Shown: piece after piece, positions 1-64,000 of the stretch | Numbering within the stretch: position 1 is the first letter of the stretch | Layout of the letters: each line of letters starts with the position of its first letter | Assembly: GCF_028369055.1 (NCBI RefSeq) | Contig: NZ_JAQNCZ010000002.1 | Coordinates: 124,001 to 188,000, forward strand | From: Cognatishimia sp. SS12 | GTDB taxonomy: Bacteria > Pseudomonadota > Alphaproteobacteria > Rhodobacterales > Rhodobacteraceae | Length of the DNA stretch: 64,000 bases | Reading direction: 5' to 3' | Notes under the pieces: model-generated | Seen by the model: the letters and a program-made list of their open reading frames with translations, nothing else | Databases searched by the model: none | Told to the model about the DNA's origin: nothing | Program-made: the position numbers and the translations under genes

Positions 1-1190
1 TCCTGGAACCCTTCCATGGCGACCTTCGCCATTTCAGCAGGTGCATCACGGTCAAAGAACTGCGCAACACCGCCTGGGCTGTTTTGCGACAGCATGACAA
101 AGCCTTCTTTCAGGAACTTGTCGTCATCCACAGAAGATTTCGCGTTCACAGGCAGCTGACCCAGGTTGTCCCCATTGTTGATGAGGGTCTGGTTGTCGGC
201 AGAAACGACGAATTTCAAGAATTCTTTTGCCGCTTCTTTGTTCTGAGCGCCCGAAGGAATGTGGAAAGTATCGGTTGGCGCGTCTTCCGCCAGCTCCACA
301 TCTGGGTTGATCGCTGGGAACTGATAGAAGTCCAGCTTGCTGTCATCCAGACCTGCATCACGGAGCGGTGCCACCGCGAAGTTACCCTTCAGAATTTCGA
401 CCGCATCGCCTGAAACGAAGAACGGCAAAGATTCTTGCCAGCTATAGGCGGTGTGGTTGTCGATGAATGCGCCCATATCGAGCAGTTCGCGCCAGTTTGC
501 AAAGGTCTTTGCCACGCCTTCGTCGGTCCATGGAATTTCGCCGCCGGTCAGCTTTGCGTGATAGTCATAGCCGTTGGTACGCATGTTCAGATAGTCAAAC
601 CAACCACCTGTCGTCCAATAGTTCTTAGAGCCCAGCGCATAACATTTGCGGCCCGAATCCAAGATTGCCTGACAGTTAGACTTCATTTCTTCGAAGTTTG
701 CTGGTTCGTTCAGGCCCAGCTCTTCGTAGATGTCTTTGCGATAGTAAACACCCCACTGATAATAGGTGTAGGGCACGCCCCACTGTTTGCCATCCAAAGT
801 CATCGCACCTTTGGTGGATGCCAGATCTGCCAGCGTTGGGTCGGTCCAAACATCAGAGATGTCTTCGAACAGGCCCGCGTCAACATATGGCTTCATGCGG
901 TTTGCCGCGTACCAGTTTGCAACGTCTGGCGCATTGGCTGTCAGGAAGTTGCGAATCTGCGTCTTGTAAGCTTCGCGATCAATCACTGTCAGTTCGATGT
1001 TCAGGTCGGGGTGCATTTCCCCAAACCGCTCAACCATGCCCTCCATAACGGCACGGGGTGCCGGGTTGGACATATCCGAGAAAATGACGAGATCGCCAGA
1101 CAGTTTAGCGTGGCTTTCAGCCCACGCGCCCGTAGTAAGGGCAACTGTCGCAGCAAGTGACGCCAAAACAGACTTCGATTTAAGGAACAT
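1..1190 (-). CDS. Sugar ABC transporter substrate-binding protein (C-terminus cut by window edge)
   Basis: This is the periplasmic binding protein of a carbohydrate ABC importer of the UgpB/MalE-like family (COG1653 type). The reading frame starts at an ATG at 1190 preceded by GGAGG and runs open to base 1, so about 396 residues are visible and the stop lies outside. Residues 1-24 form a Sec signal peptide ending in AWA. The mature part has the family look, with a motif around NAPDVANWYAAN, GVPYTYYQWGVYYRKD and, near the end, repeated PVNAKS-like blocks. It lies divergently from the IclR regulator at 1320 and close to a matching ATPase at 2122; the permease genes are presumably beyond the left edge. 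The substrate (sugar or glycerol phosphate) cannot be told from sequence. Confidence 0.9.
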   Translation of the reverse strand, partial: MFLKSKSVLASLAATVALTTGAWAESHAKLSGDLVIFSDMSNPAPRAVMEGMVERFGEMHPDLNIELTVIDREAYKTQIRNFLTANAPDVANWYAANRMKPYVDAGLFEDISDVWTDPTLADLASTKGAMTLDGKQWGVPYTYYQWGVYYRKDIYEELGLNEPANFEEMKSNCQAILDSGRKCYALGSKNYWTTGGWFDYLNMRTNGYDYHAKLTGGEIPWTDEGVAKTFANWRELLDMGAFIDNHTAYSWQESLPFFVSGDAVEILKGNFAVAPLRDAGLDDSKLDFYQFPAINPDVELAEDAPTDTFHIPSGAQNKEAAKEFLKFVVSADNQTLINNGDNLGQLPVNAKSSVDDDKFLKEGFVMLSQNSPGGVAQFFDRDAPAEMAKVAMEGFQ

Positions 1191-1319
1191 GGTTTTCCTC
1201 CCCATTTAGGTTCCAAATATTGAGACCAAGTTTTAACTATTGAAAACAATGAAACGTAGAAGTAACGTTGTCAACATGTTTCGGCGGCGGGGAAACGCCG
1301 GGACAGGGAGGAACATAGA
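1191..1319. promoter_or_regulatory. Divergent promoter/operator region between binding-protein gene and iclR
   Basis: These 129 bases separate two divergent starts and must hold both promoters. The stretch is AT-rich compared with the genes around it. Visible symmetric elements are ATTG-AAAA-CAAT at 1239-1250, GTTTT/AAAAC arms at 1230-1247, GTTGTCAAC at 1267-1275 and AACATGTT at 1273-1280. IclR-type regulators bind short palindromes in such regions, so these are candidate operators, but I cannot assign a specific site. Both genes have strong GGAGG ribosome-binding sites at the region's ends. Confidence 0.45.
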
Positions 1320-2105
1320 ATGATCAAGCCGGAAAAAAAGGACGGCACGGTCGGTAAAGCTTTGGAAATTCTCGAGCTCGTCGCGGATTTCGAAAGACCT
1401 GTGCGCTTTTCAGAATTGCTGGCGCGCAGTGATCATCCAAAGGCGACCGTCTATCGATTCTTACAGACTTTAACGAATCAGGGGATGCTTTCGTATGATG
1501 AATCGCATCAAACCTACGGAATCGGACTAAAAGTTTTACGCCTTGCACATGCCGCCTGGAAGAACGCTTCGCTCGCTCCAATCGCCTCGGAAATAATGGA
1601 CGATTTGGCCAAAAATGTACACGAAACCATTCATTTAGCACAAATGGAGAATGGTCAGGTCCTCTTCGTGGACAAGCGCAGAAGCTCATCTCTCTTTGAT
1701 ACATTGGCCCAAACCGGCCGGGTGGCCCCTGCACATTGTACTGGCGTTGGCAAAGTAATTCTGGCTTTTATGAGCCCGGAAAGGCTTGAACGGGCCCTGC
1801 GACAGCAGGCTTTCGTCCCCTATACGAAGGCAACGCATCGGGACCGCGACAGTCTAATAGGAGAATTTGAGGAAATCCGAGAGAGTGGTGTGGCATTCGA
1901 TCGGGAGGAGCATGAAGAAGGGATCATTTCGATTGCGGCACCCATTTTGTTGAACAACGGCAAAGTTGTAGGGTCAGTTTCAATCGCAACGTCCACCACA
2001 CGTCATTCGCTGAGCGATCTTCAGGATTTTAAGGCTCTGTTGACTGAAACAACGAAAAAAATCGGCGATGCGGCCACCACGTGGCAGTTTCCCTCACCAA
2101 ACTAA
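1320..2105 (+). CDS. IclR-family transcriptional regulator
   Basis: A 261-residue DNA-binding regulator. The N-terminal winged helix-turn-helix spans roughly residues 9-70, with the recognition region around KATVYRFLQTL. The C-terminal IclR effector-binding domain follows (about 85-255) with the typical TGVGKVILAF, DREEHEEGIISIAAPI and GSVSIAT segments. The start ATG has GGAGG eight bases upstream. It lies between the divergent binding-protein gene and the ATPase gene, so it probably senses the imported sugar or a product of it and controls the transporter. The gene looks clearly lower in G+C than its flanks, which may point to separate acquisition. The family is clear; the ligand is unknown. 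Confidence 0.92.
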   Translation: MIKPEKKDGTVGKALEILELVADFERPVRFSELLARSDHPKATVYRFLQTLTNQGMLSYDESHQTYGIGLKVLRLAHAAWKNASLAPIASEIMDDLAKNVHETIHLAQMENGQVLFVDKRRSSSLFDTLAQTGRVAPAHCTGVGKVILAFMSPERLERALRQQAFVPYTKATHRDRDSLIGEFEEIRESGVAFDREEHEEGIISIAAPILLNNGKVVGSVSIATSTTRHSLSDLQDFKALLTETTKKIGDAATTWQFPSPN

Positions 2106-2121
2106 GTGGAGATGAATCTAA

Positions 2122-3186
2122 ATGTCGGGTGTAGAACTCACGAACGTCATCAAGAAATACGGCGAAACCCAGGTCATTCACGGGGTCGATCTGAAAATCG
2201 ACAACGGGGAATTTTGTGTATTTGTTGGCCCATCGGGCTGCGGCAAGTCCACGTTGTTGCGTATGGTGGCCGGTCTTGAAGAAACCACTGGCGGGACCAT
2301 CGAAATTGGCAGCCGCGACGTGACCCACGCTGATCCGTCCGAACGCGGTGTGGCGATGGTGTTCCAGACCTATGCGCTTTATCCGCATATGACCGTCGAA
2401 GAGAACATGGGGTTCGGTCTGAAAATGAACGGCGTGCCCAAGGCGGAAATCGAAAAGAAGGTCGCCGAGGCGTCGCAGATTCTGCAGCTTGACCAATATT
2501 TGAAGCGCAAACCCAAAGCGCTCTCGGGCGGTCAGCGTCAGCGTGTGGCCATCGGCCGTGCCATTGTGCGTGGCCCAGAGGTGTTCCTGTTTGACGAACC
2601 CCTCTCCAACCTTGACGCCGAACTGCGTGTGGACATGCGTGTTGAAATCGCGCGCCTGCACAGCGAAATCGGCGCAACCATGATCTACGTCACCCACGAC
2701 CAGGTCGAAGCGATGACCCTCGCAGACAAGATCGTGGTGCTGCGCGCCGGTCATATTGAACAGGTTGGCGCACCCATGGATCTGTTCCGTGATCCTGACA
2801 ACAAATTCGTCGCTGGCTTCATCGGTTCACCGTCGATGAACTTCCTCACTGGCGTGGTTCAGGGTGGCAGCGTGCGCGTCCCGGCGCTGAATGACGAAGT
2901 GATCGAAACCACGGTAACTTTGCCAGCAGACGGCACCGAAGTTCTCGTCGGCATGCGCCCGCAACATCTGGGCGTGACCTCTGATGCGGCCTCTAGCGTC
3001 AAGGTCGAACTGGCCGAGCAACTCGGCGGCGTGTCCTATGAATACCTGCGCGCAGCAACCGGCGAGCGGATCATCGTAGAATCCAAAGATGACGATGTGC
3101 TGCCCAAAGGCGATACCGTGAAGGTCGCTTTCGATCCGAGCCGCGTCATGTTCTTTGACGCCAAAACCGAAGCGCGCCTGCGCTGA
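2122..3186 (+). CDS. Carbohydrate ABC transporter ATP-binding protein (UgpC/MsmK/MalK type)
   Basis: A 354-residue ATPase that energises a sugar importer at the inner face of the cytoplasmic membrane. Walker A GPSGCGKST is at 36-44, the Q-loop glutamine at 82, signature LSGGQ at 134-138, Walker B VFLFDEP at 154-160 and the switch histidine at 192. The C-terminal third carries the TOBE/OB regulatory domain of the MalK group (KVELAEQLGG, VGMRPQHLG). It follows iclR by 16 bases, and its likely partner is the binding protein transcribed the other way at 1190. No permease gene is in the window. A terminator follows at 3208. Confidence 0.93.
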   Translation: MSGVELTNVIKKYGETQVIHGVDLKIDNGEFCVFVGPSGCGKSTLLRMVAGLEETTGGTIEIGSRDVTHADPSERGVAMVFQTYALYPHMTVEENMGFGLKMNGVPKAEIEKKVAEASQILQLDQYLKRKPKALSGGQRQRVAIGRAIVRGPEVFLFDEPLSNLDAELRVDMRVEIARLHSEIGATMIYVTHDQVEAMTLADKIVVLRAGHIEQVGAPMDLFRDPDNKFVAGFIGSPSMNFLTGVVQGGSVRVPALNDEVIETTVTLPADGTEVLVGMRPQHLGVTSDAASSVKVELAEQLGGVSYEYLRAATGERIIVESKDDDVLPKGDTVKVAFDPSRVMFFDAKTEARLR

Positions 3187-3207
3187 GGCATCGGCTGATC
3201 AATGCAA

Positions 3208-3239
3208 AACGCCCGCTGCAAGGTCAGCGGGCGTTTTTT
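3208..3239 (+). terminator. Rho-independent terminator after the ABC ATPase gene
   Basis: An 11-base perfect stem (AACGCCCGCTG with CAGCGGGCGTT) and six-base loop is followed directly by a run of T. It ends the iclR-ATPase transcript. Confidence 0.88.
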
Positions 3240-3259
3240 GTGCGTAAATTTCAGCGCGC

Positions 3260-4477
3260 TTAGGCCACATCCTCGACAGGCTGGCTGCGCCATTTTGGCA
3301 GACGAATAAGCGCTGTGGTGCTGTCCTCAGATGTATGCACTTCAAACTCACCCCCGTGCAGATCCACCAGCTTGCGCGTGAGCGGCAGACCAAGGCCCAG
3401 CCCGCCGCCGGTGCCGCGGTGATCCATATTCCCGCCGACAACAAAGGGTTCATACAGCTGCGCCAGCTCCACATGGTCATGTAGGTGGCCGTTGTCCGTC
3501 ACACTCAATTCCAGATAGCCACCTTCCGAAATCTGCGCGCCCAGCTTGATCTCTGTGCCGCCGTGCAACAGCGAATTTAACAGCAATGCAGACAGGCAGG
3601 TTTTCATGTGGCTTTCGTCCAGCGTGACCGGAACCTCTGGCAAATCCGTATCGCAGCGCAGGGTCTTGCTGCTTTCGGTTGCTGCGCTGGCGTGAATGTC
3701 CTGCAGCTCGCCCAACAGCTCTTTCAGTGACACCGGCGCGTCGTTCAATTGCAATTCACCCGTGGTCGTGTTGCTAAAGCTCAGAACAGCCTCCACCAAA
3801 CGCATCAGATGCTCTGCAGAGCGCAGGGCCCCGCGTGCCATCTTGGTGTTTGCCTCATCCCGTGTGCGCAGCTCCAGGAGTTGCAATCCACCTTTGATCA
3901 CCGTCAACGGCGTGCGCAGCTCATGACCGACCAGGGTCATAAAGGTCGACTTTGCTGCCGAATCCGCAGGCGCAGCCGGGGCCGCCGGTTCCCGCTCAAG
4001 CGCGGCCACCACGGCTTTGCCGAGATCATGCAGCACGGCCATCTGTGTTTCGCTCGGCGGCTCATGGGGTTTCACATCAAGCACACACAAGCTGCCAAAC
4101 CGAAACCCGGAAGACAGAACCAGCGGCACGCCCGCATAGAACCGCGCTTGGGGACCGCCTGCTGCCACCATCGGGTGCTCTGCGAATTTGGCGTCTTTGC
4201 TGAGGTCCGGGATCACCATCGCCTCACCGGACATGATGGTGTGGGTGCAGAATGAATTGTTTTTGGGCATCTCGCCAAGTTCAATGCCGACCACGGATTT
4301 GTACCACTGCGTGGCATCCTCGATCACGCTGATATGCGCAATCGGGCAATCAAACAGTTTGCGCGCGGCGTCACAGAGGCTGTCAAACAGCACATCATTG
4401 TCACGCGACAGGCCTTTGACGGCCGAAACGGCGCGCACGCGCGCCTCTTCATTAAATGGGATGGGGTATGTTCTCAT
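3260..4477 (-). CDS. Soluble GAF-domain sensor histidine kinase
   Basis: A 405-residue histidine kinase with no signal peptide or membrane segment, so it is probably cytosolic. An N-terminal GAF domain (about 28-160) carries blocks typical of GAF kinases, such as ISVIEDATQWYKS and FYAGVPLVLSSG. The phospho-acceptor histidine is His185 in GHELRTPL. The ATPase domain shows the N-box asparagine (N301), DNG at 328-330 and the glycine-rich GGGLGLGL at 357-364. No response regulator is adjacent, so its partner is not known. GAF domains bind small ligands or chromophores; nothing here identifies the ligand. Confidence 0.9.
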   Translation of the reverse strand: MRTYPIPFNEEARVRAVSAVKGLSRDNDVLFDSLCDAARKLFDCPIAHISVIEDATQWYKSVVGIELGEMPKNNSFCTHTIMSGEAMVIPDLSKDAKFAEHPMVAAGGPQARFYAGVPLVLSSGFRFGSLCVLDVKPHEPPSETQMAVLHDLGKAVVAALEREPAAPAAPADSAAKSTFMTLVGHELRTPLTVIKGGLQLLELRTRDEANTKMARGALRSAEHLMRLVEAVLSFSNTTTGELQLNDAPVSLKELLGELQDIHASAATESSKTLRCDTDLPEVPVTLDESHMKTCLSALLLNSLLHGGTEIKLGAQISEGGYLELSVTDNGHLHDHVELAQLYEPFVVGGNMDHRGTGGGLGLGLPLTRKLVDLHGGEFEVHTSEDSTTALIRLPKWRSQPVEDVA

Positions 4478-4605
4478 GTCTCAAAATCCAAAATCTGTTC
4501 GCCTTGCCCCAACAAGACAGGGTGATTCGGTTCATTTGGCGTTTAAATTGGTTCCAAATTGAGACACGGACGACCCACCCTGCCGGGTGAGCCATGAATT
4601 TTCTC

Positions 4606-5169
4606 TTAGATCGCGAATGCCTGGGCCAGATTTTCTGGCAGCTCAAACTCTTTCAACACCCGCGCCCGCGCCTCAGCCGACATCTTTCGCGCGGTTTTTT
4701 CCACGATACGCTGGACTTTGTCTTCCGGGTGTTTTGCGGCGAAGGGTGCAAAATACCATGTGAGAAACGCAAAGCAGATGACATCTTCCAGCGCCTGCAC
4801 GTTCTCATGTCGCTTGATGCCCTCTTTGCGCAGCATCTTTTCGGTTTCTTCGATGGCCTCGGCGTCATAACCGGCCGCTGCCATAAAACCACCAACCCGC
4901 TTGGCATGATGCGCCGCCAAATCCTTGCGCCAGGTCAAATAGCCCGCGCGCCCATCGGGATAATCGGCACGGGCCAGAACCCAGCGCTCGACGTGCTGGC
5001 CGCGCGCTGCGATCTGCAGTTCTTCACTGGCGTTCGGAAAGAGACGGGCCAGTTGCTGACTCATGCGTTGTCCGTAAAGCAGGGCCTCTGGTTGCCCTTC
5101 GTCTAGTCGCGGATCTTTTTCATTTGCCGCATCAATCGCGTTCAGAACCTGTGTCAGCCGGTCGCTCAT
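4606..5169 (-). CDS. DUF4202 domain protein
   Basis: A 187-residue cytosolic protein that fits the DUF4202 family, with a His-rich central region (ARGQHVERW, DLAAHHAKRVGG) and helical C-terminal half. The family has no established function that I can name. The histidine pattern resembles metal-dependent HD-like folds, which is only a guess. The ATG at 5169 is preferred over an upstream TTG because AAGGAA lies at a suitable distance before it. It sits upstream of the histidine kinase on the same strand, separated by 128 bases, so co-transcription is possible. Confidence 0.75.
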   Translation of the reverse strand: MSDRLTQVLNAIDAANEKDPRLDEGQPEALLYGQRMSQQLARLFPNASEELQIAARGQHVERWVLARADYPDGRAGYLTWRKDLAAHHAKRVGGFMAAAGYDAEAIEETEKMLRKEGIKRHENVQALEDVICFAFLTWYFAPFAAKHPEDKVQRIVEKTARKMSAEARARVLKEFELPENLAQAFAI

Positions 5170-5268
5170 CTGCCGATATTCCTTTTCTACTGCAAGCAAA
5201 GGTTAACACAGCGCATGGCTTGCCTCCCAGTGCGGATCGCCGCTTATATGGTGAACATGATCCTGAAT

Positions 5269-5318
5269 TACGGCTTTTCCCCTTGGGATATGATTGAAAC
5301 CAGCAGATCAAAGCCGTA
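5269..5318. repeat. Spaced inverted repeat upstream of the RNase D gene
   Basis: TACGGCTTT at 5269-5277 and its exact reverse complement AAAGCCGTA at 5310-5318 are separated by 32 bases, ending 31 bases before the rnd start. The pair could form a stem in the leader or bind a dimeric protein. There is no T run, so it is not a normal terminator. Confidence 0.4.
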
Positions 5319-5349
5319 AGTCCACAGGGAACAGAAAACCGAGGCGACT

Positions 5350-5961
5350 ATGGCGAACCATCTTTATCAGGGCGATCTGCCCGACGGGCTTGATCTGGGC
5401 CCGGTTGTGGCAATTGACTGTGAAACCATGGGGCTGAACCCGCACCGCGACCGCCTGTGTGTGATCCAGATGTCAGGCGGCGACGGCGATGCCCATCTGG
5501 TGCAGGTCACCAAAGGCCAGACCGCTGCGCCGAACCTGTGCAAAATGCTCGAAGACCCGAACGTGCTCAAGCTGTTTCACTTTGGACGCTTTGATATCGC
5601 CGCCATGTACAACGCCTTTGGCGCGCTGACGGCGCCGGTCTATTGCACCAAAATCGCGTCCAAACTGGTGCGCACCTACACGGACCGCCACGGCCTGAAG
5701 AACCTTCTGCAAGAGCTGCTAAATGTCGACATCTCAAAACAACAACAGATGAGCGATTGGGGCGCGGAAACACTGACCGCCGCACAGTTGGACTATGCGG
5801 CCTCTGATGTGCTTTACCTGCATGAGTTGCGCAACAAGCTGAATGCGCGGCTGGCCCGCGAGGGGCGGATGGATCTGGCACAATCCTGTTTTGATTTCCT
5901 GCCGACCCGCGCCAAGCTTGACCTCGCAGGCTGGCCTGAAATCGATATCTTTTCGCACTGA
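5350..5961 (+). CDS. rnd: Ribonuclease D-like 3'-5' exonuclease
   Basis: A 203-residue DEDDy-family exonuclease. The acidic residues are Asp23 and Glu25 in AIDCETMGL, Asp82 in FHFGRFDIAAM, and Tyr149 with Asp153 in LDYAASDVLYL. These bind two metal ions and trim RNA 3' ends. It is much shorter than the roughly 370-residue E. coli RNase D because it has only the catalytic domain and no HRDC domains, as is common for the short alphaproteobacterial form. It is immediately followed by lptC with a one-base overlap (ATGA-like junction), so it shares an operon with the LPS transport genes. Confidence 0.88.
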   Translation: MANHLYQGDLPDGLDLGPVVAIDCETMGLNPHRDRLCVIQMSGGDGDAHLVQVTKGQTAAPNLCKMLEDPNVLKLFHFGRFDIAAMYNAFGALTAPVYCTKIASKLVRTYTDRHGLKNLLQELLNVDISKQQQMSDWGAETLTAAQLDYAASDVLYLHELRNKLNARLAREGRMDLAQSCFDFLPTRAKLDLAGWPEIDIFSH

Positions 5962-6569
5962 TGGCACGGCGCGGGCTGACATATTCCCGGGTGATTGCCT
6001 GGCTCAAGGTTGGCCTGCCGGTCATCGCTTTGGCCCTGCTGTCGACGATGTTTCTGTTCTCGCGCTCTAACGCCCCTTCTGGTGCCCTGCCCTTTGCGGA
6101 TTTCGAATTGGAAGAGCGGGCGCGTGATCAGCGCATCACCGCGCCGTTTTTTGCCGGCCAGACCAGCGCCGGATACGATATTTCTGTGAAAGCGGATTTT
6201 GCACAGCCAGGTTTGAAAGACCCGCGCCTGACCGAAGCGCAATCCGTGGCTGCGACCATCAAACTGGCGGACGGCAATATTGTCGACCTCAATGCGCAAA
6301 GCGCCGAGGTCGACAGTTTGAACCGTTTGGCCGACCTGTCGGGCGTTGTGACCATCACTTCTAGCAACGGCTACAAGATGGTTACAGAAAGCTTGGCCTT
6401 GAATATGGATGCGGGCAGCGCCACCTCTGAAACCGAGGTACAGGGAACGGGCCCCGCCGGCACATTCACTGCGGGAGCGATGGAGCTGCTCAATCCACCC
6501 GAGGGCGAGAATAGCCGTTTCCTTTTCACAAACGGCGTCAAGCTGGTATACACACCTGCAAAAGAATGA
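5961..6569 (+). CDS. lptC: LPS export ABC transporter periplasmic protein LptC
   Basis: A 202-residue bitopic inner-membrane protein that links the LptB2FG extractor to the periplasmic LptA bridge in lipopolysaccharide transport. One membrane helix lies at about residues 14-34, followed by a periplasmic beta-jellyroll domain (GYDISVKADFAQP, NIVDLNAQSAEVDS, GVTITSSNGYKM). It overlaps rnd by one base and lptA follows directly. Its order before lptA and lptB is the conserved proteobacterial one, which makes the call firm despite the family's low sequence similarity. Confidence 0.88.
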   Translation: MARRGLTYSRVIAWLKVGLPVIALALLSTMFLFSRSNAPSGALPFADFELEERARDQRITAPFFAGQTSAGYDISVKADFAQPGLKDPRLTEAQSVAATIKLADGNIVDLNAQSAEVDSLNRLADLSGVVTITSSNGYKMVTESLALNMDAGSATSETEVQGTGPAGTFTAGAMELLNPPEGENSRFLFTNGVKLVYTPAKE

Positions 6570-6577
6570 GGTCTGAA

Positions 6578-7066
6578 ATGCTGCGTTTCATCATCTTGGC
6601 CATAGGTCTTAGCTTGTGCGCCGTCGCCACGGCGCAGGCTCAGACCTTTAAGGTCGACTTCGGTATTTCCAGCCAGGACCCAGATGCCCCCATCGAAGTC
6701 AATGCGGATGCGCTGTCAATCACGCAGGACACCGGGGCCGCCCAATTTGATGGCAATGTGATCATCACCCAGGGTGACATGCGTATGGAAGCCGCCGTGG
6801 TTGACGTGTTCTATAACGAAGACCAAAGCGCCATCGCACGTCTTGTTGGCAGTGGCGGCGTATCGATCTTTAGCGGCAAGGACACCGCCGAAGCGCAAAA
6901 TGCAGAATACGATGTTGATGCCGGTTTGATCCGCATGAATGGTCAGGTTCTGCTGGTGCAGGGCGTCAATTCCATCAGCGCAGAACGCATGACCGTGAAT
7001 GTGACCAACTCAACCGCCGAAATGCACGGCCGGGTGCGCACCGTGTTGCGCCCCAATGCAAATTGA
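6578..7066 (+). CDS. lptA: LPS transport periplasmic protein LptA
   Basis: A 162-residue periplasmic protein of the OstA/LptA family that forms the bridge carrying LPS across the periplasm. It has a signal peptide (first 20 or so residues, ending in AQA) and one beta-jellyroll with the typical pattern PIEVNADALSI, QFDGNVIITQGDMRM and SISAERMTVN. I prefer the ATG at 6578 over the in-frame ATG at 6566, because a GAGG motif lies at the right distance upstream and the signal peptide then starts cleanly. It sits between lptC and lptB. Confidence 0.88.
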   Translation: MLRFIILAIGLSLCAVATAQAQTFKVDFGISSQDPDAPIEVNADALSITQDTGAAQFDGNVIITQGDMRMEAAVVDVFYNEDQSAIARLVGSGGVSIFSGKDTAEAQNAEYDVDAGLIRMNGQVLLVQGVNSISAERMTVNVTNSTAEMHGRVRTVLRPNAN

Positions 7067-7076
7067 CGGGGATCAC

Positions 7077-7835
7077 ATGGCGAAACCCAAACTTACTGTC
7101 ACGGATGGCCGCTCTGGCCTGCGCGTCGAGAACCTGCGCAAGAGCTATCGCAAACGTGTGGTGATCCGCGATGTCGCGCTTGAATTGCAGCGCGGCGAGG
7201 TCGTGGCGCTGCTTGGCCCCAATGGCAGCGGCAAGACCACCAGTTTTTATGCCATCGCCGGGCTGGTTGTGCCCGAAGGCGGCAAGGTCAGCATTGATGG
7301 GCGCGATGTGACCACGATGCCGATGTATCGCCGCGCCAAGCTGGGCATCGGGTATCTACCGCAGGAAATGTCGATTTTTCGCGGGTTGAGCGTTGAAGAC
7401 AATATCATGGCGATCCTTGATATTGCCCATTCTGATGGCCACAAGCGCCGCGAACGGCTGGAAGAATTGCTGTCAGAATTTTCGATCGAACACCTGCGCC
7501 GCGCGCCGGCGCTGGCGCTGTCGGGCGGGGAACGCCGCCGGGTTGAAATCGCCCGCTGCCTCGCTGCGGACCCGAAATACCTGCTGCTGGATGAACCGTT
7601 TGCGGGCGTTGATCCCATTTCCGTCGGTGACATCCGCCATCTTGTGTCTGACCTGAAAAAACGTGGCATCGGCGTGCTGATCACCGATCACAACGTGCGC
7701 GAAACGCTGGAGATCGTCGATCGGGCCTATATTTTGCATGACGGCAAAGTCCTGATGTCCGGCAGCCCGGATGAAGTCGTGGAAAACGAAAATGTACGCC
7801 GCGTTTACCTTGGCGACAGCTTCAAAATTTCCTGA
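7077..7835 (+). CDS. lptB: LPS export ABC transporter ATP-binding protein LptB
   Basis: A 252-residue cytosolic ATPase driving extraction of LPS from the inner membrane with LptF and LptG (not in this window). Walker A GPNGSGKTT begins at residue 47, the signature is LSGGERRRVEIARC, and Walker B is YLLLDEPFAG. The segment GIGYLPQEMSIFRGL is characteristic of LptB. The ATG at 7077 with GGGG upstream is preferred over the ATG at 7056, which would overlap lptA. It ends the lptCAB set; rpoN, which follows lptB in enterobacteria, is missing. Confidence 0.95.
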   Translation: MAKPKLTVTDGRSGLRVENLRKSYRKRVVIRDVALELQRGEVVALLGPNGSGKTTSFYAIAGLVVPEGGKVSIDGRDVTTMPMYRRAKLGIGYLPQEMSIFRGLSVEDNIMAILDIAHSDGHKRRERLEELLSEFSIEHLRRAPALALSGGERRRVEIARCLAADPKYLLLDEPFAGVDPISVGDIRHLVSDLKKRGIGVLITDHNVRETLEIVDRAYILHDGKVLMSGSPDEVVENENVRRVYLGDSFKIS

Positions 7836-7918
7836 TCCGATCAAATCGTCAGCGAATTTCTTCCAATTCAATGTGAGTCGCGATTGACAATTCGCGCCCT
7901 GCCTGTCCCAATGTGGAT

Positions 7919-8014
7919 ATGACGCTCGTGACTTTTTCCTTGCTGATCTTGGCGCTCTCAATTCTGGGAACCCTTGAGAGCAAGCTGCACCTGCGTCCCA
8001 TTCCAACATTCTGA
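7919..8014 (+). CDS. Possible 31-residue hydrophobic small protein between lptB and hpf
   Basis: A short open frame of 31 codons starts at ATG 7919 and begins MTLVTFSLLILALSILGTLE, which could form one membrane helix, followed by a basic tail ending RPIPTF. A TTGACA element at 7884-7889 could be a promoter -35 box for this frame or for hpf, but no good -10 is visible. The ribosome-binding site is weak (TGGA very close to the ATG). It could be a real small membrane protein or a chance frame in the 246-base gap; I do not recognise it. Confidence 0.3.
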   Translation: MTLVTFSLLILALSILGTLESKLHLRPIPTF

Positions 8015-8081
8015 ACCTCGCCTGCCCTGCGCTTCGCAGGGGCAGACCGTTTTCAGCAATGTTCACTAAGAAGGAGACAAC

Positions 8082-8648
8082 ATGCGCTATCAAGTTTCAG
8101 GAAAACAGATCGATATCGGCGAATCTCTGCAAACACATGTGCAGGGAGAGCTTGGCGGAATTGTCGGCAAATATGCGGAACGCCCGACCGACGCCCAGAT
8201 CGTCTTTTCCAAAAGCGCTCATGAATTTGTCTGTGAAACCACGGTGCATCTGTCCACCGGATTGACGGCACAAGCGAAAGGTCGCGCAACAGAAATCTAT
8301 GCAGCCTTCGACAATTGCACTGAAAAAATGGAAAAACAGCTGCGCCGATACAAGCGGCGCCTGAAGGACCATCACAAGGACCGCAGCGAACCGGTTGAAC
8401 TTTCGGGGGCATCATCTTATATCCTCGCCACCGACAACGCTCAGGATGAGACGGAACCAGACACACTGCAGCCGATTATCGTGGCAGAGATGCAGACCCA
8501 GATCCCGTCCCTGTCCGTTGGCGAAGCTGTGATGCAGATGGAAATTGCTGGCGCACCGGTTCTGGTGTTCCGAAATGAGGGGAAAAACGGATTGAACGTG
8601 GTGTACCGCCGCGACGATGGCAACATCGGTTGGATCGATCCGCAGTAA
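8082..8648 (+). CDS. hpf: Ribosome hibernation promoting factor, long form
   Basis: A 188-residue long-form HPF that binds the 30S subunit and dimerises ribosomes into inactive 100S particles in slow growth. The N-terminal S30AE domain covers about residues 1-105 (MRYQVSGKQIDIGESLQTHV, with a basic helix KQLRRYKRRLKDHHK). After a linker, the C-terminal dimerisation domain (about 130-186) ends in the typical GLNVVYRRDDGNIGWIDP. A strong AAGGAG lies before the start. It is followed by ptsN, the conserved hpf-ptsN order. Confidence 0.94.
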   Translation: MRYQVSGKQIDIGESLQTHVQGELGGIVGKYAERPTDAQIVFSKSAHEFVCETTVHLSTGLTAQAKGRATEIYAAFDNCTEKMEKQLRRYKRRLKDHHKDRSEPVELSGASSYILATDNAQDETEPDTLQPIIVAEMQTQIPSLSVGEAVMQMEIAGAPVLVFRNEGKNGLNVVYRRDDGNIGWIDPQ

Positions 8649-8687
8649 AGAGTGTCGGGGACCATCCCGGCCGGAGATACAGGCTCG

Positions 8688-9152
8688 ATGGACCTATCTA
8701 CATTTCTACGCCCTGAGGCGGTCAAAGTGATTTCGGCCGCCTCTAGCAAACGACGCTTGCTGCAAGAATTCGGCGAAATCGCCGGAAGCTGCTATGGCCT
8801 TGATCCGGCTGAGGTCGTGAGTGCGCTGCAAGAACGTGAAAGCCTTGGGCCAACCGGAGTTGGCAAGGGCGTTGCGCTGCCCCACGCGCGGCTTGATGGC
8901 ATCGACACCGTGACCGGTGCCTTTATCCTTCTGGAAAAACCTGTTGATTTCAACGCTGTAGATCGCCAACCCGTCGATCTTGCCTTTGCGCTTTTTGCGC
9001 CGATGGACGCGGGTGTTGAACATCTGAAAGCCTTGGCCTTCGTGTCACGTACCCTGCGTGAACCCACGACCTGCTCCAAACTGCGGGCCAACCCCGAAGC
9101 CTCGACGCTGTTCACCATTCTGACCGAAACGGATTCGGTTCAGGCCGCTTAG
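8688..9152 (+). CDS. ptsN: PTS IIA-like nitrogen regulatory protein PtsN
   Basis: A 154-residue EIIA-Ntr protein, the last phospho-acceptor of the nitrogen PTS (PtsP-PtsO-PtsN), which regulates potassium transport and other targets. The active-site histidine is His66 in GVALPHARLD. Other conserved parts are LQERESLGPTGVGKG and PVDLAFALFAPMDAG. The ATG at 8688 with GGAG upstream is chosen over a GTG at 8652. It lies 39 bases after hpf. The convergent glycan gene ends only 10 bases away, so little room exists for a terminator. Confidence 0.93.
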   Translation: MDLSTFLRPEAVKVISAASSKRRLLQEFGEIAGSCYGLDPAEVVSALQERESLGPTGVGKGVALPHARLDGIDTVTGAFILLEKPVDFNAVDRQPVDLAFALFAPMDAGVEHLKALAFVSRTLREPTTCSKLRANPEASTLFTILTETDSVQAA

Positions 9153-9162
9153 GCCAGCGCGC

Positions 9163-10590
9163 TTAGGGCTGCCAGTTTTCAAATCCAAACGCCATATAGT
9201 CGCGCTGGTAGACATCTCGCGCCAGCGCCTCAATGTCTGCGTCATAGATCTCGGCCAGCGGGATCGGTCCAATCGGCTCAGCCGCCCCAAGCGCGGGCGC
9301 ATCCGAGCGGCCAACTTTCGCGGCAAGATAGGCCAGATCACGCGCCAAATCATCTTCGCGCAGCACCATATCCGGCACCGCCAGCACACCAAATCCAGAC
9401 AGGATGCTGGCCTGCGTCGACCAATAGCCATCTTGGCGAATCGCGGTCTGCCCGGCGAGATTCGCCTTGGTGAATTCCAGGTAGGATTTAAAGGCAGCCC
9501 GATGGGCGGCGGCATCATATCCGGCGTCTGGCATCTCTTCGGGGATGGGCAGTTTGAAGCGATTGCGCAGGGTGCGCCGGATCTTGGGAAAACCGCGATC
9601 ATGCGGCAGGATCATCTGGCAAAAAGACGCATGCGCCCGCGCCACCGGATGGCGCAGCACGCTGAACACCCGATGCGGTACATTGCGGCGTTTCCATTGG
9701 CGCACCGCCTTCTGGTTCAGCTCAGTCAGCAGCGCGTCAACGGGCACCCCATCCAGCGCCGCCATCCAGGCTTTGACCTGTTCAGTCGGTCCCCCTTGAA
9801 TTGGCAGGAACATCAGCCCGGACTCCGGGGTTGCCACATAAGAGGGCACCGCAGGCCCACGGCGTGGTTCGAAATTCGGCGTTCTGTTCAGGTTGAACAG
9901 ATCATACTGGGCCAGGGCCGCGGGGATGTCGTCAAAATTCTCGACCTTGTCAGCAAGCGGGCTGGGATTTTGGCGCTTGAGCTTGTTGTCCAGCATCTCC
10001 AACTGCGCCTCAATCCCCAGAAAGCGGGCCAGGCCGTTCATCACCGATACATCCTGCAGATCTTCGTAGGCGACATAAAACGCCGTCTGGCCACTGCGTT
10101 GCAGCGCGTTCAGCAGATAGACCTGAAACCCCTGCATGCGGGCGGTGAATTCAATGAATTCGTCGCCCTCAAACGTCACCTTGCTGTCGCGCCGCTTGCG
10201 CACATCGGTCAGCTTCCACTGCCCGGTGGCTTGGGCAATTTTCCAGCTGACGTAGCTGTCCATCGGATTGCGGGTCAGAATGATCTTGGCGCAGCGCGGA
10301 TCCTGTACGCAGCCATCCAAGATGCGCGGATCATGATCATGAAAGAACCGAAACCCACTGAGCGTGCCGGGCGTGGCCTTGATGGCATCCAACACAAGTT
10401 CTGGTGTTGCGTCACGCTGGGCCTGGGAAACGCCCAGCAGGTCCTGTTTGTTGGGGTAGCCAATGAAATGCGGGTTAAAGGCCTCGCCCAGACAGGCCAG
10501 CCCCGGGAAAGCATTGATGTTCGCTTCCAGAAAATTGGAGCCCGTGCGCATTTCTGCAAAAACAACGAAATAGTCGAACTGTTGGGTCAT
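9163..10590 (-). CDS. Sulfotransferase with two modules
   Basis: A 475-residue protein with sulfotransferase features. The N-terminal module resembles NodH/Stf0 sulfotransferases: a 5'-phosphosulfate loop at residues 15-19 (RTGSN) and a 3'-phosphate motif in IILTRNPMDSYVS. The second half (about 290-475) repeats the pattern of the Sulfotransfer_2 family, with VFSVLRHPVARAHASF and a C-terminal IYDADIEALARDVY, but the expected 5' loop is replaced by FLPIQGGPTEQ, so it may be inactive. It would transfer sulfate from PAPS to a sugar. The start at 10590 lies four bases after the upstream glycosyltransferase stop, in the same operon. Acceptor unknown. Confidence 0.8.
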   Translation of the reverse strand: MTQQFDYFVVFAEMRTGSNFLEANINAFPGLACLGEAFNPHFIGYPNKQDLLGVSQAQRDATPELVLDAIKATPGTLSGFRFFHDHDPRILDGCVQDPRCAKIILTRNPMDSYVSWKIAQATGQWKLTDVRKRRDSKVTFEGDEFIEFTARMQGFQVYLLNALQRSGQTAFYVAYEDLQDVSVMNGLARFLGIEAQLEMLDNKLKRQNPSPLADKVENFDDIPAALAQYDLFNLNRTPNFEPRRGPAVPSYVATPESGLMFLPIQGGPTEQVKAWMAALDGVPVDALLTELNQKAVRQWKRRNVPHRVFSVLRHPVARAHASFCQMILPHDRGFPKIRRTLRNRFKLPIPEEMPDAGYDAAAHRAAFKSYLEFTKANLAGQTAIRQDGYWSTQASILSGFGVLAVPDMVLREDDLARDLAYLAAKVGRSDAPALGAAEPIGPIPLAEIYDADIEALARDVYQRDYMAFGFENWQP

Positions 10591-10594
10591 GAAG

Positions 10595-12292
10595 TCACTG
10601 CACCAAATAGGGGCGACGCGGCAGGTTGCTGGAATCTGGGTCATCCGGCGTCACAGAAAAATCACCCATCAGATAAGGATGCATGCCCTGATTTTTCAGG
10701 TTCTGCAGAAACTTCCCAAATCCTGTAAGATCAGTCATGCGCGGGGCCTCGGTCAGGCGATGCGGAGAGCGGATGCGAATTTCGTCAACCACGCTTTGCA
10801 AAGGCTCCATCGGGGCCTCAATAAATTCGGCCATGGTCCAGATGCGCACCCTCGCCTTGGCCCAGGGTGACCGCAGAACATCAAGAAATTCAGATTCGAT
10901 TTTCTGCAGTTTTGCCGCTTCCTTGCGGATATCTGCAAAGTTGAGATTGGATTTGAACAAAGGCACGGCCCAAGCCCCGGAAATGACCGAGATTTGCGCA
11001 TTGGAATCCTTGGCCATCAGCCAATTGTTGCCTTGCTTGTCACCGGGGCCATATTGGAAACACTGCCGTTCCCCACGGGTGTTCCAGATCAGATTGGTCA
11101 AAAACGCGCGCGGGTTGTTATCGCGCAATGCCGCGTTGTCGGTCAGCGCGCCGTTCAGGATATGCTGCCCGGAGGCAAATTCTGCCCGCTTGGGTGCAAA
11201 CAGATGCCCGTGCACCTGACAGCCCGTGGCGCGCGCCAGCCAGGGTTCGAAATCTTCAAACAGTTCCGCAAAGCCCTGAAACACCGAATAGGGGGCTGAG
11301 GTCACGCCGTTTTCCCAGCTGTGGTGCAAGAAGCGTGACTGCATGTATAGACCGGGCCGGCCAATCGTGCGCCGCTCTACCGCTTTGGCAAAAAGCCGGT
11401 CGATTTTTGTCGGGTTGGGTTCGGCTGTGCGGCGCTCGGCGGTCTCGGGTTTGAGGAACGCGCTATAAAGCCGGTCGGCCCCCGGCCAGATTTTGCGCGC
11501 AACAAAACAATCGGATCGACGCAGAAGCTGTAGATGATCGTCGTAAAAGATGTGTGGTTTGCCCTGATAATCAAACTTGGACAGGGTCAGTGAGCGGCTT
11601 TCGATATCCGTGGAATAAAGCCGCGCCAGAGACTGAAAATAGCTTTCGTCCGGGATCCACACTTTCTGAAAATAGGCATCATAAGCCGGACGCTCCGGGT
11701 CCTGCAAAATGGCCGATAACGTCTGTCGCGTCAGGCACCACCATTGCGACCCCATATGCGGCACCAGACCATTGGGTATGCGGCGTTTCATCCCGATGCG
11801 GCGCTGAAATTTCACGTAACGATCAAACAAGAAGCGGTGCTTTTTCCATGAAAAGGGAAAGCGCAAGGTAAACCGCTCTGCGTCCAATCCGCCAACCGTC
11901 CAAGGCACATCCGCCGTGGTGGCTGATTCAATGAAATCAGTGCGCGGGCGGGCATCAAGGTAGTCTTTCAGCTCCGCCACCGGGCGCAGCGGCAAGCAGG
12001 AGCCAGAGGACAGATAGACATGGCGCACGTCAGGAAAGCGCTCCAGCATCAACTCGCTTGCCGATTGTGCCGCGGCGACAAGCCCCCACATGCCCCATTC
12101 GCATTTATGGCGCGCGCTGAATGTGATCAGCGGGTCTTGTGCCAAAGCCTCGCGAAAACTGCGATAGGTCTTGCGCGGCACCGATGCATCCACATGGATC
12201 ACAACCGGGCAACCTGATGCCGTCCAATGGCGCGCCACCTCTGTCGCGCGGTGCAGCGCCTCATGGACCAGCATGATCACCCCCAGCGTCAC
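10595..12292 (-). CDS. GT14-like (core-2/I-branching type) glycosyltransferase with C-terminal extension
   Basis: A 565-residue protein. The first 300 or so residues match the core-2/I-branching beta-1,6-N-acetylglucosaminyltransferase fold (GT14), with VIHVDAS, VYLSSGSCLPLRP, PHMGSQWWCLTR and the acidic WIPDESYFQSL motif. The rest is a family-specific C-terminal domain (DUF5928-like as I recall) with no assigned role. No signal peptide or membrane helix is visible. It overlaps the GT2 gene upstream by four bases (ATGA) and is followed by the sulfotransferase gene. It probably adds a branching sugar to a surface glycan; donor and acceptor are unknown. Confidence 0.8.
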   Translation of the reverse strand: MTLGVIMLVHEALHRATEVARHWTASGCPVVIHVDASVPRKTYRSFREALAQDPLITFSARHKCEWGMWGLVAAAQSASELMLERFPDVRHVYLSSGSCLPLRPVAELKDYLDARPRTDFIESATTADVPWTVGGLDAERFTLRFPFSWKKHRFLFDRYVKFQRRIGMKRRIPNGLVPHMGSQWWCLTRQTLSAILQDPERPAYDAYFQKVWIPDESYFQSLARLYSTDIESRSLTLSKFDYQGKPHIFYDDHLQLLRRSDCFVARKIWPGADRLYSAFLKPETAERRTAEPNPTKIDRLFAKAVERRTIGRPGLYMQSRFLHHSWENGVTSAPYSVFQGFAELFEDFEPWLARATGCQVHGHLFAPKRAEFASGQHILNGALTDNAALRDNNPRAFLTNLIWNTRGERQCFQYGPGDKQGNNWLMAKDSNAQISVISGAWAVPLFKSNLNFADIRKEAAKLQKIESEFLDVLRSPWAKARVRIWTMAEFIEAPMEPLQSVVDEIRIRSPHRLTEAPRMTDLTGFGKFLQNLKNQGMHPYLMGDFSVTPDDPDSSNLPRRPYLVQ

Positions 12293-13299
12293 GCCCAGTT
12301 TCCTTTCGACATGAGCCCCAAAATCTCAAGCTGGCGCCAATTGATATAGCGCTCGGACCATTTGCACCAAAGGTCAGGGTTGCGCTGCAGCGTCGCGGCA
12401 TAGGCCTCATATTCGACACTATCGCCATAGTGCTGCTTGCGGGCCAACTCTTCCTGCGCTTTCACCGGGAAGGTATTGAGAAACTTGGTATGCAAGAGCA
12501 TTCCGCTGGCTTTCTCTCCGCCCCATTCTTCGTAAACGCGGTTCAGCCCGCGCGGCAACAGCGCATGGGTTGAGCTGACATAGGCATAGTGGCGGTCCCA
12601 TTTCACCAGTGGAATTTTGTTCAGCGCTGGCGCCTGATAGGGCTTGTCGACAAAAAAAGCACGCGCGCGCGGGCCGCCCTGAATCCAGAGGTTGCCATAC
12701 TCATAGTTCTTTTTGATGGAGTAATTGCCCGCGTCAAACCAACTGGCGATGTCCATCGGGTTTTGACCCGCCGCATAGGGAAATTCGTCGATCCGCCCCT
12801 TGGGGTACATATCCAGCAGCATCGCAGAAAAACTGCGCAGCGATCCGCTATCCAGCCAATCGGTCAGTGCCTTGATCGGACGGCTGTCACAAAAGGGGTA
12901 GATGAAAAACTCATCCGGATCGACCACCAGCGTCCAATGCCCATGGGCGTATTTGCGTTTCAGCGCGTTCATCCAATCCACGCCAAAATTTGCCGCCTTG
13001 TAACTGCCCTTGGTATACCAGACCGACACATCCGGCATACCGCGCAACAGGTCCATCAACCCATCTGTGCTGTCATTGTCCACGACCAGGAAATGATCAA
13101 TGCCCATGTCGCGGTAGTATTGCAGGAAATAGGGAAAGCGGATGGCTTCGTTGCGGGCCGTTGTCACAAGCAGTGTGTGACCGGGTTTGATATGCCCCGT
13201 GTGATCCTGTTTGCACCGCAGTTGGCGTGACTTTCGCACCGCCCGGATGATCCGGCGTTTGCGGCGAATCCGCATGCGATACGAGTCCCAAAGCCCCAC
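12289..13299 (-). CDS. Glycosyltransferase family 2 protein (copy A)
   Basis: A 336-residue GT-A fold glycosyltransferase (Glyco_tranf_2_4 type). Key parts are TTARNEAIRFPYFLQYY, FLVVDNDSTDG and the metal-binding acidic motif VVDPDEFF, followed by MLLDMYPKG and GNLWIQGGPRARAFF. The N-terminus is strongly basic (RMRIRRKRRIIR), fitting membrane-surface association. It is related along its length to copy B at 13440, suggesting a tandem duplication that has diverged. It begins the GT2-GT14-sulfotransferase operon, with a separate promoter likely in 13300-13417. The sugar transferred is unknown. Confidence 0.85.
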   Translation of the reverse strand: MGLWDSYRMRIRRKRRIIRAVRKSRQLRCKQDHTGHIKPGHTLLVTTARNEAIRFPYFLQYYRDMGIDHFLVVDNDSTDGLMDLLRGMPDVSVWYTKGSYKAANFGVDWMNALKRKYAHGHWTLVVDPDEFFIYPFCDSRPIKALTDWLDSGSLRSFSAMLLDMYPKGRIDEFPYAAGQNPMDIASWFDAGNYSIKKNYEYGNLWIQGGPRARAFFVDKPYQAPALNKIPLVKWDRHYAYVSSTHALLPRGLNRVYEEWGGEKASGMLLHTKFLNTFPVKAQEELARKQHYGDSVEYEAYAATLQRNPDLWCKWSERYINWRQLEILGLMSKGNWA

Positions 13300-13417
13300 C
13301 GTTGCACACCACTTCTTAATTGCTATTCCGTGACGCCCTGCCTGTGCGCCCGCGTTTCAATGTTATGTCACAGTCATAATCTTGAAAGCAATGGATTTAG
13401 AAAGCGTTAGCCCCGGT

Positions 13418-13435
13418 TGTCGCCAATCGGCGACA
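13418..13435 (-). terminator. Hairpin after GT2 copy B (weak terminator or processing site)
   Basis: TGTCGCC and GGCGACA form a perfect seven-base stem with a four-base loop just beyond the stop of the GT2 copy B gene. There is no T run on the minus strand, so termination here would be Rho-dependent or incomplete. Confidence 0.35.
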
Positions 13436-13439
13436 GCCC

Positions 13440-14486
13440 TTAACCCAGTTGAAAGGGCAAAAGCGCTTCGGTCCACATTGGCGGGGACATTAACCCAAAT
13501 TGGACCAGTTGTTCTGGCCCCTCATAGGCGACGGATCCAGTATGCCAAAGATCCGGGGCCGTCATGATCTGATCATAATAGCCGTCAAAATCCTCGGGCC
13601 GGTTGAAATGCTGTTTGCGCTGCTTTTCTGTTTCCGATTTGGCAGCAATCTCAGGCAGGAATTTTGTGTGCAGCAACACACCAGACGGCCCTGCGCTGCC
13701 AGGGCCCGCATATTGATAGTTCAGCTTCGGCGGCAGAATGGAATGGCAGGAATTCACATAGGCAAATTTGCGGTGCCATTTGACCAGCGGCAATTTGTTC
13801 AACGTGGGTGAGCGATGCGGATCCTCGGCAAAAAACACCCGTTCCCGCACGCCGCCCTGCACCCATAAATTGCCGAGCGGCCACTGGCGCTGCGCGCGAT
13901 AGGGGCCGACATCAAACCATTGCAGAATGTCCCGCGGATCATCGCCGGGCGTATAACTTTGGCCGTTCACGGGACCTTTAGGATAAAGATCCAGCATCAT
14001 CGCGCCAAAGGCACGCCGGCCCTGCGAATCCAGCCACTGCGTCAATCCTTTCAAGGGCACCTGATCCTGCGCCGCATAGACCAGCACCTCATCCGCATCC
14101 ACCATGAGGCACCAGCGATTGTGGGCATGTTTGAATTGCAGCCATGTCAGCCAATCCAGCCCAAAACGCGCAGCATGATACCCCGCATCGGTTTGCCAAA
14201 GGGATACATCTGGTTGCGCCCGCAAATACGCCAGGCTGCCATCGTCGCTGCCATTGTCCACGATCAAAAACTGCGCCACGCCCAGCGCACGATAATGCGC
14301 CAGAAAAAACGGCAGCCGGGTCATTTCGTTGCGCATGACCGACACCGCAATAATGTCATCAGCCGCAAGATCGCCGGTCTGGTCCTTGACCGGCGTCAGC
14401 GCATGGCGCGCGCGAAACGCGCGCCACAACAGCCGCCGCCGTTTCAAGCGCATCCGGTAAGCATCAATTAACGATCTTTTCTGCAT
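13440..14486 (-). CDS. Glycosyltransferase family 2 protein (copy B)
   Basis: A 348-residue relative of copy A with the same order of motifs: SVMRNEMTRLPFFLAHYRALG, FLIVDNGSDDG, the acidic MVDADEVL, MMLDLYPKGP and GNLWVQGGVRERVFF, then KLPLVKWHRKFAYVNSCHS. The basic N-terminus (RMRLKRRRLLWRAFRAR) is also shared. The start lies two bases from the start of the divergent fusion gene at 14488, so the true start of one or both may be further in. It probably adds a different sugar in the same glycan as copy A. Donor and acceptor cannot be told. Confidence 0.83.
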   Translation of the reverse strand: MQKRSLIDAYRMRLKRRRLLWRAFRARHALTPVKDQTGDLAADDIIAVSVMRNEMTRLPFFLAHYRALGVAQFLIVDNGSDDGSLAYLRAQPDVSLWQTDAGYHAARFGLDWLTWLQFKHAHNRWCLMVDADEVLVYAAQDQVPLKGLTQWLDSQGRRAFGAMMLDLYPKGPVNGQSYTPGDDPRDILQWFDVGPYRAQRQWPLGNLWVQGGVRERVFFAEDPHRSPTLNKLPLVKWHRKFAYVNSCHSILPPKLNYQYAGPGSAGPSGVLLHTKFLPEIAAKSETEKQRKQHFNRPEDFDGYYDQIMTAPDLWHTGSVAYEGPEQLVQFGLMSPPMWTEALLPFQLG

Positions 14487-14487
14487 A

Positions 14488-16350
14488 GTGCGTCACAGGC
14501 GGGGCAAGTCCCCTTCAGCTTTGCACGACTATGGGGGCGCGGATCAATTGCTAAATCTTTCAAGCACCGCAACTGCGTCAACGCGCCCTCCTTTCCAGGC
14601 CCTGCACAAACGGCTGTTTGACGTCAGCCTTGTGCTCATTCTGGCCCCGCTCGCGCTGCCATTGCTGGGGCTACTGGCGCTCCTGGCGGTGCTGACCCAT
14701 GGGCGTCCGGTTTTTTTCGTGTCAGAGCGCATGGCTTCGCCCACGCACGGCTTTCAGATGATCAAGCTGCGCAGCATGCCCGGTGAGCAGAACGATGGCA
14801 AAGCCACCGGCGGTCACAAAATGCCATCATTGGGTTGGTACGGGCGCTTTCTGCGGCGCACCCACCTGGATGAATTGCCGCAGCTTTTAAATATCCTGAA
14901 GGGCGATATGTCCTTTGTCGGCCCGCGCGCGCCGCTTCGGCGATATGTGGAGGCGCGCCCGGATCTGTATGGCGCTGTGCTACAAGCACGCCCGGGCCTC
15001 ACCGGGCTGGCGACCGTGGTCTACCGCAAGACCGAGGGGCGCCTGCTGGCGCGCAGCCGATCGGCCGAAGAAAATGATCAGGTCTACTTGCGCCGTTGCG
15101 TGCCGCGCAAGGCACAGCTTGATCGGATTTACGTTGCCCATCAGAGCCTTGCGACAGATCTTAGAATTATTGCGGCCACCGTTTTCCCGCACATTCGCCC
15201 AATCGCCAAATGCGCCCAGCGCCGCGGCCCCGCGCCGCGCGCGGACCATGCCCATTTGCTGGCCCGCGCCCCGATGGGCAGCCAGTTGGGCCTTTATGCG
15301 GCAGAATTTGCCGGGGGCAGCATTCTGATCACCGGCGCAGGCGGATCAATCGGGTCAGAAATCTGCCGCAAGCTCGCCCGCTGCCATCCACGCGAGTTGA
15401 TCCTGCTTGAGCAGAGCGAATTGGCGCTCCACCAGATTTGCCAAGAGCTGACGGAAATTTGGCCCCAGATGACGGTGATGCCAATCCTTGGTTCTGTCAC
15501 CGATTCCGCGCTGCTGGAGGAGCTGTTTGAGAGCCGCAATGTTGATGTGGTCCTGCATGCCGCGGCTTACAAACATGTGCCCCTGCTTGAAGATAACCTG
15601 CGCCCAGCGCTGCACAACAATGTGCGCGGCACAGTGCGGCTGGCCAAGGCGGCGCGCAAGGCGCGGGTGGCGCGGTTTGTGCTGATCTCGTCAGACAAGG
15701 CTGTCCGCCCCAAATCCCGGATGGGGGCCAGCAAACGCCTTTCTGAAATTGTGCTGCAAGATATGGCCACCCGCAGCGGAGCCACCTGCTTTTCCATCGT
15801 GCGGTTTGGCAATGTGCTGGGCAGTTCCGGCTCTGTGGTGCCCCGATTTGAGGCGCAGATCGCGGCGGGCGGGCCCGTCACCGTCACCGACCCGCACATA
15901 TCCCGTTACCTGATGACCGTGTCCGAAGCGGTGGACCTTGTGCTGACCACAACAAAAACGGCGCAAAATGGCGATATCAACGTTTTGACGATGGGGCCGC
16001 CGGTGCGGATTGCCACGTTGGCAGAACGTATGATCCGCAGCGCAGGCAAAACGCCACAAGCGCGAGGGCGCCGCCGTGACGGCATTGCGATCACCTATGT
16101 AGGTTTGCGCCCTGGCGAAAAACTTTCAGAAGAACTGTCACTATCAGGGGCCTTGCACCCCACACCCCATCCACGCATTCACCGCGCACCTGACCCGTGC
16201 CCGACCGAAATCGAGGTCGCCACACTGCTAAGACAGCTGGATCAGGCACTAAAAAACCGCTGCGACGCAGAGGCCGCAGCGGTTATTGACCAATGGGCGA
16301 CGGGTCCAGTGAACACCACCGCCGAACATCGACATGAAAGAAAAGCTTAA
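14488..16350 (+). CDS. Fusion of initiating sugar-phosphate transferase and nucleotide-sugar 4,6-dehydratase
   Basis: A 620-residue protein joining two enzymes normally made separately. Residues about 38-230 are a PglC/WcaJ-like undecaprenyl-phosphate sugar-1-phosphate transferase: KRLFDV, a hydrophobic membrane segment at 46-70, and HLDELPQLLNILKGDMSFVG. Residues about 275-560 are a CapD/FlaA1/PglF-like NDP-sugar dehydratase: GAGGSIGSE at 283-291, HAAAYKHVP at 357-365, SSDKA at 401-405 and MGASKR. The second domain could make the sugar that the first attaches to the lipid carrier. The GTG at 14488 is uncertain because it abuts the divergent gene; TTG codons at 14524 or 14548 are alternatives. 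It ends overlapping cysQ by four bases. Confidence 0.85.
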   Translation: MRHRRGKSPSALHDYGGADQLLNLSSTATASTRPPFQALHKRLFDVSLVLILAPLALPLLGLLALLAVLTHGRPVFFVSERMASPTHGFQMIKLRSMPGEQNDGKATGGHKMPSLGWYGRFLRRTHLDELPQLLNILKGDMSFVGPRAPLRRYVEARPDLYGAVLQARPGLTGLATVVYRKTEGRLLARSRSAEENDQVYLRRCVPRKAQLDRIYVAHQSLATDLRIIAATVFPHIRPIAKCAQRRGPAPRADHAHLLARAPMGSQLGLYAAEFAGGSILITGAGGSIGSEICRKLARCHPRELILLEQSELALHQICQELTEIWPQMTVMPILGSVTDSALLEELFESRNVDVVLHAAAYKHVPLLEDNLRPALHNNVRGTVRLAKAARKARVARFVLISSDKAVRPKSRMGASKRLSEIVLQDMATRSGATCFSIVRFGNVLGSSGSVVPRFEAQIAAGGPVTVTDPHISRYLMTVSEAVDLVLTTTKTAQNGDINVLTMGPPVRIATLAERMIRSAGKTPQARGRRRDGIAITYVGLRPGEKLSEELSLSGALHPTPHPRIHRAPDPCPTEIEVATLLRQLDQALKNRCDAEAAAVIDQWATGPVNTTAEHRHERKA

Positions 16351-17144
16351 GCCTCTTTCAGCTCTACACTTGGGGCATAGGCAATGAAAAACGGATTGGC
16401 GAAATCCTCCTTGCCGTAGACCAGCGGCGTGTGGTCATCAAAGCGCACCACATCACCGCCCGCGCCCAGCAGGACGGCATGACCGGCGGCTGTATCCCAC
16501 TCCATGGTGCGGCCAACACGCGGATAAAGATCCGCCTCGCCGGTCGCGACCAAACAGAACTTCAGCGAACTGCCAGCGCTTTTGCTGTCTTTGATGGCGT
16601 ATTTATTGATGTAATCATCGGTCGCCTGATCACGGTGGGATTTTGATGCCACCACCATCAGCGCCGTATTGTCCGCCTCAGCGACGTTGATCGGGCTGAC
16701 AGCCCCCAGCGTTTCTGGATCAAAACTGCCGGTCTCTTCGACTGCTTGTCCATCGGCCTGGGTAAAAAACATGCGTTCGCGCGCCGGGGCATAGACCACC
16801 CCGCGCTGCGGCACGCCGTTTTCCACATAGGCGATATTCACCGTGAAATCGCCGCGGCGGTGAATGAACTCCTTGGTGCCATCCAGCGGATCAACAATCA
16901 GGAAGGTATCGCCCTTGGCCTTGTGGCTATCGGCCTGCTCTTCGGTCACAAGCATCACATCCGGAAATGCCGCGCGCAGACCGGCGGCAATGATGGCATC
17001 TGCGGCCTCATCTGCTGCGGTCACAGGGCTGTCGTCTGACTTCACCTTCACCTCAAAATCATCGGAGTTGTAGATCTCCATGATTTTGTTGCCCGCTTCG
17101 ATAGACAGGCGACGCATCAGCGGGACAAGTGTTTCATAATTCAC
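16347..17144 (-). CDS. cysQ: 3'(2'),5'-bisphosphate nucleotidase CysQ
   Basis: A 265-residue member of the inositol monophosphatase superfamily that removes the 3'-phosphate of PAP (and PAPS), the by-product of sulfotransferases. The metal-binding motifs are VTEEQAD (residues 66-72), DPLDGTKEF (85-93) and WDTAAGHAVLLGAGG near 215, in the CysQ form. The four-base 3' overlap with the fusion gene and its position inside the glycan block with a sulfotransferase make a role in recycling PAP from glycan sulfation plausible, besides general sulfur metabolism. Confidence 0.92.
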   Translation of the reverse strand: MNYETLVPLMRRLSIEAGNKIMEIYNSDDFEVKVKSDDSPVTAADEAADAIIAAGLRAAFPDVMLVTEEQADSHKAKGDTFLIVDPLDGTKEFIHRRGDFTVNIAYVENGVPQRGVVYAPARERMFFTQADGQAVEETGSFDPETLGAVSPINVAEADNTALMVVASKSHRDQATDDYINKYAIKDSKSAGSSLKFCLVATGEADLYPRVGRTMEWDTAAGHAVLLGAGGDVVRFDDHTPLVYGKEDFANPFFIAYAPSVELKEA

Positions 17145-17261
17145 GGCAGACTCCTAAAGAGGGATTTGTTGAAAATTTAACATGGCGCCCTTATGCTGCG
17201 AGCAACACGGAACAGCAAGAAATCCATACCCTGACAGAGGCAGAAAGGCCGCCAATCGTTA

Positions 17262-18083
17262 ATGTTTGAGCAAACCGGCCCAAAAACCACGCTGCAATCG
17301 GCCCTCACCATTTCAGAATTGGTGTATCATTCGATTGTGCGCAAAGTGCGCAAGACCCATAACAATGCGGTTTTGTCGATCCTGCTGAATATGCTGCAGG
17401 TGGTAATTTTTGTGCTCGCCTTCTTTCTGATGTTTTCGGTCTTGGGTCTCAAGGGGGCGGCCATTCGCGGCGACTTCCTGCTTTACATGATGACCGGAAT
17501 TTTCATGTTCATGACCCACACCAAAACCATGGGGGCTGTGGTCGGGGCGGAAGGGCCATCTTCGCCGATGATGAAACATGCGCCGATGAACACGGCGATT
17601 GCCATTCTCGCGGCCGCGCTGGGGACGCTATATATCCAGGCGCTGTCGATGGTCATGATTTTGTTTGTCTACCACGTCGGCTTTACCCCCATCGTGATTG
17701 AGCAGCCCATCCATGCGCTGGGCATGATGATGCTGTCCTGGTTTACAGGCTTTGGCATCGGGCTGGTGCTGCTGGCGATCAAACCCTGGTATCCAACCTT
17801 TGTCTCCATTGCCAATACGGTCTATGCACGGGTCAACATGATCGCCTCGGGCAAGATGTTCGTCGCCAATACTTTGCCAAGTTTCATGCTGGCGATGTTT
17901 GATTGGAACCCGCTGTTTCACACCATTGATCAGGCGCGCGGCTATACGTTCATTAACTATGTGCCGCGCAATACCAGCACCACCTATCCGCTGGTGGTGG
18001 GGCTGATTTTGCTGATGATTGGCCTGATGGGCGAATTTTACACCCGCCGCCAGGCCTCGCTCAGCTGGGGGTCAAAACGGTGA
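17262..18083 (+). CDS. Polysaccharide-export ABC transporter permease (KpsM type, ABC-2 family)
   Basis: A 273-residue inner-membrane protein with about six hydrophobic helices, for example VVIFVLAFFLMFSVLGLKGA and ALSMVMILFVYHVGFTPIVI, and an N-terminal amphipathic segment. This is the layout of KpsM/Wzm permeases, which move capsule or O-antigen chains across the inner membrane. The required ATPase (KpsT/Wzt) is not in this window, so it must be encoded elsewhere or shared. It lies divergent from cysQ in the glycan block and is translationally coupled to the SH3 gene (ATGA-type GTGA overlap at 18080). Confidence 0.82.
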   Translation: MFEQTGPKTTLQSALTISELVYHSIVRKVRKTHNNAVLSILLNMLQVVIFVLAFFLMFSVLGLKGAAIRGDFLLYMMTGIFMFMTHTKTMGAVVGAEGPSSPMMKHAPMNTAIAILAAALGTLYIQALSMVMILFVYHVGFTPIVIEQPIHALGMMMLSWFTGFGIGLVLLAIKPWYPTFVSIANTVYARVNMIASGKMFVANTLPSFMLAMFDWNPLFHTIDQARGYTFINYVPRNTSTTYPLVVGLILLMIGLMGEFYTRRQASLSWGSKR

Positions 18084-18706
18084 GGCGCTGGCTTGGCATA
18101 TTTGCAGTGCTGCCCAGCCTCGCTCTGGCCGAAGGGCATATGCCGGATGCGTTTCCCGTGCTTGGGCAGGTTGTGAATGTCGCCGCAGATGATGTTTTGA
18201 ATATCCGGCTAGACCCATCGGCCCAAAGCGAGGTGATCGGCACCCTTGCGCCGAACAGCGATAATATCGAACTGGTCGACAAAAGCGCGGATCAGCGCTG
18301 GGGACGGGTCAACACCGGCGAAGGCAGTGGCTGGATCAGCCTGCGGTATTTCGACGTGCCCGCGCAGGCACCCTGGCACAGGTTTGAGCGCCCCCTGCGC
18401 TGTACCGGGACCGAACCATTTTGGGATTTTGACATCGCGGCAGGCGCAGCCGCAACCCATTTTGAAGCGATCGATACCGACCTGCGCAGCTATGCCGTAG
18501 ACTGGCAGTCCAGCATTGCGGCGCGCTGGGTAGACAGTATCGCTATGGGCGGCGGCGATCTGACCGAAGGTTTTACAGCGCTGATAGAAAACCAGATCTG
18601 CAATGATGGCATGTCCGATCGCACGGATGCCTTGCGCCTGCGGCTTTATCTGCATCGCGATGGCGCGACCTCCGGCTTTGACGGCTGCTGCACGCTTTCG
18701 CCCTAG
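18080..18706 (+). CDS. Secreted SH3-domain protein with TGTEPFW C-terminal domain
   Basis: A 208-residue exported protein. A signal peptide (about 1-17, ending in ALA) precedes a bacterial SH3-like domain (about 28-90, VLNIRLDPSAQSEVIGTLAP, GRVNTGEGSGWISLRYF). The C-terminal part starts with CTGTEPFWDFDI, the mark of an uncharacterised periplasmic/lipoprotein domain (COG3650-like). Cysteines at both ends of that domain may pair. The GTG start overlaps the permease stop, so the two are translated together; a link to cell-wall or capsule anchoring is inference only. Confidence 0.72.
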   Translation: MRRWLGIFAVLPSLALAEGHMPDAFPVLGQVVNVAADDVLNIRLDPSAQSEVIGTLAPNSDNIELVDKSADQRWGRVNTGEGSGWISLRYFDVPAQAPWHRFERPLRCTGTEPFWDFDIAAGAAATHFEAIDTDLRSYAVDWQSSIAARWVDSIAMGGGDLTEGFTALIENQICNDGMSDRTDALRLRLYLHRDGATSGFDGCCTLSP

Positions 18707-18720
18707 GGCATCACCTCATC

Positions 18721-19332
18721 CTATGTCACCACACGCAGCGTCAGATTGATGCGCCCGCCTTTGGGCAGAAGCCGCGCGCTTTGATAGCGGATACGATCGA
18801 CGCCGTGATAGCAAAGCCGCGCGGCCCCGCTCATCACCACCACATCCCCTGACGTGAGCCAGAGCGACTCGGTTCTGCCGCCCCGCGACCGATTGCCCAT
18901 GCGAAACAGCGCGTCATCCCCCAGAGAAATCGAGACAACCGGCCAGTCAAAACTGGCCTCATCCTTGTCTTGGTGCATACCCATCCGGGCAGATTCGCCA
19001 TAATAGTTGATCAGGCAGCAATCCGGCGCGCGGTCCACGCCGCTGACCGCAGCCCAAACCGAAAGCACCGACGCGGGAATATCCGGCCAAGCCTGTCCGC
19101 CCGGGTGATGCGCCTGATAGCGATAGCCCGCGCGATCCGTGACCCAGCCGACAGAACCCGCCGAAGTCATGCGCACCGACATGGGCTGGCCACGCGGCGT
19201 GACGGGTGCAACAAAGGGCGCGACCGCTGCGATCTGGCGAATATCCTCCACCATATCTGCCTGCGCTTGGGGTGACAGAAACCCCTTGAAAACCTGAAAA
19301 TCGCGGATTGTCAGCGGTGTAACATCGGCCAT
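18721..19332 (-). CDS. alkB: AlkB-type 2-oxoglutarate/Fe(II) DNA repair dioxygenase
   Basis: A 203-residue enzyme that oxidatively removes methyl groups from damaged bases in DNA (1-methyladenine, 3-methylcytosine). The iron ligands are the HxD pair in GMHQDKDEASFDWP and the later histidine in LCYHGVDRI; the 2-oxoglutarate arginine is in RINLTLR at the end. INYYGESARMGMHQDKDE is characteristic of the AlkB family. I start at ATG 19332 (GGGGGA upstream); the upstream GTG at 19368 has no such site. It is transcribed away from dnaK and its promoter shares the gap with the dnaK heat-shock promoter. Confidence 0.92.
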   Translation of the reverse strand: MADVTPLTIRDFQVFKGFLSPQAQADMVEDIRQIAAVAPFVAPVTPRGQPMSVRMTSAGSVGWVTDRAGYRYQAHHPGGQAWPDIPASVLSVWAAVSGVDRAPDCCLINYYGESARMGMHQDKDEASFDWPVVSISLGDDALFRMGNRSRGGRTESLWLTSGDVVVMSGAARLCYHGVDRIRYQSARLLPKGGRINLTLRVVT

Positions 19333-19397
19333 TGTCCCCCACGCTCCGTCTTGGGGCGAGATTCCCACGTTTTTACGCTTTCATCCCGCATCTGATG

Positions 19398-19427
19398 CTT
19401 GCAGCGGCTTTTTCTGCTCCCTATATA
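19398..19427 (+). promoter_or_regulatory. RpoH (sigma-32) heat-shock promoter of dnaK
   Basis: CTTG at 19398-19401 and CCTATAT at 19420-19426 are spaced by 18 bases, matching the alphaproteobacterial RpoH consensus (CTTG, 17-18 bases, CYTATNT). It lies about 106 bases before the dnaK start codon. The fit and the gene behind it make this a strong promoter prediction. Confidence 0.8.
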
Positions 19428-19532
19428 CCCTCCGAAGCGTAAGGGCCAAAGGCCCCTGCGCCCAGGATCGGGGCCGGATGCCGCAATGGGTCCGCGTCTC
19501 TGAAAATCGCCTTAAGTCAGAAGGGATCAAAT

Positions 19533-21449
19533 ATGGGCAAAGTTATTGGTATCGACCTCGGTACAACGAACTCCTGTGTGGCCATCATGGATGGGTCACA
19601 AGCACGTGTGATCGAAAACGCCGAAGGCGCACGCACTACGCCTTCGATCGTTGCGTTCACGGATGACGAGCGCCTTGTAGGCCAGCCGGCGAAACGCCAG
19701 GCCGTCACCAACCCAGAAAACACCATCTTTGGCGTGAAACGCCTGATCGGCCGCCGTTTTGATGACGCCGCTGTCGAGAAAGACAAGAAAATGGTGCCAT
19801 ATGCCATCGTCGACGGCGGCAATGGCGATGCATGGGTTGAATGCAAAGGCGAGAAATATTCGCCATCGCAAATCTCTGCCTTCACTCTGGGCAAAATGAA
19901 AGAAACCGCCGAGTCCTATCTTGGCGAAGAAGTCACGCAAGCGGTGATCACCGTGCCTGCGTACTTCAACGACGCTCAGCGTCAGGCCACCAAAGACGCC
20001 GGCAAAATCGCCGGCCTCGAAGTGCTGCGCATCATCAACGAACCGACTGCGGCAGCCCTGGCCTATGGTCTGGACAAAGAAGAAACCCAAACCATCGCGG
20101 TCTATGACCTTGGTGGTGGTACATTTGACGTGACCATCCTTGAGATCGACGACGGCCTGTTCGAAGTCAAATCCACCAACGGGGATACCTTCCTGGGTGG
20201 TGAAGACTTTGACATGCGCATCGTCAACTATCTGGCTGACACGTTCAAAAAAGAGCACGGCGTTGATCTGTCCAAAGACAAGATGGCCCTGCAGCGTCTG
20301 AAAGAAGCAGCAGAAAAAGCCAAGATCGAGTTGTCCTCTGCCTCCCAAACCGAAATCAACCAACCGTTCATTTCGATGGGCAAAGACGGCGCGCCGCTTC
20401 ACCTGGTGATGAAGCTGACCCGCGCCAAGCTGGAATCGCTGGTTTCTGATCTGATCAAAAACTCGCTGAAACCATGCCAAGCTGCTCTGAAAGATGCTGG
20501 CCTGTCCGCAAGTGACATCGACGAGGTTGTTCTTGTTGGTGGTATGACCCGGATGCCAAAGGTGATCGAAGAGGTCACAAAATTCTTTGGCAAAGAGCCG
20601 CACAAAGGTGTGAACCCGGATGAGGTTGTGGCCATGGGTGCCGCCATTCAGGCCGGTGTTCTGCAAGGTGACGTGAAAGACGTTGTTCTGCTGGACGTGA
20701 CCCCGCTGTCCTTGGGTATCGAAACCCTCGGCGGTGTGTTCACCCGTCTGATTGACCGCAACACCACCATCCCGACCAAGAAGTCTCAGGTCTTCTCGAC
20801 CGCCGAAGACAACCAGAACGCCGTAACCATCCGTGTGTTCCAGGGTGAGCGTGAGATGGCAGCGGACAACAAGATCCTTGGCCAATTCAATCTGGAAGAC
20901 ATCCCGCCCGCACCGCGCGGCATGCCACAGATCGAAGTGACCTTTGACATTGACGCCAACGGCATCGTGTCTGTATCCGCCAAGGACAAGGGCACCGGCA
21001 AAGAGCAGAACATCACCATTCAAGCCTCCGGCGGTCTGTCCGACGAGGATATTGAGCAAATGGTGAAAGACGCCGAAGCCAACGCCGAGGCCGACAAAGA
21101 ACGCAAAGAGCTGGTGGAAGCACGCAACCAGGCAGAAAGCCTGATCCACTCGACCGAAAAGTCGATGGAAGAGCATTCTGACAAGGTTGACCCAACCACC
21201 ATCGAAGCGATCGAGCTGGCGATTGCCGCGCTGAAAGACGATCTGGAAGACGAAAAAGCAGGCGCCGACAAGATCAAATCTGGCGTTCAGAACGTGACCG
21301 AAGCGGCCATGAAACTGGGCGAAGCGATCTACAAAGCCTCTGCTGAGGAAGCCGCGGATGAACCCGCCGCAGCTGACGACGCAGCGGGTCCGGCGGATGA
21401 CGACATCGTTGACGCGGACTTCGAAGATCTGGACGGCGACAAGCGCTAA
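19533..21449 (+). CDS. dnaK: Molecular chaperone DnaK (Hsp70)
   Basis: A 638-residue Hsp70 that binds unfolded segments of proteins in an ATP cycle driven by DnaJ and GrpE. The ATPase domain opens with [15 protein letters not shown] and holds the phosphate loops [15 protein letters not shown] and [10 protein letters not shown]; the substrate domain follows [16 protein letters not shown]; the lid is at the C-terminus, which ends in an acidic [12 protein letters not shown] tail typical of bacterial DnaK. Full length for the family. An RpoH promoter precedes it, and dnaJ follows after 80 bases that hold a terminator-like hairpin. Confidence 0.99.
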
Positions 21450-21472
21450 GCACGTGGTCGGATCATGACATC

Positions 21473-21504
21473 GGGCCGGTCCGCTCGCCGGATCGGCCCT
21501 TTTC
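21473..21504 (+). terminator. Attenuating hairpin between dnaK and dnaJ
   Basis: GGGCCGGTCCG and CGGATCGGCCC pair over 11 positions with one G-T wobble and a five-base loop, followed by TTTT. It likely terminates part of the transcripts after dnaK, giving more DnaK than DnaJ, while the rest read through. Confidence 0.65.
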
Positions 21505-21529
21505 ATATTCCGGCCCAGAGGAGTAACCC

Positions 21530-22681
21530 ATGGCAAAACGCGACTTCTATGATGTGCTCGGCGTCGGCAAAGGGGCCTCTGCGGATGAAATCAAAAAGGC
21601 CTATCGCAAGAAGGCCAAGGAATTTCACCCGGACCGCAATGCCGACAACCCGGACGCAGAATCAAAATTCAAAGAAGCCAACGAAGCCTATGAGATCCTG
21701 AAGGACGCCAACAAAAAGGCGGCCTATGATCAATATGGTCATGCGGCCTTCGAAGGCGGCATGGGCGGCGGCGGCGGCGCACGCGGCGGCCATCCCGGCA
21801 ATGGCGATTTCGCCAGCGCATTTTCGGATGTATTCGACGACCTGTTTGGCGACTTCATGGGCGGCCAGCGCGGTGGCGGTGGGCGGCAACGGGCCGCGCG
21901 CGGCTCTGATCTGCGTTACAACCTGCGCGTCACGCTGGAAGAGGCCTTTTCCGGTCTGCAAAAAACCATTCAGGTGCCAACCTCGGTTGGCTGCACCTCG
22001 TGTAACGGATCAGGCGCAGAGGGCGGCGCAGAGCCGACCACCTGCCCCACCTGTTCCGGCATGGGCAAAGTGCGCGCGCAACAAGGGTTCTTTACCGTTG
22101 AACGCACCTGTCCGACCTGTTCCGGCCTTGGCCAGATTATCAAAAACCCTTGCGGCAACTGTGGCGGCATCGGGCGCACCGAAAAGGATCGCTCCCTGTC
22201 GGTCAATATCCCGGCTGGTGTTGAAACCGGCACGCGTATCCGCCTTGCAGGCGAAGGCGAAGCCGGATTGCGCGGCGGGCCTTCGGGGGATCTTTATATC
22301 TTCATCGAAGTGGCCAAACACAGCATCTTTGAACGCGAAGGCACCAACCTCTTTTGCCGTGTGCCTGTTTCCATGACCGCAGCTGCACTCGGCGGGGACA
22401 TCGAAGTGCCCACCATTGATGGCGGCCGCAGCCGTGTAAAGATCCCGTCTGGCAGCCAATCAGGCCGTCAGATGCGTCTGCGTTCCAAGGGCATGCCCGC
22501 ATTGCGCGGCGCAGGTCAGGGCGACATGTTCATTGAACTGGCGGTGGAAACCCCGGTCAATCTGACCAGCCGCCAAAAGGAACTGCTGCGCGAATTTGAT
22601 CAGCTGTCCGAAGAAAACAGCCCGGAAAGCAGCAGCTTTTTCAAATCGGTCAAAGGTTTCTGGGATTCGATGAAAAGCTAA
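21530..22681 (+). CDS. dnaJ: Co-chaperone DnaJ (Hsp40)
   Basis: A 383-residue full-length (type I) Hsp40 that delivers substrates to DnaK and stimulates its ATPase. The J domain has the HPD motif ([11 protein letters not shown]). A glycine-rich stretch follows ([12 protein letters not shown]), then the zinc-binding region with four CxxCxGxG-like repeats ([32 protein letters not shown]), then the substrate-binding beta domains. GAGGAG lies before the start. A strong terminator follows at 22699. Confidence 0.99.
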
Positions 22682-22698
22682 TTGGCAGAGAATGCACC

Positions 22699-22736
22699 AA
22701 AAAGGGCGCATCCGCGGATGCGCCCTTTTTTGTTTT
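22699..22736 (+). terminator. Rho-independent terminator after dnaJ
   Basis: A perfect ten-base inverted repeat (GGGCGCATCC / GGATGCGCCC) flanked by A and T runs closes the dnaK-dnaJ operon. An apparent upstream extension of radC overlaps this hairpin and is therefore rejected. Confidence 0.88.
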
Positions 22737-22772
22737 AAGCCCTTGCTAACGCGCAGGCTGCATGCTGCGGTT

Positions 22773-23522
22773 ATGCCTGCCTCCAAACACCCACAGCCCC
22801 CTCTGTTTGATCTGCCCGCGCCGGCGGCCAGCGTTGGCAAGACCCCCTCTTATCTGGCGGACCACCGCAAGCGCCTGCGCGCGCGTTTCATGGACGGCGG
22901 GGCCGACGCGGTTCCGGATTATGAATTGCTGGAACTGGTGCTTTTTCGCGCCCTGCCCCGGCAAGACGTCAAGCCGCTGGCGCATCGCATGCTGAAATCT
23001 CTGGGCAGTTTCAATGCTGTGATCTCCGCGCCAGCCCCGCGCCTGCGAGAGATCAACGGGGTTGGTCCAGCTGTCATCTGTGAGCTCAAGATCGTTGAGG
23101 CGGCCGCGCATCGCCTGGCCCGCGCACGGGTGATGCAGCGGCGCGTCCTCAGCTCTTGGGAGGCCCTGCTGGATTATTGCCGGGCCACCATGGGCCATCG
23201 CGCCACCGAAGAGTTCCGCATTCTGTTTCTGGACACCAAGAACACGCTGATCGCAGATGAGGCACAGGCGCAGGGCACGGTCAATCACGTCCCGGTCTAT
23301 CCACGCGAAGTGATCAAACGCGCCCTAGAGCTGGATGCCAGCGCGCTCATTCTGGTGCACAATCATCCATCCGGCGATCCAACACCGTCGCAGGCCGATA
23401 TTCACATGACCGCGCAAATCGCCACGGCCGCGGCGGCGATGTCGATCACCTTGCACGACCATCTGATCATTGGGCGCAATACCCACATCAGTTTTGCCAG
23501 CGAAGGGCTGCTGCACGCTTAG
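22773..23522 (+). CDS. radC: RadC-family JAMM protein
   Basis: A 249-residue RadC/YsxA-family protein. The N-terminal half carries a helix-hairpin-helix region (LLELVLFRALPRQDVKPLAH, LREINGVGPAVICEL) and the C-terminal half the metal-binding JAMM/MPN+ motif (VHNHPSGDPTPSQAD). RadC was named for DNA repair but its activity is not settled; related JAMM proteins are metalloproteases or deubiquitinases. The ATG at 22773 lies just after the dnaJ terminator. It overlaps the end of the convergent gene at 23519 by four bases. Confidence 0.9.
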   Translation: MPASKHPQPPLFDLPAPAASVGKTPSYLADHRKRLRARFMDGGADAVPDYELLELVLFRALPRQDVKPLAHRMLKSLGSFNAVISAPAPRLREINGVGPAVICELKIVEAAAHRLARARVMQRRVLSSWEALLDYCRATMGHRATEEFRILFLDTKNTLIADEAQAQGTVNHVPVYPREVIKRALELDASALILVHNHPSGDPTPSQADIHMTAQIATAAAAMSITLHDHLIIGRNTHISFASEGLLHA

Positions 23523-25078
23523 CGCAACCAGATCTCAACCCGGCGGTTCACCTGCCGCCCCCAGGCGCTTTCATCACAGGCCATGGGCAGCGCCTCGCCA
23601 TAGGCCTCGACGGCAATCGCAAGCCGGGTCGTATCGGCGTTTTCAGCTGCGGCAAGCACGGCGGTTTTCACGGCATTGGCACGGCGCAGGGCAATCTCGC
23701 GGTTTGCCTCGGCAGAGCCCGCGCCATCGCTGAACCCGACAAACACAAGCTCGCGCCCGTCATACGTGCCCAGCTCCAGCGCCCGCGCCAGCTGCTGGGC
23801 GTTGGAGCGCGATTGCGCATCCAGCGCCGAAACGCCCGGCTGAAAGCGGAATGTTGTCGTCAGGCGACTGTGCTGGCCCAGACGCGCGACAATAGACTGC
23901 AGATCTTCCAAAGGCACCGCCTGCCCGGCCTGGGCAATGGCATTGGCAAATCGTTCGCCTTGTTGCGCAACAGTGATCTCTTCGGGGGATTGGTCGACAA
24001 ACCCTGCGCGGCGGATCACGATCTGCGCGGCAGGCCCGCGCATATAGGCCAGAAAGTCCCGCGCCATCTTGGGCAAGCGGCGCGCCGGAAGATAAAGGAA
24101 CATGGGCGCGTTGAGCGGGTAATCTTCGGTCTTGATCGCCCGGCGACTGGCATGAATACCAAAGCCGCAGCCACCCGAAAGCGGCAGAACAGACGCACTG
24201 CGCGCGCTGGAATGGGTGGCCATGCCGATCGCAAACGGATCCCGCTGCACCGCGCTTACCAGCGCGGCCATCTGGGCGTGTTCCACCACAGCGTCACTCA
24301 GCGCCACGTTCGCGGGCTGGATCAGAAGGTCCTCGAGCGCCTCCAGCAGGCCTGTGTCCCGCTGGGGCACATGCACCGCGATCGGAGCGTCCGGGCCGCC
24401 AATGTCCTGCCAATTGGTGATCTGCCCCGCAAAAACCAAGGCCAGATCGCGCGCCGAAATGCGCGTGACCGGGTTGCCTGCCGCAACGACGGGCACCAGC
24501 GCGTCAAGGGCCACAACACGGCTGCGGTTCTTGCCGCGCAGATTGCCGAGCCCGGCCTCATACCCCAGCCGTGCCTCAGCCTCGCGGATTTCGCGCAGGG
24601 ACATTGCAATGTCAGCTTCGTTGGCCAGCAGATCGGCAAAACCCTCTGCGCTCGTGGCGGCGCGCAGGTGAAACCGCGCCAAGGCCGCGCCGCTGTCTGG
24701 ATCGCTGAATTCATAGGTGAAATGCGTTCGGTCATGGGAATAGCGCGCGACTTTAAAGCCATTACGCAGCGCAAAACCGTCGAGCAGCGCAGGCATCAAC
24801 ACATCCGCCATGCCCGCCGCGCCCGAGATCGAAACCTCGGCCACAAACTCGGTCAGGTTCGGGCAGCCCGGCCCCTCACACTGCACGCCAGAGCCATCTA
24901 TGCTGAGCTCCCCATAGCGTGTTTGGACGCGATAGAATTCCCCGTCAAAGCCAAGGAGCAGGCCGTTGATTTCAACCGCCCCGTCGGGCGAGCGCAGGGT
25001 GATGTCTTGCGCCCAGCTTGGCAGACCGCTCAGGCAAATGGAAAGTGCGGCGAAAACCGCCGCACGCATGATCTTCAT
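23519..25078 (-). CDS. Phosphate-binding-like/OmpA-domain fusion protein (secreted)
   Basis: A 519-residue exported protein. After a signal peptide ending in SWAQ, residues about 80-340 resemble PstS-like periplasmic binding proteins (EVSISGAAGMADVLMPALLDGF, VPVVAAGNPVTRISARDLALVFAG, ITNWQDIGGPDAPI). The C-terminal 120 residues are an OmpA/MotB peptidoglycan-binding domain (LVFVGFSDGAGSAEANREIALRRA, QVNRRVEIWL). So it likely holds a ligand-binding domain on the cell wall. No phosphate transporter permease is near. It follows the unknown gene at 25104 by 25 bases, forming a two-gene operon. Ligand and role unknown. Confidence 0.82.
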   Translation of the reverse strand: MKIMRAAVFAALSICLSGLPSWAQDITLRSPDGAVEINGLLLGFDGEFYRVQTRYGELSIDGSGVQCEGPGCPNLTEFVAEVSISGAAGMADVLMPALLDGFALRNGFKVARYSHDRTHFTYEFSDPDSGAALARFHLRAATSAEGFADLLANEADIAMSLREIREAEARLGYEAGLGNLRGKNRSRVVALDALVPVVAAGNPVTRISARDLALVFAGQITNWQDIGGPDAPIAVHVPQRDTGLLEALEDLLIQPANVALSDAVVEHAQMAALVSAVQRDPFAIGMATHSSARSASVLPLSGGCGFGIHASRRAIKTEDYPLNAPMFLYLPARRLPKMARDFLAYMRGPAAQIVIRRAGFVDQSPEEITVAQQGERFANAIAQAGQAVPLEDLQSIVARLGQHSRLTTTFRFQPGVSALDAQSRSNAQQLARALELGTYDGRELVFVGFSDGAGSAEANREIALRRANAVKTAVLAAAENADTTRLAIAVEAYGEALPMACDESAWGRQVNRRVEIWLR

Positions 25079-25103
25079 GTCTGGAACCCTGCTTTGCGCT
25101 TTT

Positions 25104-26081
25104 TTACTTCTGCGCGATTGTCAGGTCTTGGAGCAGGTTTTTCAACACCAGAAAGTCGCCTGTCGCCCCACAATCTGGCATTGCAATTTCCAGCGCGCGC
25201 GTGGTTGGCGAACCGCCGCGTTGCATTTGCAGGCTTGTGGCGCTGATATCGCGGTTACAGTTGCTGCCGTTCACCTCCACTTCGACCGAAAGCGCTACGG
25301 TGCCGTCACGGTCGGCGCTGCCTGAAGGGAAGGTATAGACATCAACCATCTGCGAGACTTCGCTCAGCCCATCGCCCAAACGCAGCAGAAAGCCGCCATT
25401 GCCGCCGATGACCGCACTGAGGTCGCGGCTATGGCCGTACCAGACGTGCCCGGTGCCGCCATACTCGGCCCCAAATTCAAGCGCATGGATCTGTAGCCCG
25501 GTTTCGCCCTGCCACTGTAGCGCGGCGCGATCATAAAACCGCAGCGAGGGTACAGCGGCAGAGGTTTCAATCACGTTGCCATTTGGAAATGTAACGTCAA
25601 AACGCGCCTCTTCGTGCAGCGCAGGCACGGTGATGGCGAGCGCGCCTTCGTCATCCAGCAACTCGGTAAAACTCAGACCCGCATGCGAAATCACCACGCG
25701 CGCGCCTGGCAGGCAAGACGCCGTGACCTCAAGATTGACCAGCGCGGCAACAGCCGGTTGCGCGCTTAGGCGCGGGCTGCATTGCAACAGCGGTGTCGCG
25801 ACCTCAGATGGCATGCTGCGCGTGGGCTGATCACTGGCCACATTCAGCGCCACACGCTGGATCGGAAAGGCGGTGTTGGTATCGTCAAAACGCGGCCATT
25901 GCGGCAGCCCGTTTGACGCACTTATTGCCGGCGCTATGGTCTTGGCGGGGGCCTCGACAACGGCTGCGGCTTCGGTCGGCGCGCCGCTCTGCACAAAAAG
26001 CCCGGCGGCAACCGCAACCGAAAATGTTGCGCCCGCCATAACGATACGGCGGCTGCGTTCTGTAATTCTCACTAGTTTCAT
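25104..26081 (-). CDS. Exported protein of unknown function
   Basis: A 325-residue protein I do not recognise. It has a basic N-terminus and one hydrophobic segment (RRIVMAGATFSVAVAAGLFV), so it is either secreted or anchored in the inner membrane facing the periplasm. The rest is beta-rich with scattered cysteines (LLQCSPRLS, ASCLPGARVVI, NCNRDIS, PDCGATGDF) that could form disulfides. The ATG at 26081 with GGGAGA upstream is chosen over an extended form. It lies between the secA terminator and the binding-protein/OmpA gene, so these two are a small operon of probable envelope function. Confidence 0.7.
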   Translation of the reverse strand: MKLVRITERSRRIVMAGATFSVAVAAGLFVQSGAPTEAAAVVEAPAKTIAPAISASNGLPQWPRFDDTNTAFPIQRVALNVASDQPTRSMPSEVATPLLQCSPRLSAQPAVAALVNLEVTASCLPGARVVISHAGLSFTELLDDEGALAITVPALHEEARFDVTFPNGNVIETSAAVPSLRFYDRAALQWQGETGLQIHALEFGAEYGGTGHVWYGHSRDLSAVIGGNGGFLLRLGDGLSEVSQMVDVYTFPSGSADRDGTVALSVEVEVNGSNCNRDISATSLQMQRGGSPTTRALEIAMPDCGATGDFLVLKNLLQDLTIAQK

Positions 26082-26118
26082 CGGATTTCTCCCAAAACTG
26101 ACCGGCCAAGCCTGCACA

Positions 26119-26146
26119 GAAAAAAGGGCGCCGATGTGGCGCCCTT
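26119..26146 (-). terminator. Rho-independent terminator after secA
   Basis: AAGGGCGCC and GGCGCCCTT form a nine-base stem with a five-base loop; on the minus strand it is followed by a T run. It separates secA from the downstream two-gene operon. Confidence 0.85.
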
Positions 26147-26191
26147 ATGGTGAATCCCTGAAGATTTGGGCTGTCGCCCCGATCTAAACGA

Positions 26192-28891
26192 TCAGGCCAG
26201 CTTGCCGTGGCAATGTTTGAACTTCTTGCCCGACCCGCAAGGGCAGGCATCGTTGCGGCCCGGATTGCCCCAGGTGTTCGGATCGTTTTCATCAAACCCG
26301 GCCACTTGCGCTTCTGGCGCTTCGGCGGTGGGCTCGTTGGGCTGCGCCGCTTGCATCATCGCCGCCTGACGCGCCTGCATTTCTGCGATCATGTTGCGCT
26401 GCTCTTCTTCGGTGAGCGGGCGGATCATCGCAAGATTGCGGGTCACATCACTGCGCAGCGAATCCAGCATGCTTTCAAACAGCTGAAAGGCTTCGTTCTT
26501 ATATTCGTTAAGCGGATCACGCTGCGCATAACCGCGGAAACCCACGACCGAACGCAGATGTTCCAAGGTCAACAGGTGCTCGCGCCATTTGTTGTCGATG
26601 ATCTGAAGCAGGATCTGCTTTTCGATATTGCGCAGCTGCGGCACACCAAATTGCGCCGCTTTCTGCGCCATCAGCTCATCCGCAGCCTTTTCCAGCCGTT
26701 CCTGAATGTCTTCGTCGTCCACGCCTTCTTCGGCGGCCCATTCCACCACGGGCACGTTGATGCCCAACTGCTCGCGGGCGGCCATAGCGAGACCTTCGGT
26801 ATCCCATTGGTCCGCATAGGTTTTTGGCGGCATATATTGGTTCACGAGATCATCAATGACCTCATGGCGCATATCGGTGACGATTTCCGACAGGTCCTCG
26901 GCTTCCATGATTTCGCGGCGCTGGCTAAAGATCACCTTGCGCTGGTCATTCATCACATCGTCAAACTTCAGCAACTGTTTGCGGATATCAAAGTTGCGAC
27001 CCTCGACTTTGGCCTGCGCGCGCTCCAGCGATTTGTTGACCCAAGGGTGCACAATCGCCTCACCCTCTTTCATCCCGAGTGTCGACAGCACCTTGTCGAG
27101 GCGATCAGACCCAAAGATGCGCATCAGGTCATCTTCCAGCGACAGGAAGAAAGCAGAACGCCCCGGGTCGCCCTGGCGGCCAGAGCGGCCGCGCAGCTGA
27201 TTGTCGATGCGGCGGCTTTCGTGACGTTCTGTTGCCAGAACAAACAGGCCACCGGCGGCTTTCACCGCATCTTCATCGGCTTTGTGCCCCTCTTCGATAC
27301 GCGCGCGGATTTCATCTGGGTTGCCGTCCGGATCGGCGGCAATCGCCTCCATAATCTTGAACTCGACGTTGCCGCCCAGTTTGATGTCGGTGCCGCGGCC
27401 CGCCATGTTGGTGGCAATGGTGACAGCGCCCAGCTTACCAGCGTCGGCCACAATCTGCGCCTCTTGCTCGTGTTGGCGCGCGTTCAGAACATTGTGCGGG
27501 ATGCCTTCCTGCTGCAGAAGCTGCGACAGCAATTCGGATTTTTCAATCGACGTGGTGCCCACCAAAGTCGGCTGGCCTTTTTCATGGGCCTCTTTGACAG
27601 TTTCAACGATGGCTTTGAACTTTTCCTGCGCCGTACGATAGACCGCGTCATCTTCGTCCACGCGGGCGATGGGGCGGTTTGTTGGCACTTCGACCACGCC
27701 AAGGCCGTAAATCTCGGCAAATTCTTCGGCCTCGGTCAACGCGGTGCCGGTCATGCCACCCAGCTTGTCATAAAGGCGGAAGAAGTTCTGGAATGTCACC
27801 TGCGCAAGCGTGACGTTTTCCGGCTTGATCGAGCAGCCTTCCTTGGCCTCAATCGCCTGGTGCAGCCCTTCGGACAGGCGGCGGCCCGCCATCATGCGGC
27901 CGGTGAATTCATCGATCAGAACCACCTCATCGTCGCGCACGATATAGTCTTTGTCTTTGGTGAACAGCTTGTGCGCGCGCAGACCCTGGTTGACGTGGTG
28001 CACAATCGTGGTGCTTTCCGGATCATACAGAGACTGGCCTTCGGGCAGAATGCCGCGCTCAAGCAGTTGCGCTTCGAGCCAATCGTTGCCTTCATCGGTG
28101 AAAGACACGTTCCGGGTTTTTTCATCCAGCGTGTAATGCTCTTCGCTGATCGCCGGGATCACCGCATCAATCGACTGATAAAGCTCGGTGCGGTCCTGCG
28201 CCGGGCCAGAGATGATCAGCGGGGTCCGGGCTTCGTCAATCAGGATCGAGTCAACTTCGTCAACAATCGCGAAATGATGGTCGCGCTGATACATGTCGGC
28301 CAGTTCGGATTTCATGTTGTCGCGCAGGTAATCAAAGCCCAGCTCGTTGTTGGTGGCATAGGTGATGTCGCAGGCATAAGCCTGCTTTTTTTCGTCATCC
28401 GGCTGCTGCGGATAAACAACGCCGGTGGTCATGCCAAGCGCGCTGTAAACCTTGCTCATCCATTCAGCGTCGCGGCGGGCAAGATAATCATTCACCGTCA
28501 CAATATGCACGCCCTTGCCAGTCAGCGCATTCAGATAGGCCGGGAAGGTGGCCACAAGGGTTTTCCCCTCGCCGGTTTTCATTTCTGAAATATTGCCCTG
28601 ATGCAGAAAGATGCCGCCCATGAGCTGGGTGTCAAAGGCGCGCAGGCCCAGGGCGCGCTTGGCCGCCTCGCGGCAGTTGGCAAAGGCGTCGGGCAGGATA
28701 TCATCCAGCGCCTCACCCTTGGCAATTCGCGCTTTGAAATCTTCGGTTTTGGCAATCAGCTGCGCATCGGACAGCGCCGCATATTCGGTTTCAAGCTCGT
28801 TGATCTTGGCGACGATCGGTCGGGTTGCTTTGATCTTGCGGTCATTCGGTGTGCCGAAGACCATTTTGGTCAATTTTCCAAAACCCAACAT
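26192..28891 (-). CDS. secA: Protein translocase motor SecA
   Basis: An 899-residue ATPase that pushes unfolded proteins through SecYEG. It contains the first nucleotide-binding domain with [11 protein letters not shown] and [16 protein letters not shown], the preprotein cross-linking domain, NBD2 with [18 protein letters not shown] and [10 protein letters not shown], the helical scaffold, and a C-terminal zinc site ([17 protein letters not shown]) that binds SecB and lipids. I start at ATG 28891 (MLGFGKLTK), with AAGGA upstream, rejecting a 31-residue extension. A terminator follows. Confidence 0.99.
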
Positions 28892-29061
28892 GTTCACTTG
28901 TCCTTTGTTGACAATTTCTTGCGCCGCTAACGCTTGCTCGTCTGGCCCCCTGCTCCTACAAACGGGGACACGAACCTTGCGCAAGCTTCAAAGCGATGTA
29001 AGGGGCCTATATAACAGTGTCAACGTCACCTGCTCATGCAGCCAAAGCCAAGGACGATACG

Positions 29062-29913
29062 ATGTCAAAAACCACCACTTTTCTGCGCGGTGCAGCGCTT
29101 GCCCTGCTCGTTGCAACGCCAGCACTTTCGGACGATTCGGCCAATGCAGACACGGTTGTCGCAACGGTAAACGGCCAAGACATCACGCTTGGCCATATGG
29201 CCGCAGTGCGCGAAACGCTGAACCCGCAGTATCTTTCACTTCCTGATGACGTTTTGTTCAACGGCATTCTGGATCAGCTTGTCCAGCAACAGATGCTGGC
29301 GCAAAGCTTTGGGGCCGATGCGCCCAAACGTGTGACGCTGGCGCTGGAAAACCAGCGTGTTGCGCTCTTGTCCGCCGAAGTGCTGCAAGACCTCATCGAG
29401 GATCAGGTGACGGATGCCGCCATTCAGACCGCCTATGACGCGAAATACGCAGATTTCGAAGGTGCGCCGGAATACAATGCGTCCCACATCCTCGTGGCCA
29501 GCGAAGAAGAGGCCACCGCCATCGCCGAAGCGGTGCGGGGCGGCGCAGATTTTGCCGAAACCGCCAAGGAAAAATCCACCGGCCCGTCTGGCCCCAATGG
29601 TGGCGAACTCGGCTGGTTTGGACCGGGCCAGATGGTGCCCGCCTTTGAAACTGCGGTCGCGAGCCTCGCGGTCGAAGAGGTCTCTGACCCCGTACAGACC
29701 CAGTTTGGCTGGCATGTCATTCGCCTGAACGATAGCCGCACCCAGGCGGCGCCAGCGCTTGACGCAGTGCGCGCCGAGATCGAAGGCGATGTACAGCGCG
29801 CCGTGATCGAAGCGGAAATCGCACGCTTGACCGAAACAGCAGAGATTGACCGTGCCGGTGCTGAGGGTCTGGACCCTGCGGTGCTGAAACAAGCCGATAT
29901 TCTGGAGAACTGA
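29062..29913 (+). CDS. Periplasmic parvulin-type peptidyl-prolyl isomerase
   Basis: A 283-residue exported PPIase of the PpiC/SurA/PrsA type. A signal peptide (about 1-22) precedes a SurA-like chaperone region and the parvulin domain (about 130-225) with YNASHILVASEEEA, GGELGWFGPGQMVPAFE and TQFGWHVIRLND. It speeds proline isomerisation in exported proteins. It is divergent from secA, whose product exports its clients, and argJ starts three bases after it. A CCTATATAA element at 29006-29014 may be the -10 of its promoter. ATG 29062 (AAGGA upstream) is preferred over 29017. Confidence 0.88.
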   Translation: MSKTTTFLRGAALALLVATPALSDDSANADTVVATVNGQDITLGHMAAVRETLNPQYLSLPDDVLFNGILDQLVQQQMLAQSFGADAPKRVTLALENQRVALLSAEVLQDLIEDQVTDAAIQTAYDAKYADFEGAPEYNASHILVASEEEATAIAEAVRGGADFAETAKEKSTGPSGPNGGELGWFGPGQMVPAFETAVASLAVEEVSDPVQTQFGWHVIRLNDSRTQAAPALDAVRAEIEGDVQRAVIEAEIARLTETAEIDRAGAEGLDPAVLKQADILEN

Positions 29914-29916
29914 TCT

Positions 29917-31146
29917 TTGGCAAAAGTCGACAAAGTCTCGCCGCTGGCCCCTGCCACGTTTCCAGACCTGCCGGTGATTGGCGGCGTGGCATTTGCGGCG
30001 GTGGAAGCGGGTGTGAAATACCAAAACCGCAAAGATGTCTGCCTGATCACGTTGGCCCCGGGCAGCAGCGTGGCGGGGGTGTTCACAAAATCCGCCACCC
30101 GCTCGGCCAATGTGCTGGATTGTCAGACCAAGATTGGCAGCGCCTCAGACGCGGGCGCGGCCTTTATCATCAATTCGGGCAACTCCAATGCCTTTACCGG
30201 CAAGGCGGGCGAAGGCTCCGTGGCGGCGATTTGCGATGCGGTCTCTGAGGGCACCGGTCTGCCTGCGGCGCGGGTCTTTACCTCGTCGACCGGCGTGATC
30301 GGGGAGCGGCTGCCGCATGACCGTATCACGGCCAAGATCGGCGAATTGGTGGACGGGCTGTCCGAAAGTGAGATCGAAGCCGCCGCGCAAGCGATCATGA
30401 CAACCGACACCTTTGCCAAAGGGGCCACCGCGCAAGTTGAGATCGACGGCCAGCCGGTGAAAATCGCGGGGATCGCCAAGGGCTCGGGCATGATTGCGCC
30501 GGATATGGCCACAATGCTGGTGTATATCTTTACCGACGCCAAGATTGCCCAGCCGGACCTGCAGAGCCTGCTCTCTGATCTGACAGATGTGACCTTTAAC
30601 AGCATCACCGTGGACAGCGATACATCGACCTCCGACACACTTCTGCTGGGCGCAACAGGGGCCTCAGGCGTTGTTGTGGATGCAGGCCACAGCGGCTTTC
30701 GCAGTGCGCTACATGACGTGATGCTTGAGCTGGCGCATCTGGTGGTCAGGGACGGCGAAGGCGCAACCAAATTCGTCGAGGTTGCCGTTACCGGCGCTGC
30801 GGACGATGCGGACGCACGCACCCACGCGCTGGCAATTGCCAATTCACCTCTGGTGAAAACCGCGATCGCGGGCGAAGACCCCAATTGGGGCCGCATTGTC
30901 ATGGCGATCGGCAAATCCGGGGCCGCCGCAGATCGGGACAAACTGGCCATTCGGTTTGGCGACATTCTTGTGGCCGAAAATGGCTGGGTCGCCGAAAGCT
31001 ATTCTGAGGAGGCGGGTGCCAGCTATATGACAGCGCAAGAGCTTCAGATCAGCGTTGACCTTGGACTGGGGTCGGGCACAGCCACAGTATGGACCTGCGA
31101 TTTGACCCACGGGTATATCTCAATCAATGCGGATTACCGCTCCTGA
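29917..31146 (+). CDS. argJ: Bifunctional ornithine/glutamate N-acetyltransferase ArgJ
   Basis: A 409-residue ArgJ that moves the acetyl group from N-acetylornithine to glutamate in the cyclic arginine pathway and may also use acetyl-CoA. It is made as a precursor that cuts itself at the threonine of the conserved KGSGMIAPDMATMLVYIFT block into alpha and beta chains. Other conserved parts are INSGNSNAFTGK, CDAVSEGTGL and EDPNWGRIVMAIGKSG. It starts at an uncommon TTG (29917), with GGAG upstream overlapping the end of the PPIase gene. MutT follows 17 bases after. Confidence 0.96.
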   Translation: MAKVDKVSPLAPATFPDLPVIGGVAFAAVEAGVKYQNRKDVCLITLAPGSSVAGVFTKSATRSANVLDCQTKIGSASDAGAAFIINSGNSNAFTGKAGEGSVAAICDAVSEGTGLPAARVFTSSTGVIGERLPHDRITAKIGELVDGLSESEIEAAAQAIMTTDTFAKGATAQVEIDGQPVKIAGIAKGSGMIAPDMATMLVYIFTDAKIAQPDLQSLLSDLTDVTFNSITVDSDTSTSDTLLLGATGASGVVVDAGHSGFRSALHDVMLELAHLVVRDGEGATKFVEVAVTGAADDADARTHALAIANSPLVKTAIAGEDPNWGRIVMAIGKSGAAADRDKLAIRFGDILVAENGWVAESYSEEAGASYMTAQELQISVDLGLGSGTATVWTCDLTHGYISINADYRS

Positions 31147-31163
31147 CGCGCAAGGGCTGACCG

Positions 31164-31562
31164 ATGAAAACCATTTTAGTTTCTGCCGTGGCGCTGATTG
31201 ACCGCGACGGGCGGGTGCTGCTGGCGCAGCGCCCGAAGGGGAAATCCATGGCGGGGCTGTGGGAGTTTCCGGGCGGCAAGATCGAAGCCGGAGAAACCCC
31301 CGAAGCGGCGCTGATTCGCGAGCTGCATGAAGAATTGGGCATTGATACCTGGCAAAGCTGCCTTGCGCCGCTGACATTTGCATCGCACAGCTATGATGAT
31401 TTTCATCTTTTGATGCCACTTTTCGCCTGCCGCAAATGGGATGGCACACCCCAACCGAAAGAGGGGCAAGTGCTTAAGTGGGTCTATCCAAAGGATTTTC
31501 GCGATTATCCGATGCCACCAGCAGACATTCCGCTGATCCCGATATTGCGCGACTGGCTGTAG
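31164..31562 (+). CDS. mutT: 8-oxo-dGTP diphosphatase MutT
   Basis: A 132-residue NUDIX hydrolase that removes oxidised GTP/dGTP from the nucleotide pool. The Nudix box GGKIEAGETPEAALIRELHEELG spans about residues 36-58 (catalytic EELG glutamates), preceded by LLAQRPKGKSMAGLWEFPG, the MutT recognition strand. The argJ-mutT arrangement is shared with many Rhodobacterales. It is cotranscribed with argJ. Confidence 0.93.
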   Translation: MKTILVSAVALIDRDGRVLLAQRPKGKSMAGLWEFPGGKIEAGETPEAALIRELHEELGIDTWQSCLAPLTFASHSYDDFHLLMPLFACRKWDGTPQPKEGQVLKWVYPKDFRDYPMPPADIPLIPILRDWL

Positions 31563-31592
31563 GCCGCCCCTATCCTATCGGTTAGATCAATA

Positions 31593-31609
31593 CTAATCCT
31601 TTGGATTAG
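31593..31609. repeat. Short perfect palindrome after mutT
   Basis: CTAATCC and GGATTAG form a seven-base perfect inverted repeat with a three-base TTT centre, 31 bases beyond the mutT stop. No T run follows, so it is a poor terminator; it may be a regulator-binding site for the small gene at 31713 or a transcript end structure. Confidence 0.4.
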
Positions 31610-31712
31610 CCCCGTGTCTTTGATATTATGTCAATAATGTGGCGATACCATGACGGCTTTGCCACATTTTACAGCGCAATATCAAAATCCATGCCGCTAT
31701 GGGGGAATGCAT

Positions 31713-31835
31713 ATGTTGAAGACAATCATCCTGGGAAGTTGCATCTCTGTTCAGGGATTCTTTGTGAAATCTCTGCCAAACGGCCGGATTGTCGTGCGCG
31801 TTGGCAATCAAAACTTTCAGGGCAAACCCGTATAA
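31713..31835 (+). CDS. 40-residue small conserved-looking protein
   Basis: A 40-codon frame starts at ATG 31713 with a strong GGGGGA site six bases upstream and ends at TAA 31833. The product (MLKTIILGSCISVQGFFVK then SLPNGRIVVRVGNQNFQGKPV) looks like a small beta-structured polypeptide. I recall similar roughly 40-residue proteins in other Roseobacter genomes, sometimes mislabelled as translation factor; this recollection is unverified. It lies between mutT and the convergent infB gene and is ended by the bidirectional terminator at 31904. Function unknown. Confidence 0.62.
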   Translation: MLKTIILGSCISVQGFFVKSLPNGRIVVRVGNQNFQGKPV

Positions 31836-31903
31836 GCCGATCCCATCCCACTCTCACCAGGCGCATGCTGAGTTGGATCTGTAGATTGGGTTAGGTGCAA
31901 ACA

Positions 31904-31936
31904 AAAACGCCGCCTCACTTTGAGGCGGCGTTTTCT
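31904..31936. terminator. Bidirectional terminator between the small gene and infB
   Basis: A long stem (AACGCCGCCTCA with TGAGGCGGCGTT) with a three-base loop is flanked by an A run on the left and T run on the right, so it can end transcripts from both sides: the small gene on plus and infB on minus. Confidence 0.88.
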
Positions 31937-31953
31937 TGTTCATGTCACAATGA

Positions 31954-34452
31954 TCAGTCCAGCGAACGCTCAACTTCTTCGCGCTCAAAGATCTCGATCA
32001 CATCGCCAGCGCGGATATCGTCATAGTTCTCAAAGGCCATGCCGCATTCCTGACCGGATTGCACCTCAGCCACTTCGTCCTTGAAGCGCTTGAGGGTTTT
32101 CAGCGTGCCTTCGTGGATCACCACGTTGTCGCGCAAGAGGCGCACACCAGCAGAGCGGCGCGCCACCCCTTCGGTCACAAGACAACCCGCAACCTTGCCC
32201 ACATTGGACACTTTGAAGACGTCCTTGATGTTGGCATAGCCAATGAAGTTCTCTTTGATCTCGGCAGACAGCAGGCCAGAGGCCGCAGCTTTCACATCAT
32301 CCACAAGGTCATAGATGACCGAATAATAGCGGATCTCGATGCCCTTCTGGTTCGCAGTGTTGCGTGCAGAGGCGTTGGCCCGGACGTTGAAGCCCATGAC
32401 AGGCGCACCGGAGGCTTCCGCCAGACCGATGTCGGATTCGGTGATCGCACCCACACCGGAGTGCAGCACGCGCACGCGCACCTCATCGTTGCCGATTTTT
32501 TCCATGGCTTGCACGATCGCTTCGGCGGACCCTTGCACATCAGCTTTCACCAGGATTGGCAGCTCGGAGACGCTTTCATCATCCTTGGCCTTCTGCATCA
32601 GCTGTTCAAGCGTGGTGGCCGCACCGGCCGCAGCGCGTTTGTCTTTGGCTGCCTGCTCGCGATATTCCGCGATCTCACGCGCCTGCGCTTCGGTCTCGGT
32701 CACATTCAAAACGTCGCCGGCTTCGGGTGTGCCGTTCAGGCCCAGAACCTCTACAGGAACCGATGGACCCGCTTCTTGAACGCGCTCGCCCTTATCATTG
32801 ATCAGCGCACGGACCTTACCGTACTGCTCACCCACAACAAAGATATCGCCTTGGCGCAGCGTCCCCTTTTGCACCAGAACGGTGGCAACAGGGCCGCGGC
32901 CAACGTCCAGCTGCGCCTCGATCACGGCACCCTGTGCGGCGCGATCTGGGTTGGCTTTCAGTTCCAGAATTTCCGACTGCAGCGCAATGGCTTCCAGCAG
33001 CTCGTCCAGGCCCTGACCGGTCACGGCCGAAACCTCAACATCCTGCACTTCGCCGGACATCGCTTCGACGATCACCTCGTGCTGCAGCAGTTCTGCGCGC
33101 ACTTTGTTCGGGTCTGCTGCGGGTTTGTCGATCTTGTTGATCGCCACGATCATCGGCACTTCGGCCGCTTTCGCGTGGTTGATCGCCTCGATGGTCTGCG
33201 GCATGACCGAGTCATCCGCCGCCACAACCAGAACCACGATATCCGTGACCTGTGCCCCGCGCGAGCGCATGGAGGTGAAGGCCGCGTGGCCCGGCGTATC
33301 CAGGAACGACAGGACAGCGCCGCTGTCGGTTGTCACCTGATACGCACCGATGTGCTGGGTGATGCCGCCAGCTTCGCCCGCCACAACCTTAGCGTCGCGG
33401 ATCGCGTCCAAGAGCGAAGTTTTACCATGGTCAACGTGGCCCATGATGGTGATGACCGGCGGACGCGGCTTCAGGTCGTCGTCCTGGTCCGCAACGTCGG
33501 TGATGACATCTTCGACATCCGAGTCGGAAACACGCACGACCTTGTGGCCGAATTCTTCGATGATCAGTTCGGCAGTGTCCGCGTCGATGCTTTGGTTTTG
33601 CGTCACCATCATGCCCATTTGCATGAGCGATTTCACCACGTCAGCTGCACGCTCCGCCATGCGGTTCGCCAATTCAGAGACCAAAATCGCCTCTGGCAGC
33701 TGCACGTCACGGATCACCTTTTCACGTTCAACCGGGCCACCCATGGCTTTCTGCCGCGCGCGCTCTTGTTTGCGCTTCATCGCGGCCATGGATTTTTGAC
33801 GACCACCGGCCCCGCCGGTTGCCTGGCTCAGCGTCAGCTTGCCAGAGCGGCGACCATCGTCTTGGCCGCGGCCACGGCCGCGCTGCTCGCGTTCGCGATC
33901 AGATTTGCGCGGCGTTGCGGCCGGCGCAGGTTTATTGGACAGATCGCGGCGTGGCGCTGCGTCCGCTTTTGGCGCTTCTTTCGCTGCCGCAGCCGCAGCG
34001 GCCGCGCGTTTGCTGGCCTCTTCCGCTTCGACACGCGCGCGTTCGTCGGCCTCGGCCTTTTCGCGGGCCCGCTGTTCAGCTTCGCGCTGCTCGCGTTCCT
34101 TGGCCTCAGCCTCGGCACGACGGCGGTTGCGTTCTTCTTCACGTTGCTTTTCTTCCGCTGCGCGGCGCTCTGCCTCTTCGGCTTCGCGCGCTTTCGCGGC
34201 CTGAAGTGCCTTCAGGCGGCGCTCCATTTCAGCATCAGAAATGCCGGCCGGTCGCTTGGAAGGATCGCCCCCCGGACGGGAGCCTCCGGTGCCCGGCTTG
34301 GACGCGCCGGGTTTGGGAACCACAACACGTTTGCGTTTGGTTTCTACCACGACGTTCTTGGTCCGGCCGTGGCTGAAGCTTTGCTTTACATTGCCAGGGC
34401 GGGCGCCAGCGCCTCGCAGACCCAGTGTCTTTTTACCGTCGTTATCGCTCAT
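31954..34452 (-). CDS. infB: Translation initiation factor IF-2
   Basis: An 832-residue GTPase that places initiator tRNA on the 30S subunit and joins the subunits. The N-terminal 230 or so residues are low-complexity and charged (repeated EAE, RRR and AAAA), typical of IF-2. The G domain begins near residue 332, with GHVDHGKT at 338-345, the DTPGHAAF switch and NKID. Domains II to IV follow. It overlaps ylxR by four bases (ATGA) and ends the rimP-nusA-ylxR-infB operon. Confidence 0.99.
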
Positions 34453-35081
34453 GTAGCTGTCTTACCCTTTCCGACGGCCCCTGCCGCCGCAATTTCGCGT
34501 ATGCCCTTTAGTCGTTGGGCTTCCTCTACAACACGTTGCGTGAGTCCACCAGACGCAAGCGCCCCATGTATCACGTTTTGTCGTCCGAAAGCCAAACCAA
34601 GCTCATCTGCCGTCAACCACCCGATATAAGAACCGTAGTGTGGCGTGCTCAGTTTGGTCTTACCGCGGCCAGAACCGTCCACGGCTTGAATCAGGACTTC
34701 GGCCACCTCTTTGGACAACCAGTCCTTCACTTTTTCATATCCCGTGATCGCGTCACCGGATTTCCGGGCGAGGCTGATCAGGTCAACCACGCGCCGGGCC
34801 AATTGTTTTTCCACCTCGTCGACCAAACCGTCAGGCACTTTGACCTGCTGCTTGGCCGCCCGCGCGAACAGCCCTTTCTTGGCGGCGGTTTCGATGGCCT
34901 TGCGGTCCGCCGCAACCCACATCCCGCGCCCGGGCAATTTGCCCAGGATATCGGGATAAACCATGTCATCCGGGCCAACCACGAAACGCACCAGCCCAAA
35001 TTTGGGCTGGCTCTCGCCAGTGGCGATGCATTTGCGTTCCGGGCCATCTTCCCGGTGTTTATCCTGTCCGCCGCGCGCCAT
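34449..35081 (-). CDS. ylxR: YlxR/L7Ae-like RNA-binding protein
   Basis: A 210-residue two-domain RNA-binding protein. The N-terminal YlxR (DUF448) domain has the mark [20 protein letters not shown] and the signature [19 protein letters not shown]; the C-terminal part (about 95-200) resembles the L7Ae/L30e/Gadd45 fold ([19 protein letters not shown]), which binds kink-turn RNA. Fusion of YlxR with an L7Ae-like domain is typical of alphaproteobacteria. It lies between nusA and infB, suggesting a role at the transcription-translation interface; its exact job is not known. Confidence 0.88.
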
Positions 35082-35108
35082 GTCGTGCCGTTCCTACAGA
35101 GGTGTCAA

Positions 35109-36734
35109 TCAGGCGTCCGCCTCGGTTTCAGCAGCGTCTTCGCTCGCGTCCTCCTCCTCGGTGGTGCCCAGAAGCTCCTCGGGATCAACCCAGCCCAGCA
35201 TCACACGCGCGGTCATGATCATGTCCTGCGCTTCTTCGAGGGTGATACCGAAAGGTTCCAGAACACCGTCATCTTTGCTGCGCTGGCCATCCACCGTGGT
35301 CCAGCCGCCGGCCAGTTCCCAGTCGGCGCAGGTGGCAAAATCTTCGAGCGTTTTCACGTCGTCTTTTGCCAGTGCTTCTACCATTTGGGCACTCAGGCCT
35401 TCAAATTCAATCAGGCTGTCCTCTGCGCCGAGCGCACGGGCCGCTTCGAGGGCTGCTTTTGCTGCCGCTTCCAGATAATCGCGCGCACGCGCCTGAAGCT
35501 CCCCTGCGGTGCCTTCGTCAACGCCGTCAATCACCAGAAGCTCGTCGATTTCGACATAGGCGACTTCTTCCAGGTTGGTGAAGCCTTCGGAGACCAGAAG
35601 CTGGGCAAAGAATTCGTCGATATCGAGCGCATCCACAAAGAGTTTGGTGCGCACTTCGAATTCTTTCTGACGCCGGGCGGATTCTTCCGCTTCGGTCATG
35701 ATGTCGATGTCCAGACCCGTCAGCTGCGAGGCCAGACGCACGTTCTGACCACGGCGACCGATGGCCAGCGACAGCTGTTCTTCGGGCACGACAACTTCGA
35801 TCTTGCCGGCTTCTTCGTCCAGAACCACCTTGGTCACTTCCGCAGGTTGCAGCGCGTTCACAAGGAAGGTTGGCTGATCTTCATTCCAAGGAATGATGTC
35901 GATCTTTTCACCCTGGAGTTCGTTTACAACCGCCTGCACGCGCGAGCCGCGCATACCAACACAGGCCCCGACCGGATCAATCGAGTTGTCATAGGAGATC
36001 ACGGCGATCTTGGCACGAGAACCCGGATCACGCGCGACGGCCTTGATGTCGATGATGCCGTCATAGATTTCTGGCACTTCCATCTTGAAGAGTTCCGCCA
36101 TGAACTCTGGCGCGGTGCGCGACAGGAAGATTTGCGGGCCGCGGGTCTCGCGGCGCACATCTTTGATGTAGACACGAATACGGTCATTCGGGCGATAGGA
36201 TTCGCGGCCGATTTTCTCGTTGCGACGCAGGATCGCTTCGCCGCGACCCACATCCACAATCACGTTGCCGTATTCTTCACGCTTCACCAAACCATTGATG
36301 ATGGTGCCGGCGCGGTCTTTGAATTCTTCGTACTGGCGGTCACGCTCTGCTTCGCGCACTTTCTGCAGAATAACCTGCTTGGCGGATTGTGCCGCGATCC
36401 GGCCCAATTCGACCGGCGGAATTTCTTCGACATAGGTGTCGCCAACAGCAGGGGCCTCAAGATATTGCTTGGCCTGCTCGACGCTCATTTCCGCCTGATA
36501 GTTTTCCAGCTCTTCGTCTTCGACCACGGTGCGCACACGGGTGAAAGTGGCTTTGCCGGTCTTGCGGTCGATGGACACGCGAATATCCATTTCCGCGCCG
36601 TAGCGGGACTTGGCGGCGCGCGCCAGCGACTCTTCCATCGCTTCGACAACCAGACCCGGGTCGATCATCTTTTCGCGGGCCACGGCCTCAGCGGTTTGCA
36701 AAAGCTCCAACTGGTTTGCAGAAGTAATTGCCAT
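35109..36734 (-). CDS. nusA: Transcription termination/antitermination protein NusA
   Basis: A 541-residue RNA-polymerase-binding factor controlling pausing, termination and rRNA antitermination. Domains in order: N-terminal RNAP-binding domain (1-130), S1 (about 135-200, [21 protein letters not shown]), two KH domains with [20 protein letters not shown] and [16 protein letters not shown], and two acidic C-terminal repeats as in proteobacteria, ending in a very acidic tail ([14 protein letters not shown]). It starts directly after rimP without a gap. Confidence 0.98.
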
Positions 36735-37310
36735 TTACTCAGTCTCCTCAGAACCGGACTCGGTTTCGATATCGTCAAAATTATCTTCGTTCAAAGCACC
36801 CGTCGCCTTGCGCTGTTTCAGCATCTCGGCGATCAGCTCATCGGTCAGGACCAGCTTGGCGTCGGACAGCCAATCAAACTGTAGTCCAACGGTGCCCTGA
36901 TCAATGTTGATCAGGATTTCTTCGTTCTCAACGCCAGCCAGAATGCCGCGAAAGCGGCGCTGCCCGTCGATCAACTCAGTGGTTTCGATCTTGGCGTCAT
37001 AACCTTCGAAGGTCTCAAAATCCTTCAACCGGGTCAGCGGCCGGTCAATGCCGGGGCTGCCCACTTCGAGGACATAAGAGTCCACCAATGGGTCTTCAAC
37101 ATCCAACACCGCGCTGATCGCATTGCTGATCTGCGCGCATTCATCCACTTCGATGCCGCCATCGGGGCGTTCGGCCATAATCTGCAGCGTGTGCGTCTTA
37201 CCGCCCTGCAACCGCAGGCGCACCAATTCAAAGCCCATGTCCTCGATGACAGGGGCCACGATATCGGCCAGCCGGCGATCCATCGCAGATTTTGCAATCA
37301 GGGTGCTCAT
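36735..37310 (-). CDS. rimP: Ribosome maturation factor RimP
   Basis: A 191-residue protein needed for 30S subunit assembly. The typical block [23 protein letters not shown] and then [20 protein letters not shown] confirm the family. The ATG at 37310 matches the usual N-terminus ([26 protein letters not shown]); a longer frame to 37445 would run across the leader terminator and is rejected. It heads the rimP-nusA-ylxR-infB operon. Confidence 0.93.
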
Positions 37311-37326
37311 GAATTCATCCAAACAC

Positions 37327-37349
37327 AAAAAAACGGGCCCGCGGCCCGT
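37327..37349 (-). terminator. Intrinsic terminator in the leader of rimP-nusA operon
   Basis: On the minus strand ACGGGCC and GGCCCGT form a perfect seven-base stem with a three-base loop, followed at once by seven T. It ends only 17 bases before the rimP start codon, with no gene on that strand upstream in the intergenic region. It therefore may act as an attenuator of the nusA operon. Confidence 0.65.
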
Positions 37350-37529
37350 CGATATTTCTCGGTGGTGCGCCAAACCAGAGCTAAGCGCGCCGCTGTTGAG
37401 GGGCGGTATACGAGCTTCGTTCTGAGTCTGCAAGACCCTTGTCATTTAACTGCTTCTTAAACCGATGCACGCCTAAATGGACAGGCCTATTTGCCCAAAC
37501 CAATTTTCGATTTTCAGAGCGGCTTTGCA

Positions 37530-38258
37530 ATGCACCAGATTGATACGACAGCCTATTTGACGACCTATTTCAAAATTCGTACCGCCCTTGGCCTGATTGC
37601 GGCGGCCTTTCCCATTGTGATCCTGCTTGGCGGATATATCACCGAAGGGGCGGTGTTGCCCTCGATCAGCGATTATTACTTTTCCTCAATGCGCGATTTT
37701 GTGGTTGGGGCGCTGGTGGCAATCGGGATATTCCTGATGTTCTATCGCGGCGACCGGCCGCGCAGATCAGCGTGGCAGCAGGATGTTTTGGGCCTGTCAG
37801 CCGGGCTGGCCTCCATCGGGTTGGCGCTGTTTCCAAACAAGCCGCACACACGCGGCGTCGAAACCTTTTTTCACGCCATCATGGACGACCGGATCAGCGT
37901 GACGCTGCATTTTCTGTCGTCCTTCGTGTTTTTGACGGCACTCACCGCCTTTTGCCTGATCCGCTTTGCCGAAACCGCCAGCGCCGCAGACCGGCGCATC
38001 TATCGCATCTGCGGCTGGATGGTGATCTCAGCCGGGCTCGCCGCTACATTTGCCTCATTCATGCGCGCCTTTGACTGGTTTTCCGCCCGCAGTCTGGTGG
38101 AAAACCTGCATATTATTTTCTGGCTCGAAGCTCTGGGCATTTGGGCCTTTTGCCTCGCCTGGCTGCGCAAAGGATATGCAGAGCGGCAAATCGCCCTGCC
38201 CGCCCAAGCTGATCAGTCGTCGCGCCACTTGGCGTCGCGATGGGTGCCGTCGCAATAA
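37530..38258 (+). CDS. Multi-spanning inner-membrane protein of unknown function
   Basis: A 242-residue membrane protein with about six hydrophobic helices (ALGLIAAAFPIVILLGGY, DFVVGALVAIGIFLMFYRG, VLGLSAGLASIGLALFP, LHFLSSFVFLTALTAF, GWMVISAGLAATFASFM, IFWLEALGIWAFCLAWL). The segment SISDYYFSSMRDFVVGALVAIG recalls DUF998-like or other small permease-like families, but I do not recognise a defined one. The start is uncertain: ATG 37530 or TTG 37491. It overlaps the convergent CDGSH gene by 46 bases at the 3' end. Confidence 0.7.
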   Translation: MHQIDTTAYLTTYFKIRTALGLIAAAFPIVILLGGYITEGAVLPSISDYYFSSMRDFVVGALVAIGIFLMFYRGDRPRRSAWQQDVLGLSAGLASIGLALFPNKPHTRGVETFFHAIMDDRISVTLHFLSSFVFLTALTAFCLIRFAETASAADRRIYRICGWMVISAGLAATFASFMRAFDWFSARSLVENLHIIFWLEALGIWAFCLAWLRKGYAERQIALPAQADQSSRHLASRWVPSQ

Positions 38259-38833
38259 GGCTTATTGCCAGATTTGCCGCACCGACAGAGCACGAATTTA
38301 CGTTCCGATTGACGTTCGGCCTGTGTTGGCGCGGGCGCGGTCACATCCAGCACCCAGTAGGGACCGTTTTTCTCAACTGTGATCTCGGCCCGGTCTGGAA
38401 ACAGATGCGGCCCCTCTTCCTCTGTCAGCGCCAGCGCGCCCGAGGGACAGGCAGCGATCACTTCGCGCACCTCCTCTACCGTGCCATTGTCTGGCTGCAC
38501 CCAAGGTTTTTCCGCTGCATTAAAGATATGTTTCGCCAGCTTGCCGCATTGCGCGGCATGCGAGCAAAGCAGCGGATTGAACGTCACGGTGATGTCTTTG
38601 CCCACGTAGTTCAGCAGGCGGTCGCGCCCGGCCGGGGTGCCAGCGCTACTGTCAAACCCCACCTTACTGTGGCTGCCATCGCAAAAGGGTTTGTTGCCGG
38701 AATGACCGCAGCGGCACAGCGCCATAACGGGTTTGCACTCCACCTCTTCGCCGTCGCGCCCTTGCATGCGGCTCACGCCTTTGACCACAAGCGGGCCGTT
38801 TTCGCGCGCGGTGATACTGGGGTTATCGCTCAT
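38213..38833 (-). CDS. CDGSH iron-sulfur protein with central ferredoxin-like domain
   Basis: A 206-residue protein with three predicted iron-sulfur modules. A first CDGSH site (CRCGHSGNKPFCDGSH) is followed by a divergent ferredoxin-like (Fer4_19-type) region with LLCSHAAQCGKLAKHIF and IAACPSGALAL, then a second CDGSH site (CRCGKSGNKPYCDGTH) at the C-terminus. CDGSH proteins bind labile 2Fe-2S clusters ligated by three Cys and one His. The role is likely electron transfer or redox sensing. ATG 38833 is chosen over the upstream GTG. The 46-base 3' overlap with a membrane gene is notable. Confidence 0.88.
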   Translation of the reverse strand: MSDNPSITARENGPLVVKGVSRMQGRDGEEVECKPVMALCRCGHSGNKPFCDGSHSKVGFDSSAGTPAGRDRLLNYVGKDITVTFNPLLCSHAAQCGKLAKHIFNAAEKPWVQPDNGTVEEVREVIAACPSGALALTEEEGPHLFPDRAEITVEKNGPYWVLDVTAPAPTQAERQSERKFVLCRCGKSGNKPYCDGTHRDAKWRDD

Positions 38834-38900
38834 AATGGTCCTCCTCCACTGCCAGACCACGTTAGCGGGATTCGCGGCGATCCCCTAATCGGCGCTTGGT

Positions 38901-40454
38901 TCAGGCGCTTTCTTTCAGCCACCAGCGTTCGATCAAACGCGCGCTGTCCATGCCATGCAGGTTGCCCAGCACCGGCCCATGCGCCAGCCGCGTGTGATGC
39001 GCATCCAGGAAATTCGCAAACACAGGTATCAATGCGCCGCCCTCTTGCGACATCAGAACCTGCATATCATGGTAAAGCGCCCGGCGCCGCGCTGTCGAAA
39101 GCTCGGCGCGCGCGGCCAGCAGCATCTGCTGGAAGCGCGCGTTATCCCAGTGGGTTTCGTTCCAGGCGGCACCCGTCTGCGCCGAGGCGCTGAACATCCA
39201 ATCCTCGGTGGCGCGGCCCGACCACCGGCTGGCGCGCCAAGGGGAGGCCCCCCATGCCCCAGCCCAATAGCCCGGTGCCTGAGCCTGCCGGAAACCAACG
39301 TTCACACCCGCCTTGGCAAAGGCATCTTTCAATTGCGCAACGCCCGCCTCGGGCAGTGGAAAGGCCGCCTCTGAAAGCGTGAGCTCAAAGCGATGCCCAC
39401 CCAGCCCAGCGCGACGCAGCAAAAACCGCGCCTTTTCGGGGTCATAGCTATGGCCTGATAGCTCGGGCAGGTAAAACTGATTGGCCGGACCAATGGGTTG
39501 GTCATGGGCAATGGCACCATGCCCGCCCAAAACCTGATCCAAAAAGGTCGGCCGGTCGATGGCATGTTTCAGCGCGCGGCGCACGTCGGGGTCATAAAAG
39601 GGCGCGATATCGCTGCGCATCGGCAGGCCAAAATGTTGGCTGCCTGTCACCTCTGCCAGCGCCAGCGCCGGAGTCCGTGAGATGTGATCGCTCGCGCCGG
39701 GAGCGAGCTGATTGATGGCATCCACCTGCCCTTTGCTCAGCGCTGCCATGCGCTGTGCATGGTCGGGCATCGCGTGCAACTCCACGGCATCAAACCAGCC
39801 TGCCTGTCCGTCTTTGTAATGCCCCGATACCCGTGCCAACAGCGCGCGTTGGCCCGGTTCAAAGCGGATCACTTTGTAAAGCCCGGTGCCGATGCCTTGG
39901 CGCATCGCCTCGGCGATCTGCCCCGCAGGATAAATACACAGGTGATAGTCTGACAAAAGAAAGGGGAAATCCGCATTTGGCGCTGTCAGGTCAAACCGCA
40001 GCTCGTGATCGGACACGGCCGTCATCTGCGCAATCGACGCAACGATATGACGGGCCGGCGAGGCGGCGGAGACATCCAGATGCAAACGAAGCGATGCGAT
40101 CACATCTTCGGCCACAAAAGGTTTGCCATTGTGAAATTCGGCATCGCGCCGCAGTTTGAACACCCAGCTTTGCGCATCCGGCGCGGCCTGCCAGCTTTCG
40201 GCCAGCTCACCCGCCAATTCGCCGGTGGCCGAAACCTGGGTTAGCGTGTCAAACACCGCGCCGTGACCCGCGATGATCATAAAGGCATCCACATGACTGC
40301 GGCTGTCCCAACTGTCCGTTGGATGGGCCCCGGCCAAGCCCAGACGTAAGACGCCGCCACGCTTTGGCCCGGCAGTAAGCGGAAGACCGGCAGCCGCAAA
40401 CAGACCGGCGGCAGCACCCGTCTTTAGCAAACTCCGTCTGTCAAACCGCTGCAT
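38901..40454 (-). CDS. Peptide/dipeptide ABC transporter substrate-binding protein (orphan)
   Basis: A 517-residue periplasmic solute-binding protein of family 5 (DppA/OppA-like). It carries a twin-arginine signal (DRRSLLKTGAAAGLFAAAGL). Family marks are LTQVSATGELAGELAESW, WVFKLRRDAEFHNGKPF and, further on, FLDQVLGGHGAIAHDQPI. No permease or ATPase genes are near, so it probably supplies a transporter encoded elsewhere. The ligand could be peptides, nickel or other; the sequence does not say. Confidence 0.88.
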   Translation of the reverse strand: MQRFDRRSLLKTGAAAGLFAAAGLPLTAGPKRGGVLRLGLAGAHPTDSWDSRSHVDAFMIIAGHGAVFDTLTQVSATGELAGELAESWQAAPDAQSWVFKLRRDAEFHNGKPFVAEDVIASLRLHLDVSAASPARHIVASIAQMTAVSDHELRFDLTAPNADFPFLLSDYHLCIYPAGQIAEAMRQGIGTGLYKVIRFEPGQRALLARVSGHYKDGQAGWFDAVELHAMPDHAQRMAALSKGQVDAINQLAPGASDHISRTPALALAEVTGSQHFGLPMRSDIAPFYDPDVRRALKHAIDRPTFLDQVLGGHGAIAHDQPIGPANQFYLPELSGHSYDPEKARFLLRRAGLGGHRFELTLSEAAFPLPEAGVAQLKDAFAKAGVNVGFRQAQAPGYWAGAWGASPWRASRWSGRATEDWMFSASAQTGAAWNETHWDNARFQQMLLAARAELSTARRRALYHDMQVLMSQEGGALIPVFANFLDAHHTRLAHGPVLGNLHGMDSARLIERWWLKESA

Positions 40455-40558
40455 CCGTCACTCATGCCTTTCTGTCGCGCGCGTGCCCCGGGTCAGCAAA
40501 GCCTGCTTTGCAGAGATATTCAAGCCCGAGCGTACAGGTGCCAAAATCACCCGACCAG

Positions 40559-41530
40559 TCAGAGCTTTGGAAGTTCTTTCATGATTTCAACAAGTTCGGC
40601 GCTGATGCCCGGCTCGCTCAGCGCGTGACCCGCATCGCCGATCATCCGCAAGCGCCCAGCGGGCCAGCGTTTGGCTAATTCATAGGCGGCGCGCGGCGGG
40701 CAGATCATATCATAGCGCCCCTGCACAATGGCCCCGGGAATATGGCTGATCCGATCCATATGCGCGAGGATCTGACCATCAAAATCCAGAAACCCATTGT
40801 TGATGAAGTAATGATTTTCCAGCCGCGCAAAGGCCCGCGCATATTCTGCTGGTGCATGGCTTGTAGCGCCCGCCGATTGCATCGAAGCCATTGCGTTTTC
40901 CCACGACGCCCAAGCGCGGGCATAACGGACCTCGGTCTCCCGGTCGCCAGAAAACAGACGATCATGATAGGCGCGCACCATGTCACCGCGCTCTTCCGGG
41001 GGGATCAACCCTTCAAAGCGCGCCCAGGTTTCGGGCCAAAACGCGCCAGCGCCACCACCGTAGAACCAGCGCAGTTCCGCCTCTGTCATGAGAAACACGC
41101 CGCGCAGCACCAGTGCCGCCGGCCGATCCGGGTGGGTCTGCGCATAAATCAACGCAAGCGTGGCCCCCCAGCTGCCACCAAACACGACCCATTGCTCTAT
41201 GCCCAGCGCCTCGCGAATCCGTTCAATGTCGGCCACCAGATGCCAGGTGGTGTTGTTTTCCACCGCAGCATGCGGGCGCGAGCGGCCACAGCCACGCTGA
41301 TCAAACAGGATGATGCGATAGGTTCTGGGATCAAAATAGCGCCGCATCGCGGGGCTGCATCCGCCCCCCGGACCGCCATGGAGCACGACGACAGGCAAGC
41401 CGTTTGGATTGCCGGACTGTTCGACATAGATCGAATGGCCATCGCCCATGTCCATCATGCGCTGATCGAAGGGGTCGATCGGCGGAAATAAATATTGGAT
41501 TGCGCGTTTTTGACCCGTGTGTTTGTCCAT
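40559..41530 (-). CDS. pip: Proline iminopeptidase
   Basis: A 323-residue alpha/beta hydrolase that removes N-terminal proline from peptides. The oxyanion block [22 protein letters not shown], the nucleophile serine in [15 protein letters not shown] and the late histidine in [12 protein letters not shown] fit the S33 peptidase family. ATG 41530 ([17 protein letters not shown]) is the normal start; a longer frame runs into ubiG. It is divergent from ubiG, with only 49 bases between. Confidence 0.93.
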
Positions 41531-41579
41531 AGTCGATCTATATAGTATTGGGCGCCCAGATGAGCATATGGAGACCAGA

Positions 41580-42326
41580 ATGCAACCCACGTTGAATACC
41601 GTCGATCCGGCTGAGGTCGCGAAGTTTCAGGCCATGGCTGCCGAGTGGTGGGACCCGACCGGCAAATTCAAGCCGCTGCATATGCTCAACCCCTGCCGCT
41701 TGGACTATATCACACAGCAGATCGCAGCGGAATTTAATCGCGACCTAACGTCAGATCAGCCTTTCGCCGGTCTGACACTGCTCGACATTGGCTGTGGCGG
41801 CGGATTGCTGAGTGAACCCATGGCGCGTCTGGGGGCCACGGTGGTTGGCGCCGATGCTGCGGCTGGCAATATCCCGGTGGCGCAGGTCCATGCCGAACAA
41901 AGCGGGCTGACGATTGATTATCGCCATACGACTGCGGAGGCGCTGGCCGAGGCGGGCGAACAATTTGATGTCGTGCTGAACATGGAAGTGGTGGAACATG
42001 TCGCAGACCCGCAGGGGTTTCTGACCGCCTGCCAGCAGCTGGTGAAACCGGGTGGCATGATGATCTGCTCAACGCTCAACCGCACGGCCAAAAGCTTTGG
42101 GGCGGCCATTATCGGAGCGGAATGGATCATGCGCTGGCTGCCAAAGGGCACCCATGAATGGCACAAATTCATCACCCCGGACGAGTTGTTTGATATGCTT
42201 GCCAAGGCCGGTCTGACGCCAGTCGATCGCAAGGGGTTTGTGTTTAACCCGCTGAGCTGGCGCTGGTCGATTTCCGACCGCGACTTGAGTGTGAACTATG
42301 TGACCACCAGCACCAAGGCCAACTAA
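41580..42326 (+). CDS. ubiG: Ubiquinone biosynthesis O-methyltransferase UbiG
   Basis: A 248-residue SAM-dependent methyltransferase acting on ubiquinone precursors. The SAM-binding motif I is [27 protein letters not shown] and [15 protein letters not shown] are family features. ATG 41580 ([17 protein letters not shown] upstream) is chosen over earlier in-frame codons. It is divergent from pip. It ends overlapping the tail of the convergent small gene by four bases. Confidence 0.95.
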
Positions 42327-42478
42327 TTGCAGGTTGCACGTTGATGATCGTATCGCCCGCCGGTGGCGGTACAATCATCAACCGCCATGGCCGATCGAAT
42401 GCTGGGCACAGAATAAACCAGCATAAAGATGATCGCCACGATCACAGCGGCAAGGTTCATCCCCGCCTTGCGTTTCAC
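42323..42478 (-). CDS. 51-residue small exported protein downstream of marR
   Basis: A 51-codon frame beginning GTG 42478 with a four-base GTGA overlap with the marR stop, ending at TAG 42323. The product has a basic start, a hydrophobic segment ([18 protein letters not shown]) and a short C-terminal part with two cysteines ([18 protein letters not shown]), which suggests a secreted or membrane-anchored small protein with a possible disulfide. Short periplasmic proteins with this CxxxGGxY...C layout occur in Rhodobacteraceae, as I recall. It is probably the last gene of the comF-grxC-nit-marR operon. Confidence 0.6.
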
Positions 42479-42927
42479 CCTGTTGTTTCCAGTTTGATGC
42501 GCATTTCGCGCAAGATGGGCAGCGCGGCGCGCACGCGGCTCTCTCCGATCTCTGCGACCACCTCGGAAATGATCGGCGCGATACTGGCCAGCGCGGCGTC
42601 GCGCGCTTGCAGGCCCGCTGGGCTGATGGCCACCATCTTGCGCCGCGCGTCATCCCAATCTGGGCGAATATGCACGTAGCCCGCGGTTTCAAGCTTGCCG
42701 AGCGTATTGGTCATCGCGCCGCGCGTCACATGAAAAGACCGCGCCAATTGCGCCGGGCTACGTTCGCTCGCACTATGGGCAAGATGATTGAGAACCGAAA
42801 AATGCGACAGTTCCATCCCCTTGGGCAGCGCCTTGGACAGACGGCTCCGTGCCAGCTGGTCGGCCATCAGAATTTCGCTGAAAAGCGAAATTGCCAGCGC
42901 ATTGGATTCATTGGATGTCTGGGCCAT
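42475..42927 (-). CDS. MarR-family transcriptional regulator
   Basis: A 150-residue winged-helix regulator. Typical MarR features are ELSHFSVLNHLAHSASERSPAQLA, the recognition helix in VTRGAMTNTLGKLETAGYV and the wing with RPDWDDARRKMVAISPAG. It overlaps the end of the nitrilase gene by 20 bases when starting at ATG 42927 (AAGAG just before), or more when starting at 42942. It probably controls its own operon; the ligand is unknown. Confidence 0.88.
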   Translation of the reverse strand: MAQTSNESNALAISLFSEILMADQLARSRLSKALPKGMELSHFSVLNHLAHSASERSPAQLARSFHVTRGAMTNTLGKLETAGYVHIRPDWDDARRKMVAISPAGLQARDAALASIAPIISEVVAEIGESRVRAALPILREMRIKLETTG

Positions 42928-43750
42928 CAAACTCTTGGTCATGGGTGAGGGACGGGATACGCTCACGCGCTTGTGCCACTTTTTTCAGGTCAATATCAAC
43001 GTATAGTATGCCGGGCTCTTCCCCAAGCTCACCAACAATCTCGCCCCAAGGCGTAATGGCCAGCGAATGCCCAAATGTTTTGCGGTTTGGCCCGCGGCGC
43101 GCCTTATGGGTGCCTGTCTGTGCCGGCGCCAATACCCAGCATCCGGTTTCAATGGCCCGCGCTTGCAACAAGGCATGCCAATGCGCCTTTCCCGTCACAT
43201 GGGTGAAGGCGGCTGGCGCCACAAGCACATCGGCCCCCGATTGCGCCAAACGGCGGTGTAGCGCCGGAAATCTCAGGTCATAGCAAATCGTCAGCCCCAG
43301 CGTCGCAAATGGCGTCTTGGCCAGCACAGCGGCTGTGCCGGGGCGATACGCGGCGGATTCGCGGTAAGTTTCGCCCTCAGACACCGTCACATCAAACATG
43401 TGGATCTTATCATAGCGCGCGGCAATCTGCCCTTGGGGGTCAATCAGGAATTGCCGATTGGCAAACCGCCCATCTGCATCATCCGTCCGCAGGGCAAGCG
43501 AGCCGATGGTCAGCCAGACGCCATGCGCTTTGGCCGCCGCCCGCAGCCCCGCCAGAACGATATCTTCGGCCTCGCGCACAAGGATCTCGCGCTGATGCGT
43601 GCGGCTGCCGGACAGGCAATTTGTGACTTCAGGAGTCAGCACATAACCTGCGCCTGCTGCAGCGGCCTCGCCCACCATGGCGCGAACCACCTCAAGGTTC
43701 TCCGCCGGGTCATCAGACGAGGTGATCTGCAGCAGCGCGGCTTTCATCAT
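42908..43750 (-). CDS. Carbon-nitrogen hydrolase (nitrilase superfamily, Nit1/deaminated-glutathione-amidase-like)
   Basis: A 280-residue amidase with the catalytic Glu-Lys-Cys triad: Glu in GYVLTPEVTNC, Lys in YDKIHMFDV and Cys in LTICYDLRFPALH. MFDV and the CYDLRFP block are characteristic of the Nit1 group, whose members hydrolyse deaminated glutathione to 2-oxoglutarate and Cys-Gly. It lies next to grxC (four-base ATGA overlap), which supports a glutathione-related role. The activity remains an inference from family. Confidence 0.9.
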   Translation of the reverse strand: MMKAALLQITSSDDPAENLEVVRAMVGEAAAAGAGYVLTPEVTNCLSGSRTHQREILVREAEDIVLAGLRAAAKAHGVWLTIGSLALRTDDADGRFANRQFLIDPQGQIAARYDKIHMFDVTVSEGETYRESAAYRPGTAAVLAKTPFATLGLTICYDLRFPALHRRLAQSGADVLVAPAAFTHVTGKAHWHALLQARAIETGCWVLAPAQTGTHKARRGPNRKTFGHSLAITPWGEIVGELGEEPGILYVDIDLKKVAQARERIPSLTHDQEFDGPDIQ

Positions 43751-44004
43751 GCGGCAAGCAAACCATCAAGTTTGCCGGCACGTTCCAGCGCCATCAAATC
43801 ATCACAGCCACCAATATGTTCGCCATCAATGAAAATCTGCGGGAATGTACGGCCGCCATTGCTGCGCTGGATCATCTCTTCTTTGCGGTCGGGGTGTTTC
43901 CAGCAATCAATCTCGACAAAAGCGACATCTTTTTTGGTCAGCAGGCTTTTGGCGGCTGCGCAAAACCCACAAAGCGGGCGGGTGTAAACTTCAACGTTCG
44001 GCAT
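43747..44004 (-). CDS. grxC: Glutaredoxin 3
   Basis: An 85-residue dithiol glutaredoxin with the active site CGFC (residues 11-14 region, TRPLCGFCAAAKSLL), TFPQIFIDGEHIGGCDDLMAL and the GG motif, which reduces disulfides with glutathione. The start ATG 44004 gives the normal Grx length. It lies between comF and the nitrilase gene in one operon. Confidence 0.95.
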   Translation of the reverse strand: MPNVEVYTRPLCGFCAAAKSLLTKKDVAFVEIDCWKHPDRKEEMIQRSNGGRTFPQIFIDGEHIGGCDDLMALERAGKLDGLLAA

Positions 44005-44039
44005 GGGTCGGTCCCTAAGTTCGCGTGTTCGGCCTTGAC

Positions 44040-44768
44040 TTAGATATGCTTTACCACACGCGCCAGAGCAATGACGCAAACGTCATTGGCCTGTGACATC
44101 TTGCACGCGCGGCTGGCCGCATCCAGTGTCGCGCCGGTTGTCATAACATCGTCAATCAAAAGGATAGAGCGATTCTTGATCCGGTCCACATGGCGCGGAT
44201 GCACCTGAATGACATCGCGGAGCGTCTGAAAACGGGCCTCGCGGGAAATCCCTTCGAGCGACGGTGTCGCCTTGGTGCGCTGCAGAAGATCCGGGCAAAG
44301 TTCGACGTGCATCATTTTGGCCAGCCCCGCCGCAAGCAACGCCGATTGATTGTAACGTCGTTTGAGCAGGCGCCGCCAATGGAGCGGCACCGGGGCCACG
44401 ATCAGATCAGGCCGGAACAGCGGCTGCGCTGCCTCAAACAGCCAACGGGACATCGGGCGCGCCAGCTCGGTGCGATCCCCGTGTTTGAGCGCGAGGATCA
44501 AGCGCCGCGCGTTTCCCTGATAAAGAAGCGCCGCCCGCCCCTGTCTCCACGGGCGCGGCATGGCCTGACACGCATCACAGATCAGCGCTTCTGCAGGTGC
44601 GCTGGAGAGCTGGGGCGCACCACATAAATCACACACGGAATCGCCGATAAACGGCGTCTCGCGCCAGCAGGGTCCGCAGAGCGCAAAGTCGCCCGCGACG
44701 CGGTCGCCACAGCTGACACAGCGCGGGGGGTAAATGATGCGGATCGCTGTTTGAACTTGCTGCCGCAT
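44040..44768 (-). CDS. comF: ComF-family phosphoribosyltransferase-like protein
   Basis: A 242-residue ComF/GntX protein. An N-terminal double zinc ribbon (CVSCGDRV..CGPCW and CDLCGAPQ...CDAC) is followed by a type I phosphoribosyltransferase fold with the PRPP loop LLIDDVMTTGATLDAA. The family is linked to natural competence in other bacteria, but its activity is not settled. ATG 44768 is used, with the divergent methyltransferase gene starting 19 bases away. It begins the comF-grxC-nit-marR-small protein operon. Confidence 0.9.
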   Translation of the reverse strand: MRQQVQTAIRIIYPPRCVSCGDRVAGDFALCGPCWRETPFIGDSVCDLCGAPQLSSAPAEALICDACQAMPRPWRQGRAALLYQGNARRLILALKHGDRTELARPMSRWLFEAAQPLFRPDLIVAPVPLHWRRLLKRRYNQSALLAAGLAKMMHVELCPDLLQRTKATPSLEGISREARFQTLRDVIQVHPRHVDRIKNRSILLIDDVMTTGATLDAASRACKMSQANDVCVIALARVVKHI

Positions 44769-44786
44769 GCGCCTATGGTCCGCGCC

Positions 44787-45605
44787 ATGCAAAATACACC
44801 CCTCCTGACTGATCGCGACGCCCTTCTCCGCCAGCGCGGCCGCGCCGACCGCGCAAACGGACTGTTCCTGCAGCATGCTGCGGCGGATGATGTGCAGGAT
44901 CGGCTGTCACTGGTTAAGAGGGATTTTACATCCATCGCTATTGTCACTGCCTTTCCCGACGTCTGGCAGGACCGATTTCCACAGGCACACATCGTTGACG
45001 ACCGCGAGGTGCTTGATCTCACCCCCGGTGCGCATGATCTGGTGATCCATGCGCTGTGCCTGCATTGGGCCAATGACCCGGTCGGGCAACTGATCCAATG
45101 TCGGCACGCCTTGCAAAATGACGGGCTGCTGATGGCTGTCAGTTTCGGCGGGCAGACCCTGCATGAGCTGCGTGCCGCGCTCGCGCAGGCCGAAAGCGAA
45201 ATCACTGGCGGCCTCGCGCCGCGCGTGCTGCCGATGGGCGAAATCCGAGATCTGGGGGCCTTGTTGCAACGGGCCGGTCTGGCGCTGCCGGTCGCCGACA
45301 GTGTGCCGCTGACGGTGCACTATGACAGCGCGCTGCATCTGATGCGCGATCTGCGCGCGATGGGGGAAGGCAATGCTTTGGCCGCGCGCCACCGCCGGTT
45401 CTGGCGTCGCGATGTGCTGATGCGCGCCTGCAACCTCTATGCTGAGACCTTTGCAAAAGATGGCCGTATCACCGCAACATTTGAGATGATTTTCCTTGCG
45501 GGGTGGGCCCCTGATGACAGCCAGCCAAAACCGCTGCGCCCCGGTTCAGCCGCGCAGCGCTTAGCAGATGCGCTTGGCACGGCTGAAACCAAACTGCCTG
45601 AATGA
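44787..45605 (+). CDS. SAM-dependent methyltransferase (NDUFAF5/BioC-like)
   Basis: A 272-residue methyltransferase-fold protein resembling mitochondrial NDUFAF5, common next to comF/grxC in alphaproteobacteria. Relevant parts are FLQHAAADDVQDRLSLV at the start and DLVIHALCLHWANDPVGQLIQCRHALQNDGLLMAVSFGG, with the ALQNDG loop. The classic glycine-rich SAM motif I is weak in this group. NDUFAF5 hydroxylates an arginine of complex I; whether the bacterial protein does so is not known. ATG 44787 chosen. Confidence 0.8.
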   Translation: MQNTPLLTDRDALLRQRGRADRANGLFLQHAAADDVQDRLSLVKRDFTSIAIVTAFPDVWQDRFPQAHIVDDREVLDLTPGAHDLVIHALCLHWANDPVGQLIQCRHALQNDGLLMAVSFGGQTLHELRAALAQAESEITGGLAPRVLPMGEIRDLGALLQRAGLALPVADSVPLTVHYDSALHLMRDLRAMGEGNALAARHRRFWRRDVLMRACNLYAETFAKDGRITATFEMIFLAGWAPDDSQPKPLRPGSAAQRLADALGTAETKLPE

Positions 45606-45692
45606 CAGGAAAAATGCCACCTTTCGGGGAATGCCAATTGACCGCGAAGTCGGAAACGCTATCTCAGTAGAAATCAAATTTCAGGAGTGCCC

Positions 45693-46742
45693 ATGCCGGA
45701 TGCCGCAACCCCCGCACATGCCCCGACGGATCACCCCAAGATCGCGCGCGGCAAGACGGGCATTCTGCTCGCAAATCTGGGCACGCCGGATGATTATTCC
45801 TATTGGCCGATGCGCCGCTATCTGAATGAATTCCTGTCCGACAAGCGCGTGATCGATTACCCAGCTTGGAAGTGGCAGCCGCTGCTGCAATTGATCATCC
45901 TCAGCAAGCGACCCTTCAGTTCGGGTAAAGCTTATCAGTCGATTTGGAACCACGATAAGGGCGAAAGCCCTCTGATGACCATCACCAAGGCGCAGACCGC
46001 GAAATTTGCCGAAGCCGCCAAAGCGCGATTTGGCGATACTGTGATGGTCGATTTCTGTATGCGCTATGGCAACCCATCGACCAAATCCAAGGTGCGCGCA
46101 ATGGTCGCCGCAGGCTGCGAACGCATTCTGTTCTTTCCGCTTTATCCGCAGTACGCCGGGGCCACGTCGGCCACCGCAAATGATCAATTCTTTCGCGCGC
46201 TGATGCACGAAACCTGGCAACCCGCCGCCCGGACGATCACGCCTTATTTTGACCACCCCGCCTATATTGAGGCGCTGGCCCAATCGGTGGAACGTGGCTA
46301 TGGCGAGCTGGAAAAGAGGCCGGATATTCTGGTCGTCAGCTATCATGGCATGCCAACGCGCTATCTGATGCAGGGCGATCCCTATCACTGCCAGTGCCAG
46401 AAAACGACGCGGCTGCTGAAAGAACGGCTGGGCTGGACGGATACGGATCTGGTGACGACCTTCCAATCCAAATTCGGCCCGGAAGACTGGCTGCAACCCT
46501 ACACCGTCGAAGAAGTGGCACGACTTGCGGACAGTGGCAAAAAGAATATCGCTGTGATTGCCCCGGCGTTTTCAGCCGATTGCATCGAAACGCTCGAAGA
46601 GATCAACGAAGAAATCAAAGAAAGCTTTGAGCACGCGGGTGGCGAAAGCTTCACCTATATCCCCTGCCTCAACGACGCGGATGCGCATATTCATGCGCTG
46701 ATCGACGTGGCGGCGGAAAACCTGAAAGGCTGGATCGACTGA
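45693..46742 (+). CDS. hemH: Ferrochelatase
   Basis: A 349-residue enzyme that inserts iron into protoporphyrin IX, the final step of heme synthesis. Family features are GILLANLGTPDDYSYWPMRRYLNEFL, the conserved histidine in VVSYHGMPTRYL and the glutamate/DNA block FQSKFGPEDWLQPYT, with VIAPAFSADCIETLEEI. The ATG at 45693 follows AGGAG at a good distance. A bidirectional terminator comes after it. Confidence 0.96.
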   Translation: MPDAATPAHAPTDHPKIARGKTGILLANLGTPDDYSYWPMRRYLNEFLSDKRVIDYPAWKWQPLLQLIILSKRPFSSGKAYQSIWNHDKGESPLMTITKAQTAKFAEAAKARFGDTVMVDFCMRYGNPSTKSKVRAMVAAGCERILFFPLYPQYAGATSATANDQFFRALMHETWQPAARTITPYFDHPAYIEALAQSVERGYGELEKRPDILVVSYHGMPTRYLMQGDPYHCQCQKTTRLLKERLGWTDTDLVTTFQSKFGPEDWLQPYTVEEVARLADSGKKNIAVIAPAFSADCIETLEEINEEIKESFEHAGGESFTYIPCLNDADAHIHALIDVAAENLKGWID

Positions 46743-46784
46743 CGCGCCTGCGCCGCGGTCATTTGTCATCCGTAAGAGCCAAAC

Positions 46785-46821
46785 AAAAAAGGGTGCCGCA
46801 AACGCGGCACCCTTCTTTTTT
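46785..46821. terminator. Bidirectional terminator between hemH and the 59-residue gene
   Basis: GGGTGCCGC and GCGGCACCC form a perfect nine-base stem with a four-base loop, flanked by six A on the left and a T-rich run on the right. It can end hemH from the plus side and the small gene from the minus side. Confidence 0.88.
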
Positions 46822-46857
46822 CCTACCGTGGAAGGCAACCTTCCACTTCAGGTGTTC

Positions 46858-47037
46858 TTAGTCTGCAACAGCCGCTGCAACAACAGCGATCAGCAGCAGA
46901 GGAACGATGAAGTTAGAAGAAGAAGACGCTGCTTCTTCCATAACAACTGGTGCTTCGATGACTGGGTCCGCCATGGAACCAGCGAAAGCGGTGGAAGCAG
47001 CGGCGGTCAGAGCAGCTGCAAGAACGAGTTTTTTCAT
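46858..47037 (-). CDS. 59-residue exported small protein
   Basis: A 59-codon frame starting at ATG 47037 with a strong GGAGG site. A signal peptide (MKKLVLAAALTAAASTAFA) is followed by a short acidic region (PVIEAPVVMEEAASSSS) and a C-terminal hydrophobic helix (NFIVPLLLIAVVAAAVAD), so the protein probably spans or anchors in the membrane. Similar serine-patch plus C-terminal helix proteins occur in Rhodobacteraceae near hemH, as I recall, and are sometimes mislabelled ferrochelatase. Function unknown. Confidence 0.75.
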   Translation of the reverse strand: MKKLVLAAALTAAASTAFAGSMADPVIEAPVVMEEAASSSSNFIVPLLLIAVVAAAVAD

Positions 47038-47183
47038 AGTAACCTCCAAGAAATTCGCTTGCATCACAAGACATTGCGACGTCAAGCACCCAAGACTTAC
47101 CTCGTAGTTAAGGTGTAAACAGCATTGGGGTAGATTTGCAAACCCAATCGCGTGATCACATAGGCGTCAACGCCCTTTTGTCG

Positions 47184-47786
47184 TCAAATTAGCAACACTT
47201 GTGTGCCAACCTTCGCCAAGTTGAACAGCTCCGCGATGTGTTCATTGTAGAGTCCGACACAACCGTTGGAAGAACGGCGCCCAATTTTGCGCGTGTCGTG
47301 GGTGCCGTGAATACGGTAATACGTCCAGCTCAGGTAAAGTGCGTGTGTTCCCAATGGGTTATCAGGACCCGGCCCGACAAATTCAGGCCATTCAGGGTTG
47401 CGTTTGCGCATCGCGGGCGTTGGACGCCAGCTGGGGCCTTCGACCTTGCGGATCACGCTGGTGCGGCCGCGCCGGGTCAAATCTTCGGTCAATGGCACTG
47501 AGGACGGGTAAAGTTTATAGGTTTGACCATCGTCAGACCAGTAATGCAGCGCCCGGCTGGTGATATCCACCAGAATCGCCCCGTTGGTCAGATTATCAAA
47601 ATAGGGCTCCCAACGCATCGTGCGGAAACTAGACGTGTTGCGGCGCACGGATTCTGTCAGGTCACGCTCAACCTCTGTGGTTGAGGAATCATTCACGTCC
47701 TGCGCCAGGGCAGGCGCGCTTACAAACGCAGCGCCGGTTGCCAAAAAGGCACGGCGCCCTAGTTGGGTCTTTAACTTATCACTCAT
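47184..47786 (-). CDS. L,D-transpeptidase (YkuD) with Tat signal
   Basis: A 200-residue exported enzyme of the ErfK/YbiS family that forms 3-3 peptidoglycan cross-links or attaches proteins to the wall. A twin-arginine signal (GRRAFLATGAAFVSAPALA) leads the protein. The catalytic Cys176 and His160 are in YYRIHGTHD and RSSNGCVGLYNEHI. It is one of two such enzymes around the CAP-domain lipoprotein gene, in a small cell-wall cluster. It lies upstream of the 59-residue gene on the same strand. Confidence 0.93.
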   Translation of the reverse strand: MSDKLKTQLGRRAFLATGAAFVSAPALAQDVNDSSTTEVERDLTESVRRNTSSFRTMRWEPYFDNLTNGAILVDITSRALHYWSDDGQTYKLYPSSVPLTEDLTRRGRTSVIRKVEGPSWRPTPAMRKRNPEWPEFVGPGPDNPLGTHALYLSWTYYRIHGTHDTRKIGRRSSNGCVGLYNEHIAELFNLAKVGTQVLLI

Positions 47787-47966
47787 GGTCTTTGCCTCTG
47801 TCCTCGCGGATACGCGGTGTTGCGCATAATTTATGGCGTCAAAGCCTCAGTCGCAAATCAAACCAGCGTCATTTGGCCGATCTCACAGAGATGTGGGCTT
47901 TTATCGCACAACGGCAAGCGCTATTTGGGTGTGAATGAACAAAATGAACGAGGGAAGGACCAGAAA

Positions 47967-48521
47967 ATGCGCATTATTGCTGCTTTGATGGTGATGCTAA
48001 TGACGGTCGCGGCCTGTACATCGACGGTTTCGAACCCGCCGATTGGTGCTGACGGTAAACCCCTTCCCCGGCTGTATCGGATTCGGGCGGCAGATACGTC
48101 AAAAATCCAGTTCCGCATGCTTGATTCGGTGAATGCGCTGCGCGGCGCCTCTGGGCTGGCGCAGGTCGAGTTGGACAAGAACCTGGTCGCCGCTGCCGCC
48201 ACCCATTCGCGCGACATGTCGATCCAGAACCGCCCATGGCATTTCGGCTCCGACGGTTCGTCCCCGATCGACCGAGTGGCACGCGCTGGTTACACAGGGC
48301 AGCTGGTGGGCGAAACGATTTCGGAAACCTACGAGACCGAGCTTGAGACCCTGGGCGCATGGATGGAACAACCCGGCCAGCGCGATGTCATTATGGACCC
48401 GACGGCGCGCGACATGGGATTTGCCTGGTATCAGGAAAGCAATGGCAAGATCTGGTGGACGCTTGTAATGGGGCGTCCCGCCGTCACGGCCACCGATGAT
48501 CTGTTTTCAGAGCTGCAATAA
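47967..48521 (+). CDS. CAP-domain (SCP/PR-1) lipoprotein
   Basis: A 184-residue exported lipoprotein; lipobox VAAC with lipid-anchored Cys17. The CAP domain follows (about 50-180), with MLDSVNALRGASGLAQVELDKNLVAAAATHSRDMS and, near the end, GFAWYQESNGKIWWTLVMG. Bacterial CAP proteins are envelope proteins of varied or unknown function. It is divergent from the L,D-transpeptidase at 47786, and a second L,D-transpeptidase converges on it. ATG 47967 is chosen for its AAGGA site and signal peptide. Confidence 0.87.
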   Translation: MRIIAALMVMLMTVAACTSTVSNPPIGADGKPLPRLYRIRAADTSKIQFRMLDSVNALRGASGLAQVELDKNLVAAAATHSRDMSIQNRPWHFGSDGSSPIDRVARAGYTGQLVGETISETYETELETLGAWMEQPGQRDVIMDPTARDMGFAWYQESNGKIWWTLVMGRPAVTATDDLFSELQ

Positions 48522-48524
48522 CCG

Positions 48525-49016
48525 CTATTTGTAGATCGAGATCGGCGTGCCGTCGCGCACCATGCTGTAAACTTCGCGCATTTCCTCATTGGTAATCGCG
48601 ATGCAGCCTGCGGTCCAATCCACACCTGCGTTGCGGTATTTCGTCGGGCGACCGTGGATGAAAATATCACCCCCGGGGCTGAACCCGTTGCGCGCGGCAT
48701 AGTCCGTGTCAGCCTGGTTGGGATAGGAAATGCCAATCGACAGGTAAAACTGGCTATTCGGGTTGCGGCGATCAATCGTGTATTCGCCCTCGGGCGTGCG
48801 CCCGTCGCCTTCGCGCTGTTTGTGCCCCTGCGGCGCAAAGCCCAGACCCACGTCATATTGCCGGAGCGCGACATCGCCGTGCATCAGATACATCTTGCGA
48901 TCTTCCTTAAAGATCAGGATGCGCGTGACCTCGGGCCCATTGTATTTCGGGAATTTCGGATCGCCGCAGGCCGACAGGCCCAGTACGGCGACCAACATCA
49001 GAACGATTAATCGCAT
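48525..49016 (-). CDS. L,D-transpeptidase (YkuD) lipoprotein
   Basis: A 163-residue lipoprotein (lipobox LSAC, Cys17) with a YkuD domain. The catalytic residues are His121 in DIFIHGRP and Cys138 in DWTAGCIAI. It likely modifies peptidoglycan cross-links from an anchored position. It converges on the CAP gene, with a three-base gap between the stops, and shares the cell-wall theme of this cluster with the Tat-exported enzyme at 47184. Confidence 0.93.
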   Translation of the reverse strand: MRLIVLMLVAVLGLSACGDPKFPKYNGPEVTRILIFKEDRKMYLMHGDVALRQYDVGLGFAPQGHKQREGDGRTPEGEYTIDRRNPNSQFYLSIGISYPNQADTDYAARNGFSPGGDIFIHGRPTKYRNAGVDWTAGCIAITNEEMREVYSMVRDGTPISIYK

Positions 49017-49096
49017 TTTTTTCTCTTTGACTGCTCAGAGGTAAAATACCATGTGCAGGCGCATTCGCCCAGCGCCTTGCAAGCGCACTGGGAACA

Positions 49097-50317
49097 TTAG
49101 CTCTTGGCGCGCGAAAACTTGCCAACCACCTCGATATGGCTCGACCAGCGGAACTGATCGACCACCTGCACCCAGTCAAGCTGATAGCCCCCTGCCAACA
49201 GGATCGCGGCATCGCGTGCAAACGTGACGGGATTGCAGGACACAAAGGCAACCAGCGGCACATCTGAACGTGCCAATTCGCGGCACTGCGCTTCGGCCCC
49301 GGCGCGCGGCGGGTCAATCACCACAGCCTCATATTTCAGATCTGAGGCGATTACCGGGTTTCGAAATAGATCGCGCGGCTCGGTCGTCACTTTCTTGAGG
49401 CCCGGCGCCTTGCGCCAGCCAGCATCAAGCGCCGCCATCATCTGTTTGTCGCCCTCAATCGCATGCACCTCTGCCTCGCTCGCAAGCGGCAGAGAAAACG
49501 TGCCACAGCCAGCAAAGAGATCAATGATCGACCGCGCGCCTGCGACAATCTCGGCGACCGCCGACAGCAATGCCGATTCGCCCTGCGGGGTCGCTTGCAA
49601 AAATGCCCCGGCGGGCGGCGTGACCTTGGCCGGGCCAAATTGTTGATATGGCGGTGCCACGGTGGCGATTACCTCGCCATTCCAGGCCAATCGCGCCAGG
49701 CCCAGTTTTTGGGCTTCTTGCCCCAGCGCGGCTTCAAGGGGTCCGTCAAGCGCGTGGCCGCCCGTGGCCGCAATATCCAACCCTTCGGGCGAGAGCGTCG
49801 CCGTGACACTCAGCGTGGCTTTGCGTGATGCGCCGATCTGCGCCAGCACCTCGGCCACCTTCAGGGCGGGTATCAGCGCGGGATCAAGCAATTGACAGTC
49901 GGGGATTTCGACAATGACGTCGCTCGCGCGTTGGTGAAACCCGGCCATCGCGCCCTTTTTCGTGCGACGGGCCGAAATCACGGCGCGCCGCCGGCTTTGC
50001 GCGGGCGAGGTTTCGATCGCGCGCATCGGCGCCGCGATCCCCTGCGCCTGCAAGGCCTGGCGCACGACGTCAATCTTCCAATCGGCCACAAAGGCATCAC
50101 TGGCATGCTGAAGGCTACAGCCGCCGCAGCTTTTGTAATGGCGACAGGGCGGCTTTACCCGGTTCTCAGAGGGCGTGATGATCCGAACATTGGTGAGCAT
50201 GTCCCCCTCAAGATCACCGCTGACGACCTCGCCTGGTAGGCTGCGCGGTGCATAAACCGGCCCCGCGGCGATACCATCGCCATGATGCCCCAATCGTAGG
50301 ATCTGATGTTCTGTCAT
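49097..50317 (-). CDS. Class I SAM-dependent RNA methyltransferase (TrmA/RlmD/RumA family)
   Basis: A 406-residue uracil-5 RNA methyltransferase. An N-terminal TRAM-like region is followed by a 4Fe-4S cysteine cluster (Cys58, 64 and 67 in CRHYKSCGGCSLQH and another near EIPDC), the SAM-binding motif IIDLFAGCGTFSLPLA, and the catalytic cysteine in VSCNPVTFARD. The iron-sulfur site favours RlmC/RlmD (23S rRNA) over TrmA. The exact target base is not proven. It lies in front of the ABC exporter gene on the same strand. Confidence 0.92.
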   Translation of the reverse strand: MTEHQILRLGHHGDGIAAGPVYAPRSLPGEVVSGDLEGDMLTNVRIITPSENRVKPPCRHYKSCGGCSLQHASDAFVADWKIDVVRQALQAQGIAAPMRAIETSPAQSRRRAVISARRTKKGAMAGFHQRASDVIVEIPDCQLLDPALIPALKVAEVLAQIGASRKATLSVTATLSPEGLDIAATGGHALDGPLEAALGQEAQKLGLARLAWNGEVIATVAPPYQQFGPAKVTPPAGAFLQATPQGESALLSAVAEIVAGARSIIDLFAGCGTFSLPLASEAEVHAIEGDKQMMAALDAGWRKAPGLKKVTTEPRDLFRNPVIASDLKYEAVVIDPPRAGAEAQCRELARSDVPLVAFVSCNPVTFARDAAILLAGGYQLDWVQVVDQFRWSSHIEVVGKFSRAKS

Positions 50318-50363
50318 ACGCGCGGCTTAGCCTGCGCGGCCATGCAAGGGAAGCCCCCCGCGC

Positions 50364-52205
50364 CTATTCCGCGGCATCCGCTTGCAGAAATCCACCGGAT
50401 TGACGCTCCCAAAACGTGGCGTATAGCCCGCCGCGCGTCAGCAGATCGCGGTGGCTGCCCTCTTCGACAATCCGGCCTGCGTCCATCACTAGAATGCGAT
50501 CCATCTGCGCGATGGTCGACAGGCGGTGGGCAATCGCAATCACGGTTTTGCCCTGCATCATGCCATAAAGCGTCTCTTGAATGGCGGCTTCGACTTCGCT
50601 GTCCAGGGCCGATGTCGCCTCATCCAGCAACAGGATCGGTGCGTCTTTCAGGATCACCCGTGCCAGCGTAATGCGCTGCCGCTGCCCGCCGGACAATTTC
50701 ACACCGCGCTCGCCGACATGGGCGTCATAGCCCTTACGCCCTTCGGGGTCTTGCAGATCAAGGATGAAGTCATGCGCCTCTGCCCGTTTGGCGGCGCTGA
50801 TCATCGCCGCTTCGGTGACATCGCGGCGGCCATAGCAAATATTGTCGCGCACCGAACGATGCAGCAGCGCGCTGTCCTGCTGCACCATACCAATCTGGGC
50901 GCGCAGGCTGTCTTGCGTCACGGCTTTCACCTCTTGGCCGTCAAACAGAATTTCGCCTTTTTCAGAGTCATAAAACCGCAAAAGCAGCTTGATTAGGGTG
51001 GATTTTCCCGCGCCAGACCGCCCCACCAAGCCAATTTTTTCACCGGGCTGAACGGTCAGGGTCACGTCATCCAGCCCGCCGGATTTGCGCCCATAATGAT
51101 GGCTCAGGCCGCGCACGTCGATCTGGCCCGCGGACAGGTCCAGCGGCGCGGCATCAGGCGCATCCAGCAAATCAATCGGCTGCGCGATGGTTTCCATGCC
51201 TTCGGCCACAACCCCAAGCTCGCGGAAAAACGTGGTCAGCGCCCACATGATCCAGCTGGTCATGGCATTCAAACGCAGCGTCAGCGCGGTGGCGGCCGCG
51301 ACAATCCCAACGGTTGCGCTGCCCTGCATCCACAGCGCAATGCCCCAGCCGACCACGCCGAGAATCAGCAGCCCATTCAACGCCACCAGCGCCACATCCA
51401 TGACCGTGTAGATGCGCATTTCGCGCTGCAACGTGCGGCGCGTGCGCTCAATCCCTTCTTTGGCATAGGCCAGCTCATCCGAATCCTGCGCAAAGAGTTT
51501 GACCGAATGGATATTGGTATAGGCGTCCACCACCCGCCCCGTCACCTCGGAGCGCGCGTCCGAAGACGCTTTGGAGGCCGGGCCAACGCGCCGCACCGTC
51601 CAGCGCACCAAAGCCGCAAACATCAGCGACCAAATTGCCAACGGCAGCAGCAAGCGCGGGTCCGCCTGCGCCAGCAACCAGCCCGCGCCGATCAGATAAG
51701 CCAAGGCAAACGTCAAGGCATCGAATACGTGAAACACGGCCTCCCCCGCGGCGGGCGGGGTCTGCATGATCCGGTTGGCAATGCGCCCGGCAAAGTCGTT
51801 TTCAAACCAGCCCACCGACTGGCGCAGCACATGTTTATGCGCCCGCCAGCGGATCAACGTGCCGAAATTTGGCACAATGCTATTGTTCAGGATTAGCACA
51901 TCCAGCGCCTGAACAATCGGTCGCAACAGCACCACAAACACCGCCGCGAGGATCAGCTCTGTGCGATGGGCCTGCCAAACGGTTGCCGGATCACCGCTGA
52001 GCAGATCGACAAGACGTCCCATGTAAAAGATCAGCCCAATCTCGATCACCGCGACCACAACGGACATGATCGCCGCGGCCCAAAACACGGATTTGAAGGG
52101 CTCAGAATACCCCCGCATGAAGGGCCAAAGCTTCTGCGGCGGCCGATCCGTTTCCGGATAGTCACAATAGGGGTCAACACGGGTTTCAAAGAATTTGAAC
52201 AGCAT
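50364..52205 (-). CDS. ABC exporter (fused membrane and ATPase domains)
   Basis: A 613-residue half-transporter of the ABCB/MsbA-like type: a six-helix membrane domain (for example FWAAAIMSVVVAVIEIGLIFYMG) followed by an ATPase domain with Walker A GLVGRSGAGKS, signature LSGGQRQRITLARV, Walker B ILLLDEATSALD and a histidine loop AIAHRLSTI. As a homodimer it would export lipids or drugs. The substrate is unknown; MsbA-type lipid flipping is one option. ATG 52205 gives the normal N-terminus. Confidence 0.9.
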   Translation of the reverse strand: MLFKFFETRVDPYCDYPETDRPPQKLWPFMRGYSEPFKSVFWAAAIMSVVVAVIEIGLIFYMGRLVDLLSGDPATVWQAHRTELILAAVFVVLLRPIVQALDVLILNNSIVPNFGTLIRWRAHKHVLRQSVGWFENDFAGRIANRIMQTPPAAGEAVFHVFDALTFALAYLIGAGWLLAQADPRLLLPLAIWSLMFAALVRWTVRRVGPASKASSDARSEVTGRVVDAYTNIHSVKLFAQDSDELAYAKEGIERTRRTLQREMRIYTVMDVALVALNGLLILGVVGWGIALWMQGSATVGIVAAATALTLRLNAMTSWIMWALTTFFRELGVVAEGMETIAQPIDLLDAPDAAPLDLSAGQIDVRGLSHHYGRKSGGLDDVTLTVQPGEKIGLVGRSGAGKSTLIKLLLRFYDSEKGEILFDGQEVKAVTQDSLRAQIGMVQQDSALLHRSVRDNICYGRRDVTEAAMISAAKRAEAHDFILDLQDPEGRKGYDAHVGERGVKLSGGQRQRITLARVILKDAPILLLDEATSALDSEVEAAIQETLYGMMQGKTVIAIAHRLSTIAQMDRILVMDAGRIVEEGSHRDLLTRGGLYATFWERQSGGFLQADAAE

Positions 52206-52396
52206 GAAAGGATCACTCAGAACAGAAAAATGCGCATGGCTTATGGATCTCGCGGCAACGAACGGGGGTGGTCTTGCCAACAATAAGACGCAGGGTCAGA
52301 TGAGAATGTCTTGCCGATCCATTAAGTGCACTCCTTCATGCATGGCCAAAGCGTGGCCGAAGGGCTGCCTTCTGTCAATGTTTTTGCAATCCGTGC

Positions 52397-53545
52397 TTAT
52401 TTCAGCAGATCATCCGCGCTCAGGCGAAAGTCGGATGCGATCCATTGCTGTTCCAATCTGCGCAGCTCCTGGCCCAGCGCCGCGCCCTGAAACCGGGGCA
52501 TCAGATCGGCTGCGGCAACCGGGAAATGTGCATCTGCGCCGCGCACAGCGTCTTGCTGAAACCCCGCATGCAGAGGTGTTTCCAGCAACGCAGCGCGCAG
52601 TAACAGCGCCTGCTGCGCGGCAGCTGCGCCAATCCGGTAGCCAAGCTCTGATGCGGGTCGCAGCCCGGTGGCGGCACCGCGCAGCTCCTCCAGTTTGGCC
52701 GTCTGTTTTTTGGACAGGCGCAGATCCTCAGCCGCACCCATCCCGCCCAGCGCCGCAAGCCGGGTGAGCGCATCCGAAGGCAGGCCGCTTATCGCCTCTA
52801 GATGCACCAGCGAAGCAAGGGACTTATCATCAGACCCTGGCAGGATCACCGGCAAAACACCCGTTTGGCGCATGGTGGCCAGTGCTGGAGCGGGATCAGC
52901 CGCAGCAAGCAGCTTCAGCAATTCTGCGCCAATGCGCTCCTTAGAAAGCGTCTCTAATCCAGCTGAATGTGCCGCAATTGCCGCCAATGCCTCCGGGTCC
53001 ATTCCGGCGCTAGGGTCGCCATACCAGGCATGAAACCGGAAATAGCGCAGAATGCGCAGGTAATCCTCGCGAATGCGGTCTTCGGCATCATCAATGAACC
53101 GCAATCGCCGTGCCCTGAGATCCGCCAGCCCGCCCAGCGGGTCGACCACGGTGCCATCCGCCTGCGCGTAAAGCGCGTTCATAGTGAAATCGCGGCGGCG
53201 CGCATCCTCTGCGACGTCCGTCGCAAAGGCCACCACCGCACGGCGCCCGTCAGTTTCGACATCTTTGCGAAAAGTCGTGATTTCATGCGGGATGTTGTCG
53301 ATCACCACAGTGACCGTGCCATGATCAATTCCCGTCGGTATGGCACGCAGCCCGGCCGCTTTGGCCAGTTTCAAAACCACATCTGGGCGCGCATCGGTGG
53401 CAATGTCGATGTCAGATACCGGCGCCCCGAGCAGCGCATTGCGCACACATCCCCCCACCAGAAGCGCCTGATACCCCGCCTCTGTCAACATGGCGCAAGC
53501 TGTTTGGGTGGCGGCACGTGTCAGCCATGGGCCTACAACTTTCAT
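52397..53545 (-). CDS. CCA tRNA nucleotidyltransferase/poly(A) polymerase family
   Basis: A 382-residue class II nucleotidyltransferase. GG followed by the metal-binding DID (45-47, in GAPVSDIDIATDARP) is the catalytic motif; the arginine-rich LRARRLRFIDDAEDRIREDYLRILRYFRFHAW is the conserved RNA-binding block. The family includes tRNA CCA-adding enzymes and poly(A) polymerase I; in alphaproteobacteria the CCA-adding role is common. It overlaps the upstream NUDIX gene by four bases (ATGA). Confidence 0.93.
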   Translation of the reverse strand: MKVVGPWLTRAATQTACAMLTEAGYQALLVGGCVRNALLGAPVSDIDIATDARPDVVLKLAKAAGLRAIPTGIDHGTVTVVIDNIPHEITTFRKDVETDGRRAVVAFATDVAEDARRRDFTMNALYAQADGTVVDPLGGLADLRARRLRFIDDAEDRIREDYLRILRYFRFHAWYGDPSAGMDPEALAAIAAHSAGLETLSKERIGAELLKLLAAADPAPALATMRQTGVLPVILPGSDDKSLASLVHLEAISGLPSDALTRLAALGGMGAAEDLRLSKKQTAKLEELRGAATGLRPASELGYRIGAAAAQQALLLRAALLETPLHAGFQQDAVRGADAHFPVAAADLMPRFQGAALGQELRRLEQQWIASDFRLSADDLLK

Positions 53546-54138
53546 GGTGCCAAATGCTCCGCCAGATTAAACAGCATACGGGCGGTCGCCCCCCAAATGT
53601 AATAGGGGCCGAAGGGCACGGTGTAATAGCGCCGCATCTGGCCGCGCCAATAGCGCCCCTCAATCGAAAACCGCGCCCTGTCGGTGACATGGGCAAGCGG
53701 CACGCAAAAGACTTCTTCGACCTCGCCGGGCTCGGGGCGCATGGCAAACGGCGTCTGGATCAGCCCGACCGTGGGCGTGACAACAAACCCGGTCACGGTT
53801 TCATGACAGGGCAGTTGGCCAAGAATGCGCACATGATCAGGTGGAAGGCCGATTTCTTCCTGCGCCTCGCGCAGGGCCGCCGCCGTCACGTCAGTATCCC
53901 CCTCATCCTGCTTGCCACCGGGAAAGGCGATCTGGCCCGGATGATGTTTGAGGTGCGAGCTGCGCTTCGTCAGGATCACCTGCGCGGTGCCGTCAATGAT
54001 CTGAACAGGCACCAAGACGCCCGCCGGGCGCAGTTTGCGTCCAGCAGGTAGAGTGACCGCAGGGGTCAGATCAAAATCAGAGGACGCCACCCGCGCGCGA
54101 TCGATCGCGTTTTGCAGTGCCGTCATCTGATCTGTCAT
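53542..54138 (-). CDS. NUDIX hydrolase, CoA pyrophosphatase type (NudL)
   Basis: A 198-residue NUDIX enzyme with the CoAse box GGKQDEGDTDVTAAALREAQEEIG and the CoA-pyrophosphatase lead-in LKHHPGQIAFPGG, which fits hydrolysis of CoA or its oxidised forms. It overlaps the Hsp33 stop (ATGA) and the CCA gene start, so the three genes form an operon. Confidence 0.9.
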   Translation of the reverse strand: MTDQMTALQNAIDRARVASSDFDLTPAVTLPAGRKLRPAGVLVPVQIIDGTAQVILTKRSSHLKHHPGQIAFPGGKQDEGDTDVTAAALREAQEEIGLPPDHVRILGQLPCHETVTGFVVTPTVGLIQTPFAMRPEPGEVEEVFCVPLAHVTDRARFSIEGRYWRGQMRRYYTVPFGPYYIWGATARMLFNLAEHLAP

Positions 54139-55124
54139 TCGGTGGGTTTCTCCGCCTGAAAACCAACTGTCTTCGGATCCAGATCGTAATGCGCACCGCA
54201 GAATTGGCAATCCGCTGTCACACGGCCATCGTCATTGGTCATATGCTCAATGTCTTTGGCCGAGTAGATCGACAGGCTTTGGCGCACACGGTCTTCGCTG
54301 CAGGTACAGCCGAACCGCAGCGGCTGCGCATCATACACGCGCGGCGCTTCTTCGTGGAAAAGGCGCACCAAAAGGTCGGTCGGCGGCAAGGATGGGCCGA
54401 TCAACTCCAGCTCTTCAACCGTGTCGAGCAGGATGTTGGCGCGGTTCCAGTTGTCTTCTTCGTCATCATTTAAAAGGTCAGAGGCCATGAGCAGGCCGGT
54501 CTCGCCGCTGCCCCCTTCGCCGGTGACGGAGGGCGAGGCTTTGGGCATATGTTGCAGCATCACGCCGCCCGCACGCCAATGTTCTGCGGTGCCAACCTCA
54601 ATCGATTTCCCAAACTTCAGGGCAAAGCGCGTGGGCAGCTGTTCGGATTGCGCAAAATACCCTTCGGCGCTTGCGCTAAGAGAGCCGCCCGTCAGCGGGG
54701 CAATACCCTGATAGGGGGTCGTACCCTTGCCCTGATCGATCAGCACAGCAAAATACCCTTTGCCCAGCTGCTCAAAGGGGCTGGCATCTGTCAGGCGCTC
54801 TTTATCAAAGGAGGCATAGGCACGGATACGCGCGGGCTCCCCAGTATCAGTTGGGCCAAAGTAATCGGTCGCAATCATGCGCACCGGACCGTCGGTCTGC
54901 ACCTGAAGCGACAGTTTCCAACGCAGGCTGATGGTCTGGCCGATCAGCGCGGTCAGCAGCGCCATTTCCGCCACCAGCGCTTCGACCGTGGCGGGATAAT
55001 CATGTTGCTTCAGGATGCCATCAAGGACACCATCCAAACGCGCGACCCGGCCGCGAATATCCGATTTATCCAGCTGAAATGGCAGGATCGTGTCGTCCCA
55101 GGCAATTTGAGTTCCGGTAGTCAT
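54135..55124 (-). CDS. hslO: Redox-activated chaperone Hsp33
   Basis: A 329-residue holdase that is activated when its zinc-bound cysteines oxidise. The zinc-binding cysteines are at the C-terminus in CTCSEDRV and CQFCGAHYD. LPPTDLLVRLFHEEAPRVYDAQPLRFGC matches the family. An RpoH-like promoter is likely upstream (55164-55191). It leads an operon with the CoA pyrophosphatase and CCA-family genes. Confidence 0.95.
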   Translation of the reverse strand: MTTGTQIAWDDTILPFQLDKSDIRGRVARLDGVLDGILKQHDYPATVEALVAEMALLTALIGQTISLRWKLSLQVQTDGPVRMIATDYFGPTDTGEPARIRAYASFDKERLTDASPFEQLGKGYFAVLIDQGKGTTPYQGIAPLTGGSLSASAEGYFAQSEQLPTRFALKFGKSIEVGTAEHWRAGGVMLQHMPKASPSVTGEGGSGETGLLMASDLLNDDEEDNWNRANILLDTVEELELIGPSLPPTDLLVRLFHEEAPRVYDAQPLRFGCTCSEDRVRQSLSIYSAKDIEHMTNDDGRVTADCQFCGAHYDLDPKTVGFQAEKPTE

Positions 55125-55163
55125 GGGGTTTCCTTAAAGGCCTCGTCTTGGCATACCGCGACT

Positions 55164-55191
55164 ATATAGGCGCAGCAAGCCGAACAAAAAG
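55164..55191 (-). promoter_or_regulatory. Candidate RpoH promoter of hslO
   Basis: On the minus strand, CTTT (one mismatch to CTTG) is followed after 17 bases by CCTATAT (55164-55170), 40 bases before the hslO start. The -10 matches the one before dnaK exactly. Less certain than the dnaK promoter because of the -35 mismatch. Confidence 0.45.
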
Positions 55192-55203
55192 GGCCCCTAC
55201 CTG

Positions 55204-55680
55204 ATGATCCGCCGATTTGGAACCCCACCCCGTCCCGATCAGACCTATGGGCCACGGCCCGGTGCTTATGTGGTGCTGTTGCGCGGCGCTGAGATGCTGG
55301 TGACGGAAGAGGACAGATCTGCGGTCGGGTTTGCGCCTGAAATCCAGTTGCCCGGCGGCGGGATTGATCCGGGCGAATCGCCCGTCCCGGCCCTGCACCG
55401 CGAAGTTCTGGAAGAAACCGGCTGGCGTATGGCCACCCCGCGCCGTCTGGGGGCCTATCGGCGGTTCATCTACATGCCAGAATACGAAAAATGGGCGGAA
55501 AAGATCTGCACGATCTATCTGGCCCGCCCGACCATATGCCTGGGCCCCCCGACCGAGGCCGGGCATCGCGCGATCTGGATGCCGGCAGAGATCGCTTTGG
55601 CGCGTCTTGCCAATACCGGGGATCGGGTCTTTGCCGCGCAGGCGCTTGGGGTGGCGCTAGGGATGATGAAACTCCAATAA
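55204..55680 (+). CDS. NUDIX hydrolase
   Basis: A 158-residue NUDIX-fold enzyme with the box GGGIDPGESPVPALHREVLEETGW (glutamates in EVLEETG), preceded by EIQLPGG. The substrate class is not clear; the sequence suits a general NTP- or ADP-sugar-type pyrophosphatase. It overlaps the 3' end of the convergent phosphatase gene by 24 bases. Confidence 0.85.
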   Translation: MIRRFGTPPRPDQTYGPRPGAYVVLLRGAEMLVTEEDRSAVGFAPEIQLPGGGIDPGESPVPALHREVLEETGWRMATPRRLGAYRRFIYMPEYEKWAEKICTIYLARPTICLGPPTEAGHRAIWMPAEIALARLANTGDRVFAAQALGVALGMMKLQ

Positions 55681-56919
55681 CACGGCAGAGATATCATCCG
55701 AGAATTTCTGCCCACCGCGAAATTCCTGCAATTGCCACATCAGAGCCTCCAGAAATTCCGGGCCTGCCTGATCTGACAGCTGTGCCGCCATGCTCGACAG
55801 CCCCTCCTCGCCCAGCAGATTGCCTTGTTCGCCTTCGGCTTCGGTGACGCCGTCCGACAAAATCAGCAGCCTGTCCCCGGCATTCAGCTGCAATTCAAAC
55901 TGATCATAATGCGCATCCGCAATCAGACCCACGGGAAAGCCCCCTGGGCCTTCTTGTTCGATCTGGCCGCTGCGTCGCTGTATCAAAGGGTGCGGATGAC
56001 CGGCCTGGGCCAGGATAACATGGCCCGTCACAATATTGGCCTGCGCCAGCATCATGGTAAAATAATGATCCGTACCGCCGGTCGCGACAAAAAGCTTATT
56101 GAGTTTTGCCAGCACCTCGGCGGGGGGGAGTGGCGCGAAACTGCCATCGGCTTGTTCCTTCAACGCAAGGTTTTGCCCCGGGATCACGCTCGAAAGGTGG
56201 CTGACCACCCGCGCCGTCATCAGCGCAGAGCTGACCCCATGTCCAGAAACATCAATGGCAAAGAGGCCAATCCGGTCCTCATCAATATGGTAATGGCCAA
56301 CCATATCGCCACCGACATGCCCACTCGGCCGCAACAGCATGGTGACGCCGCTATGCGCAAACCTGAGGCTGCGATCACGCACCAGAGATTGCTGCAGTTC
56401 CTTGGCGGCCAGCAGGTCCCGATCAAGGTGGTCATGGATCCGCTGCAGTTCAGACAGGGTTTCGGTGATCACCCGGTTCTTTTCGGTCAACTCGCGCTGC
56501 ATGCGCAAAATACGTTCGCCCGCCGATATACGCGCCCGCATTTCCTGGGCATTTACCGGCGTGACCAGAAAATCATCGGCGCCGACTTCCAGCCCGCGCA
56601 TGACCTCTTCTTTTTCGCTCTTTGCGGTCAGCAGAATGAAATAGGCGTAATGTGCGCCAAGCACGTCGCGCAAGGCATGACAAAAGGCATCGCCTTCCAT
56701 ATCTGGCATCCGCCAGGCTGACAGCACCAAATCGGGCGCGCGCTGGCGGCAGAATTCCAGCGCTTCGGGGCCGGATGAGGCCTCAACCACCTCATATCCA
56801 TCACGCTCCAACGATGCCCGCAGAATGCGGCGTTGCAATCGGCTGTTATCGACCAGCAAAACCAGTTCGATCACCCCGGTTGACGTGCTGGTTTCCGATG
56901 ATATTTCCTGCGCTTTCAC
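55657..56919 (-). CDS. PP2C/SpoIIE-type phosphatase with degenerate receiver domain
   Basis: A 420-residue protein: receiver-like domain (17-135), predicted coiled coil (about 138-175) and SpoIIE/RsbU-type serine phosphatase domain (about 200-415, with DVSGHGVSSALMTARVV and a final SDDISAVLLEF). In the receiver, the expected phospho-acceptor aspartate in the DLVLSAWRMPD strand is Ala68, and the conserved lysine after the fifth strand (FLVTPVN) is Thr120; Thr98 is retained. The domain is thus a pseudo-receiver. Such phosphatases act on anti-anti-sigma factors, none of which is here. GTG 56919 chosen, divergent from the Hpt gene. Confidence 0.88.
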   Translation of the reverse strand: MKAQEISSETSTSTGVIELVLLVDNSRLQRRILRASLERDGYEVVEASSGPEALEFCRQRAPDLVLSAWRMPDMEGDAFCHALRDVLGAHYAYFILLTAKSEKEEVMRGLEVGADDFLVTPVNAQEMRARISAGERILRMQRELTEKNRVITETLSELQRIHDHLDRDLLAAKELQQSLVRDRSLRFAHSGVTMLLRPSGHVGGDMVGHYHIDEDRIGLFAIDVSGHGVSSALMTARVVSHLSSVIPGQNLALKEQADGSFAPLPPAEVLAKLNKLFVATGGTDHYFTMMLAQANIVTGHVILAQAGHPHPLIQRRSGQIEQEGPGGFPVGLIADAHYDQFELQLNAGDRLLILSDGVTEAEGEQGNLLGEEGLSSMAAQLSDQAGPEFLEALMWQLQEFRGGQKFSDDISAVLLEFHHP

Positions 56920-57048
56920 GTCGTCGTCTTCCTCTGCCCCACCCCTGCTGGCATCCCCTAGCCTATGCAACCGGTGCTTAAGGAGCGGTGAAGAGCCGCG
57001 CCAATCTCTTGTTAACCTGAAAAAGATATCGTCGCTGCCGGAGGCACG

Positions 57049-57408
57049 ATGATCGATTGGACACGCTTTGAGGATCTGGCTGCAGAGGTCGGGCCGCGCA
57101 GAATAGGTGAAATCATTTCGATCTTCTGGGAAGAGGTCGATGCCGCTGTCGCGGGCCTCACTGAGGGGCCGGACCCCGCCAGCACGCTGCATTTTATCAC
57201 CAGCTGCGCCGCTAACCTGGGATTTCAAGAATTGGCGCGCGCCTCTCAGGTGGCGGAACTGGACGTCCAGGCCGGGCGGCCGATTGATCAGGCCACGCTC
57301 ATGACCTGTTATCGGGAGTCACGCGATGCGTTTTTGGCAGAGGTAGGCCAGCATGGCAGCGCGCCAATGCTTAGATCAGAAACTGTGCCAAAGCCTCATC
57401 ATTCGTGA
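57049..57408 (+). CDS. Hpt-domain protein with atypical phospho-site
   Basis: A 119-residue helical protein of the histidine phosphotransfer type. The phospho-histidine is probably His48 in TLHFITSCAANLGFQEL, aligned to the usual HxLKGSAxxLG; the lysine, glycine and serine after it are here Thr, Ser and Cys. It starts 130 bases from the divergent pseudo-receiver phosphatase and the two may work together. Its 3' end overlaps ilvA by 38 bases. Whether it is phosphorylated is uncertain. Confidence 0.78.
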   Translation: MIDWTRFEDLAAEVGPRRIGEIISIFWEEVDAAVAGLTEGPDPASTLHFITSCAANLGFQELARASQVAELDVQAGRPIDQATLMTCYRESRDAFLAEVGQHGSAPMLRSETVPKPHHS

Positions 57409-58609
57409 TGTCCTGAAACCCCATCCCCGCGGCAGCGATGCGCTCAAACAGCAGGGCAAAATTTTCAGGCTTTGAGGTTTCAATCCCGATCAGGACAGAG
57501 CCAAAATTGCGGGCGGATTTCTTGAGATATTCAAACCGCGCGATGTCATCCTCAGGGCCCAGAATATTCAAAAAATCTTTCAACGCACCGGGACGTTGGG
57601 GCAGACGCAGGATGAAATATTTCTTCACCCCCGAATACCGCAGCGCGCGTTCCTTTACCTCTGGTAGGCGCTCAAAATCAAAGTTGCCCCCAGAGGTCAC
57701 GCAGACCACCGTTTTGCCTTTGATCTGCGCTGCCACATCCACCAGGGCGTCAACAGCCAGCGCACCCGCTGGTTCCAGCACGATGCCTTCGACATTCAAC
57801 ATCTCAAGCATGGTGGCGCAAATGCGGTCTTCGGGCGCGGCGATCACATCCGCAGGTGCGATATCGGCAAGGCGTTGAAAGGTTTTGCTGCCGATCTGCG
57901 CCACAGCAGCGCCGTCAACAAAACCATCCACCTTCGGCAATTTCACCGGCTGTCCGGCTGCAAGCGCGGCCTTAAGGCTGGTGCCGCCCGCGGGTTCCAC
58001 CAATGTATTTTGCACCGCATCGCCAAAAAAGCTGCGCACCCCTGAGGCCAGCCCGCCACCGCCCACGGGCAGGATGATATGGTCGGGCGTCCGGCCGAGT
58101 TGCGTTTCTATCTCTGCCGCAACCGAGGCTTGCCCCTCGATGACATCCTCATCGTCAAACGGCGACAAAAACGTGCCGCCCGCTTCGGTGCAGAATGCTT
58201 GTGACGCTGCGAGCGTGTCATCAAAATAGTCACCCACCAGACGTACTTCGATCGCGTCGCCGCCAAAGACTTTGGTCTTGAAAATCTTCTGCTGCGGCGT
58301 CGTCACCGGCATGAAGATCACACCTTTGACCCCGAAGTGTTTGCACATATAGGCCACACCCTGTGCGTGGTTTCCCGCGCTGGCGCAGACAAAAAGGCTG
58401 CGCGCTGGCTCTGCTGCCAGAACCTTGCGCATCGCGTTAAACGCCCCGCGCAATTTGTAACTGCGCACCGGGGTCAGGTCTTCGCGCTTCAGGTAGATCT
58501 CAGCTTGGAACCGCTGCGACAGATGTGCGTTCAATTGCAAGGGCGTTGCTTCAAACACCTCACGCATTGCGGCTTCGGCTCGGCGGGATTTTGTGCGGAA
58601 ATCACTCAT
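57371..58609 (-). CDS. ilvA: Threonine ammonia-lyase
   Basis: A 412-residue PLP enzyme converting threonine to 2-oxobutyrate for isoleucine synthesis. The PLP lysine is Lys52 in VRSYKLRGAFNAM; the phosphate-binding glycine loop is LPVGGGGLASGV; the C-terminal (about 335-412) ACT-like regulatory domain is present in a single copy, as in many bacterial biosynthetic forms. ATG 58609 is chosen. It overlaps the Hpt gene by 38 bases and is divergent from the Gly/Asn-rich protein gene. Confidence 0.95.
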   Translation of the reverse strand: MSDFRTKSRRAEAAMREVFEATPLQLNAHLSQRFQAEIYLKREDLTPVRSYKLRGAFNAMRKVLAAEPARSLFVCASAGNHAQGVAYMCKHFGVKGVIFMPVTTPQQKIFKTKVFGGDAIEVRLVGDYFDDTLAASQAFCTEAGGTFLSPFDDEDVIEGQASVAAEIETQLGRTPDHIILPVGGGGLASGVRSFFGDAVQNTLVEPAGGTSLKAALAAGQPVKLPKVDGFVDGAAVAQIGSKTFQRLADIAPADVIAAPEDRICATMLEMLNVEGIVLEPAGALAVDALVDVAAQIKGKTVVCVTSGGNFDFERLPEVKERALRYSGVKKYFILRLPQRPGALKDFLNILGPEDDIARFEYLKKSARNFGSVLIGIETSKPENFALLFERIAAAGMGFQDITNDEALAQFLI

Positions 58610-58752
58610 ATAGGTGGTTTGCCGCCGAATGGGCCCCACCGCAAGCTGACTTTGATGACGTGGCCATGTTTTAGCCCATATTTCGCCCAGTATTCGCCTG
58701 CGTAACACCGCAGACAATAACATAACACTTGAATGAAAGAGGGATGCAGAAC

Positions 58753-59721
58753 ATGAACTCCGCAAAAAAGACCATCGCCGCACTGACCATTTCCGCAATG
58801 AGTGTCACCGCCATTTCCGCGGGCACGTTGATGCTAAGCGCAGATTTCGCTTACGCCAAAAATGAGGACAAGGGCGATAATGGCGGCGGCAATGGCAACG
58901 GCGGCGGCAATGGGAACGGCGGTGGCGGCAAGGATAAGTCCAACGGCAATTCCAATAAATCTGGTGGCAACGGCAACAGTGCCTCTGGCAACAAAGGCAA
59001 TGGCGGCGGTTTGTTTGGCCTCTTCAAGAAAAAAGAAAAAGCCCCAGCCCCCAAAACCGCTAAAGTCAGCACCCAGCCCACGACAAAAAAACCAGCAACA
59101 TCCGAACCCAAGGTCGCAAAAGTAGACGGCGCGCCTAATCGTGGCGCACTGGCAAGCGAGCTCAAGGGGTTGAACGCGGCCCATGCAAGCCCACAGGCCC
59201 TGGCCAATGCCAACCCAAACAGCATGGTCGGCAAAGTAGCTGCCTATCAGCTCGCTGTGAACAATGAAGCCGAGCGCACGACGCTGGAAGAAGAATTGCT
59301 GCTGAAACAGGACGCCTTGCAAGTGCTGCTTGACGGGTACGACGGCCGCACCACCGAGGACATTAATGCCGCCATTCTCGCTGCGGAAACAGAGCGCGCG
59401 GCGCTTGACCCGGAGGCGGACAAAGCGGCCTACGACGCACTCACCCAGACACTGGCTGATCTGAACGCAGAACGCGATGCAGCCGCCGGATTTGAAAGCG
59501 AAACCGCCGGTCTGGAGGAAGAGATCGCCGCGCTACAGACCGAGATTGACGAGCTTGGCCTCACACCAGAGGAAGCGCTGGCCAATGCCACTGATGGACG
59601 TGACCTGTCGCCAGAGGCGCTGGCGGAATTGCATCGCCTGCTTGGCCTACCAGAACCGGAATCGGAAGAAAGCGCAGACGGTGCCGAGGTCATTCAAGAT
59701 GAGACGATCGTTGTTCAATAA
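58753..59721 (+). CDS. Gly/Asn-rich secreted protein with coiled-coil C-terminus
   Basis: A 322-residue exported protein of unknown function. A signal peptide (ending in AYA, about residue 35) is followed by a low-complexity stretch of Gly and Asn repeats with scattered Lys and Asp, a Lys/Pro-rich part (KKKEKAPAPKTAKV), then a region of conserved appearance (RGALASELKGLNAAHASPQALANANPNS) and an acidic, heptad-like coiled coil (AAAGFESETAGLEEEIAALQTEIDELG). ATG 58753 with GAGGG nine bases upstream is preferred over an upstream TTG. Terminated at 59745. Confidence 0.78.
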   Translation: MNSAKKTIAALTISAMSVTAISAGTLMLSADFAYAKNEDKGDNGGGNGNGGGNGNGGGGKDKSNGNSNKSGGNGNSASGNKGNGGGLFGLFKKKEKAPAPKTAKVSTQPTTKKPATSEPKVAKVDGAPNRGALASELKGLNAAHASPQALANANPNSMVGKVAAYQLAVNNEAERTTLEEELLLKQDALQVLLDGYDGRTTEDINAAILAAETERAALDPEADKAAYDALTQTLADLNAERDAAAGFESETAGLEEEIAALQTEIDELGLTPEEALANATDGRDLSPEALAELHRLLGLPEPESEESADGAEVIQDETIVVQ

Positions 59722-59744
59722 TGCCGCAAACCCCTAAGAACCCT

Positions 59745-59775
59745 GCGCCGCCCCACTCTGGGCGGCGTTTTTATT
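59745..59775 (+). terminator. Rho-independent terminator after Gly/Asn-rich gene
   Basis: CGCCGCCC and GGGCGGCG form an eight-base stem with a six-base loop followed by TTTTTATTTG. Confidence 0.85.
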
Positions 59776-59875
59776 TGTTTCATGCCGTCAGCGGGCATCT
59801 GGGCTCAGAGACATCTTGCCCCAGCGCGCAAAAGGCGTTATCGGCCCTGCGTTGCCTAGCTGAAGGAAAATTCTG

Positions 59876-61105
59876 ATGTCCGCGCCCAAGAAAGTTGTTC
59901 TGGCCTATTCCGGTGGCCTTGATACCTCAATCATCCTGAAATGGCTGCAAACCGAATACGGCTGCGAAGTGGTTACTTTCACCGCAGACCTCGGCCAAGG
60001 CGAAGAACTGGAGCCTGCCCGCAAGAAAGCTGAAATGCTGGGCATCAAACCAGAAAATATTCACATCGAAGATCTGCGCGAAGAGTTCGTGCGTGATTTT
60101 GTGTTCCCGATGTTCCGCGCCAATGCGGTTTACGAAGGTCTTTACTTGCTCGGCACCTCGATTGCGCGCCCGCTGATTTCCAAGCGCCTGATTGAAATCG
60201 CCGAAGCGACGGGTGCCGATGCTGTGTCACATGGCGCAACTGGCAAAGGCAACGATCAGGTCCGCTTTGAACTGGCCGCCTATGCGCTGAACCCTGATAT
60301 CACCGTGATCGCGCCGTGGCGCGAATGGGATCTGGGCAGCCGCACCAAGCTGATCGAATTTGCTGAAAAGCACCAGATTCCAATTTCCAAAGACAAACGC
60401 GGCGAAGCGCCGTTCTCAGTGGATGCGAACCTGCTGCACACCTCCTCCGAAGGTAAAGTTCTGGAAGATCCGGCAGAGGACGCGCCAGATTACGTCTATC
60501 AGCGCACCGTTCATCCCGAAGACGCCCCAGACACGCCTGAGTACATCGAAATCGGCTTTGAAAAAGGCGATGCGGTCAGCATCAATGGCGTCGCGATGAG
60601 CCCTGCGACCGTTCTGACCGAGTTGAACGAATATGGCCGCAAGCACGGCGTTGGCCGCCTTGATCTTGTCGAAGGGCGCTATGTCGGCATGAAATCCCGC
60701 GGCATTTACGAAACCCCCGGCGGCACCATCCTGCTTGAGGCCCACCGCGGCATTGAATCCATCACCATGGATCGCGGCGCAATGCACCTGAAAGATGAGC
60801 TGATGCCGAAATATGCAGAGCTGATCTACAACGGCTACTGGTATTCGCCCGAACGTGAAATGCTGCAAGCCGCCATCGACGCCAGCCAAGAGCACGTCAC
60901 CGGCACCGTGCGCGTGAAGCTTTACAAAGGTCACGTGCGCACCGTTGGTCGGTGGTCCGATCATTCGCTTTATTCCGAAGAGCACGTGACCTTCGAAGAA
61001 GATATGGGTGCCTATGATCAAACCGACGCCGCCGGCTTTATCCAGCTGAACGCGCTGCGCCTGAAACTGATCGCGATGCGCAACAAGCGTGTTGCCGGTA
61101 AGTAA
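59876..61105 (+). CDS. argG: Argininosuccinate synthase
   Basis: A 409-residue enzyme condensing citrulline and aspartate with ATP in arginine synthesis. The N-type ATP pyrophosphatase loop [10 protein letters not shown] is at residues 10-19. Other conserved parts are [24 protein letters not shown], and [12 protein letters not shown]. Together with argJ at 29917 it shows a normal arginine pathway. It stands alone between two terminators. Confidence 0.98.
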
Positions 61106-61126
61106 AGTCGCCGACATTTGACGACG

Positions 61127-61156
61127 AGGCCCGCCATTGCGCGGGCCTTTTCTTTT
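61127..61156 (+). terminator. Rho-independent terminator after argG
   Basis: AGGCCCGC and GCGGGCCT form an eight-base stem with a six-base loop followed by TTTCTTTT. Confidence 0.85.
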
Positions 61157-61253
61157 GGCTTCACGGGTTTTCACCAACCAGTGATCTGACGCCCCTGTGA
61201 CTTGAGCCAGTGACACCCGTCATGCAATCTGTGGGCAAATCGGAGGGTTCTTG

Positions 61254-61910
61254 ATGGATCAAATGGTCAATTTGAAAATGTTGGTTTTGGGCGGGCTGAT
61301 CGCCGTGGGCGCAGCCCTTGGCTGTGGCCAAGTTCAGGCAGGCACCGAAAAACTCGTGGTCGCAGGCGGCTGTTTCTGGTGCGTGGAAAGCGACTTTGAA
61401 AGCGTCAAAGGCGTGAAATCGGTTGTCTCTGGATATACCGGCGGCAGCAGCGCCAACCCGACTTACAAGCAAGTCACCAACGGCGGCACGGGCCATTACG
61501 AGGCGGTTGAGATCACGTTTGACAACAGCACGGTCAGCCGCGATCAACTGCTGCATATGTTCTTCCGCTCGGTTGATCCGACCGATGCAGGCGGTCAGTT
61601 CTGTGACCGTGGCGACAGCTATCGCACCGCAGTTTTCTACAAAGACACCGCACAGAAAGCAGCGGCGGATGCGGCCAAGGCCAGCGCGATGACGGCCCTG
61701 GGGCGCAAGGTTGTCACCCCGGTTCTGCCGGCGTCAACTTTCTACAAGGCCGAGGGTTATCACCAAGATTACTACAAAGGCACGAAATTGGTGCTGACCC
61801 GCTTTGGCCCCAAAAAACAATCCGAAGCTTACAAGAAATACCGCGAAGCCTGCGGCCGTGATCAGCGTGTCCAACAGCTTTGGGGCAAGGCCGCACCATT
61901 TGTGCACTAA
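61254..61910 (+). CDS. msrA: Exported peptide methionine sulfoxide reductase MsrA
   Basis: A 218-residue reductase of methionine S-sulfoxide with an N-terminal hydrophobic signal (VLGGLIAVGAALGCGQVQA) for export to the periplasm. The active site is GGCFWCVESDFE, with the nucleophilic Cys in CFWC; Glu and GYHQDYY complete the site. The ATG at 61254 has GGAGG at the right distance. Export is less usual than cytosolic MsrA and suits repair of envelope proteins. Confidence 0.94.
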   Translation: MDQMVNLKMLVLGGLIAVGAALGCGQVQAGTEKLVVAGGCFWCVESDFESVKGVKSVVSGYTGGSSANPTYKQVTNGGTGHYEAVEITFDNSTVSRDQLLHMFFRSVDPTDAGGQFCDRGDSYRTAVFYKDTAQKAAADAAKASAMTALGRKVVTPVLPASTFYKAEGYHQDYYKGTKLVLTRFGPKKQSEAYKKYREACGRDQRVQQLWGKAAPFVH

Positions 61911-61943
61911 CAATCGCCGGTAATGATGACCCAGAGCGCGCCG

Positions 61944-62819
61944 TCAAAACCGCGCGTTCTGTACCTCTTTTAGGTCAGGGATCACGTCTGCCGTGCCCTT
62001 GCGCATCACCATCAGCGCGCCCGCGCGCATAGCCAGCGCAATCGCCTGCTCCATCGGCAATCCGCGATCTCGCGCGGCCAGCAGATAGCCCGTAAAGGTA
62101 TCCCCCGCCCCGGTGGTGTCCACCACGTCAACCTGATGGGCCGGAAAATCGCGCTGCGTGCGCTTGATAGTGTTGATCCAGCGACAGCCATTGCCCCCGA
62201 GCGTGATGACAATATCAGCCACCGGCAGTGCCTGCGGGGGTTGCCCCGTGGCGTCGGTCAATTGCTGCGCCTCAACTTCGTTCAGGATCAGAAAATCAAG
62301 CAGTGGCAGCACATCCTGCACCGCAGCCGCATCAAAAGGTGCGGCCGCATAGGCGACATACATCGCCAGGTCACGCCCCATCTGCGCGGCATACCGTTGA
62401 TTGTTGGTTTCGTTCTGGATCAATAGCGTATCGCCACGCGCGCTTTCGCTGAGTGCGGTCCCAATGGCGTTTTCGGTGATCTCATGGTTGGCACCGGGCA
62501 GCAGCACAATGGCGTTTTCCCCGGCATCATCGACATTGATCACCGCATGACCTGTTGGGGCATCTTCGAGCACGGCGATATGGCGCGTATCCACGCCATA
62601 TTCCAAAAGCCGCTGTTTCGCCCAGGTGCCATCGCGACCCACGGCACCGATATGCGACACCAGCGCCGCTGCGCGCGCGGCGGCGACCGACATATTGGCC
62701 CCTTTGCCGCCCAGACCGCGATGCATGCTGCGCGCGGCCAGTGTTTCCCCCGGCCCCGGTAATGTCGGCACCTGATAAAACAGATCCGCGTTGATCGAAC
62801 CCAAATTGTAAATGGCCAT
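61944..62819 (-). CDS. PfkB-family ribokinase-like sugar kinase
   Basis: A 291-residue carbohydrate kinase. GGKGANMSVAAARA near the N-terminus and DTTGAGDTFTGYLLAA near the C-terminus (catalytic Asp and anion hole) define the PfkB family and favour ribokinase. No ribose transporter is near. It is followed (minus strand order preceded) by maeB at 62881, 61 bases upstream. Confidence 0.88.
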   Translation of the reverse strand: MAIYNLGSINADLFYQVPTLPGPGETLAARSMHRGLGGKGANMSVAAARAAALVSHIGAVGRDGTWAKQRLLEYGVDTRHIAVLEDAPTGHAVINVDDAGENAIVLLPGANHEITENAIGTALSESARGDTLLIQNETNNQRYAAQMGRDLAMYVAYAAAPFDAAAVQDVLPLLDFLILNEVEAQQLTDATGQPPQALPVADIVITLGGNGCRWINTIKRTQRDFPAHQVDVVDTTGAGDTFTGYLLAARDRGLPMEQAIALAMRAGALMVMRKGTADVIPDLKEVQNARF

Positions 62820-62880
62820 GGCCGTTACTCACCCAACCCAGGCGGCGATTCCGTCGCCGCACAGATCATCATTGCTGTGG

Positions 62881-64000
62881 TCAGCCCACCTTGCAAGCCG
62901 CCAAGATCGCCATGTTGAGAATATCGCTGGCCCGCGAGTTGGTCGAGCAGATCTGGATCGACTCGCTCACCCCGGTCAGGATCGGGCCAATCACGGTGGC
63001 CCCAGCCATTTCCTGCATGAGTTTGGTCGAAATGCTGGCCGAATGGCGCGCGGGCACAACCAGAATATTGGCTGGTCCGGTGAGGCGCTGGAATGGGTAG
63101 GCCGCCTGCGCGTTGGGATTTAGCGCCACATCCACGGTCATTTCGCCTTCGTATTCAAAATCGACGCCGCGCTTGTCCAGCACCTTGGGCGCGAGATGCA
63201 TCTTTTCGGCACGTTCTGACACAGGATAGCCAAAGGTTGAAAAGCTGACAAAAGCCACCCGAGGCTCCATCCCCATATCCCGCGCCACGCGGGCGCAGGC
63301 CTCGGCGATATTGGCCAGATCGGTTTCATCGGGCCATTCATGCACCAATGTGTCGGAAATCAATACAATGCGCCCCTTGTGCAAGATCGCGGTCACACCC
63401 ACCGCCCCGGCCGCAGCATCCGCGTCAAAGACGTGGTTGATATGCTCCAGTACATGGGCCGATTTGCGCGTGGCGCCGGTGACAAGCCCATCGCCATGAC
63501 CATGGGCCAGCATCAGCGAGGCAAAGACATGCCGGTCGCGCGAGGCCAGCCGGTGCACATCCGCCTTGTCAAAGCCGCGCCGTTGCAGCCGCTTGTAGAG
63601 AAAATCTTTGTAGGTGCGCAGATGCATGGTGTTGGCGGCATTGACCACTTCGATCTCTTCAATCGCGTCCTCCAGCCCGGCGGCTTCCAGCTTGGCCGCA
63701 ACGTCCGCCTCGCGGCCAACCACCAGCGCCTTGCCAAGGCCATTGCGCTGATAGGCCACGGCAGCGCGCAAGACGCGCGGATCGTCGCCCTCGGCAAAGA
63801 TCATCCGCGCCTGCGCATTGCGCGCACGGGCGTTCATGCTGCGCAGAATGCTGGCGGTTGGGTCCATGCGGGCCTTCAGGCTGACTTCATAGCCGTCCAT
63901 GTCGATGATCGGTCGACGCGCAACGCCGGTGTCCATGCCCGCGCGCGCCACCGCAGTTGGGATCAAATGGATCAGGCGCGGGTCAAAAGGCGTCGGAATG
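62881..64000 (-). CDS. maeB: NADP-dependent malic enzyme with phosphotransacetylase-like domain (N-terminus cut by window)
   Basis: The visible 373 codons are the C-terminal part of a MaeB-type malic enzyme that makes pyruvate and NADPH from malate. The frame is open to the window's right edge and begins with PTPFDPRLIHLIPTAVA from the end of the malic domain. From about RMIFAEGDDPRVLRAAV to the stop is a phosphotransacetylase-like domain (VISDTLVHEWPDETDLA, FSTFGYPVSERAEKM), which is regulatory in MaeB rather than catalytic. The catalytic malic and NADP domains lie beyond 64000. Confidence 0.93.
   Translation of the reverse strand, partial: IPTPFDPRLIHLIPTAVARAGMDTGVARRPIIDMDGYEVSLKARMDPTASILRSMNARARNAQARMIFAEGDDPRVLRAAVAYQRNGLGKALVVGREADVAAKLEAAGLEDAIEEIEVVNAANTMHLRTYKDFLYKRLQRRGFDKADVHRLASRDRHVFASLMLAHGHGDGLVTGATRKSAHVLEHINHVFDADAAAGAVGVTAILHKGRIVLISDTLVHEWPDETDLANIAEACARVARDMGMEPRVAFVSFSTFGYPVSERAEKMHLAPKVLDKRGVDFEYEGEMTVDVALNPNAQAAYPFQRLTGPANILVVPARHSASISTKLMQEMAGATVIGPILTGVSESIQICSTNSRASDILNMAILAACKVG

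Follow-up and report, generated by a model that had tools for sequence, protein, structure and literature searches.

We identified in the genome of Cognatishimia sp. SS12 a single open frame in which a small sugar-phosphate transferase is joined to a PglF-type dehydratase, and we consider it probable that this is a genuine gene fusion that formed in place, its product most likely being a membrane-anchored two-step enzyme. The joined enzymes ordinarily produce, and then load, the first sugar of a surface glycan. The frame lies on the forward strand at 14488-16350 of the window (the whole stretch of DNA that was analyzed, 64,000 nucleotides), and open reading frame analysis of the window showed 620 codons without an internal stop. 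Pfam recovered both domains far beyond chance, Bac_transf at an E value of 5.8e-44 (residues 41-233) and Polysacc_synt_2 at an E value of 1.6e-101 (residues 279-567); the transferase half scored 150.2 bits against PF02397 (curated cut-off 27) and the dehydratase half 339.8 bits against Polysacc_synt_2 (cut-off 20.2). The claim of the sequence-only reading that two domains of these identities share one frame was thus borne out, and the motifs were located at residues 126-140 (HLDELPQLLNILKGD), 283-291 (GAGGSIGSE) and 401-405 (SSDKA) of the fused protein. The monotopic phosphoglycosyl transferase (monoPGT) domain occupies 14608-15186 (PF02397, residues 41-233) and is followed by a linker (approximately residues 234-264; 15187-15279), placed by alignment with congeners and by a pLDDT below 50 at residues 240-264, and by the PglF-type 4,6-dehydratase domain (PF02719, residues 279-567; 15322-16188), assigned from Pfam, alignment with PglF and Foldseek. 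An LLAR segment (residues 257-260; 15256-15267) aligns with the LLAR near the start of the crystallized PglF construct and with ILGR or LLGR in the congeners, and Pfam gave no PF13727 match in the fused protein. None of the best 25 of 35 NCBIfam matches reached its own curated cut-off, including EPS_sugtrans (157.1 vs 295.55), WcaJ (114.5 vs 410.75) and PseB (148.1 vs 407.75). The exact start of the frame is uncertain, since the GTG at 14488 is only 2 bases away from where a divergent frame starts (14486), in-frame TTG alternatives occur at residues 12 (14521) and 21 (14548), and residues 1-31 are disordered in the predicted model. Third-position GC of the fused gene was within the range of its neighbors, and its total and second-position GC were slightly higher than theirs.

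The AlphaFold2 model of the fused protein (38 sequences) had a mean pLDDT of 83.6 and a pTM of 0.61, so that the relative placing of the two domains is not to be read from it. Most of both domains were modeled at a pLDDT of ~85-97 and the start of the dehydratase at ~72-82, with values below 50 at residues 1-31, in the linker and at residues 608-620. The top Foldseek match of the model was PglF (5bjw, TM 0.88 by target); there was no transferase among the best 50 Foldseek rows, and the identity of that half rests on sequence, its closest solved structure by sequence being PglC (8g1n, E 3.6e-18). The Asp-Glu pair D128-E129 (14869-14874, forward strand), which we take to be the catalytic pair of monoPGTs, aligned to those of PglC and WbaP and was kept in 25/25 relatives. 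P58, a candidate for the proline that breaks the re-entrant membrane helix of monoPGTs, aligned with a PglC proline; the same column in 25 relatives held proline in 6, another residue in 11 and a gap in 8, and a second proline, P54, lies nearby. The fused protein kept 43 of the 46 near-invariant transferase columns. Three odd residues, L to M91, G to K105 and R to S114 (S114 at 14827-14829, forward strand), fall at columns uniform in 25/25 relatives, and these columns are not known to define the PF02397 family. Ser114 is possibly a weak point of the transferase, and activity of this half is not assured, since the Arg of the 25 relatives at this column is also that of PglC and WbaP.

By sequence, the closest solved structure to the dehydratase half was likewise PglF 5bjw (E 3.4e-64). 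In the PglF alignment, S402-D403-K404 (15691-15699, forward strand) was the equivalent of Thr395-Asp396-Lys397, and M412-x3-K416 (15721-15735, forward strand) was the variant with Met, not Tyr, that marks PglF and WbpM; the Ser at the Thr395 position is common to the fused protein and the unfused congeners. Of 84 near-invariant dehydratase columns 78 were kept, and none of the six changes fell at SDK or Mx3K. Near-invariant columns were those with a uniformity of 95% or more across the other rows (77 dehydratase and 16 transferase rows, both including the window and L058), counted without the distant paralogs L034, L132 and L032 and without rows below 43% (dehydratase) or 44% (transferase) identity; loci duplicating another locus and short matches were left out of these counts and of the trees and identity comparison. 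Compared with PglF of the congeners, ~255 N-terminal residues are absent and, as judged from these alignments, the half is a PglF-type catalytic domain and not a full-length PglF. The accessible part of one source gives TDK...Mx3K in place of Yx3K as the signature of PglF and WbpM, and states that the C-terminal half of WbpM is active as a dehydratase without its membrane region (PMC8987622).

The origin of the fusion was read from the same locus in the congeners. In G007 and G002 the syntenic spot holds two separate genes, a small transferase and then a PglF of 626 or 656 residues made up of CoA_binding_3 (PF13727) and Polysacc_synt_2. A divergent glycosyltransferase gene (PF13704; 13440-14486, reverse strand) forms the left boundary of the module, as it does in G007 and G002, and the convergent cysQ (TIGR01331; 16347-17144, reverse strand), whose stop codon overlaps that of the fused frame, forms the right one. 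The unfused pair occupied the locus in 2 of the 8 other genomes of the genus compared; G003, G004, G005 and G008 have a GT2 homolog within 1.5 kb beside cysQ with neither half seen there, G001 and G006 have the cysQ flank without either half (G006 with a single short GT2 match), and G004 encodes a full-length PglF on another contig. The transferase of the fused protein extends as far as the final residues of its congener counterparts, the dehydratase part starts just ahead of the LLAR/LLGR segment, and the intergenic space is also gone. The two parts meet in frame and at a domain border, between where the transferase ends and where the catalytic domain starts with LLAR. The fusion was apparently the result of a deletion in which the second enzyme lost its own membrane anchor. 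Two ordinary genes joined by a frameshift, which the sequence-only reading had named as the case against it, or by loss of a stop were rejected as an explanation for the window: the congener alignment shows no trace of the ~255-residue module that would separate the halves, and the joint falls between domains.

It is very improbable that two ordinary genes were collapsed during assembly or binning and that the deletion does not exist in the organism. The fusion is known from one genome only, which is 91% complete, and this counts against our reading; the dehydratase tree alone, moreover, does not place the window firmly. However, the fused gene sits in the middle of a 507-kb contig, its joint respects frame and domain border, the only traces of the missing PglF module elsewhere in the genome were the N-terminus of a paralog with 32% identity and one chance-level match, and a named isolate genome (Aestuariivita) has the same truncation beside a transferase. 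Import of a ready-made fused gene from an unsampled lineage is also unlikely, if less so. Identity to the congeners' genes was ~52-54% for the fused gene and 85% for the flanking cysQ, as import would predict, but the flanks are the same as in the congeners and the neighboring GT2 gene is divergent too (57-63%). In addition, the transferase half grouped with G018, G007 and G002 at a support of 98/94, though its nearest row was G018, and a clade of the window dehydratase with G007 and G002 was not rejected (p 0.797). Both trees were built without L034 and L132 and without rows at or below 46.5% (dehydratase) or 42% (transferase) identity, the same sets serving for the topology tests, the identity comparison and the 25-relative counts; a first dehydratase tree had kept the distant paralogs L034, L132 and L032. 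Formation in place remains the reading we prefer.

A survey of domain order, proposed with the initial observation, was carried out by searching with the fused protein in 60 relatives and in overlapping sets of 9 genomes of the genus, 394 of the family, 385 of the class, 2 from the genus to which G309 belongs and 13 from that of G396; the family and class searches scored at most three candidates per genome, and weaker cases may be missed. Among the matches listed, a single alignment spanned both halves in two genomes only, the window's own and G309, and the short fusion was found only in the former. Some matches reached back to residue 146; of these, the two inspected (G237 and G004) were PglF with its own N-terminal module. 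A query with the fused protein for related loci among genome contigs found no relative. A DNA pattern linking the transferase and dehydratase motifs at ~400-460 bases, which undercounts as it requires particular codons, was found in one contig among 84,980 species (one genome each), that of Aestuariivita boseongensis BS-B2, whose pair is identical letter for letter to that of G309. In this pair the transferase is closed by a TAA; beyond that one stop codon, and still in frame, comes a dehydratase that is equally truncated. In the genus mate G781 the dehydratase frame has 631 residues and the transferase is separate. A junction query of 72,556 plasmids returned 2 records with at least 80% coverage and 30-35% identity, one of them annotated as a dehydratase.

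A selection of the rows listed, namely fifteen long-frame dehydratase rows, one short-frame row and one long transferase row, was inspected, and one full-length fusion was among them: in G396 (L114, 1502-4378) transferase, CoA_binding_3 module and dehydratase lie in one frame. The other matches listed for that genus had the halves in separate frames; of all its 13 genomes, 12 carried both halves on one contig and G783 carried them on different contigs. The G783 dehydratase match (C11, 160058-160924) lies in a short 355-residue frame and may represent one more case of truncation or an effect of the contig. Two further gene arrangements were seen: a 741-residue frame joining a family 2 glycosyltransferase and Bac_transf, another two-step fusion (L128 in G025, 2633-4855), and a PglF apparently split, with N-terminal module and dehydratase in different frames (L129 in G303, 2407-4292).

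The transferase data rejected a shared origin of the window fusion and the truncated pair of Aestuariivita (p-AU 0.0027, for a grouping that had been suggested by the dehydratase tree), so the N-terminal truncation most likely occurred twice, independently. Dehydratase trees joined the two (support 84), both on long branches, and we treated this join as unreliable. Mean identity to 24 other pairs was 50% and 52% for the fused halves, the lowest of 26, followed by the Aestuariivita pair with 53% and 54%. The fast divergence and the three odd transferase residues may reflect relaxed or altered constraint on the fused halves.

From these data we propose the following course of events. Two neighboring genes, a small monoPGT and then a full-length PglF, would have been fused in place by a change in which the first gene's stop, the spacer between the genes and the N-terminal membrane/CoA_binding_3 module of PglF were all lost. 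The fused protein is presumably made and would be anchored by the re-entrant helix of the transferase; the dehydratase would convert a UDP-HexNAc, most likely UDP-GlcNAc, to the UDP-4-keto-6-deoxy sugar beside the transferase, which would begin a surface glycan by transferring a sugar phosphate to undecaprenyl phosphate, the sugar in question being either the keto-sugar itself or a later product. The earlier suggestion that the dehydratase is placed at the membrane fits this arrangement, since the congeners' N-terminal module is absent and the dehydratase is attached to the transferase instead.

The neighborhood bears on what is transferred. Of 29 transferase-dehydratase loci examined, all chosen for holding the pair, 27 were usable once a duplicate and a locus cut by a contig end had been excluded, and in 22 of these a reductase-like SDR gene lay directly upstream; it was absent in G007, G002, G018, G094 and G071, and at the window locus. 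Queried with one such SDR, the window's genome gave no match at E 0.001, and the eight congeners gave weak matches (E 9.6e-4 to 4.8e-10); none of 28 neighbor loci had an SDR-transferase fusion. Channelling of the keto-sugar from dehydratase to transferase is plausible, and it gains some plausibility from the absence here of the SDR of 22/27 other pairs and of any SDR match in the genome. The SDR is also missing beside the unfused pairs of G007 and G002, so that its absence need not stem from the fusion. The stricter form of this proposal, that UDP-4-keto-6-deoxy-HexNAc is handed directly to the transferase with no reductase or aminotransferase between and is used or reduced only once on the lipid, seems to us doubtful. 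If it were true, the loss of the module beside a transferase, twice independently, would mean that the module serves to keep the dehydratase beside its transferase.

There is an even chance that the two activities are only co-located, a separate aminotransferase or reductase modifying the released UDP-4-keto sugar before transfer, and this is not exclusive with a membrane-anchored two-step enzyme. In the part of the literature at hand, an aminotransferase and an acetyltransferase (PglE/PglD, EpsN/EpsM) act between dehydratase and transferase (PMC10653937). Two strong DegT-type matches were found in the window's genome, but both are on contig C1 and not on that of the fusion, and the reductase-like neighbor of most other pairs is missing. 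YjbH, a partner of such clusters, was present in 2 of 9 genomes of the genus, exactly those with the unfused pair (G007 and G002), and gave no match in the window's genome (91% complete), which could be an assembly gap or a real pathway change. YjbH of these two congeners (L181 and L182) lies on other contigs than the unfused pair, and in G007 it adjoins YjbF.

These absences also bear on whether the gene is a relic or altered enzyme, its export partners lost with the fusion and one or both halves off their old job, which we regard as improbable. Both halves diverge fast, Ser114 and two more transferase residues and six dehydratase residues have changed at columns otherwise uniform or nearly so, and neither YjbH nor the SDR has a match in the genome. 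Against this, the 620 codons are still open after deep divergence, the Asp-Glu pair, SDK...Mx3K and the great majority of conserved columns (78/84 and 43/46) are kept, and the unfused G007 and G002 are also without the neighboring SDR.

Two further features of the genome were observed. A capsule-type cluster (L183, G000:C12:10000-29729; 12203-15789) holds a PF00953 polytopic transferase beside a full-length PglF-type paralog, a second transferase-dehydratase neighborhood built from another transferase fold. Within the window (9163-17144), a sulfotransferase-like gene (PF00685, below the cut-off) and cysQ flank the glycosyltransferases, an arrangement kept in G007 and G002. The CysQ enzyme clears a by-product of sulfotransferases, and the glycan of the window locus may be sulfated.

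A PNAS article of 2021 is reportedly the main survey of monoPGTs. The fused protein has a second functional domain C-terminal to a monoPGT core, and bifunctional monoPGTs (Bi-PGTs), with such a domain fused N- or C-terminally, are a named class in the accessible part of PMC10942596; fusion partners include sugar-modifying and regulatory domains, as far as the available text of another source goes (PMC12802240). In its general form, then, the arrangement proved to be described already, as the sequence-only reading had allowed, whereas literature searching brought up no account of this pairing of transferase and PglF. Our literature search, which covered few subscription papers, found no published example of a Bi-PGT with a PglF-type partner lacking the N-terminal module, and the literature around WreQ/WreU/WreV and Rhizobium etli quinovosamine/bactoprenyl yielded nothing on direct keto-sugar transfer. 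What appears to be new in this rare variant is the PglF-type partner without its own module, within a described class of transferase fusions to sugar-modifying domains.

Among individual systems, the pPGA2_71 cluster of Phaeobacter inhibens has an adjacent transferase and dehydratase of the same families; it differs in having separate genes, a full-length dehydratase, and SDR, YjbH and YjbF beside them (order SDR, sugar transferase, dehydratase, YjbH, YjbF, in an exopolysaccharide setting). PglC of Campylobacter, a small monoPGT (PDB 8g1n, 8e37), has the same minimal transferase domain with the Asp-Glu pair aligned, but it is a separate protein, whereas the fused protein bears a C-terminal dehydratase and has Ser114 for a PglC Arg. 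C. jejuni PglF and P. aeruginosa WbpM (PDB 5bju-5bjy) have the SDK...Mx3K signature in common with the fused protein, PglF being the best match by both sequence and fold; in contrast to both, the fused protein lacks the N-terminal membrane/CoA_binding_3 module, has the transferase in its place, and carries Ser for Thr395. In large monoPGTs such as WbaP, an N-terminal helical bundle and a PF13727 domain resemble those of PglF, according to the part of PMC10942596 that was available; the fused protein has neither, and the transferase itself precedes the dehydratase. The same part of that source, from 2024, calls the conservation of the PglF-like N-terminal membrane module puzzling. In the window, the module appears to have been removed naturally, with the pathway's own transferase in its place, while two congeners keep two genes at the locus, and the fusion and the congener pairs thus form a matched set for asking whether the PglF module serves mainly for anchoring and docking, and whether a reactive keto-sugar is handed directly from one enzyme to the next in the first membrane steps of glycan assembly.
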